From the NCBI GenBank assembly GCA_015178975.1, contig WHVD01000009.1, forward strand, positions 682,001 through 746,000: a stretch of 64,000 nucleotides of DNA, in the 5' to 3' direction. The notes under the pieces were generated by a model. That model had not been told where the DNA came from. It ran no database searches and saw only the letters and a list, made by a program, of their open reading frames with translations. The translations under genes were made by a program, and so were the position numbers. Shown piece by piece: positions 1 to 64,000 of this stretch. This DNA is from Hysterangium stoloniferum (taxonomy: Eukaryota; Basidiomycota; Agaricomycetes; Hysterangiales; Hysterangiaceae). Numbering within the stretch: position 1 is the stretch's first letter; the number at the start of each line of letters is the position of its first letter.

Positions 1-806
1 TATTGTTAAGTTCCTGAACAAAGCTCCACGGATAGTCCCGCGGAGGTTTCTCTGGTAACTATATTTTGAACACACACTTTCTGGGTAATAGTCCCACGGA
101 CTCCCCGGGTAATAGGTCCGGGGAGTTTCCGGGAATATTAGTAGTACAAGGGAGTGTTGTATCAGAATAGTTACCAGAGAATGGGTATGACTGAGATGGA
201 CTTGGCTTCAGCTTATAGGCTGCGCCCTTGTACACTCATTCGGGCATCCATATTTCGAACTGACAGAATGCATGCAAGGAGATATAGATTCCGGAGTTCC
301 CGTGGGAGTTCCGGGAATCGAGCATGCAGACAGACAAGAGGACTAGAGACTGTTCAAGGGTCAAACTTGTTCAGGGGAAAACTAGTTTGAGATTGAAACT
401 GGATTCTAAGTACATGAATATAGCAGACTTATATAGACTGTGAAATGTAATAATACCAAATCCAGTATTAATGAGAGGCAGAACTATTAAACATAAAATG
501 AAACAAGTAAATACTAAACTGGGAATTAGGGATGGAACGGAACAGGAGTGGAGAACAAATCATGACAGGTCATTTAACCATAACTGGAGCGGGGCTCAGT
601 TAGAGGGGTTCCAGAAGTCCGGTTGGATTCCGGTGACTTGGTGCACAAAATAGTGTCAGGTATAGACAGGTTTGATGTGCAGGAGGTCCAGTGGAGTCCG
701 GTGGGTTTTCCGATGACTGGTGTGTGAGATGCAGAGACAGATCATAACAAGAGTGGGGTTCTATGCTCTGTTAGAGGGGTTCCAGGAGTCCAGTCGGAGT
801 CCGGTG

Positions 807-2531
807 TGTGAGGAGTATGCTTTTACCACAGTTTCATTGTGGTAAAACACTCCTTTTATTTTAATTATATTTTACATATTTGTAAGGTATCCGGCTATTT
901 ACTCTCTCAAATAGTTAACAAACGTTGACACGGCAAGGGATTCAAGAAATAAACAAATACAGGTCCAGTAATTTAGATACTGATAGATTAATTAGCTGCG
1001 CTATTAAGCTTAAACAACTAAAGTCAATATTTGTTTGGTCTCTTGACAAATTCAGATTGCTCTACGAGGTTAAGTTCTCCTTGAGAATAAAGGTTCGGGA
1101 GCTGAATGTATGCGCAATAAGTTGGCGGAAACTTGTTGTAAGCCTTAGCTTTCTTGTAGCCTTTTAGTTTACTATTTATAAAGATTTAACAAGCTGTTAA
1201 ATAATATATAAATAGAGAGATTGTCCGAGAGTCGAATGTCCAAGCGTTTGTTTAAAGATTGATTAACTGTGCTGTTAAAATGGGCTCTTGAATAACCTAA
1301 ACGGGCAGGGATTTTAGTAATGAGAATTTAGATTTACTTAAGTGATTAGTAAGCCTAAAGGTTTTCTGGGAAGCTGAGGGAACTTAGATGAATTAGCTAA
1401 GTTCAAGAGAAAGAGTTCAAGATCCTGCAAGTGTAGGTGCTTGCAGTTAGATATCAGACTAAGGCTATTTTTGTCCTTAGGATGATTAGATAAGCTTTGA
1501 GCTGGTGCTGTTGATAGTAGTAAAGTAGTAGTGATTTATTCAGTGATTTAGGCCTCCTTTTATACATGTAGAGATTTTTGCTTAATAATATCTAAATAAC
1601 TAATTAGGAAATTATTAGAAGCTTCTAAAAGTTTCTATAATTCCGCTATGATGTCATAGCTATCACCCGACTCGAAGATCCGAACCGAAGATCCGAACCG
1701 GTCGAGTCAGGAAATAAACCCAGGATGGCTGAGGGTGGAAGCAAAATAAGCCGTGGCGCCGAAACAGAAATAAACGCGGCCAGGCAGCTGCGAAAACTAC
1801 TCGCGATGATTTGTAAACACGTTGTGACGTCATCGCCACGTGATGTCACGTGATCGCGTGATAATAATGCGCATATATGTAGTAATATAATATAATAAAA
1901 ACCCGGCCTCTCGAAATTAGATAACCCAGCTTTATTATATTTATATTTCGACCGCTCTAGGCTTTGATTACATAATATGATGTCATTCGAAGCTTTGAGT
2001 ATTCGAAGTTAAAAGGAAACAGCCTAATTCTTGAAATAATAAATAAAATAAAATAGAATAAAATAAATTGAAATAAATTTGGGAAAATTAAGGGAAAATT
2101 CGTGAATATATACTAGATACATCACAATATTCTATTCATATTTTTCTATCTTTCATATTCTTCGAATATTGCATATTTCATTAGTTCAAAGCATTGTGTA
2201 TACTTGTGGGTGCACTCAGCACCAATTAGAACTCAGACACACTTTTACCCAAGAACCACCACTCGTAAGACATAAACTAAGTCTACTACGAGCGGTGATC
2301 AGGGTAATGTGTCAGCTACTACATAGGTAGCAATAACTGAACTACTGAACACTTCAGGCCTCGAACTATAACAGTCGAGGCCTCCACTCGAACCATTGCA
2401 CTCGTTGACTCCTTCGTCATCTCGTGCTCTTTCTCTCACTTTCTCTTATATTGCACCGAATAGGTCAATATCCTTCCTTTCTACTCATTTCTTCGTATAT
2501 AGAATGGTCAGAACTTCCGCCACTATTCACA
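807..2531. mobile_element. Solo LTR E3 inside A1, itself split by F
   Basis: It starts TGTGAGGAGTATGC and ends ACTATTCACA. The target duplication CGGTG is at 802-806 and 2532-2536. Its own sequence is 807-880 and 2132-2531 and matches LTRs E1 (49109-49582) and E2. Near the left end is a hairpin with arms TTTTACCACA and TGTGGTAAAA. Transcription direction is not known. No coding region. Confidence 0.85.
881..2126 (+). mobile_element. LTR-like insertion F inside E3
   Basis: A 1246-bp insertion with TG start (TGTAAGG) and CA end (ATCACA), flanked by the duplication ATATT at 876-880 and 2127-2131. The end resembles those of LTR G and LTR K (ACATCACA), so it is probably a solo LTR of a related Ty3 family. 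It has an A/T-rich tract near 2040-2080. The small open frames are not convincing genes. Confidence 0.7.
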
Positions 2532-3130
2532 CGGTGACTGGTACATAAGACACAGAGTGTCGGGTGTACATAGAGTGGAGTCCGGAGTCTGGTGGAGTCC
2601 GGAGTCCGGTGGAGTCCGGAGTCCGGTGGAGTCCGAGGACTGGTGTATGAGACACAGAGGGTTAGGTGCAGACAGGTGGGGCACATACAGAGTGTCAGAC
2701 ATAAACAAGTTGATGTGCAGGCTCCGGCGGGAACTCCGGTTGTAACTATACAATATAGAGGGTCGGGAGCATGTAGGATGGGGTCCGGGGGCCCGGAGGC
2801 CGGCGGGTTTTCCGGTTCCTGACAGCTATGGTGACCATACAAAGATTCCTGTAGATGGTGTATGTATAGGGGATGTTATGTATTTTTAGGTTTTTCCGAT
2901 TTTTAACCAATCTCCCCCTAAACAAATTGATAAAAACAAGTTCAAATGTACTTATATTGCGACGAAATTATTGTACAATATTCTCCTGAATTTAACCTGA
3001 TTTTTACAATTTATTTCATATTTTTATGATTTAATTTGGGAGAACTATCGAAATTCTACTGTTTATTCTTTTTTAACTAAAAATCTTCGAAGTCGGCCTT
3101 CTGGCGCTTATTGCACAACGCGCGGGAATA

Positions 3131-3258
3131 TTCGTCACAACGGTGACATTCGTCACAACGGTGACATTCGTCACAATGGTGACCTTCGTCACAACGGTGA
3201 CTGTCGTCACAACAAGTGACTGTCGTCACAACGGTGACTGTCGTCACAAAATGCGACG
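3131..3258. repeat. 18-bp hairpin minisatellite in the G 5' LTR
   Basis: About seven units of 18-19 bp, the best being TTCGTCACAACGGTGACA. Each unit holds a hairpin with arms GTCAC and GTGAC around AACG. It lies in the LTR block absent from the 3' LTR. A 95-residue frame across it is only repeat translation. Confidence 0.85.
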
Positions 3259-3565
3259 ACTTGTCACAAACGCGACACGCGCGGGAAAATTATGTAATCA
3301 GCGCGCGCACGAAATCAGCAACTTCGCGACGCGCGAGAACATTACATCAGCATATATGCTACAATGGAAAGTAGCAGAAACTCCTGGAATATTCCAGCAG
3401 ATTCCAGGTAAAATAGCTAAAAATAGGTAAAACAAGTAGCTAGAACATTCTCCCATGTCTCAGATTTTACTGTATATAAGGAGCTCTGCTCCACCACTGA
3501 AATATAACTCATTTTAACCCATTTACTACACCACATCAGTGTGCCACTGCATCAGCAGTTATATT

Positions 3566-3804
3566 CCACCCCTAGTTGGGCTGTTGGATAAATATATACA
3601 AACACTTAGTCACCTCTAGTTGAGCTGCTGACCTAAGCTATCTCAGGATCCCTTTGCCACCTCTAGTTGAGCTTCTGGTAATAATCCTACCCCCTTGTCA
3701 CCTCTAGTTGAGCTTCTGACAAACAACTTGTTCCTCTTTTTGCCACCTCTTAGTTGAGTAGCTGGCTATCCTTTATTACTAATCCACCTCTAGTTGAGTT
3801 GTTG
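3566..3804. repeat. Six spaced 22-bp repeats in LTR G
   Basis: Six copies of a 22-bp motif (CCACCTCTAGTTGAGCTTCT and variants) start near 3566, 3611, 3658, 3698, 3742 and 3782, separated by unrelated 20-25-bp spacers. The same array is at 9193-9431 in the other LTR. The regular spacing just downstream of the TATA-like sequence suggests a repeated protein-binding or RNA element; the function is unknown. Confidence 0.75.
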
Positions 3805-4391
3805 GCTATAAATTAAAGTAATAAATATTTTAGGTTATATTGAGATTAGAAATACATATATTCTAATTTCTACCCGGTTTTTGGCATAAACAAATACTGA
3901 GAATATTCTTGCAGAATCCTTAAGACTACATTAAGATCCTGATAAGTTAGTATCACAGTAGACCCTGTAGGTTAGTGTAAATAAAGCATATATTAGCCAA
4001 ATAGCGTTTTATTCTATATCTAATCTTTTGACCTGTTTATAAATATTTTTACTGTTTGATAAATAGTATAAAATATATATAAGCTAGCTAGAATCGAAGT
4101 CGAATCTAGTTTCGGAATCAGTGAATTGTTATTCATATTTTAGTAGTGTTTTTACAGAAAAAGAACAAGCTTGCACAAGCAGCTCTCAAAACCTTCTTTG
4201 CGAAGTAGGGTGCATATATTCAAGTAAACTCTTGACTTCAGGGGTTCTAAGTCTATTTAGGCTGCCACTGATTAATATCAAATACTTAAATTATTTTACC
4301 TTGCAGTGAATTGAGTATTTGCACATTTTGATAGAGCATTGGACTCCTTTTTCGGAAAATAGTATTAAAATAAGGCTAATACATCACAAAT

Positions 4392-4408
4392 TGGTGGACG
4401 TTCTGGGA
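4392..4408 (+). other. Candidate primer-binding site of G
   Basis: Three bases after the 5' LTR the sequence reads TGGTGGACGTTCTGGGA. It begins with TGG, the complement of a tRNA CCA end. The tRNA species cannot be named from this window. Confidence 0.5.
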
Positions 4409-4681
4409 AATACTGTGATTATCTAGCAGTTTAGTTTCTTAAGTAGTTTACCGATTGTCAAGGACATTCTTATCTGTTTCATAACACCAACTGTTGGGAC
4501 TGATTCTCTGGTTGAGACAGTCTTTAGTTCTCCAGAAAAGAACCAGGTAGTCACTCCTGTGCTTCTGGGATTAGGCTATTGCAGCTGACAACTGAGTGTT
4601 AAATAAATTAGCTTTTAGTTTACAATAGTTACATTTCAAAAAAAAAAAAAAAACTTACTTACCTTTAACTCCTATTCATCA

Positions 4682-7600
4682 ATGTTATCTACACCAACTC
4701 TTAAAGCAGAAATGGCTCAAGAACTATCCTCCATAACAGAACAAGTTTCTGAAAGGGATGAAAGGTTCTTGAATGTTACTATACCTGCTTCACCAATTCA
4801 GCGTTTCAGTTTTGAACCAGTAAAAGAAGTTACTGACAGAGAGGATATAGCTAAGGACAAGACTTACTTGTATCCTGGTACTGTTAGATTGAGAAGAACT
4901 TATGATGGTGATCCAAGAATGAATCACCGCCGAGATATTATGTTGGCATTAGCCATGTCAGAATTTCCAAATGAGGAAAGAGTGAACTTAGGGTATCTAC
5001 CTCGTTATGCTGAAAAGTTCTTTCAGCCACTACTGGATGCATTAGAAGACTTGTTAGTTGGAACACCAACTACTAGTGATTCTAGTGACTTAATTGGATA
5101 TTACTTAGATCCAATTAAGTTTGAAAACTTCACTCATATGTTAGAAAGGCATTTGGTCAGATCAATACCTATTCTAAATAAAAATAAAGATTGGATTCCT
5201 AGTATGCCTAGTTGGGGATCTGACAACAATCCACTCATAGCATGGAATGCTAATGATTTTGAAATAATATCTGTTTTGTATAGAGAAGAAGTTGAAAACT
5301 TGTTAGCTTATTTCTATGATCATAAGACAATGATGCCATCAGAAAAGAAAGAAAAAGAATTGAAGTTACCTTCAAGAGGCCCTAGCCCTACAGTCGAATT
5401 TGAGGGGATTGAAGCTTCAACACCAGCTCATCCTACTGAAATTCAGTCAATTCCCCAAGAATCAGAACCCATGAAGCCACCTCATGAGGAGCATGGCTTT
5501 GAGTCTATTAGAAGAAGACTAGCAGAAGTAAAGATTGAGCCAAGAATTACTTCTAAAAGATCACCTTATCAAGAACATCCAATACATCTGACTGAATCAC
5601 GCCGATTATCTGATATCTTTGAAGATAATAAGCAGTACTTAGGGAAAAAGTCAAGAGCCTATAACTTACCAAAGCCAAGTTCAATTCCAAAGTACACACA
5701 AGCTAGCTTTCCACCTGATGAGCCATCAGACAGTGATCATGGTCCACCACATTCACCTAGTCCTCACCCAAAGCATGGGCCAATCTTGAGACATCATCAG
5801 AGGGGATTACCTAGTGAGAAGAGTCAGAGAATCATATCAGGAAGCCCACCTGGAGATCCAGGAAGTAGTGATAGCTCTTCTGATTATAAGGCTAATATGG
5901 CTAAATATAATAGGAGATTGTCAGAATTATCTAGGGCTAAAAAAGAAGATAAAGGAGCTCACTTTGATCTTAAGTTGAAGCCTGATGTTGTACCCAAATG
6001 GGATGGAGATCCTGACACTCTTGCCAAATGGGTTTTAAAGATAAACAACTTATCAGAGCGTAGTACAAGCATATATAACCAGCTAGGAGAAGTTGTACCT
6101 ACTAGACTTGAGAAGGATGCAGATTTATGGTTCTGGTCTTTACCAAGTAGTTATAGAAGAGAAGCAATGCAGAATTGGGGTACACTTCGAGATGTAGTAT
6201 GCACATACTATATGAACCGAGCCTGGCTTGATAGACAAAAGAGCCGAGCGAACAGAGCACACTACAGAGAAGCTGGATATACAACAGAATCACCAAGCAA
6301 TTACTACATCAGAAAATCCGAATTACTTAGTCTAGTGTATAGCATGAGTGATTCAGAAGTTATGATGGAAGTAATGAATGGAGCACCTAAATTCTGGACA
6401 ACTATCTTAGATGTACATCGTTGCAAGGACCTAGTAGAATTTGCAGCAGCAATTAAATATCATGAAGAAGCACTGGAGCATACTCCATTCCCAAGTCATG
6501 ATAATGTACTAGATAGAAGAGTAAGGCAGCTTGAACAAATGATGCGTGATGCACCAAGGACTTCTAGATCTAATCTATCAGGTCCTGATCAAGGTTCAAG
6601 CAGGAGAAATTTCTTCCGGTCTGCCAGAACTAACCTTATTGGTGCTTCAACCACTATAGGCAAGCCTCAATTCCCTAGGGATGATAGAACAATTTCCAAA
6701 GGTTCTACTCCTGAAAGCAAAGGAGCTAGACCATGCAGACATTGTGGCAGTCCTAAACATTGGGATAATGAGTGCAAGTATTCTAGAAAGGGTTCTAGAA
6801 ATGCCAAAGCAAATTTAATTGTCCATGATGAAGAGTATATTAAGGCCATGGAAGAATATGAAGAAGCCTATCTAAATGCTAGTTCAGAAGATGAAAATCC
6901 CCCTCAAAATGATTCTAATAAAGACTTGATAAGTTTAGAATCATCAGATAGTTTAAAGGAGGAGGAAAAACCGGATTTTCATAAGGCCCTTCAGCTGAAT
7001 GCTGTAATGGATTTGGAGTGTGGCTCAGATACTTTGAAAATGAAGCCACAGTCTTCTCTGAGGGGATCCCTAGATTCAAATGAATCACTGAGCAAGTTAG
7101 AAGCCAGACAAACCTTTGAAAAACAAAACATATCTCAGAAATTTAGAAATGGCATGTTCAAGACCAAATCTTATGTTTCTCAACTTATTTCTGAGAGTAA
7201 AAAGAATATATCATCATTAAAGAGGTTAATGTCATGCCCACCCAGATGTGCCTTTCTTGGTGCGCAGGCTATGGCTACTAAGGCATGGCTTAATAATTAT
7301 GGACAAAATCAAATCAGAATAGACTCTGGAGCAGATATCACCCTGATATCTCAATCAGCATTCAACAAAATAAATAATCCACTGAAGATAATAACTGGAC
7401 AAAAGATCAATTTAATTCAAATAACAGGATCTTCTACCATATCAGGATTTGTATCAGTACCAATATATTTTGATACAAATGAAGGACCTGTAGAATTAAA
7501 GATTGAAACTTATGTAGTTGAAGGAATGACTACTCCATTTATTTTGGGAAATGACTTTGCTGATCAATATGCTCTGTCTATTATGAGAAATAAGGAGGGA

Positions 7601-8191
7601 GCTGAATTGATATTTAGTTTCTGTGATAAGAAATTAGAAGTTGAAAACTTAATCAGATCAAGGATTTCAAGATCAATGTTAAAGTATGGAAGAACATATT
7701 ATACATGTCAAAAGTCCAAAGTAAAGGGAAATGTCCCTGTAGGATCTTTACAATCCATTCCAATCTCAACCTGGACATTTAAAATAATAACTATGGACTT
7801 CACTCCAAAATTGCCAGAAAGCCAAGGTTATGATAACATATTAGTAATTGTTGATAACTTAACTAAATATGAAATTATCATACCCAATAGAATCACTGAC
7901 ATTAAGGAGTACATTGGCAATTTATTGTTTAAACATATGATAATATACTATAACTTCCTAAGACTATACATATCTAAATGGTATAGAAAATGGACCGGAA
8001 TATTTTGGAGAGCAATCTGTGCTCGATTAGGAATAAAGAAAGCGCTTACCACGGCCTATTACCCACAAATAGACAGCCGAAAAGAGATAATCAACCGAAT
8101 TCTTACAAGGGCACTTAGAGCTTATATAGGATCAAAAAGAAACTATTGGGTTGTTATTCTAAATAGTTTTTTTATTTGCATTCTATACTAG
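4682..8191 (+). CDS. Gag-protease-integrase remnant polyprotein (1169 aa), no RT
   Basis: One long frame from ATG 4682. Residues 1-650 are Gag-like, with a charged Pro/Ser-rich middle. A CCHC zinc knuckle (CRHCGSPKHWDNEC) lies near residue 683. A retropepsin follows with active-site RIDSGADITLIS near residue 878 and the flap-side motif FILGNDFAD near 953. From about residue 1035 the protein is integrase core: the first catalytic Asp is in TMDF, but the second (SDRG in relatives) is replaced by a KWYRK stretch, and the third region reads AYYPQIDSRKEIIN. RT and RNase H are missing in frame, so the deletion left the frame open. The frame ends at a stop at 8189-8191; integrase homology continues in the +1 frame. 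Gag and protease may still work; integrase should be dead. Confidence 0.85.
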   Translation: MLSTPTLKAEMAQELSSITEQVSERDERFLNVTIPASPIQRFSFEPVKEVTDREDIAKDKTYLYPGTVRLRRTYDGDPRMNHRRDIMLALAMSEFPNEERVNLGYLPRYAEKFFQPLLDALEDLLVGTPTTSDSSDLIGYYLDPIKFENFTHMLERHLVRSIPILNKNKDWIPSMPSWGSDNNPLIAWNANDFEIISVLYREEVENLLAYFYDHKTMMPSEKKEKELKLPSRGPSPTVEFEGIEASTPAHPTEIQSIPQESEPMKPPHEEHGFESIRRRLAEVKIEPRITSKRSPYQEHPIHLTESRRLSDIFEDNKQYLGKKSRAYNLPKPSSIPKYTQASFPPDEPSDSDHGPPHSPSPHPKHGPILRHHQRGLPSEKSQRIISGSPPGDPGSSDSSSDYKANMAKYNRRLSELSRAKKEDKGAHFDLKLKPDVVPKWDGDPDTLAKWVLKINNLSERSTSIYNQLGEVVPTRLEKDADLWFWSLPSSYRREAMQNWGTLRDVVCTYYMNRAWLDRQKSRANRAHYREAGYTTESPSNYYIRKSELLSLVYSMSDSEVMMEVMNGAPKFWTTILDVHRCKDLVEFAAAIKYHEEALEHTPFPSHDNVLDRRVRQLEQMMRDAPRTSRSNLSGPDQGSSRRNFFRSARTNLIGASTTIGKPQFPRDDRTISKGSTPESKGARPCRHCGSPKHWDNECKYSRKGSRNAKANLIVHDEEYIKAMEEYEEAYLNASSEDENPPQNDSNKDLISLESSDSLKEEEKPDFHKALQLNAVMDLECGSDTLKMKPQSSLRGSLDSNESLSKLEARQTFEKQNISQKFRNGMFKTKSYVSQLISESKKNISSLKRLMSCPPRCAFLGAQAMATKAWLNNYGQNQIRIDSGADITLISQSAFNKINNPLKIITGQKINLIQITGSSTISGFVSVPIYFDTNEGPVELKIETYVVEGMTTPFILGNDFADQYALSIMRNKEGAELIFSFCDKKLEVENLIRSRISRSMLKYGRTYYTCQKSKVKGNVPVGSLQSIPISTWTFKIITMDFTPKLPESQGYDNILVIVDNLTKYEIIIPNRITDIKEYIGNLLFKHMIIYYNFLRLYISKWYRKWTGIFWRAICARLGIKKALTTAYYPQIDSRKEIINRILTRALRAYIGSKRNYWVVILNSFFICILY

Positions 8192-8204
8192 TAGATATTC
8201 TATA

Positions 8205-8960
8205 ATGAAATTCGTCATATGTTTTTTGTTATTCAACTACCGGCCATTGTCACGGCTTAGTCATCTGCACTTAATGCCGGAAAATATACTAAGCTCTAAA
8301 AATGAAGTAATTAATGATGAAAATACGGAAACAAATGACTCACATAAGTTTAAAGGATTAAGCGATGCCGCTGACCAAATGATCGAAGAGTTTCAGGCAA
8401 ACCGCAGTATAGCGAGAGAGGCGCTTAATCTGGGACAGATTTTCCAAAAGAAGTATTATAATCAGGAACGACTCACCATTGAATTTGAAGTGGGAGATTT
8501 AGTGCTAATAAATCCCCATTCCTTAAACCTATTGCGAAATGTGAAAGGAAAAGGCCAAAAGTTATTAATGAAGTATGACGGACCGTTCGAGATTCTAGAG
8601 AAAATAAGTCGGTTAGCATATAGACTGCGAATGCCAGCTTCATACGGCACTCACCCAATTCTAAATATTGCGCATTTAGAATCTTACCAAAACTCACCAG
8701 AAGAATTCGGAAGTCGACCGAGAAAGCATCTGAACCGGGAAGATTTTGAAGAAATGCCTGAATATGAAGTCGAGGCAATAATTGACCAAAAATGGTCAAA
8801 ATCCCGAAGCGGTCGCAAGAATTTATTATATAAAGTAAGATTCGTAGGGTACTCACCTAATTTTGATGAATGGTTAACCCGAAGAGATCTAAAAAATGCG
8901 CCAGAGATCTTGAGAGCCTGGGAAATGACACACCGGGCCAAGAACTATCTAAAACACTAA
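8205..8960 (+). CDS. Integrase C-terminus with chromodomain (251 aa)
   Basis: This frame continues the integrase of the preceding ORF after a one-base shift near 8180: the expected TSRYS segment is read just upstream of the ATG, so 8205 is probably not a natural start. Residues about 75-165 form the GPY/F-like module (VLINPHSL, KYDGPFEI, HPILNIAHLE). Residues 185-240 are a chromodomain (EYEVEAIIDQKW, LYKVRFVGYS, DEWLTRRDL) with its aromatic residues. Chromodomains of Ty3 integrases steer insertion into heterochromatin, fitting the nested setting. It ends about 105 bp before the 3' LTR, leaving no room for the antisense gene found in elements C and H. Confidence 0.85.
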   Translation: MKFVICFLLFNYRPLSRLSHLHLMPENILSSKNEVINDENTETNDSHKFKGLSDAADQMIEEFQANRSIAREALNLGQIFQKKYYNQERLTIEFEVGDLVLINPHSLNLLRNVKGKGQKLLMKYDGPFEILEKISRLAYRLRMPASYGTHPILNIAHLESYQNSPEEFGSRPRKHLNREDFEEMPEYEVEAIIDQKWSKSRSGRKNLLYKVRFVGYSPNFDEWLTRRDLKNAPEILRAWEMTHRAKNYLKH

Positions 8961-9047
8961 GCAGTCTCACATATATGCTAGAAGATTCTTTCGAATTCTT
9001 CATAATGACATCTCCAACGACAGCCTTTTCGAAGAAGACATCTAGTC

Positions 9048-9065
9048 AAAAAAGAGAGGGGATTT
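9048..9065 (+). other. Polypurine tract of G
   Basis: AAAAAAGAGAGGGGATTT directly abuts the 3' LTR and would prime plus-strand synthesis. Confidence 0.7.
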
Positions 9066-10015
9066 TGTTATGTATTTTTAGGTTTTTCCGATTTTACTGT
9101 ATATAAGGAGCTCTGCTCCACCACTGAAATATAACTCATTTTAACCCATTTACTACACCACATCAGTGTGCCACTGCATCAGCAGTTATATTCCACCCCT
9201 AGTTGGGCTGTTGGATAAATATATACAAACACTTAGTCACCTCTAGTTGAGCTGCTGACCTAAGCTATCTCAGGATCCCTTTGCCACCTCTAGTTGAGCT
9301 TCTGGTAATAATCCTACCCCCTTGTCACCTCTAGTTGAGCTTCTGACAAACAACTTGTTCCTCTTTTTGCCACCTCTTAGTTGAGTAGCTGGCTATCCTT
9401 TATTACTAATCCACCTCTAGTTGAGTTGTTGGCTATAAATTAAAGTAATAAATATTTTAGGTTATATTGAGATTAGAAATACATATATTCTAATTTCTAC
9501 CCGGTTTTTGGCATAAACAAATACTGAGAATATTCTTGCAGAATCCTTAAGACTACATTAAGATCCTGATAAGTTAGTATCACAGTAGACCCTGTAGGTT
9601 AGTGTAAATAAAGCATATATTAGCCAAATAGCGTTTTATTCTATATCTAATCTTTTGACCTGTTTATAAATATTTTTACTGTTTGATAAATAGTATAAAA
9701 TATATATAAGCTAGCTAGAATCGAAGTCGAATCTAGTTTCGGAATCAGTGAATTGTTATTCATATTTTAGTAGTGTTTTTACAGAAAAAGAACAAGCTTG
9801 CACAAGCAGCTCTCAAAACCTTCTTTGCGAAGTAGGGTGCATATATTCAAGTAAACTCTTGACTTCAGGGGTTCTAAGTCTATTTAGGCTGCCACTGATT
9901 AATATCAAATACTTAAATTATTTTACCTTGCAGTGAATTGAGTATTTGCACATTTTGATAGAGCATTGGACTCCTTTTTCGGAAAATAGTATTAAAATAA
10001 GGCTAATACATCACA
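9066..10015 (+). repeat. 3' LTR of element G (950 bp)
   Basis: Same ends as the 5' LTR and matching it base for base wherever I compared, apart from the missing 565-bp block. The 62-residue open frame at 9748-9936 is identical in translation to that at 4121-4309, showing recent common origin rather than a gene. Confidence 0.88.
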
Positions 10016-10020
10016 GTGGA

Positions 10021-10469
10021 AACCCAGTGCCCATAAGCCTTTTGTCTAGTTCAAATCATGGGTTGAATGTAATCAATGGGGTTAGTTGTGATGTGAGCGA
10101 TAAGAGGGGGGTATGAGGGTTGCGCCACTATATGAGAAGAGGAAGCTGAGGGCAGTGGAGTCCCTGGAGATGGCTGTCATAACTCTGTGATTGTATCAGT
10201 AGAGAGCCACTCCCTCATTCTTGACTCCATTGAGATCCTCTCGAGCAGGTCCACAAAATCACCAGCATGGAGTAATCTACATCTCTTTAGGGAATGCTAG
10301 TTTGATCCACTAGAAGCCACTGGAACTTTGAAAGTTCGATCTGTCCAATGTCCTCTGCTAATTTTTCCTTCTCTGTGATGTCATCGATGAGTAAATATAA
10401 GTCTGCCATAGGAGTGACTGTCACAAGCAGTCTGCTATCCTTGTATGCCTCCTTTGAATAACAGGCATT
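10021..10469 (-). pseudogene. Decayed minus-strand coding relic (left part)
   Basis: This 450-bp stretch lies between element G and element C. Read on the minus strand it gives a protein-like segment (ADLYLLIDDITEKEKLAEDI and following) with stops. It directly continues the minus-strand frame at 17733-18193 once element C and one copy of its GCATC duplication are removed, after a frame change. I do not recognise the product; it is probably part of a retroelement. Confidence 0.45.
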
Positions 10470-10474
10470 GCATC

Positions 10475-11744
10475 TGTCACGAATCGATTATTCTTTGATA
10501 AAGTCAAATATTATTCTACTAATCGAACTTGAAAGCCTCGTTCAATGAAGTATATATTGTTACGACCCGGACAAATCCCGCCGGACTCCGGGCACTAACT
10601 CGTACGCCCCCACGCGCTACAAGCACCAATCGTCTGTTTATAGGATTTCCCGCCCGGACTCCGTTACGTCAAGACTCGTTACGTTCGACCTCATTAAGAC
10701 ACATATCAGTCACCGGACTTCCCCCGGACCCCGTCTCTGTCTATGTCCGTCTTCGTCCCACGCATCAGTCACCGGACCCGCTTAGAATCCCGTCACCGCT
10801 CTAATCGAGCCCCGTTCCCGTTTTAGTCAAATGACCTGTCACGATTTAGGACTCCGCTCCCGCTCCGTTTCCCGTTATGGGTTATGCTTTGTCACGATTC
10901 GGACTCCGCTCCGTTCCGTCCCGTTCCTAACACCAATTTGGTGTTTACTATTCCCGTTTTATGTTTTGCTCGTTTCGTCTCATTATTACTGGATTCGGTA
11001 TGTCATGCATTCCACGGTCTATATAAACTGGCAGATGTTGTACATACAATCCAGTCAGAAAATTAGCTTAGATTCCCCCCAGTAATCTAATACATTTTCC
11101 TCTCTAAAACCCTACTCTCATCAGACCGCTCGCACTAGTCGGAGCCCACGGGCTCCGGCGCATCTATCTCTCTCGACTATCTCGACTCACGACTCTCGAC
11201 TCACGACTCTCGACTCACGACCTACAACTCACGACCCACGAACCCCCGCCCGGACTCCCCGGGATTCCCGTCCGCCTGTCTGAAATTGGACAACACGATC
11301 TAGCGAGGGCGCAGCCTATAAGCTGAAGCCAAGTCCTACCGGATATCCCGCGGGTTTCTCCGGAAACCCGGCCTGAGTGTGTATCCTAACATATATTCGC
11401 CCTGTCGATGAAGTAAGAGGCTAATACCAGTTGTGAGAACTCATGGAAGTATTTGTCGAAGAAGTTACAACAAGATAGATTACTAATATCACTAATATAC
11501 AGATATTTCGACTGACTTCCCTCACTCCTTTCGTAGCCCTTTTATGCTTTTCGTCATATCATTATGACTATGTTATGAACTAATAATGAAATCATTCATG
11601 ACATCGAATTGAGACATGTTGAAAGAGATTCAATGGTGTCAAATAATGTTTGGTTTTGTCGAGTTGAATTCGATAGGTTGAAGAGTTGTCGAAAGTTACC
11701 TTTGAATGTTTGTGACAATATTGTGACATGTGATGGTTGTGACA
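10475..11744 (-). repeat. Left LTR of element C, split by solo LTR B5
   Basis: Own sequence 10475-10557 and 11397-11744. Reading leftwards it starts TGTCACAACC and ends ATTCGTGACA. At its inner side 11745-11758 reads GTATCCTCCCTTTG, the complement of the polypurine tract seen at 17371-17384. The right LTR lacks about 110 bp present here. Confidence 0.8.
10558..11391 (+). mobile_element. Solo LTR B5
   Basis: 834 bp, TGTTACGACC...CCTAACA, with duplication TATAT at 10553-10557 and 11392-11396. CpG-rich, hence young. In transcription direction it has a TATA box (TATATAAACTGG near 11020), the conserved U5 motif at 11304-11336, and a terminal U5 hairpin at 11350-11369 with 8-bp arms CGGGTTTC and GAAACCCG around TCCG. 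Confidence 0.9.
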
Positions 11745-11822
11745 GTATCCTCCCTTTGTGACCGGGCCCACAAGGTCGGAGTTTGAAAAGTTTTCATCGT
11801 CTATTTTCATGTTCATCAATCA

Positions 11823-12658
11823 ATGTCTGACATAGAAGTTGATCAGCTCGAATCAGAATCTGAGTTTTTGGGTTTCGAGGATAAAGATGCAGTTGTTGAT
11901 GCGGTTGGTAAGTTGATTTCTGGGATTTCTTTAAAATTAGTTAATTAGTTGTTTTTTAGAAGAAATTCCCAAAAAGTGCATAGAAGACTGTGAAGAACCA
12001 TTCAATAAGGCGACTAGTAAGGGAATTGGGATGCAATGGGAATTTGAGGCAAAATCGGAAAATTCGTAATTTTTCATTTTTGTCAAATTTTTGTCAAATT
12101 TTGCTAATTTGTTTTTTCCAGTTGCAAGATATGTTTTTTCCAGTTGCAAGATATGTTTTTTCCAGTTGCAAGATATGTTTTAACACGAATTTTGTGTGGA
12201 AGAAAACTAATGCGTCATCGAATTACGATCAGTACAATCGATTGCATCGGGCCTGTTACTGGACCGTAAATAGGCCAGCCGGAAAACTGCATTGAAACCA
12301 AAAGAAAAGTCGAAACGTGATCGAAGAGTCGGAACAGGAGAGCGAAAATGGTAGTCCAGAGATTCAAAAGCTTGGCCAAAGAAAAAACACTCATCGCAAC
12401 ACCATGTCAAGATTGTCAAATTTTTTGAGACGGTCGAGAAGGTCGGAACATCGGTCGGATAACCAGTTGGAAAAGGAAATAAAATCGATTGGCGAAAGGA
12501 TGTCGAAATTAGAGGAAACTATGGAAGATTTAATCAGTGAGGTCAAAGCGTTCAGAAAGGATTTTTCGTTTTTGTTGAAGAAATTGGTCGAAAGTGGCGA
12601 TTTTAGTGAGGAGACTGACATTAGCATTAATAGTGGAAGATTTCGGGGCATGGTTTGA
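11823..12658 (+). pseudogene. Antisense accessory gene of element C (spliced; cysteine-rich and coiled-coil protein)
   Basis: It lies between the chromodomain end and the 3' LTR, opposite to pol. ATG at 11823 starts MSDIEVDQLESESEF. Exon 1 is 11823-11907, intron 1 11908-11959 (GTAAGT...TTTTTTAG), exon 2 11960-12065, intron 2 from 12066 (GTAATT) to a CAG at 12165. Exon 3 then reads CKICFNTNFVWKK and, further on, HRACYW in frame. A TGA at 12293-12295 interrupts, but the same frame runs on to 12658 through an Arg-rich segment and a heptad coiled coil (IKSIGERMSKLEETMEDLIS). The second exon has the pair CIEDC. A shorter inverted copy sits in the right half of C. The layout (acidic N-terminus, Cys-rich middle, coiled-coil C-terminus) parallels the antisense gene of element H. 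Function unknown; a nucleic-acid-binding or regulatory role is a guess. Confidence 0.6.
12111..12180 (+). repeat. Triplicated 22-bp 3' splice site
   Basis: The unit TTGCAAGATATGTTTTTTCC plus AG is repeated in tandem, giving three TTTTTTCCAG acceptors ending at 12121, 12143 and 12165. Twenty-two is not a multiple of three, so each acceptor gives a different frame. Only the last leads into the coiled-coil frame; the second hits a stop almost at once. The inverted copy in the right half of C has a single acceptor, so the repeat is an expansion. Confidence 0.75.
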
Positions 12659-12814
12659 TAAGATGGCAGAATTGAGAGAGGAAGGAATTGAGGATTTGTA
12701 GTTACTTTTAAATTTTGATATAATTGATGTTTTTGCATTTTGATATGTTTTTCGATTTTGTTTGAATAGATGTTGAAATAAGTGTTGAAAGATAGTTGAA
12801 TAAAATTTTTAATG

Positions 12815-14466
12815 TCATGGAAGATTTGGATATTTTTGATGAAATTCTTCGATAAGGTCGAAAGCATGTTCGAGATCTTGAGAGCCTAACCATGAAGTTT
12901 CTTTGTTTGTTCCTCCATAACCTAACCAAGCAACTAAATATCGTAACGAATCTTTATATCTTTTATCGAATTTTGAATCCAAAATTTCTCGAATTTCATA
13001 TTTGGGTTCTTCTTCAACATAAATTGGTGGAGGAGGAGGTTGTTTTTGATTTGGGAAAGTATTGGGATAAAATGGTTCTAACATTGAGATGTGAAAGACG
13101 GGATGAATTTCTTTGAGATGATTGGGAAGTTTTAGTGTATAAGAATGAGATCCTGGTCGAGCAATGATTTCAAATGGGCCTAATAATTTTTCCGATCATT
13201 TTTTCGATGGTCGAGTCGTTTGAATGAAGTCGGATTGTAGGAAGACTTGAGAATGGATTGGAAAGTCGAAAGACTCTTTTCGATGTATGTCGGAATATTT
13301 TTGATAATGTATTTGCGCTTTCTGGATATTTGATTTGAGATGTTTATGTAGAGCTTCAAGATCTGTCGTATAATCACGAGCTAGAGCAGAAGCTAGATCT
13401 TTTTCAGGGTGAATTTCTAACAATGGATGATAACCTTTATTAGCAAAAAATGGTGTTTCACCAGTTGTTTCGGAAGGTGCATTGTTGTAAGTGAATTCAG
13501 CTAAAAGAAGTAATTCGGCCTCATTGTCTTGTTGATAATTGGAATATATTCGTAAATATTGTTCAAGGGTTTGATTGACTCGTTCGGTTTGTCCATCAGA
13601 TATCCCGAAGTGAAATGTAATTTCATGTTGAGTGCTGTTCCGAGAGATCGAAAGAAATACGATACGAATTCAGATCCTCGATCAGAAGTTACATGACTGG
13701 GGACTCCATGTTTTGAAAAGACATGTAATACGAAAAGTCGAGCGAGTTCGGGAGCGTTGATCGTAGTATAAGTTGGAATGAATATTGCTTGTTTCAAAAG
13801 TCAATCGATGATTATGAGTATTGAGTCGTAACCATTCGAGGTTGGTAATTGTTCGATAAAGTCCATCGAGATCGAATGCCATGGTTGAAGAGGAATTGGA
13901 AGTTGCTTAAGTAATCCAACGGGTCGATGTCGTGGAGTTTTCGATTTTGTACACGTTACGCATGATCAAATAAAATCTTGAATATCTTGTCGGAGTCGTG
14001 GCCAAAAGAAAACTCAATATATTGTTCGATACATTTTCATTTGACCGAAATGGCCTGCTGTAATATGATCGTGTCGTGATTGAAGAACTCGAAGTCGGAG
14101 AGTTTGATAATTGGGAATGTAAATTCTGTTTCAGAAACATAAAAAGTCTTGTTTGTTCTTTTGCCAATCTTCTTCGGTACCGTTGGAAATCTGTCGAATT
14201 TTGTCGAGAGTAAATTGATCTTCTTTTTGAGCTTTGAATATATCTTTCAATAGTTGATCCATATCCATAATGAGAGTAGCTTTTCTCGCTATTGGAACAT
14301 AATATGTTGCATGTAAGGAAGCTTGGATTTGCTCATTTGTAAATACCGGTCGAAGATTAGTCGGATTCTTTTTTGAATAGTCGGGTTCATTCGGATAAAC
14401 GTCATTTCTTCTGGAAAGAACATCTGTTTTCAAATTTAGTTTTCCTGGTCGAAATCGAATAATCAA
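12815..14466 (-). pseudogene. RNase H end, integrase and chromodomain of element C
   Basis: Minus-strand relic in several frames. 14466-14131 starts with the RNase H tail (IRFRPGKLNLKTDVLSRRND). 14130-13907 holds the integrase zinc-binding region (HFGQ, CVTC). 13882-13501 is the catalytic core with SMDFIEQLP and VTSDRGSEF, so two acidic catalytic residues are visible. 13423-13130 is the C-terminal GPFEI module, and 13084-12815 is a chromodomain (YEIREILDSKF, YLVAWLGYG, ETSWLGSQDL) ending EFHQKYPNLP. Frameshifts and stops break it. RT is absent; the sequence stops at the strand switch near 14470. Confidence 0.8.
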
Positions 14467-14635
14467 ATTAAAGGTTGATAAATATCAACTGTTGATGAAG
14501 CCCAGGACACGATCTGAGACTACCAAAGCATCGAGTTCTACAGCACTCCAATCCGTGGCTCCCATTCCATCACCGAGAGTTATTCAGCCATCGTGAATTC
14601 CAGTTTCTCCTTTGACCAAAACTTGACGAGCTACG

Positions 14636-16340
14636 ATGTCTTCAACTCGAGAACCCAAAGAAGTTCGAGAAGAACCGATCTTGCCAATTCAAGAATCTGA
14701 ATCCCCTTTAACGCCTTTGCCCGAATCACCACGTCCCGAACCTGTTACGTCTGAGGATGAAACAATGTTTCGACATTTCGGAGATGCGCTCGGAAAAGTA
14801 TTGAAGGACCAGATGTCTTCGAAGGAGCCCAAAATCACAGTGAATAAGCCCAAGAGTTTACTGGAGAAGAACCTTTGATGTTGAAGAATTTTATCGCTCA
14901 ATGCGAAATGGTCTTTCGATCTCAACCAAAATCGTTTGAATCCGATCAATCGAAAATTACAATGGTAACTTCATATTTCCAGAGAACGGCTCAAGAGTGG
15001 TGGCAACCCTTTCTATTAAATCCCCCAATTCCTCCACCATCTTTCCTTGTGGATTATCTCGATTTTCTAGATGAATTATATGCTCAGTTTGGAGAAATTG
15101 ATGCAGAAGGAGAAGCCGAAGAAAAACTCGATAATCTTTGAATGAAAGCTCATCATCATGTTGTGAAGTATTCAATTCAATTTACAAGTCTCGCTGCTCA
15201 AACTTGATATGACGAATTCACTTTACGACAACGATTTTATAAAGGACTTCCAAATTGAATTAAGGACGAAATAGTGAAGCTTCAAGTTCAGCCCGAAGGT
15301 TTTGCCGAACTGCAAACGGCAGCCCTTCGACTCGATTCTTACTATTGGATGCAAGAGAATGAAAGACAACACGAAACAGAATCAAGTTCAACTCCACGAA
15401 GATTTGAAAGAAGACAATCAACAATGCCTACGACTTATCCTTCGACATCATGAACACCTTTGACTTCAAAACCGACAACTTTGACTTCAAAACCGACAAC
15501 TTCAATTTCAAGAACATTTAGGCCTTTGACTCAAGCGAAACCATCTTCAACAATTTTAGGACCTGATGGACGATTACTTCCTGCCGAATGAGACAGAAGA
15601 TTTAAAGAAGGATTATGTATATTATGTGGAGAGAAAGGCCATTCAGCGAGGGATTGCCCGGAAAGAAAAACTCGTCAAATTGCAAAAGGACGAATCGTTG
15701 AAGTCCAATATTCGACAACTCAATCTGACCAGTCAAATCACACATTGAATGTTAAATCGGAAAATTGAAAAGGGATACTCTTCAGGTGTGTGAAGAGTAT
15801 CGAAGAAGACTCGATCACGCCGAAAAAGATTCCTGTGTAATATTATGAGTGGTAACAATTTCTGATTCTTTAATTATTGAACTTAAATCGAAAAAAATTC
15901 CGAAAATGAAAGCATTAATTGATTCAGGATCTAGTCATCTTTTTATGGACAAAATGTTTGCACGACAAAATAATCTATCTTTCGACCAATTGAAAAATCC
16001 GTTATCATTAAAATTAATTGACAGATCGACTCCAACGTCAGGACAAATCACGTATATGACTACATTACAAGTTTACTTTCCATCCAGGCAAATTCAAGAA
16101 TTACAATTCTTTTTAACCAATCTCGACTCGTCTTGTCAAGTGGTATTAGGACCCAATCGGCTGAAGCAATACAATCCTGAGATTGACTAGCGATCTGGCC
16201 ATTACATTGTTCAAACCTACTTCGACAATCTTCAAGAAATCCGAATCCGATTCAAACATCAATCACGACTTTATTGGAAAAAGAGAAGCATGCTTCGATC
16301 TGGGCGAGTCAAATCATTATTTCCAAGAAGATTTACAAGA
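14636..16340 (+). pseudogene. Gag and protease of element C (opposite strand)
   Basis: Plus-strand relic. ATG 14636 starts a Ser/Pro/Glu-rich N-terminus. The frame near 14875-15141 is the Gag core (EEFYRSMRNGLSISTK-like start, then FQRTAQEWWQPFLLNPP). A CCHC knuckle lies near 15620-15665. 15849-16190 is a retropepsin with ALIDSGSSHLFMDK and CQVVLGPNRL. In-frame TGA and TAG codons at Trp positions break it. Protein-like sequence ends near 16340 in the usual spacer before RT. It runs opposite to the integrase half of the same element. Confidence 0.75.
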
Positions 16341-16344
16341 AATC

Positions 16345-16935
16345 AAAATCTGAGACTTTTCAATTCTTCTACCACCTCATTGACGGAAGCCTCTCTCCTC
16401 CTTCTTCCTTTACCTTTGTCCTTGTCATTCGCAACAGTGTTAAAACACATTACCACATCATCTCACACAGCGAGCAATTTGTCCTCATAACCGCCTTCTG
16501 TGGTGCCACCTCATTCACCTGATCCTATCAGCAGGCGCTTCTGTGTGAATATAGGCTCTGCTCTCAACACAGCAATATCATCCTCTTCCTCCCTGCTATG
16601 GCTCACGTTCAGCCATCTCCTACAAATACTCTACCACCAGGACCCCCTGCTAATGGTCAACCAACACCCTTATCTTCAAATCCTGCACAACAAGCTCCTA
16701 TATCATGGGAAGGCGACAGGATGTTTAATGTGTATATCCATGATTATTTCCTCAAGCGTGGTTTCCTCAAAGCTGCCAAGGAACTCGAATCAGAAGCTGA
16801 TATCACCAATGATGCTACACCTCCCATCAATGCCAGACAGGGCTTTTTATTCAAATGGTGGAGCGTCTTCTGGATGTTCTTTGCCGCCAAAACAACGGGT
16901 CAAGGGCTAGAAAGTGTTATGTTATATTTTCACAA
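16345..16935 (+). pseudogene. Captured host fragment: N-terminal LisH-domain protein
   Basis: Between the protease spacer and the inverted antisense-gene arm lies sequence unlike any retroelement. ATG 16598 opens a frame (to 16966) with a Pro/Gln-rich start, then WEGDRMFNVYIHDYFLKRGF, a LisH dimerisation motif. The segments ESEADI, PPINARQGFLFKWWSVFWMF and TTGQG follow, as in the N-terminus of fungal Flo8/Som1-like LisH regulators. The pyrimidine-rich stretch 16380-16590 looks like its 5' UTR. The last about 10 codons of the frame already belong to the inverted element arm. No C-terminal part is present and no intron is seen, so an RNA-mediated capture is possible. Confidence 0.65.
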
Positions 16936-17307
16936 CCAGGCCGATTGCAATTTGACAACGCGTTAGTTTTCTTGTACACGAAATTCATGTTAAAACACAT
17001 TGTGCAACTGGAAAAAACAAATTAGCAAAACTAGACAAAAATTTGACAAAAACGAAAAATTATGAATTTTCCGATTTTGCCTCAAATTCCCATTGCATCC
17101 CAATTCCCTTACGAGTCACCTTATTGAACGGTTCTTCACAGTCTTCTATGTGCTTTTTGGGAATTTCTTCTAAAGAACAACTAATTAAATAATTTTAAAG
17201 AAATCCCAGAAATCAACTTACCAACCGCATCAACAACTGCATCTTTATCCTCAAAACCCAAAAACTTGGATTCTGATTTGAGCTGATCAACTTCTATGTC
17301 AGACATT
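16930..17307 (-). pseudogene. Inverted partial copy of the antisense accessory gene
   Basis: Minus-strand sequence from ATG 17305-17307 repeats exon 1, intron 1, exon 2 and intron 2 of the gene at 11823, then the start of exon 3 with one splice acceptor, and stops near 16930 where the LisH fragment begins. It differs by scattered C/T and G/A changes, so the two arms of the palindrome have diverged. Confidence 0.7.
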
Positions 17308-17370
17308 GATTGATGAACATGAAAATAGACGATGAAAACTTTTCAAACTCCGACCTCGTGGGCTCGGTCA

Positions 17371-17727
17371 CAAAGGGAGGATACTGTCACAACCGTCAAT
17401 ACTGTCACAACCGTCACATGTCACAATATTGTCACAAACATTCAAAGGTAACTTTCAACAACTCTTCGACCTATCGAATTCAACTCGACAAAACCGAACA
17501 TTATTCGACACCATTGAATCTCTAGTCAGTCGAAATATCTGTATATTAGTGATATTAGTAATCTATCTTGTTGTAACTTCTTCGACAAATACTTCCGTGA
17601 GTTCTTGCAACTGGTATTAGCCTCTTACTTCATCGACAGGGCAAATATATACTTCGTTGAATGAGGCTTTCGAGTTTGATTAGTAGAATAATATTCGACT
17701 TTATCAAAGAATAATTGATTCGTGACA
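17371..17727 (+). repeat. Polypurine tract (17371-17384) and right LTR of element C
   Basis: CAAAGGGAGGATAC precedes the LTR, which runs 17385-17727 from TGTCACAACC to ATTCGTGACA, followed by the duplication GCATC. It is the inverse of the left LTR. Confidence 0.82.
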
Positions 17728-17732
17728 GCATC

Positions 17733-19540
17733 ACATCCCCCAATTGTGTTAATACACCCCCCACTGTGAATTGCAGAGAAGGGTAATTGATAGAGACATG
17801 CATCCAACCAGTCAGCATCATGTCCACCTTGGGAATTGGAAGCAGTGATGGAGGAGGTAAGTCAAGAATACTGGTGTGAATTGGAGTGATAGGTAGGGGG
17901 TCTATTGTGGCAGGCTCAATATCTGGGATTATAGCCCTCAATTTTCCTCTCACTTTCTCACTCATTTGGGCAAGGTCTTTTACCAGATCCTCACCAGGAG
18001 CATCAGCCTGCATCAGTTCCTCATAGGGAGGGAGAATCAGGCTGCCGAGAGATATGCAAAGGGAGGGGGCAGGTTCTGGGGAAGAGATCAAGTCAGTGAT
18101 GGGTGGACATGGAATCTCGAGGCCGCTAGGAGTTTCTGGCAAGAGCGTAGGATCAAGTTGTGGAGAGGGAGGCAAGGAGTGGGTTCTGTACAAGTGGAAT
18201 CATAGTGGGGGGGGGGGGGGATTTGTGTATCAAGGGGAGTTGATAGTGGGCACTGGATGTGGAGAGGGAGGCAAGGAGTGGGTCATCTGCTCAAGTGGAA
18301 TTGTAGCAGGGGGGGTTTGTGTATCAAGGAGGTTGGATCTGCAGAGGTGGGGTATTGGGATAGTGGGCACTGGATGTGGAGAGGGAGGCAAGGAGTGGTC
18401 ATCTGCTCAAGTGGAATCATAGCAGGGGAGGTTTGTGTATTGAGGGGGTTGGAATTGCAGAGGTGGGGTATTGGGATAGTGGGCACTGGAACTGTCAGTG
18501 GCTTATATAAATCATATGAAGGGATAGCAGGGGGTTTGTGTCAGATGAGGGGGGTGGGATGTGGAGTGAATGATGCTGGGATGATGGGTGTCATTGATGT
18601 GATATGCAGGTAATGCAAAATGGTAGTGGGGGATTCGAGTGACATGAGAGGAGATGTGGATGTGACCGGTTCTGCTGTTGTTGCTGGTGCTGCCACCACT
18701 GATAGTACATCCAGGTGGTATCCCCTCCAGACTCGGACAGAAGGTCGCAGCTTCCTCCTTTGATTGGGATCGCTAGTTAAGAAGTGGATCCTATTGGGTA
18801 GTATGAATCCTTCATGACAATCCTCACCTACATGATCTCATAGTGTGGGTTATCCAACTGGCTTGTGTCCAAATCAGAGGACAAGTCTGCAGGTCACATA
18901 TAGTGGGTCCTTTCTACTGGGCCCTTTTGTTTGAGGAGTCTTGGAGGTAATTCAATTCCATCTACTCATTTTAATTCAACACTCTGTAGTCTGATTCTCC
19001 TGCTGAATTCCCAATCATAAAAAATTGCACCATCCTTTTGTTTGTGTCTCTTATTCCCTACCACTCATATGCAAGGGGTACCCTCATCACTGGCATCAGT
19101 CTCAGCAAAATCTGCCCATTTTTGTCTGGGGGGGGAGAAATTATCACTAGAGCTTGATAGCCTGCCTACCTCCTCAATTCTCATCTAGCCTGTTTAGAGG
19201 GGACCCCTATTTTAGTGCCTCTCCTCCTCTGATCCTCTTGATATTCCACTTTCCTTTTCCTCTGAGTCTCCTTTAACTCTGCTTGCACTCTTTTGTGAAA
19301 ATCTTTGCTCCATTGTTGATGCTTGATCTCATCCTCAGTAGAAGGGAATATGTACCATGGGTTTGGGGGGACTTTGGGCCATTCCTCTTGGACACCATCC
19401 CAGGTATTTCTTAATGGGGCTTGCATCCATGGAGTGACACCTCCCTGCTACTTCTATCATGCTTGACATTTCCTGTACGAGACAAGGGATGGGGGCTTGC
19501 ACTGGTGGTAGGAACAGGGGTGAATGTTTGAGTTTGAGAG
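17733..19540 (-). pseudogene. Minus-strand protein-coding relic of unknown identity
   Basis: Two minus-strand pieces look coding: 18193-17733 (Pro-rich, with ADAPGEDLVKDLAQMSEKVR) and 19586-19181 (WYIFPSTEDEIKHQQWSKDF, then a Lys/Arg-rich helix). The segment between gives short frames separated by stops that often sit where TGG or CGA could have been. It lies downstream of element J's chromodomain and continues into 10469-10021 beyond element C. It may be the Gag part of a further Ty3 element or an extra sense gene of J; no diagnostic motif (knuckle, DSG, YxDD) is visible. Confidence 0.4.
18159..18490. repeat. Minisatellite with about 100-120-bp units
   Basis: Three units start with TGTGGAGAGGGAGGCAAGG at 18159, 18258 and 18375, each followed by a CAAGTGGAATC segment, a G-run and GTGGGCACTGGA. 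Open frames across it are repeat translations. Confidence 0.75.
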
Positions 19541-20266
19541 TGTTACGACCATGTCGCAACCCTATCAGTCCTGAGGTTATCGCCACTTATCCACATTTTC
19601 AAGTTACCATTTCGGAAACCATCGGTCCCCGAAGCTGATGTATGTTTTCGCAATAATCAAACTCTGTTTACGCCCACGTCAAAATAACTTGTATTGTCTG
19701 GTTAAACTTTTGATACGTCCCTTTTATTATGTTGATCCATTCAATCCTATGTTTCACATATGTCTATCTATATTTGTAGTCCTTGAACTATTTCCTTTTA
19801 TCGTAATCCCGCTGTCGGTTATCATCGGCCTCCAAACTAATCATAAACTTCCCGTTCCTAGTCAAGCTTATTGTTAATACCGTTTTCTGCCCTTCTCCCT
19901 GTTAGTATTTTCTAGACACCTGTTACTTGTATATGAACCCACTGTAGTTGTAGTTACTAGGCAATCAGAATATCGACTCAGAATACCCTCATACGTCTGT
20001 AACAGTCTTGTACTAAGAATCCCCCCTTCCGCCTTTGCATGCGCTCGCCCACTCCCGGCCCCGACCCCTTGGCCCAACACTCAACTTGTCCTTCAGTTCC
20101 GAATTGGTATCTCACCGAAAGGAACTCATTAGGATTAGTCTTCGCCCGTCCGAAATCTAAGGACACCATACGGATATTTGCGAGGGCACAGCACATAAGC
20201 TGAAGCCAAGTCCTTCCGATCGGTCCCTGTCGGCCACCGACATTAGTCAGTTTTCAGTTCTTAACA
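19541..20266 (+). mobile_element. Solo LTR D1
   Basis: 726 bp, TGTTACGACC...GTTCTTAACA, duplication GAGAG at 19536-19540 and 20267-20271. The U5 motif lies at 20181-20213 with the ACATAA loop version. It separates the unknown relic from element J. Confidence 0.9.
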
Positions 20267-20584
20267 GAGAGTACTTCTTGAAGTTAGGGAGTTTGGGCTT
20301 GACTTGTTGACTCTGCAACATAGTGTGGTTATCAAAATGTTAATGGTGAATATAAGCAGGTGGTGAAGGAGGTAAAGAGAGTCATGAAAAAACTTTTAGC
20401 AATTTCATGTTTCTTTTATATTAATTTAAACCCCACTCATTTGCTGATGTGAAGAGGTTGAAGGGGGGGGAAGGAAAAAAGAAGGTGAGAAAGAAAAATA
20501 AATAATATTTGTTTGATATATAAGAGAAGGAACCAGTCCTATCAGTCATGAGAAGGGAGCATATAGTTAGTTAAATTCTGTAAA

Positions 20585-22306
20585 TTGCCTTGTATGCTCT
20601 GAGGAGTGTGGGGGCATTTCAGAGGTCATTGCTATTCAGCCAAGTATCTTCTTTGGGTCTGTATCCTGTCCATTGAACTTGGAAGAGTAATCACTTTCAG
20701 TGTTTTTTGTGACCTACTATCATTTTGACCTCATACTCTTCATCCTGAGTGTTCAATTTTCTCGGGTTTTCAAGTTGAGTCCTTTGTCCAAATTCCTTGG
20801 GAGAGAAGTGATACTTCTTGAGATGCTCTCAGTTGATGACTGGGTGCATCTGGTATTTGGGGGGGATTCTAAGTCAGAAAACTGGAGGGTTGATCTTTTG
20901 TAGAACTTCAAATCTCCCTGTGCCTTTGGATGAGTTTCCATCCAACATCCTTGACTTCAATGAGTTCGAGGGAGTGGGGATTAATCAGGACATGGTCCCC
21001 TTCCATTATTTCCTCTTTTCTTGTGTTATAGCTGCAAGCCTGGGTTTCCTGGGCCAATGCAATTGAATCCCTGGCCACTTGCTGGTGGTTCTCTAATTCA
21101 AGAACCCATTGATCAGCGATTGGGCTATCCAACAGTTTTCTAGGGACTATGGGGTTGTCTCCTCCTAGGCAGTGAGACATTCCCCTGGGTAAATATCCCA
21201 TTAACAGAAAGGCTGGTGTGTAGTTCGTTGAAGTGGGCACTGTCGAATTATATGTGTGAACCACTACTTGAATCCATTTGGACCATTCTTCTTTTGAAGA
21301 GGCACAGTAAGCTCTCAGCATTTGCTCAATGACTGCATTAGTATTTTCAGTTTGACCATCAGTCTGTGGGTGATGTGAAGATGATGCTGCAAGTGTGCTT
21401 CCATACACCTTACAAACTTCTTTCCAAGATTTGCAGGTCCATCTTTTGTCTCAATCACGGAAAGGAGCAGCCACCTTATTGATGAATACATGTATTTGTG
21501 CAAACCCTTCTGCTGATAAACTAGAGGAAGTGGATTCACAAATAATGAAGTGTGTTATATAATTTATCAACTGTGATGAAAATTGCAGAATGAGATCCTT
21601 CCCCAGAGGGGGGCAGCCCAGTTATTAGATCCATTGAGATGACTTCGAAGGGTCTGAGAGGCATGTCAGCAGGTTGAAGTGCTCCTTGTCACACTGTGTG
21701 ATCAACCTTAGTTTTCTGGCATATATCGCAACTGTGAGCATATGCTATGCAATCCTGTAGCATTCTAGGCCAGAAGAAACGATCTTTCATCAACCTGAAG
21801 AATTTCTGTTCTCCCACATGAGCTCCTTTGAAAGGGTTATTGTGTATTAACTTTAGGTTAGTAGTGGTCATATTGTTGGGTCCACAGATTTGACTTTTCC
21901 AGTCCAAATCTCTGAAATACAATAGTTTGCTTTTGCCCACAAAATAATAGGATGGGGTGGAAACTAAGTTTGGAGAGGTAGATTCCATAGCATAATGAAC
22001 CCTGAATGAAGGGTCGTTCAGGTACCCTTCATGAAATCCTTTCCCATAGTCTTTGTTAATTTCCAAAAGTAGCTGAGAGTTCAAGGTCATGAAGTTCTGT
22101 TCATCTGTTTTGTCATCTCTGGGAAGATTATAGGCATCCCATTCAGTTTGGGAAGCATCCTTTCTTGTTATGAAAGGTTCCACTAGCTCACATTGGGTGA
22201 TAAAGATTGCTCTTTCAGCTGGTTTGTTATCCCACAATTTTTCATTGACATTCTTGTCAAGAGAGCTCAATGTTATTGGTGGTAGGTCATCCCTGATAGG
22301 ACTCAT
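20585..22306 (-). pseudogene. Integrase and chromodomain of element J
   Basis: Minus strand. 22306-21689 holds the zinc-binding region (NNPFKGAHVGEQKFFRL, then CDICQKTK). The core follows; 21408-20908 contains HHPQTDGQTENTNAVIEQML with the third catalytic Glu and the DHVLINPHSLELI start of the C-terminal module. 20900-20740 completes that module (HPVIN). 20730-20585 reads as a chromodomain (EEYEVKMIVGHKKH, FQVQWTGYRPKEDTW) with several TGA stops. Many stops and shifts make it inactive. It shares the VLINPHSL segment with element G, so G and J are related lineages. Confidence 0.8.
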
Positions 22307-22374
22307 GAAGTCAGGTATTTGGGGGAGCCTGGATAGAACATTACTGTGGACTTGTCCTGTGTGATGTAAGATTT

Positions 22375-23746
22375 CTAATCCAGGGTATGCAGTGTATACT
22401 GCCCCCCATGTGGCAGTCTATGGTTAGTGTTCTCATATGACCTGGCCCATTGCAAGGCTGCATGATCCATGATGAGGAGTATGTGTTTGCCTTCTATAAA
22501 TGGTTGGAAATGGACTAATCCTTCCTTAGCTGCTAATGCTTCACATTCCATGGCTGAGTAATTACATTCCACTTTCTTGAGTGTGCAACTCCAGTATGCA
22601 ATGACACATTCAATGGTGATGCTAGTGTCATCAAAGTCTGGGGCCCAAGAGTCCGTCCAAGTGATTTCTGGTTCTTTGGTTTTGTAGCAAGTAACAAAGA
22701 CAGGTATTTCTCATGATTGTTCAAAGGCAGCTCTTGCCTGTGCATAAATTTTGGTGTCTCTTAATCCTGTAATACCATTCTCTGGACTTGCTGGAGACAG
22801 CATCCTAGAGTGAAATTGGATGCATCGGTGTACAGATGATAGGGCATTCCACTAATAAGGTGTCCTAAAACTGGGGCAGAACTCAACATGACCTTAATAT
22901 CCTCAAAGGATCTAATGTGTTTGGAATCCCAAGTCCAATGGGGAGACTATCCAAGAGTAGAACAGTATATAAGCCAAAATATATAAGACCATCCCAAGGA
23001 AGACCTGTAGCTCTCCTATCCTAGAGGGCTGGGCTAGTTCCAATATATTTAGCAGCCACCTTTTCTTGATGTGTTGAGAAACCGAGTTGCAATACCTTAT
23101 ATCTGAGTAACAGGATAGAGTTGTACCTGACATAACATTTTTGGGGGAGAGTGTTATGCTGGCCACAATGATGGCTTGTAAGACTAGATCCAAATGTTCC
23201 AGATGATCCTCCCATGTCTTAGAAAAGATCACAATGTCATCAATGTAAACCAGGCAGAAAATCGATAGATATGGCATGAGTATGGCTTGCATAACTCTCT
23301 GAAAAATGGAAGGTCCATTCCTTAATCTGAATGGCATTTTCTTAAATTGCCACAGTCCTCTATGGGATCTGAAAGCGGTTTTTGGTTTATCTTCTTCCAA
23401 CATTTCAAGTTGGGTAAAACCTGCTAACATGTTGAAGGAAGACAAAATGTTGGATCCTGATAAGGCTTGGATTATCTCCAATTGGCAGGGCAATGGGACC
23501 TCATTGGGGATAGTAACACTATGCATTTAGCTTTTGGTAATCAATTACTACTTGAGGTTTCCCATTGTGGTAGATGATGAATGCTGGGGCTCCCCAAGGG
23601 CTCTTGGATGGTTCGATGACTTCTTGCTGAAACCAAGTGTCCATCTGTTCATTGATGACCTTCCTGTTAGTGGGAGAGGTTTGGAACATTGGGATCAAGA
23701 TTGGTTGTGTGCCACTCTGCAATGGAATGCTAACCTTAACATCCAC
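22375..23746 (-). pseudogene. Reverse transcriptase and RNase H of element J
   Basis: Minus strand. 23746-23519 gives the RT N-terminus (EVIEPSKSPWGAPAFIIY, then VIDYQKLNA). 23526-22912 continues with FKKMPFRLRNGPSIFQRVMQ and the active-site block LVYIDDIVIFSKTW (YIDD). 22745-22375 is the RNase H part (AMECEALAAKEGLVHFQPFI, then DHAALQWA). Stops and frameshifts break it. It is Ty3-type. Confidence 0.82.
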
Positions 23747-23755
23747 CTGTCCTAA

Positions 23756-24579
23756 TCATCCATCCACTCCAAAGGCTTGGACATTCTTAGTAAGTATTGA
23801 ACCGAGGTGAGGTGAAATGTCAGCAGGGATATCAGATCCTAGATTAACTAGTTTTTGAAGATCCTCTGAGTGAAGTTTCTCTGTAGTGGTGACTTTGGAG
23901 GTTTTAGGCCCTGCTGGGTTGAAATTGTCTACTGCTTTTTGCTCAAGGGATGGCTTGAATGACTGGGGATTAAGGATACATTTCTCCTTGATTGTTGACA
24001 GACTCTTGATGAGATGGGTGATTTTTGCCCCCATTGATTGCATAATCTCTTTTTCAGCTGGGGACTTAGGTTTCTGGGCCCACTTGTTGGTAGCATGAAT
24101 TAATCCAATAGTTTCTCCCCTTCTAATGATCTGGGGTGTCAGAGAGGGATTGACAAGGGGTATAATATCCCTTTCTCTAGAGATTGCAGTAGTAGGGGTA
24201 TAGTTCCATCCTCACTTTGTAGAATAATTCCTTCAACAATCCATTCATCACCAGTAAGATCTCTAATGTAAACAGGTATTAATCTTGCCAATTCAGGCTT
24301 GATGGTACAGTCCTCTGAAGCTTGTGTGACTCTTTCAGTACACACTCCTTTGTCCAGTTTAGAAGTTAACTCAGGTGGGTTCTTTGGATCGTTCCTCAAG
24401 GGGCACTTTACTGATTGAAAAGGTTAATGGTTGAGATTACTTCAAGAAACTGGCTGAGATAATGGGGAGAATCAATCTGGATTCCAATGGTTGGTCTCTC
24501 AATGTTCTGATTTCATAATTGACATGGAAATCCTCTCCCAGAAGTATTGGTACAGTCATTCCCCTGATGATGTAGGTTT
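23756..24579 (-). pseudogene. Protease end and protease-RT linker of element J
   Basis: Minus strand, between RT and the insertion point of element H. It starts with the protease C-terminal motif MTVPILLGEDF (near 24560), cut from its active-site half by element H and continuing at 33724. The linker (24399-23756) has segments such as PELARLIPVYIRDL and GETIGLIHATNKW with few stops. Confidence 0.72.
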
Positions 24580-25308
24580 TGTTAAGGGTCATGCAAGGCT
24601 TAATGGAGGGTTTCCAGAGAAACCCATGGGAACTCCAGTAGGACTCAGCTTCAGCTTATAGGCTGCACCCTTGTGAGATTGTCATGTCCAACTTCAGACG
24701 GGCAGATGGGAAACCCAGGGAGTCTGGTGTGAATGATAGGTCAGAGGTTGATAGGTCAGAGAATGATATCAAAGGACCTGTCAGAAAGCTGCAGGCTCCG
24801 ATGAGGTCGAGCATTTGAGAGATGGAGTGGGTATGTAAAGTAACTGAAGGGGTTTTAGTCTGAAAACTTAGTTGATCTTCTGACTGGATTGTATGTACAA
24901 CATTAGCTAGTTTATATAGACTGCAGAATGTATGCAATACCAAATCTGGTAATAATGAGATCCAAACAAGTAATCATGAAACAAGATAAGTAAACACCAA
25001 ATTTGGTGTTAGGACAGGTCATTTGACCATAATGGGAATGGGGCTCAATTAGAGAGCTGACAGGTTTTCTGAGTGGAGTCTAGTTGACTGATGTGTGGGA
25101 CAGGGTTGGGGGATATATAGACAGGGATGATGTGTGTGGGGTCTGGGTGGGTATTCTGGTGACTGGTACATGAGATAACGAAGGTCAGGCATGGACAGGT
25201 CTGATGTCTGGGTTCTGGTGGGTATTCAGGTAAACTAATAACTGGTGCGTAAAGGGTGCAGGTGCATATAGAGTAGTTCCTGGAGTCTGGTGGGTTCCAG
25301 TTGTAACA
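24580..25308 (-). repeat. 3' LTR of element H (729 bp)
   Basis: Plus-strand reading TGTTAAGGG...GTTGTAACA. The U5 motif is at 24641-24673 and a U5 hairpin with arms GGGTTTC and GAAACCC at 24609-24626. The inner neighbour (25309-25322) is GTACCCTCCCTTTA, the complement of the polypurine tract. It has two units of the 15-bp repeat that is expanded in the 5' LTR. Confidence 0.85.
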
Positions 25309-25518
25309 GTACCCTCCCTTTATGCCAAAGTCCCAAAGAGGCTCTAGAACTTGATAAAGTTTGTCGGTTACACACATGTGTCAGAGAGTCATGTCAGTTA
25401 CATGTATGTGTCAAAGAGTCATGTGATCTGGAAAGTAAGGTTCAGACACAATGAGCCTATATAAAAATTCGAAATAATAAAATTTCTTCTTCTTTTTATA
25501 CCTCATCATCTCTTTGTC

Positions 25519-26463
25519 ATGGGTCCAAAACCGATGCCTCGCAGGCCAATCCCCAGTGCCAGGCCCTCCACGGGCTCCCTATATCAGGCTCCACTCACTG
25601 CTGCCAAAATCCTGGCACAGCAGGAGGAGCAGTGTCAACAAAGGGAGGAAGTGGAGAAAAAGGCCAAAGAGGCCAAGCAGGATTGTTGTGGAGAAGGAGG
25701 CCGAGGAGCAGAGAAAGAGAGATGAGGAGGAGGCAGTGTGGGTTGCTGTGGAGCAGGCCAAAGCAGCCACAGAGAGAGCCACAGTTGCTGTAGGGAAGGT
25801 AAGTCCAAAAGATTTCACATAGTAGTCCTTGCCAACTTCTGGTTTCTAGTGCAAGGCAGTAGAAGTGGAGTCGGAGTCCAAGGGAGAGGCTGGGAGCCCT
25901 CAAAAGGTAAGCAGCAGGTCCACAGAGATGTCCAAATATTAACCACTCTAGCAGAAAACAAGGAAAATGGCTCCAGTCCACTTGGAGGCAAAGAACAATC
26001 TGCAGTGCTCTGGTTGTAATGACCAGAACACTGACTGTCATTGGAAGTCTGGGTGGGGACTGGGCTGTTGGCCATGTGTGCACCTCAAAGTGAGGTGCTC
26101 ACTGGTTCACGAGCCCATGGGTCTGTGGCACCAGAAGCGGGGGGTTCAGACAGGGCTGCGGGCTTGGAGGAGGTCTTGGGGTGGATAGCTGTGGGTATAG
26201 AGGCCCAAAACCAGTTGCTTGAAGAGGGCAACTGGATGCAGGGGACCATGGTGGAAATGCTCCAAAAACTCTGCAGGGAGTTCTGGGGATTCTTGGTGGA
26301 ATATGGTGGGTATGTGTATGTAGAACTGCAGATCTGGAGTTCTGAGGAGCCTGGTGAGGATGAGGATGGGGTCCCCAAGGAGGTGGCGGAAATCCACAAG
26401 GAGGGTAAAGAAGTTGGGCAGAAACATAGCCCCATAAATGTAGATTATAACCTGCCCACTTGA
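25519..26463 (+). pseudogene. Antisense accessory gene of element H, Zn2Cys6-like
   Basis: It runs opposite to pol between the 3' LTR and the chromodomain. A TATA-like CTATATAAAAA is at 25463-25473, and ATG 25519 starts MGPKPMPRRPIPSARPSTG, followed by a Glu/Lys/Gln-rich coiled coil (shift of frame near 25680). Introns are 25799-25849 (GTAAGT...TTCTAG) and 25907-25951 (GTAAGC...CTCTAG); both exon joins keep frame. Exon 3 holds six cysteines at 26006-26098 spaced C-x2-C-x6-C-x9-C-x2-C-x6-C, the classical fungal Zn2Cys6 binuclear cluster spacing, after a KTRK basic stretch. Just past the last Cys a one-base shift leads to a coiled-coil tail (LEEVLGWIAVGIEAQNQLLE) ending at 26463, overlapping the chromodomain on the other strand. 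Likely once a DNA-binding protein; now broken by two frameshifts. Confidence 0.65.
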
Positions 26464-28368
26464 CCAAGTAAAGCAGTTTACAAGTGCATCAACACTTATC
26501 TATTTTTGAATCTAAAATTTGTGAGATTTCAAACTCAGGTTCTCCATCAATAATGACCAGAGGAGGCAGAGATTGCATGCGATCTGGGATAGTGTTAGCA
26601 TTACACAGTTCTAGCATAGAAACATGAAATACTGGGTGTACCATGCACATGCTATCTGGAAGCCATAGGGTCCATGAATCTGAACCTACTTGTGCTATTA
26701 ATTCAAATGGACCTAAATATTTTCAGTGAGTTTCTTTGAAGGATGGGTAGTCCAAAAGAATTGAGCTTTGACAAAAACATGATCACCAATTTTGAAGTTC
26801 AGTGGTGGAATCCAGTTTTTGTCCACTGAATGCTGATATTGCTCTTGGGCAGACAGTATTGCAGTCTGGAGTTCCTTGTGGAGCTTGTGGAGGTCTGTGA
26901 CGAACTCTTGAGTGTGGGCAGAGGCAAGATTCCATTCTGGGTGTACTGTAATATTTGGATTGTACACTTTATTTGCAAAGAACAGAGAAATGCCAGTAGT
27001 GGCTGAGGGTGCATTGTTGTAAGCAAATTCTGCAAGTGGTAACAGGGATTTCCAATTGTCCTGTTGATAGTTGCAATACACACAGAGATATTGTTCCAAT
27101 GTCTGATTGATGTGCTTGGTTTGTCTGTCAGCTTCCAGGTGATATCCAGATGTGAAGTGTAATTTCATGTCCAAGGATTTCCCAAGGGATCTAAAGAAGT
27201 GAGATACAAACTCTGATCCTCAATTGGAAGTTACATGGGATGGAACTCTGTGCTTGGAAAATATATTGATAATAAAAAGTTCCACTAACTGTACGGACGT
27301 GATGGTATCATGCATGGGAATGAATATACCTTGTTTTGAGAATCTGTCAACAACAACTAGAATGGTGGAAAAGCCTTCAGAGTCCAGTAGGTGTGAGAGG
27401 TATGGCAAAATACACTCAGGAAATATAGTTGGATTAGCTCTTACTATATTTCCTTTATTATTTCTATTTTCTCTCTTTTATTATATCTATAATTAGTTTG
27501 ACGGCCTATGTATGCGGTACATCGACTCTTGTGGGCGCACACACGCCAGACTTATGTATTCTAGCGCCCATAGTTTAGAACTCAGACACTTTTTACACCG
27601 CAACCACGACTTACCCAGACACCCATTAGTGTCCTGTAAGTTGTGATTGGTGTATCGTCTCGACCATCACAGACGGGCTTTAGCTATCTACTCTATCAGA
27701 GTTTCGAACTGTACCAGTCGGAACTCAATCCTTATTGCAACTCGCGTGGACCACATCCACGCTATTCTATTATTTGACTCTCTAGTACTCTACTTTACTC
27801 TCAAGCAGTCGTTCAGAATCGCACTTGACAGTCAATTCTACTTATTCATTTTAGCTCTCTACCTTATTCTAGATAGCTACTTCCTTCTACCGTATTGAAC
27901 TAAGTAGTCAATACGCGTTCATTCTGTATTAGACTTCGACAGTCAATACATCTTAGTGTTGTACCTAAACGGTCGATATTCTTCGTATATAGAACGGTTA
28001 GAACTTCCACTACTCTTCACAGTACATAGGTGTTCAATGAAATCCATAGAGATGGAATTCCACAGATGTTCCAGTACCGGGAGTTGTTTCAGAAGGCCAT
28101 ATGGCTTATGACACTGTGATTTAGAGTGTGGATGAGTAATGCAAGATTTACAATAGTGCTTAACAAAGTCTCAGAGTCCGGGCCAAGTGTATTCTCTTCT
28201 TATTAATGATAGAGTTTTGTTGAACCCAAAATGTCCCAAGAGTGGATGGTCATGTTTGTACTGGAGGATCCTGAGGCAGAGGCCAGCAGAGTCCGGTCCA
28301 TATTTGTGATTGTCAAGTCTAATGAAACCATGCTGGTCAAGAGACCACTGGGGTTGACCAGGGTCCAT
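26440..28368 (-). pseudogene. Integrase and chromodomain of element H
   Basis: Minus strand. 28368-28171 is the zinc-binding region (HPLLGHFGFNKTLSLI). SMDFIEHL at 28060-28030 joins LLDSEGFSTILVVVDRFSK at 27393-27330 once LTR L1 is removed. IFSKHRVPSHVTSN and NSDPSSYFFRSLG-like residues follow; the catalytic SDRG site is mutated to SN. 27174-26713 contains FTSGYHLEADRQTKHINQTLEQYL, where the third catalytic Glu is replaced. 26580-26440 is a chromodomain (EPEFEISQILDSKID, LLYLVKWAGYN) with a stop inside. The 3' end overlaps the antisense gene tail-to-tail. Confidence 0.8.
27392..28021. mobile_element. Solo LTR L1 in the integrase of H
   Basis: TGTGAGAGG...CTCTTCACA, 630 bp, related to family E at its right end and to L2-L4. 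The left flank is GTAGG; the right flank reads GTACATAGG, which fits GTAGG with a 4-bp insertion. Removing it restores the integrase reading. It is CpG-rich while the host element H is CpG-poor, so it is the younger insertion. Confidence 0.75.
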
Positions 28369-28439
28369 GGGGTTGTCAAGGTGTGCTTTAGTTATTGGGT
28401 CCAGTGGAATTGCCGATAGAATATCTTAATGTAACTTCT

Positions 28440-29890
28440 CAATATCCATAATAATAATTCCACAGATGATGGGATGGATGAGGAAAGTCGCATGGACTGA
28501 TGTGGTAAGCTGCTGATTCATGAAAATGGGTTTCAAGTTGTGTGGGTTTACTGTGGCATAGTCATTGCTTTCCTCTTTATGATAGACATCCCATCATCTA
28601 GTTAAAGCATTGGGTTTGCCACCAAGGCAACTGGGTCAAAAATGGATAATCATAGTAAAGGATAACAGGTATTCAGACCAGCAGGCCTGCTGGTGGGTCA
28701 ACAGTTTCATGGTAGAAAAGTATTCCAGGTTCTTGTGATCTGTTACAACATCAATCGGAATTCCTGAGCCATCCAAATAGTGTCGCCATGATTTGAAAGC
28801 TGCAAAAATTGCTAGAGTTCCTTGTCATGAATGTTGTAATTGAGATCTGTACTGGTGAAAGTCTGGGACAGAAAAGCCACATGGTGGACTTCTCTGTCAG
28901 AGTCCTGGATAGACAGAATGGCTCCCAGTGCATAGTCTGAGGTGTCCATCTCAACAATGAGCGGAAAGTCCAGTTTCCAATGCAAAAGAATTGGAGCTGA
29001 AGAAAAAGAATCTTTTAAAAGATTGAAAGCTTTTTGACATTTATCATTAAAATTCTATGGAGTATCCTTGTATGTAAGACAAGTAAGAGGGACTGTGATT
29101 TCAGAATATCCACAGATAAACTGTTCGTAAAAATTGGCAAAGCTGAGGAAAGATTGTATATCTTTGACTTTTCTGGGTTCCAGCCAATCTTGGATGACTT
29201 GTACTTTGGTTTCATCCATACGGAGTCTGTCAGGTCCCATTATGAAACCTAGATATTCCACAGAGTCCATGTCAAAAGTACATGTTTTACCATTTACAAA
29301 TAAACCATGTTGTCTGAGTCTCCGGAGAACTTCACAGACTTGCTTGTCATGTATGTATCCCTGGGTCCTCAGAGTATAAGAATGTCATCCAAGTAAACAA
29401 TGACGCATACATCAAGCATGTCAGCAAAAATGTTGTTAATAAAATATGGAAAAACAGACGGAGCATTGGTGAGCCCAAAGGGCATCACCAACCACTCAAA
29501 GGCCCTATAATGGGTTCTGAAAGTGGTTTCTCACTCATCTCCCATGGAGATCCAGACCAAATGGTAGGCACATTTAAGGTCTATTTTGGTATAAATCAGG
29601 GCATTCTGTGGAGCATTGAGCAGGTCAGATATAAGTGGGAGTGGATACTTATCCTTTTTTGTGACAGCATTGAGTCCTCTGAAATCAACACATAGTCTGA
29701 GGGATCCATCCTTCTTCTTGACAACCAGAACTGGTGCTCCAAAAGGAGACTTCAAGGGTCTGATAAAACCTATGGACAAATGTTTGTCCAGGAAATCCCA
29801 GATTGTGGAAAGTTCTGTGGAGGAAAGCAGGTAGATATGTCAGGGGTGGCTGGGTGCCTTCTTCAAGGTCGATTTTTAAGTCATACTCTC
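28440..29890 (-). pseudogene. Reverse transcriptase and RNase H of element H
   Basis: Minus strand. 29779-29531 gives RT block GFIRPLKSPFGAPVLVVKKK and LRLCVDFRGLNAVTKKDKYP. 29480-29380 contains [14 protein letters not shown] and the YLDD catalytic block. 29270-29055 is the RT tail (VEYLGFIMGPDRLRMDETKV). 28957-28751 and neighbours are RNase H (DTSDYALGAIL). Frameshifts and stops are frequent. Confidence 0.8.
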
Positions 29891-29896
29891 TGTGGG

Positions 29897-30719
29897 TGTT
29901 AGGATATGTACAGGGTGGGTCTCCGGAGAAACCTGCGGGATATCCAGTAGGACTTGGCTTCAGCTTATAGGCTGTGCCCTCGCTAGATCGTGTTGTCCAA
30001 TTTCAGACAGGCGGACGGGAATCCCGGGGAGTCTGGGTGGGGGTCGTGGGTCAAGGGGTCGTGGGTCGTGGGTCGTGGGTCATGAGTCGAGATACATAGG
30101 TGAGAGAGATAGATGCGCCGGAGCCCATGGGCTCTGACTAGTGTGAGTGGTATAATTCAAGTAGGAGTTTAGAGCGGAAAATGTATTAGATTACTGGGGG
30201 GAATCTAAGCCAATTTTCTGACTGGATTGTATGTACAACATCTGCCAGTTTAAATAGACCGTGGAGTGAATGTCATACCGAATCCAGTAATGATGAAATG
30301 AAATGAGCAAAACATAAAACGGGAATAGTAAACACCAAATTGGGGTTAGGAATGGGATGGAACGGAGCGGAGTCTGAATAGTGACAAATCATAAACCATA
30401 ACGGGAAATGGAGCGGGAGCAGAGTCCGAATTGTGACAGGTCATTTGACTAAAATGGGAACGGGGCTCTGTTAGAGAGGTGATGGGTTTTCTGAGTGGGG
30501 TCCGGTGACTCACACATGGGATGAGGTCAGAAATAGACAGAGATGGAGTCCAGTGGGTTTTCTGGTGACTGAAACACAACGTAACGAAGATGAATGTAGA
30601 TGAGTCTGATATACGGAGTCCAGTGGGAATTCTGATGAACTGATAATGGGTGCATATAGGGTGCGGGTGCGTATATGTAAGTTAGTGCCTGGAGTCCGGT
30701 GGAATTTCCGGTCGTAACA
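29897..30719 (-). mobile_element. Solo LTR B4 in element H
   Basis: 823 bp, TGTTAGGATA...GTCGTAACA with the perfect duplication GTGGG at 29892-29896 and 30720-30724. U5 motif at 29950-29982. It sits in the spacer between protease and RT of H. Confidence 0.9.
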
Positions 30720-31099
30720 GTGGGGCAGAAGCCAGTCAGCTTTATGCTTACTGAAAATGTCCATGAAATCATGGTATTTCTCCAGGACACCTTCGAGATC
30801 AGCAATTTGCTCAGATGCTGGAGGTGAAAAACGACCAGTTGCTTCATCAATTTTCAAGTTGATAGTGAACACCTGGGATCCATCCATTTTTGTAACCCTA
30901 ATAAACACTGCAGCATTAATAAGAGAAATAGATGGAGGTGCTGTGGGTTCTGGGGAGGACAAGGGTATTGTAGGGATCACAGGGGCCACCGAGGCCGCAG
31001 GTGCTGGGAAGGCCATAGGTGCCATGGAGGCTGTGTCAGGTACAGTTATCTTAGGGGTTGTGGGTGTCCAGAAAGTTATACTGTTTTATACCCAGTCAA

Positions 31100-32560
31100 T
31101 CAATGGATTGTATCAGGTAAGCCAGTTATGTCCTAGGACAACTGAGCAACTTGAGTCTAACTGGGTCACATAGAAAGTGACCAACTGAGATGTTCCACAC
31201 AGGAACTGGATGGATAAATCATAAGCTTGGGTGATAACTGAATTGCTTGTGCCATTGAAAAGTTGGAGTCTGACTGGATTTATCAGATAAGTTGACAACA
31301 AATTTTTTGTGTGAATTTTGTATCTAAAAAACAATGAGTTGAGCCAGAATCTATGAGTGCTGAAAAAATGAATTTCGGGATCATATTAGACATAATTTTA
31401 ATAAAAAATGAGTGAGAGTTCAAAAGAGCAGATGCATTGAGATGGGTAAACTCATGAGTGCACAGAGAGGTAACACAATTCCCAACCTGTGTGGAGTCCG
31501 TGGGGTTGCATAATCTTTTTTCGAGATGGAAGCTGGTTTGTCCTTCAATGAGGAGTCTGTGGAGGAAGTCTTGGCTGTTTGACCTTTTACAGAGTTTGCT
31601 TTTGCCAATGGACATTCTGGAACTTGATGACTGGGTTTTCTGCACAAGAGACAAAGGCTGTTGTCCATACCCCACTGCCTTTCCTGTGAGGTAAGTTTGC
31701 CATCAGGTCCAAGCTTCCCTGTAAGGTCAGGTTTTCTGGTTTGCTTGCCAGACTGCTGACCTTTGTTGTTGTTGTTGTTGTTGTTGGAAGACTTTTTATT
31801 ATTCTTCCAATCAGATTGCATCGAGTTTTGGTTGCTGGTGGTGGGGTGTTGTTGTTGGGTTTGTTGGCTGTGGACTTGGTGACCTTGTCCATGGAGGTCT
31901 TGTGGGCAACTTCCACATGACGCTCCCAATAGCATGCATCCACATTTTGAGCCTTGAGGTGCATATGGGACAGTGTTTTTGGCTTGCCATCTTCTCCTTT
32001 TGAGACTTCCTCCTTAAGGTGGGAGGGCAGACCGGCATAGAATTGGTGGTGGAGAGTGGGGTCACCCCATTGACAATGCACTGCAAGATTATTGAATTGG
32101 ACAATGTAGTCCATGATGCACTGGCTGTCCTTCATATGAAGATTGGTGAGGCTATTCTTGGCTTCTCCAGTCAGGTCATATGGGCCAAAGTTTGTTTCCA
32201 GTCCTTCCACAAATGCATTCCAGTCTTCAAGCCAGAGTGGCTCTTCCTCAGAAAGTCCACTAAAAGCTGGTTCGAACCATTTCAACATGGATCCTGAAAG
32301 GTATGAGAGGCATAATTGACTTTTTGGGAGTCCATGGAGAATGTGATGGATCAATCATGGAAATTGAAGTGACATTGGATGAGGAAGGTGGAAGGTTTGT
32401 TGGGGTTGGAACCCATGAAGGGTTCCAGAGTGTTGACTTTTGACTGTGGAGGTTCTGGATCCTTCTTTTTGCCTTCTCTGAGCATGTGATTCATCAATCT
32501 TTCTAAAGTGATTGCTAACAACTTGGAAGTGGGATTTGCAAGTGGCAGTCAATCATTAGA
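31100..32560 (-). pseudogene. Gag and protease of element H
   Basis: Minus strand. Gag core is 32480-31960 (KVNYASHTFQ, LVDFL, and in a second frame LKWFEPAFSGLSEEEPLWLE and FNNLAVHCQWGDPTLHHQFY). An Asn/Gln/Thr-rich stretch comes from CAA repeats near 31750-31860. The zinc knuckle (CLLCRKPSHQVPEC) lies near 31640. The retropepsin is at 31400-31120 with ALIDSGSTHCFLDTKF and SSCSVVLGHNWL. At least three frameshifts are present. The stretch 30720-31100 is the Pro/Ala-rich protease-RT spacer; 32560-32807 is the decayed Gag N-terminus and leader. Confidence 0.78.
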
Positions 32561-32807
32561 TGGGGAATTTTCAACACCTTTGCCCTTGTTGGGGGCTACA
32601 GACTTGTCCTCATGCTCAGATTTGTCCAGGTTTTCTGGGATTCTTTGATACAGGCTTCTTCTGTGGCATCCAGCTGGTTAGTGAGTGTCTGGCTGGTATA
32701 CAAAGTAAGTGGGGAATGAAGAGTTGAGGTCCAGGTAATGATTCCTGTACATGTGCTTTTCTTCTTGGTCGCATATTGACAATCTGCGAGTCTTGGCCAG
32801 AAAATAC

Positions 32808-33723
32808 TGTTAAGGGTTGCAAGGCTTAACAGAGGGTTTCTGGAGAAACCTGCAGGAACTCCAGTAAGACTCAGATTCAGCTTATAGGCTGCACCCTTGT
32901 GAGATTGTCATGTCCAACTTCAGATGGGCAGATGGGAAACCCAGGGAGTCTGGCATGAATGATAGGTTGGAGGTTGATAGGTTGGAGGTTGATAGGTTGG
33001 AGGTTGATAGGTTGGAGGTTGATAGGTTGGAGGTTGATAGGTTGGAGGTTGATAGGTTGGAGATTGATAGGTTGGAGATTGATAGGTTGGAGAATGATAT
33101 CAAAGGACCTGTCAGAAAGCCCATGGGCTCCGATGAGGTCGAGTGTTTGAGAGATGGAGTGGGTATGTAAAGTAACTGAGGGGGTTTTAGTCTGAAAACT
33201 TAGTTGATTTTCTGACCAGATTGTATGTACAACATTAGCTAGTCTATATAGACTGCAGAATGTATGCAATACCAAATCCAGTAATAATGAGATCCAAACA
33301 AGTAATCATGAAACAAGATAAGTGAACACCAAATTTGGTGTTAGGAATGGAACACAGTGGAGCAGAGTCCAAAATGTGACAGGTCATTAGACCATAACAG
33401 GAATGGGGTGGGAGTGGACTCTGAAACATGACCGGTCATTTGACCATAACAGGAACAGGGCTCAGTTAGAGAGCTGACAGGTTTTCTGAGTGGAGTCTGG
33501 TTGACTGATGTGTGGGACAGGGTCAGAGGATAGACAGGGATGATGTGCGCAGGGTCTGGGTGGGTATTCCGGTGACTGGTACATGAGATAATGAAGGTTG
33601 GGCATGGACAGGTCTGATGTCCAGGTTCCAGTGGGTATTCTGGTAAACTGATAACTGGTGTGTAAAGGGTGTGGGTGTGTATAGAGTAGTTCCTGGAGTC
33701 CAGCAGGTTTTCTGGTTGTAACA
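32808..33723 (-). repeat. 5' LTR of element H (916 bp)
   Basis: Direct partner of 24580-25308 with a degenerate U5 motif at 32868-32899. It is longer than the 3' LTR, partly through repeat expansion at 32964-33098 and an extra block near 33350-33450. Confidence 0.85.
32964..33098. repeat. Nine 15-bp tandem units in the H 5' LTR
   Basis: Unit AGGTTGGAGGTTGAT nine times, the last ones with AGATT or AGAAT variants. The 3' LTR has two units, so the array expanded after insertion. Frames across it only spell the repeat. Confidence 0.9.
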
Positions 33724-34330
33724 GGTTTCAGCTGTGAATCTGAGTAGCATATCATTTTTGTCCTCAAGGTAACTGGGAATATTAACATATCCCAAGACTT
33801 TAGCATCACCAATAAGTTGAATGAGACATAATTTGAGTCCTTGTTTGAGTTTAGGGCAATCCTCCAGTCCTTTATAGAAGTCCTCTGATATCAAGGAGAG
33901 GTTGGCTCCAGCATCTAATCTGATCTTGACAAGATCAGAAGAATTGGTGTTTCCTATTTGTCCATATACATGTAATGCTGAAATCCCTATACTGGAATAT
34001 CCACCTGGAGGGTCTCTTTTTCAGTAGATGATATCTTCTTTCATTAGTTGACTAGATTGAGGGTATTGTATTTTGGGTCACTTGTCCTCCTTCTTCAATG
34101 CCAGTTTAGCATCTCTCCTAGTTCATCTATTGTAGAGCCCCATAAAAGCACTTCCCAAGGAAGGGTCATCATCTTCTGAGTCTGACTCCTCTAATGGTAT
34201 CAATGTAGGCAATGATCCTGGATTGAAAGGGGCCTTCCATCCCATCTCCTTTCCATTTGCTCCACCATCACCATCCACAAATACATCCCATTTGCCCACC
34301 TCACACCCTTTTTGGACTACCTTGCTATAT
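33724..34330 (-). pseudogene. Gag end and protease active site of element J
   Basis: Minus strand, right side of the H insertion. 34330-34120 reads as an acidic Gag end (PLEESDSEDDDPSLGSAF). 33960-33740 is the retropepsin core with RLDAGANLSLISEDFYKGLE, the DSG triad here as DAG. It joins MTVPILLGEDF at 24560 when H is removed. Confidence 0.72.
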
Positions 34331-34804
34331 TGTATTTAGTCTCATTTGCATCCCCATTTCTTTCCCTTACTTCATTTTGACCCATCATCACTCTCACTTC
34401 TCTCCGATCATCCATCTCCTTGTAGAATAAAGTTCTTTCATGTATGCTACAGTTTCTTCAGTTTGAATATTGACTTAGATTACCCCCTTTTACGTAGTTC
34501 TCAAGTCCTATTACTCCTATCTTCATATTCTCAAAGGTGTCTTTGGCAAGCTGTGACTCCTTACTTTATGACTCTTAGATCTTTGTTTGCTATTGTACTA
34601 TCTGCTCTGTTTGAAATACCAGATCATCCTAACAGTTTTATATAAGGGCACAACACATACATTGAAGCCAAGCTCCACTATGTTTATAGAGTTGGACCTC
34701 CCTACTAGTATGATCTCTATTGTCTGCCCCCCAATTGACCCAGTTCCCATCATCAGCCTCCTGACTAGACCCTCCCCTTTCCTTTTTAGGTTGAGATATT
34801 AACA
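34331..34804 (+). repeat. Decayed LTR remnant P
   Basis: The right end TATTAACA is followed directly by CAAGTTTA of a Helitron relic. A degenerate U5 motif lies at 34645-34676 in the orientation expected for a plus-strand LTR. The left boundary is uncertain and no target duplication was found. No coding region. Confidence 0.45.
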
Positions 34805-34812
34805 CAAGTTTA

Positions 34813-36449
34813 CAGTGCCTCAAAAAACCCTTCTCATGTTTTATACATCAGATGTATATTCCACATAATTCAAAGAATAAAAATGCAAAAATATCAAAGA
34901 TATTTTTGAATATACTCTATCATATCTAGATTGTGGAAGTACAATACCATTACATGATCTCCAAATATGGAAATACTACAAATATCTAATACAAGAGATT
35001 CATGAGAAGGGTTTTTTTGCTAGCAGGTTTGATGACTATAAGTGCTTATAGTCATGTGACTTTGTTGATTTTTTACTTCCAGTTGGGTCCTATCAACAAA
35101 ATCACGAGATGTCACATGATGTCACATGACCATGTTGTACTGGAGTATAAATATATGGCCTTTAGCAACAAGCAATGCCCCAATTCCCAAAATGTGCACT
35201 TTATCTCTTGCCAGCCAGAATCATATCCTCTCATTGCTTGATGTTGGCCATTCAGCTAGCCACATTGCAGCTTCTACTGGTCATAGCATTTCCACAGTCT
35301 CTAAGCTTCACTTTAAGCATTGTTCTCATCTCTCAAAGTCCATTGGTGGTTGTCCCTGAAAGCTTTCCCCTACCAACATTCACTATGCACAGTGCCTCAT
35401 CAGCTCTGGGAAGGCTGACACTGCTGTTGATGTGGCCAAAGCTCTTAGGAACATCACCAACCAGTCCATCTGTACCCAAACTGTGTGTAATGGTCTCAAG
35501 ATGGTGGGGATAAAGGCTGCGATGAAGAAGAAAAAGCCCCTTCTCAGCAAGAAGCATAGGAAGGCAAGGATGGACTTTGCTATAGCACATCAGCATTGGA
35601 CTGTGGAGGACTGGAAGAAGGTGGTATGGTCTGATGAAACCAAAATCAACAGGTTGGGGTCAGATGGGAGGAAGTGGGTCTGGAAAAAGGCTGGGGAGGG
35701 CTTGAGTAACAGGCTGGTTCAGGGGACTCAGAAGTTTGGAGGAGGATCTGTGATGGTATGGGGGTGCATGCTGTGGGAAGGACCTGGGTATGCTTGCAAG
35801 ATAGATGGGAGGATAGATGGAGACCTTTATCTCAAGATTATGGAGGAGGACCTTCAAGCCAGCCTCAACTATTATGGAAAATCTGTGGGTGATGTCATCT
35901 TCCAGCAAGACAATGACCCCAAACATACCTGCAAGAAGGCCCAGACTTGGTTTCAAAATAATAATTTCAATGTCCTCCCATGGCCAGCACAATTTCCAGA
36001 CCTCAACCCCATTGAACACTTGTGGGATCATATCAAGAGGAGGCTGGGGGAGTGTGAGGTTGAACCAAAAGGGATACTGGAGTTGTGGGAGAGGGTGGAG
36101 GAGGAGTGGAACAAGATTGATGCAGAGGTGTGTCAGAATTTGATTGGGAGTATACCTAGGGGGGTTGCAGCTGTGTTGAAGGCAAAGGGTGGCTATACCA
36201 AGTACTGAATATAAGTAGTTTTGTGGGTCAGAGTGGTCAGCAAAAAAACCCTTCTCATGAGTCTCTTGTATATAAATATTTGTAGTATTTCCATATTTGG
36301 AGATTATGTAATGGTATTGTACTTCCACAATCTATATATGATAGAGCATATTCACAAATAATTTTGATATTAGTGCATTTTTATTCTTTGAGTTACATGG
36401 AATATACATCTGAAGTATAAAACATGAGAAGGCTTTTTTTGAGGCACTG
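34813..36449 (+). mobile_element. Tc1-like DNA transposon (copy 1)
   Basis: 1637 bp flanked by TA on both sides (34811-34812, 36450-36451). Terminal inverted repeats of about 210 bp start CAGTGCCTCAAAAAA. Each repeat carries AAACCCTTCTCATG at its outer end and the inverse CATGAGAAGGGTTT at its inner end, probably two transposase binding sites. It is inserted in a Helitron relic (CAAGTTTA at the left, ACATATGACAACAG at the right). Confidence 0.9.
35126..36208 (+). pseudogene. Tc1-type DD34E transposase, one stop codon
   Basis: ATG 35126 opens a frame of about 360 codons interrupted once, by TGA at 35357-35359 (the second copy has a sense codon there). The N-terminal part (LSLASQNHILSLLDVGHSAS, STVSKLHF) is the helix-turn-helix that binds the inverted repeats. 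The catalytic domain has WSDETKINRLG near 35630 (first Asp), FQQDNDPKHT near 35905 (second Asp) and NPIEHLW near 36010 (Glu), with 34 residues between second Asp and Glu. The end is GGYTKY. Only the single nonsense codon separates it from a full-length enzyme. Cut-and-paste transposition into TA is the family's reaction. Confidence 0.88.
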
Positions 36450-36451
36450 TA

Positions 36452-37059
36452 CATATGACAACAGACATGTTGTCCCTTACTCCCCTGTTTTGCTTCTCAA
36501 ATTTGAATGCCACATCAATGTAGAGTTGACCTTTACCAATAGGTCAATGAAGTACATGCATAAATCCTGTTACAGGGATTGTACAACTATGGAATTTGGA
36601 AATACACCAGATGAGATTCAACAGTACCTTGATGTATGTGATGTCAGTGCCTATGAATCTGTCTGGTGATTAATGTGCAATGAACCCAGGTTCCTGCAGT
36701 AATGGCACTTGGTGTCCATCTCCCTGGGGAAAATACTGTACCTTTTGATGGTGATCAAGGTCCTGCTGAGGTTTACAAAGGGCAGAGCATTCAGGGACAA
36801 CTCTTATGGCTGATTTTGAAGCTAATTCCAAGGATCTCATTGGGTATAATGGACAGTGTGCTGACACATTTTATATGGATTTTCCTGAGTATTTCACATT
36901 TGTACCCAAGACTAAATCATGGAAGCCATGTCAAAGTGGCTTCTCCATAGGGCACATTAATTTTGTCAATATTGCCAGTGGGGAAAGATTCCACCTCTGT
37001 ACATTGCTCACTGTGGCCAGAGGAGCCACCTCATGTTAACAGCTCAGGACTTTTCAGAG
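36452..37059 (+). pseudogene. Helitron RepHel fragment
   Basis: Matches 52372-53000 of the large Helitron: DNRHVVPYSP, NVELTFTNRSMKYMHKSCY (Rep tyrosine region) and, after a stop, the YNGQ and DFPEYFTFVPK segments. It has small deletions and stops, and ends at CAGCTCAGGACTTTTCAGAG. Confidence 0.82.
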
Positions 37060-37074
37060 GTCTCTAAATAGGGA

Positions 37075-38985
37075 GTAATCTGTCATTCTGTCAGGGTTTT
37101 TTTCTCCAGCTTAGCCATACTGAAAAGGCAGTGTGGTTGTGGTTGGTGGAAGGAACCACTGATTAAAATCTCCTTTTCCTGTAGATGCTCTATCACCTCA
37201 ATTCTCATATCCAATGGGAAATTCTCCAAGATCAATGGGCAACTGACTGAGTGGAGAAAGCATTTATTGGGGGAACCTCTGAGTCCTCACATGAAAGACT
37301 CAATTGTTGAGACCAGAGATGAAGGTACTTGTGCCATCTCATCATAGGTGTGGAGTAATTCCACCATCATATTTTTGCATTTCTCTTGGTTGTGCATGAG
37401 TTTGGACCTCAAGCTGAAGTATGCAAAAGGTATACATATATGTTGGGTGACTTTTTGTAGAGAGAATGCTCTAATGTTCAGATATCCAGGTAGTGATAAT
37501 TGACCTTGGGGATAGTGTAATTGGCTCTGATCAACACATGCAAGATCTGCAAAGTGTCCTTGTGTACACTCAGCAAATCAACCAGTTGAGTGAACAAGTC
37601 CTTTTTGATTGCTTTCCTTTCATTTTCCAGCAAAATTGTAAGCTCATCAGATCATTCAGGGATTGATTTAGTGAGGTCATCCAGGGTTCCTGATTGTATG
37701 AATAGGGTTTGTGCAGATATGATACCATGATACCTACCCAACCAGGCCACTATTGTTGTAGGCATGGCTGGGTATCCTGCCATGTAGTCTTGTGCAATGG
37801 CCATTACTTCCTCCTCAACAATTCAGGATGAGCAGTACTTATCCCATTTGGTGTTAATGGGTTCATCATAAACCAGTTGTCCTTGATATGCATGCTGAAG
37901 CATTACCTGGTGTGGTGGGAACTTGTCATGTAACAGGTAGATTTGATATCAATTACTCAAGCTGCTAACTAAATTGTCACGCTACAGTCCATTCGTTTGG
38001 TTTTTAGTCTCTCATCAGACAGAGTCAATTGTTATGATGCACGTATTCAACATACGAACATTACCAGGTATCTGAGCTATTAATGTTTGATACATGTAGT
38101 TAGGATACCTGTTTGTGAATGGACAGTAAAGATTCAAAATGCATATCATTTCTTAGCTAAAATTAATCTGAGACGATTGTAACAATCATGCACAGCCACA
38201 CTATATTTCGATCATGCACAGTTATTATGTAGCAACCGTAGTTTGTACACAGTAATGCGCAGTTGCGCAGCACCATGCCTATGTATTTAAACAGCTGAGC
38301 TGGATCACGAAAATATAACCTTTTGAACCCCCTAAACTACACAACTTTGTCACATTTGCATTTGTGCATCTTATTCTACCTGTTCCAGGTTTACAGGATA
38401 TTACCTTTCTCAGGTTAACGAGAATCACCCTTATTACTAACGTGACTTATCTTAGTTACGCACTCCGAACGAAAGCTATTCGTTCGTCTTCCGATATTTC
38501 ATTTTATCTTTAACTACTATTAAACAAGAACCCTAAACTAATAGCCTATTGACACACTCATCCCTTTCATATATAACAAGCTGATTTCTTTAAGTTACTG
38601 CTAAGTATCTAAGGACTCTCAGCCGAAGACATACATCACAGAACTCCAAAATAGCATCATCATACTGGATGAACAGTGCATTAACTCCAGAGATGCTCGA
38701 CTGTTGCAATGGCAAGTGTCATTCTGGTGGACCAGGAGAATTTCTAGTCAATGCCTTAGATTCAATTTGAGGAGAACCCTGGATAGAAGTTTTTGAGAAG
38801 TTGACAAGGATTTTCTCATTGTAACATTACTGGGCAGTTCAAGCCCAGGGGGTCTTCATCATGGAAGAGAACTGCTCAGCATTGTTGATGGTTTTAAGTC
38901 TTTTCCTTACCCATAGTCATTGTGGTTACCTAGAAGTAAATACTAATGTAATAGTCATAGGAAAAGAATGGTCTGGCCCAGATCA
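37075..38985 (-). pseudogene. Decayed minus-strand Gag-like relic, split by LTR K
   Basis: Minus strand of 37930-37150 reads MAIAQDYMAGYPAMPTTIVA, WLGRYHGIISAQTLF, ENERKAIKKDLFTQLVDLLS and similar blocks between stops, clearly former coding sequence. Removing LTR K joins it to 38646-38900, whose minus strand gives FHDEDPLGLNCPVMLQ and further blocks. Several stops are TGA or TAG where Trp would fit. By position it is most likely the Gag of element J; no zinc knuckle is visible. Confidence 0.45.
37924..38640 (+). mobile_element. Solo LTR K
   Basis: 717 bp, TGTCATGTAAC...ATACATCACA, with the perfect duplication GAACT at 37919-37923 and 38641-38645. The end resembles LTRs F and G. CpG content is higher than in the flanks. 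Confidence 0.85.
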
Positions 38986-38989
38986 CCAC

Positions 38990-39645
38990 TGTGAAGAGTC
39001 ATAGAAGTTCTGACTGCTCAATATACAAAGAATATTGACCCTCTAGGTATGATAAGATTATATTGACTATCAAAGTACAATATAGGTAAGAAAGGAGAAT
39101 ACATAATCATCATAACCAACTTTAACAGAGCTGGAGGTGATTATGATAATAACTGGGAATTGACCCTTGTGGTACAATTACAATGGAACAAGTCTGGTGA
39201 AATGGAGATAAGTAAGAGTAGTTCACAAGAAAGAAATAGAAAAGCATGAGGAGGTGCAAGCAGTGATGAGTGAGTTCAAGTAGATAGTTCTGGGTTTTGA
39301 TGGTAAGTGTGAGGCTCAGAGTAAAGATGAGATGTAACTTGTAGCCATTAAGAACAGCTGAGATGATACCCCAATCACAGCTTGCAGGACACTTCAAATG
39401 GTGTCTTGGGCAAGTTGTGGTTACAGGATAAAAAGTGTCTGAGTTCTCTGTATGCCCACTAGTGTACATAAGATGAAAATAAGTCTGCACCCACAAAAGT
39501 CTATGTACCCACAGGCATACATGGATCTTCAAACTAATGTAAACAAAGATTTTACTTAGTCCAAAAATAGTAGAAAAATAAAGGAATATATAGGAAATAT
39601 AATCTGATAAAATGTTACATTTCCCAGAGAGGTGTACCCCTCACA
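38990..39645. repeat. LTR L2, inverted relative to L1
   Basis: TGTGAAGAG...ACCCCTCACA; matches L4 (50246-50535) and L3 in inverse orientation, for example around 39480-39540. Flanks (ACCAC, ATGGG) do not form a target duplication, so it may mark a recombination or deletion junction between the Gag relic and the Helitron relic on its right. Confidence 0.65.
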
Positions 39646-40212
39646 ATGGGAGTTGATCATCATTTGTAATTATTTTGGCCCATTAAATAAATGCCAGTTG
39701 CCCAGTACATGGTCCAGTTAGGATCCACACTTGAAGCAAATTATTTTCCATTTTCATCAGTCACAATCATGTCCCATTGAAATGCCCCCTCTGTGGATCT
39801 ATGTTCTGTAATAGCATCAAAGGTACTCCTGGCTTCACCACAAGTCAACTTAATGAGATTCCACCAAAACTCAGGCTGTTCAAATACTCTACAGGATACA
39901 TCTCTGTCTCACTGTCCCACTCTGCAGTATCAGCACTGTACACTGTAGTACACATGACTATCCCCAGGGAAATTATTCAGAAGTTCTGAATTAATTTCAT
40001 CCACCTCTAAATTCCTTGGACACAGAATTGCCCAGTCTAAGGAGTCTCCATCTTGCCAATCTCTTTGGTCTCTATCCACATGGATGTCTGGATATATCTC
40101 AGCAATTAGATCAGACACTGTTGGACCACAGATCATATGAGAAGGGATATATTAGAATATGATAATGTACAATTAGTTATGGTGTCATATCTCATTTTGT
40201 GACTGTTAGGAT

Positions 40213-41674
40213 TGTTAGATTTAGTGACTCAGCACAGTAGTTACAAGTTGTGTACCATTGTCAATCTGTAGTGTGCGCTGGTGAAATTTGCATTCGCTCA
40301 TTCATGTCTGTGTCTGTGTCTGTGTCTGAGCTCTCACACTTCTTGTGTTTCACATCCACCTCCCTTCTTCATTTTAACAGTTTATGGGCCCCAGCTCTTA
40401 CTAAATAACACCAAATTTACCACCAAACTTCTTCTTGTTAGCCCTATCACTTCACCACCTGTAGCATCACTCTACCAGCATCATGTCTTTGCCCAACTTC
40501 CTCACTCCTATCATAGCCAAAGTTCCTCTCCTTACAGAAGACAATTATTCCAAATGGAGAGATGCAATGTCTATGGTCTTTTTAGGTGCTGGTGCTTTTT
40601 GGATTACAGATGATGATGATACTGTGGCTCCCACATCCCCTGCTGCTTCTGTGCAAACAGATAAGCAAATGGCAGCCATCATCTGGTCTACTATTAGTGA
40701 TGAGTTGCAGTATTTGGTTATAGGGCAGACTTCAGGTTTAACTGCTTGGAAAGCAGTGAGGGAATGCTTCCAGAGGTCTACAATGGCTCGTCATTTCAAA
40801 TGTCATGAGGATTTCTATCATATCGAGCATGATCCTTCTAAATCCATTGACATTTACATCCATGCTATCAAACGTGCTCACCAGAACCTCATATCTTTAG
40901 GTTGTGTTATTGATGATTGTCAAACATTGGATGTCCTCCTCATGAACCTTCACCCTTCCTACCACACCATTCATACTTCCATTCTCACACCCAAAAATTA
41001 ACCCTCTCTTTCTGATACCAAAGGGATTCTCATTGGTTCAGCTTCCTCTGCCATTGCCATCAAATCTGAGCCGATCAATGTTGCATATGCAGCTGGTCCA
41101 AAGCATGGGAATGTTTGAAAACAACCTGGTCAGTTTTCTAGGTCAGACACTACTCCACCATCTATTTTAGAAGATGACAAAGGCTTTCATTGGTGTGATC
41201 CTACCAATGAAGTTCACTGTCACCATTGTGGTTGCCCAGGTCATATTGCTGCATTTTGTGTCTACAACATGCCCTGAGAAGTCAAGGAATGGGTCATAAG
41301 TGGTCCTCCAAAGCCACCATATTTTGCCTCCTCCTCTACCAACACTGCTCATCAAACAGAACAAGTTTTATCTTCCACCAATGTTAATAAATATTCATAC
41401 AGGTGTTCACCACCCTCATCTCGTTCTTCTAGTCCCCCCAGATTTATTCTTAGGATTTGAGTATTTTGTCTGGTGGGAGTTATTACTTAGATATGTATCT
41501 CATCAGGTGGGAGTGTTAGATTTAGTGACTTGGCACAGTAGTTACAAGTTGTGTGCCATTGTGGGTCCATAGTGTGTGCTGGTGAAATTTGCATTCACTT
41601 GTTTGTGTCTGTGTCTGCATCTGAGCTCTCACACTTCTTGTGTTTCACATCCACCTCCCTTCTTTACTTTAACA
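40213..41674 (+). mobile_element. Gag-only Copia-type element with 160-bp LTRs
   Basis: LTRs are 40213-40379 (167 bp) and 41514-41674 (161 bp), both TGTTAGATTTAGTGACT...TTAACA. The perfect duplication AGGAT is at 40208-40212 and 41675-41679. A purine-rich GGTGGGAG precedes the right LTR. The 1.1-kb interior codes only for Gag; protease, integrase and RT are absent. This resembles the plant TR-GAG class and must have moved in trans. Confidence 0.85.
40483..41460 (+). pseudogene. Copia-type Gag with zinc knuckle, three stops
   Basis: ATG 40483 starts MSLPNFLTPIIAKVPLLTED; the NYSKWRDAM motif and the region from TAWKAVRECFQRSTMARHFK to YIHAIKRAHQNLISLG are typical of the UBN2/Copia Gag family. 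Frame one ends at TAA 40999-41001 (172 residues). The same frame goes on past two more stops to a CCHC knuckle (CHHCGCPGHIAAFC) near 41220-41262 and ends at 41460. All three stops are single-base changes away from sense. Gag would form the particle that packages the element RNA. Confidence 0.82.
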
Positions 41675-42559
41675 AGGATCTGTCTGGTTCATGGTTCTTC
41701 TGTGATAGTATTATTAGATAGTCATGTGTCCTAGATCCGTATGCCTTCTTTGGAATGCACAGACCAGTGCACAGACCATGTAATCTAGTATATAGTTAGT
41801 TCAGATGAGGAGTAGATCCCTCATCTGAAAGCCTAGTTATATCACTGGCTTATATCTACACTGCTCTACTATAAGTGGCTATGCTCCAATAGTAGAGAGT
41901 TCTTATACTGTGATCCCCCAGGCTATCAGATTATTTGAACTGGATATCCATTGTATGATCCAAAGGAAAATCCTTTCCATGGCCTACATCAGAGCCACTG
42001 AGCAAACTGTTGACTGTATGGATCATCCTGGTCCACCCACATATTCTTTTTCAAGAACAGTACCTTGGTATGCTTCCACAGTTCATATTTCTGGATGCAT
42101 TGTCCAATGATCTTTTCTTTTGACCCACATGGTACAACAGGCAAGTCTGCTGGAAGTTACCTCCCCAGATAACAGGAATCCCTTCAAAGGGAAGAGCACC
42201 CTTCTCACAGGGAACAGGGATTGAAAATGTGCTATGAGAAGTGTGTCCACCCTTGAGAATCATTAATTCCAGAGGATGCCACACACAGCACAATGTAGCC
42301 CTTGGCATGACATGCATGTGTCAGAGTATTCCATACAAAGGACTTGCCACCTGGACCATTACTGCTCTTGAGTAACATTCAAAACTACTCCCATCACCCC
42401 CAGTCTTTTCAATGATTCACTCCTGACTTGAGACAGACCGATTGCCAATAGAGGTCAACCATATTTTTCAACACCATTTGTTGAAGGAATAGCAGGTCAA
42501 GTTCACAGTTGAGGATCACTGAATCCAGACAAAACTCACCATCCCCTGCTTATGAGGAT

Positions 42560-43690
42560 GAATCCATTTATCCAGCCAGGAGGAGAGCCTAGTGACTTGT
42601 CTGAGAGCTCTGATGGCTTCAAGGACAAACCAAGGTGGGGGGTAAAACCTTGAAACTCCCAGACCTCTGACTCTTTCCTCAGGTTGATGCCAAGGGCAAT
42701 GAATTACCTAAGAACAAGGCACTTACTCTCAACACCAATGACATCAATTTTAAATGGTCTGACCTCCCTGAGTACCATGGGAGTCACTCTAAAGTGCTGG
42801 AATACATTCTGGACATCATGAGTCTCTGAAATATCTGAATCGATGAGTTCACTATTAGGAGTTGCTCTACCCAGATGACTGACTGGTAATGCTAATATTT
42901 GGTGGAGTATGCTAGACCATGAGTATCATACTAAGTTTAGTTGATCTCATGGATCTTTCTGGGGCATTGTAGAAGGGTTGCTAGGAACTTGATGGTGGGA
43001 ATATGTATTTGGTTTTAGAATGGGAAGAAATGAGATTTTGCCAAAATTGTCATGATTGCAAAACCCCAGTCCAATATATTCAGTGAAGAATTAAACTATA
43101 TACTTTCCTGTACAGCTTCCACCAATATCAGAAGGAAGAAATGCATAGTCTAATTCTGACTCTACCCACAGAGTGGCTTTACTTGTTACAAGGCCAACCC
43201 ATCAATGACATCATGGGACTACAGACCTACACCAACAATCTGCAAAAAGCCCTTGTCAATGCCTAGAACCAAACACATTGAGGACATTATTGGTTCCAAA
43301 ACCTAGAGTCATGATTGCAGAGCAGGAGGAGCTTAGCCTCAAAACTATAGAGGAGCCCTCAACTGGGGATAATTCACTCACTCATGGCCACATTCTCATT
43401 AGTAAAACTGTGGGCAAGACACTAGGAGAAGAGCTAACCTTACACAAGGCAAAAGGCACTGGAAGCTCTTCTTTGAGAGAAGTGACAAAAAAAGCATCAT
43501 TAAACCTCCTAAGGAGTGCTGGATTTTCAGGAGCCTGGAACATTTTAAGATTGATTGTGCTCATGCAGGCAAGATGTCTCACTATGTTTTGATCAACAAA
43601 TGCTCTGTACAGACTCCTGTTGAAGGGGCTGAGGATCAGAGGTTGTATGAAGCAGTTGATGGATTAAGCATACTCTTTCTTCAATAGAGC
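42560..43690 (+). pseudogene. Decayed Ty3 Gag relic
   Basis: Plus strand. From 42690 the frame reads VDAKGNELPKNKALTLNTND, FKWSDLPEYHGSHSKVLEYI and further blocks with many stops, often at Trp positions. Near 43530 a knuckle-like CWIFRSLEHFKIDC precedes MSHYVLINKCSVQ. It ends near 43690 where the strand of homology changes. The 160 bases 42400-42560 hold nothing I can name. Confidence 0.55.
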
Positions 43691-44180
43691 AAATAATGGG
43701 GAGACTATCCATGAGTAGAATGGTATATAGGCTGACAAATATAAGCCCATGCCAAGGAAATGCTGAAGTTATGCTATTTTAGTGTGTGGGGCCAGCTCCA
43801 ATATAGTGGAGACTTTCTATTAGTGGGTTGAGAAACTGAGTCAAGATACTTTGTGTCCAAGCAGGAACATAGAGTTGTACCCTACATAACATTTATTTGG
43901 GGAGAGTGTTATGCCAGTGGCAATGATGGCTTGTAGTACTTGATCAAAATGATCATCCCAGGTCTTAGAAAAAATCATGATATCATCTATGTAAACCAAG
44001 CAGAAAATCCATAGACAAGGCACAAGTATGGCTTGGATAACTTGTTGAAAGATCAAGGGTCCATTCCTTAGTCCCAACAGCATCCATTTAAACTGCCACA
44101 GTCCTCTATGCTTCAGAGATTTGGACTGGAAAAGTGAAATATGCATACCTAGCAATATGACAACTACTATCCTGAGGTAA
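43690..44180 (-). pseudogene. Ty3 reverse transcriptase fragment
   Basis: Minus strand, closely like element J: GLWQFKWMLLGLRNGPLIFQ and LVYIDDIMIFSKTW (YIDD), then ITLSPNKCYVGYN. It lacks N- and C-terminal parts and faces the Gag relic on its left, so the cluster is rearranged. Confidence 0.75.
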
Positions 44181-44182
44181 AT

Positions 44183-44300
44183 ACATGATAACCCTTTCAA
44201 AGGAGCTCATGAGGGCAGCAATTCTTCAGGCTGATGAAAGACAATTTCTTCTGGCCTCAAATGCTGCAGGACTGTGTGGTGTATGCTCACAGTTGTCACA
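44183..44300 (+). pseudogene. Short integrase zinc-region fragment
   Basis: Plus strand NPFKGAHEG and, in DNA alignment, the CTGCAGGACTGTG...GCTCACAGTTGTC stretch match the integrase zinc-binding region of element J. It ends where the Tc1-like copy begins. Confidence 0.55.
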
Positions 44301-45582
44301 TATCCCCCCAGCCTCCTCTTTACATGATCCCACAAGTGTTCAATGGGTTGAGGTCTGGAGACTGTGCTGGCCATGGGAAGACATTGAAATCATTATCTTG
44401 AAACCAAGTTTGGGCCTTCTTGCAGGTATGTTTGGGGTTATTATCTTGCTGGAAGATGACATCACCCACAGATTCTCCATAATATGTACATAGTTGAGGC
44501 TGGCTTGAAGGTCCCCATTCATCCTCCCATCTATCTTGCAAGCATACCAAGGTCCTTCCCACAGCATGCAGCCCCATACCATCACAGATCCTCCTCCAAA
44601 CTTCTGGGTCCCCTGAACCAGCCTATTACTCAAGCCCTCCCCAGCCCTTTTCCAGACCCACTTCCTCCAATCTGACCCCAACCTGTTGATTTTGGTTTCA
44701 TCAGACCACACCACCACACCACCTTCTTCCAGTCCTCCACAGTCCAATTCTGATGTGCCACAGCAAAGTCCATCCTTGTCTTTCTATGCTTCTTGCTGAG
44801 AAGGGGCTTTTTCTTCTTCACTACAGCCTTCATCCCAACCATAGTGAGACTATTGCACACAGTTTGGGTACAGATGGACTGGTTGGTGACATTCCTAAGA
44901 GCTTTGGCCACATCAACAGAAGTGTCAGCCTTCCCAGAGCTGATGAGACACTGTGCATAGTGAATATTGGTAGGGGAAAACTTGGAGGGATGACCACCAA
45001 TGGACTTAGAGAAATGACAATGATGTTTGGAGTAAAGTCTAGAGACTGTGCCAATGCCATGGCCAGTATAAGCTGCAATGTGGCAAGCTGTATGGCCAGC
45101 ATCAAGCAGTGAGAGGATATGATTCTGGCTGGCAAGAGACAAAGTGCATATTTTGGGAATTGGGGCATTCCTAGTTGCTAAAGGCCATGTACTTATACTC
45201 CAGCACAATGTGGTCATGTGACATCACATGATTTTGTTGATAGGCCAGTTGGAGGTGAAACATCAACAAGGTCACATGACTATAAGCATTTATAGTCATC
45301 AAGGCTGCCAGCCAAAAAACCCTTCCAATGAGTCTTCTGTATATATGTATGTATATATTTTAGTATTTCCATATTTGGAGCTTATGTAATGGCATTGTAT
45401 TTCAACAATATAGACAAGCTTAGGAACCCTTGCTATGCTGCAGGGTTGTCACTGGCCCCACAACTTTGCTGTGGGCTCTAGCTTGTTGGGAGGCTTCACC
45501 AACTTTTAAGTATTTTTGAGACTCATTGTTTGAGGATGGAAAGTGTTTAGAGAACAGAAAGTGTTTAGAGAATGGAAAGTGT

Positions 45583-46315
45583 TGTTATGACCGTGTCGCA
45601 GCCGTTCGGCCCTGAGGTTATCACCACCTATCGACGATTCAAGTTATCACTCAAGTCACCACATTGGAAACCATTGCCCCGGATGCTGACGTATGCTTTC
45701 GCGGTGATCAAACTCCATTTATGCCCACGTCAAAATATACTCGTACTATCTGGTTAAACTTTTGATACGTCTTTATTATGATGATCCGTTCTATCCTATG
45801 TTTCACATATGCCTATATATACTTGTAACCCTCAAACTATTTCCTTTTCCTGTAATTACACTCTCGGTTATCTCTTCAGCCTCTGAACTAATCATAAACT
45901 TCCCGTTCCTAGTCAAGCTTATTGTCAATACCCTGTTCCGCTCTTCTCCTAGTTAGTCTTTTCTAGATGCCTGATACTTGTATATGAACCCACTGTAGTT
46001 GTAGTTACTAGGCAATCAGAATATCGACTCAGAATACCCTCTTACACCTCTAGCAGTCTTGTACTAAGAATCCCCTCATCCGCCTTCGTGCGCTCGTCCA
46101 CTCTCGGTCACCGACCCTTGGCCCAACACTTGACTTAACCTTTGGTCCTGATCGGTATCTCGCTGAAAGGAACTTGTTAGGATTAGTCTTCACCTGCCCA
46201 AAATTTAAGGACACTCAACGGACATTTGCAAGGGCGCAGCACATAAGCTGAAGCCAAGTCCTTCCGATCGGTCCCTGTTGGCCAACCGACATTAGTCAGT
46301 TTTCAGTTCTTAACA
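45583..46315 (+). mobile_element. Solo LTR D2
   Basis: 733 bp, TGTTATGACC...GTTCTTAACA, duplication AGTGT at 45578-45582 and 46316-46320. U5 motif at 46228-46260. Confidence 0.9.
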
Positions 46316-46351
46316 AGTGTTTAGAGAATGGAAAGTGTTACAAAGGAAACA

Positions 46352-47176
46352 TGTTAGGATATGTACACGGTGGGTTTCCAGAGAAACCCACAGAATATCC
46401 GGTAGAACTTGGCTTCAGCTTATAGGCTGCACCCTCGTGAGATCATGTTGTCCAATTTCAGACAGGTGGACGGGAATCCCAGGGAGTCTGGGCAGGGTTC
46501 GTGGGTCGAGGGGTCGTAGGTCAGAGGTCGTGGGTCGAGAGGTCATGAGTCGAGATGAATAAGAGAGATAGATGTGCCAGAGCCCGTGGGCTCCGACTAG
46601 CGTGAGTGGTGTGATTCAAGTAGGAGTTTAGAGCCGAAAATGTATTAGATTACTGGGGGGAATCTAAGCTGATTTTCTGACTGGATTGTATTGTACAACA
46701 TCTGCCAGACTATATAGACCGTGGAATGAATGACATACCAAATCCAGTAATAATGAAACGAAACTAGCAAAACATAAAATGAGAATAGTAAACACCAGAT
46801 TTGGTGTTAGGGATGGGACGGAACGGAGCAGAGTCCGAATCATGACAAATCATAAACCATAATGGGAAACGGAGTGGGAGTGGAGTCTGAATCGTGACAG
46901 GTCATTTGACTAAAATGGGAATGGGGCTCTGTTAGAGGGAAGACAGGTTTTCCAAGCGGGGTCTGGTGATTGATGCATGGGACAGGGTCAGACATAGACA
47001 GGGACAGAGTCTGGTGGGTATTCTGGTGACTGAAACACAACATAACAAAGTCGAACGTAGACAAGTCTGACGTACGGAGTCCGGCAGGAAGTCCAGTAAA
47101 CTGACAATTGGTGCATATAGGGTGTGGGTGCGTATGAGTTACTGCCCGGAGTATGGCGGGAATTCTGGTCGTAACA
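46352..47176 (-). mobile_element. Solo LTR B2
   Basis: 825 bp, TGTTAGGATA...GTCGTAACA. Flanks AAACA and GAACA form a duplication with one change. U5 motif at 46405-46437. Compared with B1 the U5 hairpin has lost its CpGs on both arms, an older copy. Confidence 0.85.
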
Positions 47177-47195
47177 GAACATCACCAATGGAACA

Positions 47196-47525
47196 ATGGT
47201 TTCCAAAGTAACAATGGGTGGGTACAAAAGGAGCAACAGTTTCAAAAGGAGCAATGGTTTCCAAAGGAACAATGGGTACAAAAGGAGCAACAGTTTCAAA
47301 AGGAGGAATAGTTTCAAAAGGAGCAATGGTTTCAAAAGGAGCAATGGTTTCAAAAGGAGCAATGGTTTCAAAAGGAGCAATGGTTTCAAAAGGAGCAATG
47401 GTTTCAAAAGGAGCAATGGTTTCAAAAGGAGCAATGGTTTCAAAAGGAGCAATGGTTTCAAAAGGAGCAATGATTCAAAGAAAGCAATGGTTTCAGAAGA
47501 AGTAACTGTTTCAAAAGGAGCAACA
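47196..47525. repeat. 18-bp minisatellite of M1
   Basis: Unit CAAAAGGAGCAATGGTTT about 15 times, nearly perfect in 47310-47480. The same unit in inverse orientation is at 60535-60620 in M2. Long open frames on both strands here are repeat artefacts. Confidence 0.9.
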
Positions 47526-47929
47526 GTTCTGATTAGAAATTCAGTTGATTCTACTGGAATTGATTTACAATTGATACAGCATTGATACAGCATCAATTGA
47601 GAAGAGGAGAACATTCATTAAGCATTATGGAGCATTGATGAAGAATTGATGAGCATTGAAGAAACATTAATAGAGCATGGATTGAGCATTGATATTGTAT
47701 TGTATTTTGATATATTTTAATTTAATTTAATTTTTCCAATTTTATGCATTTTATTTTCATTTACTGTATTTTATTTCAATTTATCCTATTTTATTTTATT
47801 TTTAAACATTTTATTTTTATTTATTGTATTTTATCTTAATTATTCCCTTATTTTACTGAGATTTTCCCAGAAATCCTTGTAGGCCTCCAGGGATTTGCAA
47901 TATTACTCCAGGGAAATGGCATCAAAATA

Positions 47930-48227
47930 TGTACCTCCATGAATGCCACATGAAATGCTTTCGTGAGGGGATGTGGGAAATTTCCCCAGACAACTCATGT
48001 GAAATGTTTCTGTGAGGGACACAGGAAATGCTTTCATGCATCCAGAAAATACTCCCATGCACATCACAAAGTACTCCTGCAGCATCACAAAATGGTGTAA
48101 CAATACTTCTGCATATCACAAAATAGTTAATACTCCCACACATGTAAAAATACCTCTGTGCATTACAAAATACTTCCACATGTATCACAAATTACTCCCA
48201 CAGTGCCAAAAATACTTCCATGCTTGC
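47930..48227 (-). repeat. Degenerate 22-26-bp array of M1
   Basis: Repeated ACTCCCACA, ATACTTCC and TCACAAA blocks, the inverse of the array at 59697-60010. It continues at 49942-50000 after LTR E2. Confidence 0.75.
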
Positions 48228-48295
48228 TGTGAAGAGTGGTGGAAGTTCTGACCATTGTATATACAAAGAAATGAGTAGAATGGGAGGAAGGATGA

Positions 48296-49598
48296 TGTTA
48301 CGACTGGAATTCCCGCCAGACTCCAGGCACTAACTTATATGCACCCACACCCTATATGCACCAATTGTCAGTTTACCAGAATTCCCGCCGGACTCCGTAC
48401 ATCAGACTTGTCTACATTCAACTTCGTTACGTTGTGTATCAGTCACTGGAATACCCACCGGACTCCATCCTTGTCTATGTCCGACCTCATCCCATGCATA
48501 AGTCACCAGACCCCACTCAGAAAACCCGTCACCCCTCTAACTGAGCCCCATTCCCATTTTAGTCAAATGACCTGTCATGATTCAGACTCAGCTTCCGCTC
48601 CATTTCCCATTTTGGTTTATGATTTGTCATGATTCGGACTCCACTCTGTTCCGTCCCGTTCCTAATACCAAATTTGGTGTTTACTACTCTCGTTTTATGT
48701 TTTGCTAGTTTCGTTTCATTATTACTGGATTTGGTATGTCATTCATTCCACGGTCTATATAGTCTGGCAGATGTTGTACATACAATCCAGTCAGAAAATC
48801 AGCTTAGATTCCCCCCAGTAATCTAATACATTTTCCACTCTAAACTCCTACTTGAATTACACCGCTCACGCTAGTCAGAGCCCATGGGCTCTGGCACATC
48901 TATCTCTCTTATTTATCTTGACTCCCGACCTCTCAACCCACGACCTCCGACCTACGATCCCTCGACTCACAAACCCCACCCGGCCTCCCCGGGATTCCTG
49001 TCCACCTGTCTGAAATTGGATAACATGATCTCACAAGGGTGCAGCCTATAAGCTGAAGCCAAGTCCTACCAGATATTCTGTGGGTTTCTCCAGAAACCCG
49101 TTGTGTACTGTGAAGGGTATGCTTTTACCACAGTTTCATTGTGGTAAAACACTCCTTTTATTTTATTTATATTTTACATATTCTATTCATATTTTTCTAT
49201 CTTTCATATTCTTCGAATATTGCATATTTCATTAGTTCGAAGCATTGTGTATACTTGTGGGTGCACTCAGCACCAATTAGAACTCAGACACACTTTAACC
49301 CAAGAACCACCACTCGTAAGACACAAACTAGGTCTACTACGAGCGGTGATCAGGGTAACGTGTCAGCTACTACATAAGTAGCAATATCTGAACTACTAAA
49401 CACTTCTGGCCTCAAACTGTAATAGTCGAGGCCTCCACTCGAACCATCGCACTCGTTGACTCCTTCGTCATCTCGTGCTCTTTCTCTCACTTTCTCTTAT
49501 ATTGCACTGAATAGGTCAATATCCTTCCTTTCTACTCATTTCTTCGTATATAGAACGGTCTGAACTTCTGCCACTCTTCACATGTACGTACCCTAACA
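48296..49598 (+). mobile_element. Solo LTR B3 inside E2, split by E1
   Basis: TGTTACGACTGG...CCCTAACA, duplication GATGA at 48291-48295 and 49599-49603. U5 motif at 49034-49066. Removing E1 restores the family-B end. Confidence 0.9.
49109..49582. mobile_element. Solo LTR E1 inside B3
   Basis: 474 bp, TGTGAAGGGTATGC...CTCTTCACA, duplication TGTAC at 49104-49108 and 49583-49587. It has the hairpin TTTTACCACA/TGTGGTAAAA at its left end. It is the innermost and so youngest layer. Confidence 0.92.
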
Positions 49599-50245
49599 GA
49601 TGATTTGAGTGGAGGCCTCGACTGTTATAGTTCAAGGCCAGAAGTGTTTGCTAGCTCAGATAATGCTACCTATGTGGTAGCTGACACGTTACCCTGATCA
49701 CTGCTCACTGTAGACCTAGCTTGTGTCTTACGAGTGGTGGTGCTTGGGTAAAAGTGTGTCTCTCTGTTTGGTGCCGAGTGCACCCACATGTATACATAGA
49801 GCTTCGAACTAATGAAATGGTGCAATATTCAAAGAATATAAAGGATAGAAAAATATGAATAAAATGTGTAAAATATAAATAAAATAAAAGGAGTGTTTTA
49901 CCACAATGAAACTGTGGTAAAAGCATACCCTTCACACTTGCAGAAATGCTCCCACAGCATCAAAAAAGCTCCTGTGAGTACAGAAAAGCTTCTGGATTGC
50001 TTCTGCACTGACTGATGTGACTAAGCTGATGGTACCTTTTACCTGCATTTTATGGGAATTTGGGTGCTCTGCGCCCTCACACCACACCTAAAATCACCCA
50101 CCACCCACCATCCACCATGCTCCTTTCACTTAGTTGATATGATAGAGCATATCCACAAATATTTTTGATATTTTTGCAATTTTATCCTCTGAGTTATCAA
50201 GGATATACAACTCAATTACCAAACATTGGAAGGGTTTTTTGAGTT

Positions 50246-50535
50246 ACTGTACATGCATGTACATTAGTTTGAAGATCCATGTATGCCTGTGGGTACATAG
50301 ACTCTTGTGGGTGCATACATACTTACTTTCATCTTATGTACTCTAGTGGGTGTAACAGAGAACTCAGACACTTTTTACCCATAACCACAACTTGCCCAAG
50401 ATACCATTTGAAGTGTCCTGCAAGCCATGATTGGGGTATTGTCTCAGCTGTTCTTAATGGCTACAAGTAACATCTCATCTTTACTCTGAGCCTCACACTT
50501 ACATACTGTCAAGGCCTAGAACTATCTACTTGAAC
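50246..50535. repeat. LTR L4 fragment
   Basis: Matches L1 and L3 (GATCCATGTATGCCTGTGGG, ACTCAGACAC and CACAACTTGCCC blocks). The Tc1-like copy 2 ends at a TA just at its left edge. The right boundary is not clear; 50536-50769 shows nothing I recognise. Confidence 0.6.
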
Positions 50536-50769
50536 TGTCAGGGGACCCTCTGTCAGACCCTCAGGAACACCATTTTCTCTTCTTATTGAAGTCCCAAGTC
50601 CACAGTCCAACCCCATGCCTTTCATCACTTTCCCTCTTCTTGTGGATATCAATTACTCTGGCTAATACATACATGCCTCTGAGGAGTAGGTGATTAACTT
50701 AAAAGCTCACAGCATTAGTGTTCCATTGTGGGAAAGGCCCCTGTTCTGTATTAGGTAGAGTTATTTTTA

Positions 50770-51016
50770 GACTACTGTTTGTCACTGTTATTTCCTTTTG
50801 TGACCATTGTTTCCTTTTGTAACCGTTGTTTCCTTTTGTAACAGTTTCCACTCTTTAAATGCTTTCCATTCTCTGAACACTTTCCATTCTTTAACTTTCT
50901 TTAAAGACTTTCTGTTCTAAAACAACACTAAGCCCCAGACATACTTAAAAGTCATCAATGCAGGGGGGTTTGGGAGGGTTTGTCCCCCCAACAAGCTGGA
51001 GCCCAGTGAACTGTAT
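50770..51016 (+). repeat. Helitron M-type 3' fragment
   Basis: TTTCCTTTTGTAACC repeats, then ACACTTTCCATTC, then a G-run, CCCCCCAACAAGCTGGAGCC, as at 61020-61413. It is cut at CCCAGTG, 18 bases before the usual end, and is followed by the Helitron gene. Confidence 0.65.
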
Positions 51017-53133
51017 CACCAGCATGGTTCCTTGATTCCTTACACAGAAGGTGGATCACGTAGTTATGCTCTAGGGCAAATCAAAGCCTAAACAACCAAA
51101 CCTTTTCTGACTTGCAGGATATGATGGAGCAATATAATCCATTATAGAACTCTATCGCCAGGCACATGAGCAATTAATAACACAGGCAGAGACTCCAAGG
51201 TTACATGTCAGGCTGAGCTACAAAGCTTTTAATGACCCCAGATGGTACAATCTTCCAACCGGTGATGAACTTGCAGTCATTCTCCCTGGAGATGGTGATA
51301 CAGGTCATGGTGACCCAAGGGATATTATTGTTCAGAGGAGAGGGGGCCAGTTCCATCATGTCCATGATGCACAAGCCATTTATACACCCCTTTATTATGT
51401 CATGCTCTTTCCCAGGGGTGAGCGTGGTTGGTCATGGGATATTCCCTATGCAAATCAAAATTGGCAGCCCCAACCTGGACAGCAGGATGAAGGTGAAGAT
51501 GAAGAAAAAAGTCAGAAAGTGACCCAATGTGAATATTATGCCTATCGCCTATTTCCCAGAGCATACGAAGCCATGACCCTTTTTTATGCACAAAAGCTAT
51601 TCCAACAGTATATTGTCAATGCCTGGGCAGTAACAGAGCAGCGCAGATTGAGATTTCTCAGGGATAATCAACCAAGGTTACGTGCAGAACTCTACAACCA
51701 AGTGGTTGATGCATTTACAAATCAGGATGTCAGCACAGATGCCAATAGTATTGGTCAGAGGGTCATACTGCCTTCTACATTTACTGGCAGTTCAAGGGAT
51801 ATGAGACAAAGTTTACAAAATTCATTTGCAATTGCACGCAAGTATGGCAATGCCAGCTGCTTCATCACCATGACTGCTAATCCCAAGTGGAAGGAGGTTA
51901 CTGATGAATTGCTTCCTGGACAGACTGCTGCTGATCATCCTGATTTGGTCTCCCATGTCTTTGCTGCCAAGAAGGCTAAGCTGCTCAAGATGATCACAGA
52001 GGACCAGATCTTTGGTAGAACTGTAGCCCATATCCATGTCATTGAATTCCAAAAGTGGGGTCTTCCACACATGCACTGCCTCATATGGTTTGATGACCAG
52101 AATAAGCCAAGGACATCAGAAGATGTTGACTCATTTGTTTCTGCCTGTTTTCCAGATCCTGAAATACATCCCAGACTATTTAATTTAGTAGGACATCTCA
52201 TGACCCATGGCCCCTGTGGAGCTGAACATCCAAATGCTGCCTGTATGGTTGATAAGAAGTGCAGTAAATACTATCCAAAGGATTGGTGTGAAGCCACCAT
52301 TGTCAATGAGGAAGGCTATCCAACATATGCTCGCCCCAACAATGGAAGGGTTTATGAAACTCCCAAGTTTACATATGACAACAGACATGTTGTCCCTTAC
52401 TCCCCTATTTTGATTCTCACCTTTGAATGCCACATCAATGTAGAGTTGACCTTTACCAATAGGTCAATGAAGTACATGCATAAATACTGTTACAAGGGCC
52501 ATGATCGTACAACTATGGAATTCGGAACAACACCAGATGAGATTCAACAGTACCTTGATGCACATTATGTCAGTGCACATGAGTCTGTCTGGTGATTAAT
52601 GTGTAATGGACTCCATACCCAGGTTCCTGCAGTAATGGCACTTGGGATCCATCTTCCTGGAGAAAACACTGTACTTTTTGATGGTGATCAAGGTCCTGCT
52701 GAGGCTTTACAAAGGGCAGAGCATTCAGGGACAACTGTCATGGCTTATTTTGAAGCTAATGCCAAGGGTCTCATTGATTATAATGGACAGCGTGCCCAGG
52801 ACACATTTTATATGGACTTTCCTGAGTATTTCACATATGTACCCAAGAAGAAATCATGGAAGCCACGTCAAAGTGGGTTTTCCATAGGGCACATTCATTT
52901 TGTTAACATTGCCAGTGGGGAAAGATTCCACCTCCGTACATTGCTCACTGTTGTCAAAGGTGCCACCTCATTTGAACAGCTCAGGACCTTTCAGGGTGAG
53001 ACCTATCCTACATTTCAACAAGCCTGTGTAGCACATGGTTTGCTTGAAGATGACCGTCAGTGGCACATGTGCCTCACAGAAGCCAGTCACATAGAGTCTG
53101 GGTTTCAACTTCGCAGATTGTTTGCTATCATTT

Positions 53134-54189
53134 TGTTAAGTTCCCGAACAAAGCTCCACGGATAGTCCCGCGGAGGTTTCCGGTAACTATTCCGAACACA
53201 CACTTGCTTCCGGGGAATAGTCCCACGGAGTCCCCGGGCAATAGGTCCCGGGAAAGTTCCGGGGATTATTAGTACAAGGAACGGTGATATCAGAATAATT
53301 ACCAGAAAGATGTGGTGATACGACTGAGATGGACTTGGCTTCAGCTTATAGGCTGCGCCCTCGTACACTCATTCGGGTGTCCATATTTCGAGCTGACAGA
53401 ATGCATACAGAAAGATATAGATTCCGGAGTTCCCGTGGGAGTTCCGGGAATCGAGTGTGCAGACAGACAAGAGGACTAGAGACTGTTCAAGGATCAAACT
53501 TGTTCGGGGGAAAACTAGTTCGAGATTGAAACTGGATTCTAAGTACATGAATATAGCAGACTTATATAGACTGTGAAATGTAATAATACCAAATCCGGTA
53601 TTAATGAGAGGCAGAACTATTAAACATAAAACCAAACAAGTAAATACTAAACTGGGAATTAGGGATGGAACAGAACGGGAGTGGAGAACGAATCATGACA
53701 GATCATTTAACCATAACTGGAGCGGGGCTCAGTTAGAGGGGTTCCGGAAGTCCGGTCGGAGTCCGGTGACTTGGTGCACAAGATAGTGTCGGGTATAGAC
53801 AGGCTTGATGTGCAGGAGGTCCGGTGGAGTCCGGTGGGTTTTCCAATGACTGGTGTGTGAGATGCAGAGACAGATAACAGGAGCGGGGTTCTATGCTCTG
53901 TTAGAGGGGTTCCAGGAGTCCGGTCGGAGTCCGGTGACTGGTACATAAGACACAGAGTGTCGGGTGTATGTAGGGTGGAGTCCGGAGTCCGGAGGAGTCC
54001 GAGGACTGGTGTATGAGACATGGAGGGTTAGGTGCAGACAGGTGGGGTGCGTACAGAGAGTCAGGCATAAACAAGTTGACATACGGGCTCCCGTGGGAAC
54101 TCCGGTTGTTACTATACAATATAGAGGGTCAGGAGCATGTAGGACGGGGTCCGGGGCCCGGAGGCCGGTGGGTTTCCCAGTTCCTGACA
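53134..54189 (-). repeat. Left LTR of element A (1056 bp)
   Basis: Plus-strand reading TGTTAAGTTCCCGAAC...CCTGACA, U5 motif at 53331-53363. Followed by GTACCCTCCCC, the complement of the polypurine tract. Confidence 0.88.
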
Positions 54190-54502
54190 GTACCCTCCCC
54201 GACTATGCCATTGTAAACCTACATGCATAAGTTGAAACCCACTAACCTCTCTCTAGCCGCATTATGCATTATCTGTGGACCCCTGTAAATGTTGGAGTAA
54301 CAACTATGCTATAGTAAACCTGCATAAGTTGAAACCCATATCCTCTCTACCCACTAACCTCTCTCTAGCCACACTATCCGTGGACTCCGCACCTTTGGAC
54401 TCACTTCATCATTCCCTGTCACCCTATGTCTCTCTTTGCCTTTCTAGCTCTTTGTACCACACTCGACTCTCAGTCCACTAAGTGGCAGATGAGTTAAGTA
54501 TC
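54190..54502. repeat. Left interior of element A
   Basis: No coding region. Two imperfect direct repeats (GCATAAGTTGAAACCCA and CACTAACCTCTCTCTAGCC) at about 54229-54262 and 54314-54372. The same role as the leader next to a polypurine tract; otherwise unassigned. Confidence 0.6.
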
Positions 54503-55224
54503 TGTTAAGAACTGGAAACTGACTAATGTCGGTGGCCGACGGGGGCCGATCGGAAGGACTTGGCTTCAGCTTATGTGCTGCGCCCTCGCAAATATCCGTA
54601 GGATGTCCTTAAATTTCGGGCGGGCGAAGACTAGTCCTAACGAGTACCTTTTGGCGTGATACCGATCGGAATCGAAGGACAAGTCAAGTGTCGGGCCAAG
54701 GGGTCGGGGCCGAGAGTGGGCGAGCGCACGCGAAGGCGGAAGGGAGATTCTTCTAGTATGAGACTGCTACAGACGTATGAGGGTATTCTGAGTCGATATT
54801 CTGATTGCCTAGTAACTACAATTACAGTGGGTTCATATACAAGTAACAGGCGTCTGGAAAATACTAATGGGGAGAAAGGCGGAACACGGTATTAACAATA
54901 AGCTTGACTAGGAACGGGAAGTTTATGATTAGTTCGGAGGCCGATGATAACCGAGAGCGGGATTACGGTAAAAGGAAATGGTTCAAGGACTACAAATATA
55001 GATAGACATATGCGAAACATAAGATTGAACGGATCAACATAATAAAGGGGACGTATCAAAGTTTGACCAGACAATACGAGTTATTTTGACGTGGGCGTAA
55101 ATGGAGTTTGATCTTCGCGAAACATTCGTCAGCTTCGGTGCCGATGGTTTCCGAGAGGATGACTTGAAACGTTGACAAGTGGCGATAACCTCGGGGCCGA
55201 TAGGGTTGCGACACGGTCGTAACA
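54503..55224 (-). mobile_element. Solo LTR D3 inside element A
   Basis: 722 bp, TGTTAAGAACTGG...GGTCGTAACA, inverse to D1 and D2; duplication GTATC at 54498-54502 and 55225-55229. U5 motif at 54556-54588. CpG-rich and therefore young. Confidence 0.92.
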
Positions 55225-55229
55225 GTATC

Positions 55230-56578
55230 CATCCTTTCAGCCTCCTGCCCATCATGACCCTTTTGGGTTATTCCTCGGAATCCATGGACCTCAGTGGTAG
55301 TAACCTAGACTCCACTGGACCCCGACCCCCTTTATGCTCCCTGTTGTAAGAGCATTACTTCCTCGGGTCCCATGGACTTCCCCAACCGGTCATTATTCCA
55401 TGGAACTCTCGGACTCTACAGACCCTTAGATGACTTGTCCTCCAAGTTGTCTTTGCTCTTGGGTTGTTGTTCACTCCTCCAGTTCTGTGGCAATCCTGCT
55501 GAGGACTTCTTCGTCACCAGCACATTCTCGGAGCCCTCGGACTTCCCGGGTCTCACCCAGGGTATTCTCGGAGTCCCCGGTTCTCATATAATATATCCCA
55601 GAACCCATGGACCTCCCAGATCTACACCCTTCAGCCCATTTGCAGTTCTATCCAAACTTCTTGATGTCACCAATGTATTCTCGGAACCCTAGGACTTCCT
55701 GGTTCTCATCCACTGTGTTCCCGGAACCTCCGGATTTCCCGGTTCTCATCCAGGAACCCATGATACAGACCATTCAAAGTTTTGGACAATTCCTGCTTGC
55801 CATTGGAATATCCGTGGCTTTTCCCCATGTTTGTTCCTTGTGATTTAAGGTTGACCTGCCCTTGGAACCCCTGTGGCTTTTCCACAACATCTGGTTCCTT
55901 CAGGTTTTTATGTCTTGGGCACTTACCCTGCCTGTGGACACTGCGACCTTTGACCACTCTCACTCTGCCATGTCCCTTTGCCTTTGGGCAACTCCCGGTC
56001 CATTGTGACATCTCTGGATGTTTTCATCACCTGTCTCCTACCTCTCGGAATCCCTGGACCCCTCAGATCTTCCGAACTATGTTCCGGACTTTTCCGGACT
56101 TTCAGCCCTTGTTGGATTTTTCGACATTTTGGATTTTGGACCTTTTTCAGAGGTTTCAACTTACTTTCAAGTATCCAGTATGTCTACAATCTCCTCCAAG
56201 ACCCCTGGCCTTTCCATGTGCCATCCCGCTTCCCGGGATTTATTTTCCCACGGAATTGCGTACTAGTGAGCACCTTCTTTGAGGTGTGCACATGCCAACA
56301 GCCTGGGCTCCGCCCAGACTCCTGCTAGCACTCTGTGCTTCTGTCACTTTGTCAGTTTCCCAGACCTTTCTGTGGACCCATCGCTTTTGTGTGGGTTCTC
56401 TGTCCTGCTTTTGGACTCCGTCTCTACTTCCACCACTATCTGTCTTCAAGAGCTGTCTGTACCATCACTTGCTCTTGGTCAAATTTTCCCTTCCAGATCA
56501 TACAATTCATTGACACATACATGTAACCAACAAACGTATTATGTTCCTATGGCCTCTATGGGACTTCGGCCTTAAGGG
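55230..56578 (-). pseudogene. Decayed antisense accessory gene of element A
   Basis: On the minus strand, 56470-56250 aligns with exons 2-3 of the Zn2Cys6-like gene of element H: VVEVETESKSRTENP corresponds to AVEVESESKGEAGSP, and TEC-stop-QESGRSPGCW corresponds to TDCHWKSGWGLGCW, followed by CACACCTCAAAG and GGTGCTCAC in both. Stops and one-base gaps break the frame. The rest (56240-55230) is a Ser/Gly-rich minus-strand sequence with repeats of a TTCCCGGTTCTCATCCA-like unit (plus strand). It runs opposite to the direction implied by the adjoining polypurine tract, as in C and H. Confidence 0.55.
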
Positions 56579-56588
56579 GAGGGTACTG

Positions 56589-57642
56589 TCAGGAACCGGG
56601 AAACCCGCCGGCCTCCGGGCCCCGGACCCCGTCCTACATGCTCCTGACCCTCTATATTGTATAGTAACAACCGGAGTTCCCACGGGAGCCCGTATGTCAA
56701 CTTGTTTATGCCTGACTCTCTGTACGCACCCCACCTGTCTGCACCTAACCCTCCATGTCTCATACACCAGTCCTCGGACTCCTCCGGACTCCGGACTCCA
56801 CCCTACATACACCCGACACTCTGTGTCTTATGTACCAGTCACCGGACTCCGACCGGACTCCTGGAACCCCTCTAACAGAGCATAGAACCCCGCTCCTGTT
56901 ATCTGTCTCTGCATCTCACACACCAGTCATTGGAAAACCCACCGGACTCCACCGGACCTCCTGCACATCAAGCCTGTCTATACCCGACACTATCTTGTGC
57001 ACCAAGTCACCGGACTCCGACCGGACTTCCGGAACCCCTCTAACTGAGCCCCGCTCCAGTTATGGTTAAATGATCTGTCATGATTCGTTCTCCACTCCCG
57101 TTCTGTTCCATCCCTAATTCCCAGTTTAGTATTTACTTGTTTGGTTTTATGTTTAATAGTTCTGCCTCTCATTAATACCGGATTTGGTATTATTACATTT
57201 CACAGTCTATATAAGTCTGCTATATTCATGTACTTAGAATCCAGTTTCAATCTCGAACTAGTTTTCCCCCGAACAAGTTTGATCCTTGAACAGTCTCTAG
57301 TCCTCTTGTCTGTCTGCACACTCGATTCCCGGAACTCCCACGGGAACTCCGGAATCTATATCTTTCTGTATGCATTCTGTCAGCTCGAAATATGGACACC
57401 CGAATGAGTGTACGAGGGCGCAGCCTATAAGCTGAAGCCAAGTCCATCTCAGTCGTATCACCACATCTTTCTGGTAATTATTCTGATATCACCGTTCCTT
57501 GTACTAATAATCCCCGGAACTTTCCCGGGACCTATTGCCCGGGGACTCCGTGGGACTATTCCCCGGAAGCAAGTGTGTGTTCGGAATAGTTACCGGAAAC
57601 CTCCACGGGACTATCCGTGGAGCTTTGTTCAGGAACTTAACA
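56589..57642 (+). repeat. Right LTR of element A (1054 bp), with polypurine tract
   Basis: GGGGAGGGTAC (56578-56588) precedes TGTCAGGAACC...GAACTTAACA. It is the inverse of the left LTR; small open frames are identical in translation. U5 motif at 57413-57445. Confidence 0.88.
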
Positions 57643-59341
57643 CATTTTGACCATGACCTCCCCTGCACAACCCCAGGAACTCTGGAATGACTTCAAAGTA
57701 TTTCTTTGTGATGATTTGGAGTTCATACTTCGGCAAACACATGGCATTGATGATCCATCACCAAACCAAGTTTATGACTTTGGTCTCTATGAAATTGATA
57801 GGATCCTATGCTATTCTGGAAAGTCCCTCTCACATTATCCAACCATGCCAAACTGCACTGATGATTGGGATGGGATTGTTGGCAACCGTCTCATTAAGGA
57901 GCAAAAGAATTATAATGTGCAACATGAGCTTGCCAGTGCCCAAGCCAATCTTGAAAAGTGCAATTCTGAACAACAAGCTGCCTTTGAGACTATCATGAAG
58001 GCAGTGGATGAGCAGCAGGAGGGCAAATTGTTTTTTGTGAATGGTCCAGGTGGCACTGGCAAGTCCTTTGTATGGAATACTTTGGCACATGCATGTAGGG
58101 CCAAGGGCTACATTGTGCTTTGTGTGGCATCTTCTGGAATTGCATCAATGATTCTCAAGGGTGGTCGTACTTCTCACAGTACATTTTCAATCCCTGTTCC
58201 CTGTGAAAAGGATGCTCTATGTCATATCAAAAAGGGTTCAGAAATAGCAGAGCTCATGAAGAATGTCTGACTGATTATCTGGGATGAAGTTCCAATGCAG
58301 TCACGTTTCACATGTGAGGCAGTTGACAGAACCCTGAGGGATTTATTAGACAAGGAGGATCTTCCCTTTGGAGGGATTCCTGTTGCCTGGGGAGGTGACT
58401 TTCAGCAGACTTTGCCTGTTGTACCAAAGGGTTCAAAAGAACAGATCATTGGACAATGTATCCAGAAATCAGAACTGTGGAAGGATATCAAGGTACTCTT
58501 CTTGAAAAAGAATATGCAGGTGGACCAGGATGATCCAGACAGTCAACAGTTTGCTCAGTGGCTATTGGATATAGGCCATGGAAAGGATTTACCTTTGGAT
58601 CATACAATGGATATCCCTCCTCATATGATCTGTGGTCCAGAAATGTCTAATCTCATTGCTGAGATATATCCAGACATCCATGTGGATAGAGACCAAAGAG
58701 ATTGGCAAGATGAAGACTTCTTAGACCGGGCAATTCTGTGTCCAAGGAATTCAGAAGTAGATGAGATTAATTCAGAACTTCTGAATAAATTCCCTGGGGA
58801 GAGTCGTGTATACCACAGTGCTGATACTGCAGAGGGAGACAGTGAGACAGAGATGTATCCTGTAGAGTATTTGAACAGCCTGAATTTTGGTGGAATCTCA
58901 CCAAGTCGACTTGAGGTGAAGCCAGGAGTGCCATTGATGCTATTACGGAACATAGATCCACAGAGAGGGCTTTTCAATGGGACACGATTGCGATTGGTGA
59001 AAATGGAAAATCATTTGCTTCAAGTGCAGATCCTAACTGGACCATGTACTGGAAAAATGGCATTTCTTTCACGGATCAAAATAATTACAAATGATAATCA
59101 ACTGCCATTTAAACTGCATCGTATTCAGTTTCCAGTGCGGTTAGCATTTGCAATGACAATTAACAAGTCACAGGGACAATCTTTGAAAGTGGTAGGAATA
59201 GATTTGAGAATGGCAGTGTTTGGACATGGGCAATTGTATGTGGGACTTTCAAGGGGAAGAAGTTGGAATAGGATAAAAATATTATTAAAGGAGACAAAGA
59301 GAACAGCAAATATAGTGTACAAAGATGTATTATTAGATTGA

Positions 59342-59538
59342 AGTTTTAATGTATTTTGATTGATTGTTTCTAACTTTTCTAACTTCTAACGGTGATTGTG
59401 ATATGTAAATACTTAGAAATGCTCAGAAATACTTAGAAGTGCTGAGAAATACTTAAGAGTGATGGACGCGGGAGGGTTTGGGGGGCTTCACCCCCCAACA
59501 AGCTGGAGCCCGCAGTGTAGCAAGGGTTCCCAGGCTTG
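59342..59538 (+). repeat. 3' end of the Helitron
   Basis: After the RepHel stop come AAATACTTAGAA repeats, a G-run hairpin (GGGGGGCTTCACCCCCC), CAACAAGCTGGAGCCCGCAG and CAAGGG...CCCAGGCTTG. The end CTTG is followed by T. CAAG/CTTG can pair as the base of the usual subterminal hairpin. The usual CTRR end is replaced by CTTG in all copies here. Confidence 0.7.
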
Positions 59539-59696
59539 TCAATATATAGTAAAGTTGTACGGTGGGTGGTGGGCATTTTTAGACGCCGCAGGCATCCCAA
59601 TCCGTGAGGGCGCGGAGCGCCCGAGCTTCCCCATGAGGGTCAAAAAATCCCGATGAGGGTGGTTAGTGCCCGAATTCTTCAATTAGTCAGCCTGGG

Positions 59697-60010
59697 TGCA
59701 TTTTTGCACTCGTGGGAGTATTAAATGACGCCGCGGGAGCTTTTCTCACAGCACGGGAGCATTTGTGGCGCCGTGGGAGTATTTTGTGATGGGTGTGGAA
59801 GTATTTTGTAATGCACGGAGGTATTTTGTAACGTGTGGAAGTATTTGTCCACACGCGGGAGTATTTCATCACCTGCGCGGAGGTATTTTTACATGCACAG
59901 AAGTATTATGTCATGTGCACGGAGGTATTGTCCAATGCCGTGGGAGCATTTTTGAAACGTGCAGGAGTATTTGTCACATGTGCGGAACCATTTCATATGC
60001 CCTAATGGAC
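59697..60010 (+). repeat. Degenerate 22-26-bp array of M2
   Basis: About 13 units of a form like CGTGGGAGTATTTTGT with variable ends, for instance GTGGAAGTATTTTGTAA. Similar arrays are in M1 (inverse) and M3. Confidence 0.8.
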
Positions 60011-60534
60011 ACATTTCCCACACACCTCCAGTAGAATTTCCCGCACCCTTCATGTCAGCATTTCCCACGCCATTCACATAAGCATTTCCCGCACAGTTCA
60101 CATAGCCATTTCCCACACCCTTCACCGGACCATTTCCCACACCCCTCAAGAACACATTCCCACGGCCTGTCTGGGAGAATTGTCCACCCCCTTTTGGGAC
60201 TATTTCCCACGCCCTCACGGAAGCATTCGATAAAATACAATAAATGAAAATAAAATGTTTAAAAATAAAATAAAATAGAATAAATCGAAATAAAATACAG
60301 TAAATGAAAATAAAATGCTTCAAAATTACATAAAATCAGAAAAATCAAAATAAAATACAATAAATCAAAATAAAATGTTTAAAAATAGAATAAAATAAAT
60401 CAAAATAAAATGGAATAAATTGAAATCAATGCTATATCATATCAATGCTGTGTCAATTGTACATCAATTCCAGTTGAATCAACTCAATTTCTATTCAGTT
60501 ACTCCATCTGAAACCATTGCATTTTTGAAACCAT

Positions 60535-61050
60535 GACTCCTTTTGCAACCATTGCTCCTTTTGAAACTGTTGCTCCTTTTGTACCCATTGTTCCTTTTGA
60601 AACCATTGTTCCATTTGTAATATTTCTTTCTGTCTTTTGTAATACCTTTTGTAATGGTTTCTGTTCTTTAAACAGTTTCCATTCTTACACTTTTGTCACT
60701 ATTGTTTTCTTTTGTAACTGTTGTTTTCCACTGTTGTTTTCTTTTGTGACCATTCTTTTCTTTTGTGACTGTTGTTTTCTTTTGTAACCATTGTTTTCTT
60801 TACCATTGTTTTCTTTTGTGACTATTATTTTCTTTTGTGACCTTTGTTTTCTTTTGTAACCATTGTTTTCTTTTCTCACTGTTGTTTTCTTTTGTGACCA
60901 TTGTAAAGGGTGTTTCCGTTGTAACCGGTGTTTCCATTGTAATGGGTGTTTCCATTGTAACCGGTGTTTCCTTTGTAATGTTTGTTTCCTTTTGTTTCTT
61001 TTTCTCACAATGGTTTCCTTTCATTTCCTGTTGTAACCATTGTTTCCTTG
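60535..61050 (+). repeat. 15-18-bp minisatellite of M2
   Basis: TCCTTTTGAAACCATTGC units pass into TTTTCTTTTGTGACC and TTTCCATTGTAACCGGTG units. All are variants of the M1 repeat at 47196-47525. No gene. Confidence 0.85.
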
Positions 61051-61084
61051 GTAACACTTTCCATCCCCTGAACACTTTCTGCTC

Positions 61085-61240
61085 TGAGGTGACTTTCTGT
61101 TTTAAGGTGACTTTCTGTTCTAAGGTGACTTTCCGTTCTAAGGTAACTTTCCTTTCTAAGGTGACTTTCCATTCTAAGGTGACTTTCCATTCTAAGGTGA
61201 CTTTCCATTCTAAAGTGACATTCCGTTCTGAAGTGACTTC
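61085..61240 (+). repeat. 17-bp minisatellite of M2
   Basis: About nine units of TTCTAAGGTGACTTTCC. No gene. Confidence 0.85.
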
Positions 61241-61413
61241 CCATCCTTTAAAGACTTTCTGAACACTTTCCGAGACTTTACGTTCTACGAGACTTTACAC
61301 TTTCCATTTGAAAGCACTTTCCTTGGTCTCTGACAATGAGTCTCAGAAATACTGGAGAGTTGTCGATGGGGGGGGGGTTTGGGGGGTGAAGCCCCCCAAC
61401 AAGCCAGAGCCCG

Positions 61414-62253
61414 TGTTAGGATACACACACAGGCCGGGTTTCCGGAGAAACCCGTGGGATATCTGGTAGGACTTGGCTTCAGCTTATAGGCTGCGCCCTC
61501 GCTAGATCATATTGTCCAATTTCAAACGGACGGACGGGGATCCCGGGGAGTCCGGGTGGGGTTCGTGGGTCGTAGGTCGTAAGTCGGGGGTCGTGGGTCA
61601 TAAGTCGGAGGTCGTGGGTCGTGAGTCGAGTTGGTTGAGAGAGATAGATGCGCCGGAGCCCGTGGGCTCCGACTAGTGCGAGCGATGTGAATCAAGTAAG
61701 GTTTTAGAGCAGAAAATGTTATTAGATTACTGGGGGGAATCTAAGCTAATTTTCTGACTGGATTGTATGTACAACATCTGCCAGTTTATATAGACCGTGG
61801 AATGCATGACATACCAAATCCAGTAATAACAAAACGAAACTAACAAAACATGAAACGGGAATAGTAAACACCAAATTGGTGTTAGGAACGGGACGGAACG
61901 GAGCGGAGTCCGAATTGTGACAAAGCATAACCCATAACGGGAAACGGAGCGGGAGCGGAGTCCTAAATCATGACAGGTCATTTGACTAAAACAGGAATGG
62001 GGCTCGATTAGAGTGGTGACGGGATTCTAAGCGGGGACCGGTGACTGATGCGTGGGATGAAGACGGACATAGACAGAGACAGAGTCCGGGGGAAGTCCGG
62101 TGACTGATATGTGTCGTAATGAGGTCGAACGTAACGAGTCTTGATGTAACAGAGTCCGGGCAGGAAATCCTATAAACAGACGATTGGTGCTTGTAGCGCG
62201 TGGGGGCGTACGGGTTAGTGCCCGGAGTCCGGTGGGATTGTCCGGTCATAACA
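61414..62253 (-). mobile_element. Solo LTR B1
   Basis: 840 bp, TGTTAGGATA...GGTCATAACA, perfect duplication GCCCG at 61409-61413 and 62254-62258. U5 motif at 61469-61501; U5 hairpin (CGGGTTTC/GAAACCCG) just before it; palindrome GGAGCCCGTGGGCTCC near 61654. CpG-rich, young. Confidence 0.92.
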
Positions 62254-62323
62254 GCCCGCAGCGAAGTTGTGGGGCAGGTCATGAAGTGACCACCCCGCAG
62301 CGTAGCAAGGGTGCCCAGGCTTG

Positions 62324-62912
62324 TATATAGTAAAGTTGCTTGGTGGGTCCATGTGGGCAAAATCTGAAAAAGGAAGGAAATTAGTCAGATTTCTCTGAAA
62401 TTTTATGTAAGCACAGGAGTTTTCATCTGCATGGGATCAAATCTTCTCCCACCACTGGAGATTTTGTGTCAGCATGGGAGCATTTTTGACACTGTGGGAG
62501 CTTTCTGCCAGTGGTGTGGAAGTATGTTTGAATGCCTAGAAGTATTTCTAAATGTGTAGGAGTATTTTGTTAAGTTTTTGTGGTGCTGTTCTTAGACCAT
62601 ATAACTTTCCGTTTGTCTGAGTAGGTAACAGTTAACTCGTTGTAAACGGATGAGTACTATAATACAAGTCTCATCCATATATCCCCTAGTAACCTGCTTA
62701 CTAATAGCCCTGAGTCCTTGCCGCTCGTTTACCAAATTCCCAAAAGTTAACATATTTTGTGATACTGCAGAAGTATTTTCACATGCATGGGAGCATTTTG
62801 TGACACATGGAAGTATTTTGACATGGGCAGGAGTATTTTGGGACACTGCAGGAGTATTTGTCAAGGGTGAGGAACCATTTCATATGCCCCTAATGGACAA
62901 TGACTCTCCCAG
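62324..62912 (+). mobile_element. Helitron M3, truncated
   Basis: Starts TATATAGTAAAGTTG directly after the CTTG of M2 (first TCAA lost) and contains the GGGAGCATTTT / GGAAGTATTTT array at 62460-62567 and 62758-62870. Its end is missing where LTR L3 begins. Confidence 0.65.
62568..62752. mobile_element. 185-bp element O with LTR-like ends
   Basis: TGTTAAGTTTT...AAAAGTTAACA with an 11-bp imperfect inverted repeat and the perfect duplication TATTT (62563-62567, 62753-62757). It is either a very short solo LTR (TRIM-like) or a miniature element. Confidence 0.75.
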
Positions 62913-64000
62913 TGTGAGAGGTACCCTTTTCATGGGAATGTAACTATCTTATTAGACAATATTCCCCATAATTTCCTCTTATTTTCTACTATTTTTTCTA
63001 TCGTCTAATTCTTCGATTATACATATTTATTATAGTTTGAAGATCTATGTATGCCTGTGGGTACATAGACCTTATGAATATGTTACGACCCATTCCTGGA
63101 TGTTTCAATATCTGACTTCCAATCTCTGACTACGGAACATCATAGTTACCGTATCTTCTGCATTCTTCCCTTGTTCCGCATTTGGTAATTTGTCTGTTGA
63201 CAAGTATTCACTCATTTGTCTGTTATATTCCCATTTCGGAATATTGTCTCCCCGATATGTCTTATTGTATTCCCATTTAAGAAGACTTCCATTTCCGTCT
63301 TATTATGGTCTCAGTTTGTAGTACAATAATGAGAAGACTTATATTAGTTTCCGTGAATTTGTACTTTACCTTAGATCTGATATCGACTTACTGTAGTTTC
63401 TTATTCCTTCTTCTGTCTTTCTGTACGCTCGATATTCAGAACTCTTTGGAACTCTGAATATCCATATCTTCCATTGTAAGTCTCACTTCTGAAATTAAGG
63501 ACTTCGAGTGTTTGCGTAGAGGTGCAGCACATAAGCTGAAGCCAACGTCCTCACCCTATCCGATAGTTCCTGACTTTCTGGTGACTTTCCAATAGTTCCA
63601 GAATAAGTTCCTGACATGGTACTTAACAGAATACTTACCTATTGTCACACCTATGTACACTAGTGGGCATATGTACATAGTTAGAAACTCAGACACCTTT
63701 ACCCCATAACCACAACTTGCCCAGACACCCTTTTAGTGGCCTGCAAGTTGTGATTGGGGTATCGTATCAGCCATCTTGAATGGCTTTCAACTCAAACTAA
63801 CAATCACTATCTAGCTTGATACTGAATAGTCAAAGCTTAAACTATCACCAGTTTCAACTCACATTTCACATTACTCATATCAACCTCTTTTCCTTTTAAC
63901 TCATTACTTTGTTAACTCACTTCTTAGAATCATACTGTAAGGTTGATTCTACTTTCCCTTAGTCATCATAGTTGCTCTTATAGCTACTAAAGTCAACTAA
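62913..64000. repeat. LTR L3, runs off the window, split by N
   Basis: Starts TGTGAGAGGTACCC and matches L1 and L4 (GAAGATCTATGTATGCCTGT, then after N the CACAACTTGCCCAGACACC part). The right end lies beyond the window. Confidence 0.7.
63081..63628 (+). mobile_element. Solo LTR N
   Basis: 548 bp, TGTTACGACCC...TACTTAACA, perfect duplication GAATA at 63076-63080 and 63629-63633. The U5 motif (ACATAA loop) lies at 63515-63550. The rest is unlike the other families. Confidence 0.88.

Follow-up and report, generated by a model that had tools for sequence, protein, structure and literature searches.

A Ty3-type unit with inverted LTRs and two outward U5 ends within one target duplication in Hysterangium stoloniferum: probable integration of an aberrant cDNA

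Architecture of the Unit and Its Insertion Site

The window analyzed here, a stretch of 64,000 nucleotides from the basidiomycete Hysterangium stoloniferum (contig WHVD01000009.1 of assembly GCA_015178975.1), contains at 51402-59341 a Helitron that carries in-frame stops and that is interrupted by a retroelement-derived unit at 53134-57642. The left part of the interrupted gene (51402-53133, + strand) shows one in-frame stop between the open reading frame (ORF) 51402-52595 and the ORF from 52599 on, and the right part (57648-59341, + strand) corresponds to a PIF1-like helicase split into two ORFs. Pfam assigned Helitron_like_N to the upstream ORF and PIF1 to the downstream ORF, and the 178-aa piece immediately left of the insertion gave no Pfam match. 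The whole unit is bounded by a perfect duplication of CATTT (left copy 53129-53133, right copy 57643-57647) and, judged by the ORF coordinates, the Helitron frame is in register once the unit and one CATTT are removed. The same stretch is found uninterrupted elsewhere: the 24-mer representing the empty site matches 121 places in the genome with at most three mismatches, and one exact copy (C515:267321-267344) is present among the 100 of these matches that were listed.

The unit is built from two 1,056-bp long terminal repeats (LTRs) in opposite orientation with their U5 ends outward, the left one at 53134-54189 (- strand) and the right one at 56587-57642 (+ strand); the right LTR reads TGTCAGG...CTTAACA and the left LTR is its reverse complement. 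The polypurine tract (PPT) GGGGAGGGTAC adjoins the inner side of both, at 56576-56586 (+ strand), where the purine run AAGGGGAGGG starts from 56574, and, reversed and reaching no further than the first G of its G-run, at 54190-54200 (- strand). The arms including the PPT, 53134-54200 and 56576-57642, align without gaps over 1,067 nt each with 99.6% identity, and the sequence GGGGAGGGTACTGTCAGG, found twice in the window at 54183-54200 (- strand) and 56576-56593 (+ strand), did not occur in 100 shuffles. At 54200/54201 the reversed PPT is joined to forward internal sequence (54201-54502, + strand), which is followed by a solo LTR of another abundant family at 54503-55224 (- strand, judged from its ends) and then by the remaining forward 3' internal region (55225-56575, + strand). 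This nested solo LTR has its own duplication GTATC (54498-54502 and 55225-55229) and arrived after the insertion of the two-U5 unit. Two features of Ty3-type elements are thus present, namely a short perfect target duplication and a PPT adjoining the 3' LTR; however, in place of the direct LTRs of a Ty3-type provirus, with one U3 and one U5 outer end, the unit carries LTRs in inverted orientation and a U5 at each outer end.

The sequence-only reading of this locus had described near-identical LTRs in opposite orientation, a PPT or its complement on the inner side of both, U5 at both outer ends, CATTT around the whole unit and a restored Helitron frame, and each of these observations is borne out at the positions given above. 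It had further proposed a palindromic cDNA with two 3' halves, and of this proposal the aberrant two-U5 cDNA stands but the halves do not. Inward of the target duplication the left arm consists of PPT and LTR only, and the remainder is a single 1.66-kb 3' piece. Beyond the PPT, toward the centre, left and right therefore do not match, and the unit has a 3' end on either side without being made of two 3' halves. The sequence-only reading did not include this asymmetry or the nested solo LTR.

Relatives and the Autonomous Element

The family to which the LTRs belong has 376 LTR starts in the genome at up to two mismatches, 100 of which were listed. The PPT-LTR junction of the family is found 21 times at up to one mismatch, two of these belonging to the unit. 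A genome search for inverted LTR pairs with two PPTs had been suggested before, and among the 21 junctions the unit's own pair is the only one in which a reversed PPT is followed by a forward PPT within 10 kb. The whole 3' internal region is kept at 14 places including the unit; all 13 others were compared and six were classed as full-length. These six relatives have direct LTRs, perfect 5-bp duplications and lengths of 4.6-5.5 kb, and 0 to 5 differences separate the two LTRs in each of five full-length copies. A further copy (L026) with direct LTRs and a perfect duplication has LTRs differing at 54/1,053 positions and is older. Since a perfect 5-bp duplication accompanies all seven direct-LTR relatives with both outer ends intact (the six and L026), 5 bp can be regarded as the signature of the family's integrase. 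The element at L020 1165-5980, which has direct LTRs and repeats on its right side the left flank GTTTGGGAGGTACC, was left out of this count because the end of its 3' LTR is lost. Another copy of the same family (L022 3179-4384) carries bases 1-205 of the 3' LTR beside a reversed LTR piece 1027-32.

In L010, the one family member examined for coding capacity, the longest stop-to-stop frame comprises 182 aa and there is no gag-pol-sized frame, from which we infer that the full-length copies depend on proteins supplied in trans. An autonomous element encoding protease, reverse transcriptase, RNase H, integrase and a chromodomain exists in the genome and shares parts of LTR and interior with the unit's family. 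Its family has 152 exact PPT-LTR sites, and of the 100 listed 22 lie less than 10 kb from a contig start, 20 of the 22 on the + strand, a clustering that perhaps reflects end-directed insertion or assembly breaks. A separate observation concerns 33 identical bases shared by L010 (element positions 827-859) and L019 (3255-3287) in the LTRs of two families that are otherwise about 73% alike over a 190-bp stretch. A motif related to this match is present in the nested LTR (54553-54588), and 18 of its bases recur, reversed, at the junction of the C212 provirus described below.

Evidence for One Source and One Integration

The two arms differ at only four of 1,057 aligned positions, all of them CpG transitions, with the derived state occurring twice on each arm. 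Compared with the other LTRs they share 23 non-majority states, two of which are indels, and none of the other LTRs in the comparison comes nearer than 12 sites, the nearest differing at 12/936 (a partial LTR) and 18/1,055. The shared states together with the distance of all other LTRs indicate that both arms derive from one source. Taken together, the shared duplication, the exact LTR ends, the empty site and the single source of the arms point to one integration of a two-U5 cDNA, and they argue for the earlier view that a single integrase event inserted an aberrant two-U5 cDNA and that the unit did not arise from recombined insertions. We hold with high confidence that a non-coding, chromovirus-related Ty3-type element gave rise to a linear two-U5 cDNA and that integrase acting in trans inserted it into the Helitron in one step with a 5-bp duplication.

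The Junction and the Internal Purine Tract

Aligned with the full-length copies, the unit consists of a reversed LTR and PPT, followed by the forward element from an internal point, termed X, to its 3' end; the 5' end of the element, where a primer binding site would be expected, is missing. X is separated from the LTR by 1,662 nt in four of the six full-length copies and by 1,679 and 1,681 nt in the other two. Where the full-length copies read CAAAGAGGGGAGTAAC and then GACTATG (one copy being one A shorter), the unit reads GTACCCTCCCC and then GACTATG. On its inner side the left arm breaks off at the first G in the G-run of the PPT. Internal sequence then sets in 3-4 nt past AAAGAGGGGAG, immediately after the purine tract found inside the full-length relatives, and a single base, the C at 54200, fits both sides. 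X thus lies 3-4 nt past a purine run, and likewise the LTR starts 3 nt past the run of the PPT. Each of the six full-length relatives has only two purine runs of at least 8 nt, the 3' PPT and this internal tract. By our own count, with the test chosen post hoc, a random point in the 3,381 internal bases would fall within 4 bases of X about 0.3% of the time.

The internal tract is located near the centre of the element, at 2762 of 5,493 nt in L010, and this second purine tract is present in autonomous and non-autonomous elements alike. It lies within a 101-bp stretch that is 84% identical to the autonomous pol, where it falls at the peptide PKEGSNDYA between RNase H (ending at residue 645) and the zinc-binding domain of integrase (starting at 771). 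A purine run of 10-14 nt is kept in 22 of the 23 tblastn matches that reach the site in the fetched loci and the window, matches that share descent and many of which are copies of one family; AAAGAGGAAAG and AAAGAGGAGGAAAG occur among these 22 where the protein differs, and the tract is missing from one diverged pol match, 60% identical, at window position 14484. In the autonomous pol stretch, counting the codons of the tract itself, GGG accounts for three of 41 Gly codons and AGY for six of 63 Ser codons, and the tract is written with these rare codons, GGG and AGC. Under a Markov model of the interior, a mean of 0.46 purine runs of at least 10 nt is expected by chance and 0.23 with GGGG. A sliding conservation analysis of three diverged copies did not single out the tract window, fractions of 0.165, 0.363 and 0.362 of all windows being as good or better. 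We regard the internal tract as a putative central PPT of this Ty3-type lineage.

Other Inverted-LTR Candidates

Inverted pairs of at least 150 bp number 26 in 332 kb. In the 12 units besides that of the window whose borders were inspected among these 26 pairs, none combined two outer LTR ends with one shared duplication. Three inverted pairs were rejected as candidates. The pair at C113 (L036) consists of two solo LTRs 2 kb apart with their own duplications CGTTA and GCTAT, the pair in L030 has the separate duplications GTTGG and AGTAC, and in the window pair at 46363-49108 the left LTR is bordered by AAACA/GAACA, with one mismatch.

At L019 3344-6399 (C367) a reversed LTR plus GT abuts TTGAAACCC, part of the internal region of the unit's family, at a point away from the internal purine tract. 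An autonomous element reaching the contig start interrupts the left LTR at position 638, and the two arms of this candidate differ at 11/471 positions and match some other copies at least as closely as they match each other. It is a possible second inverted-LTR unit of the same family, and alternatively a reversed LTR may have been inserted later. In the autonomous family, one pair of a reversed followed by a forward PPT within 10 kb is found among the 100 sites listed of 152. This pair belongs to a provirus at C212:642379-647586 (L038-L049), which has CAGTC on both sides. Its 3' end is present a second time inside the element in inverted form, and this extra copy meets, with an overlap of a few bases, 5' sequence that reads by eye as gag and gave no Pfam match. 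The reversed pol continues straight through the internal tract with no switch there. The provirus has two internal deletions relative to the C367 copy, and a later rearrangement may have produced its form. This provirus suggests that duplication-bounded proviruses with inverted extra ends recur in this genome and that the switch can lie elsewhere than at the internal tract.

Proposed Mechanism and Alternatives

The structure, the duplication, the empty site, the single source of the arms and the position of the junction are shown by the sequences, and from them we infer the following mechanism. On the strand read inward from the right LTR, minus-strand sequence extends from U5 across the PPT to X, and plus-sense PPT-U3-R-U5 follows. 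Minus-strand DNA in the particle would be made from U5 inward, through the PPT and up to the internal purine tract at X, and its 3' end at X would then be continued by plus-sense PPT-U3-R-U5. One possible route would be a switch of the enzyme, at the PPT, onto minus-strand DNA, which could be the 5' part of the same strand or a sister strand; another would be the joining of the minus-strand end to displaced plus-strand strong-stop DNA still bearing the PPT primer. Completion of the second strand would result in a linear two-U5 cDNA. Both breakpoints lie at the two polypurine tracts, and we therefore connect the copying error with the priming of plus strands at the 3' PPT and at a putative central PPT. 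We give this link an even chance or slightly better, the evidence for it being one junction noticed after the fact. As a whole, integration of a two-U5 cDNA whose error was tied to plus-strand priming at both purine tracts is probably the best explanation of the unit.

The alternative that survives best, although we consider it unlikely, is host end-joining, in which a 3' piece broken at the plus-strand discontinuity of the internal tract was joined to the short PPT-LTR duplex of a sister cDNA and then integrated. Both ends lie at expected plus-strand starts or primer edges, and the single shared base at the junction agrees with joining, an overlap that end-joining and a template switch explain equally well. 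However, this route requires two breaks as well as two cDNA molecules from the same source, and the arms are identical except for CpG decay, which a single molecule fits at least as well; strand switching is favoured over the end-joining of cDNA pieces. Far less probable is the later alteration, by gene conversion or inversion, of a normal direct-LTR provirus at CATTT. This DNA is rich in repeats and inverted pairs are frequent in it, as the 26 described above show, but one LTR alone would have had to flip with breakpoints exactly at the duplication and the PPT edge, an additional reversed PPT would also be required, and on the left the unit borders CATTT with a clean U5 end.

Marginally less credible than a later inversion is intermolecular autointegration, in which the processed U3 end of one cDNA attacked the interior of another and left two U5 ends. 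Inverted LTRs and two free U5 ends would indeed result; however, the terminal ...CCTGACA with its CA end would be joined directly to the target sequence, whereas the unit has 11 nt of reversed PPT in between, and a finished cDNA end is not expected to bear the PPT unless the donor was unprocessed with its primer kept. Recombination of two independent insertions is very improbable: C113 does provide a pair of solo LTRs, 2 kb apart and oriented to each other as here, but each of those has its own duplication and they differ at 32/1,055 positions, whereas the unit has one shared duplication and 4/1,057 differences. A foldback chimaera or a collapse in reads or assembly has an equally negligible chance, for foldback reads make perfect inverted copies, but here four sites distinguish the arms, the two sides do not mirror each other, the flanking sequences are not alike, the spacer holds a nested LTR and the duplication is exact.

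If integration of a two-U5 cDNA is correct, integrase is able to insert such a molecule in a living genome, and an inverted-LTR unit within one duplication is not necessarily the scar of a recombination event. Annotation that seeks direct LTRs would overlook such units. With its two U5 ends and an error at purine tracts of the kind that prime DNA, the unit can be read as a fossil trace of the way in which the error may have arisen. More tentatively, and with a chance that we place somewhat below even, chromoviruses of the H. stoloniferum genome may use a central PPT, and switching between PPT sites may yield insertable two-U5 cDNAs whose fossils map the starts of plus strands.

Comparison With Known Systems

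With Ty3/gypsy chromoviruses and their non-autonomous derivatives the unit shares TG...CA LTRs, a PPT adjoining the 3' LTR and a 5-bp duplication, and it has sequence in common with the autonomous reverse transcriptase-RNase H-integrase-chromodomain element of the genome. It differs from them in its inverted LTRs and two U5 ends, and the family member examined (L010) is without a gag-pol-sized frame. Large palindromes in unintegrated retroviral DNA were reportedly described by Olsen and Swanstrom in 1985, who are said to have ascribed the inverted LTRs to a strand switch during reverse transcription. In contrast to those palindromes, reportedly unintegrated, the unit is integrated with a duplication and has its breakpoints at purine tracts. 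In autointegration products (PMC2644782), LTR ends are likewise joined to internal sequence, whereas the joined end here retains the PPT. Among the literature matches listed, titles and opening lines of abstracts describe no integrated two-U5 provirus. The unit is best read as an integrated two-U5 cDNA, and its junction at purine tracts is the new and testable part of this work. The central PPTs of HIV-1 and Ty1 (PMC5371799, PMC3187697) are likewise second purine tracts near the middle of the element; the tract found here lies, in the autonomous element, between RNase H and integrase in pol, and its function is putative. For yeast Ty3 no central PPT has been identified according to a review (PMC5371799), and the unit directs attention to a testable putative central PPT in a Ty3-type lineage.
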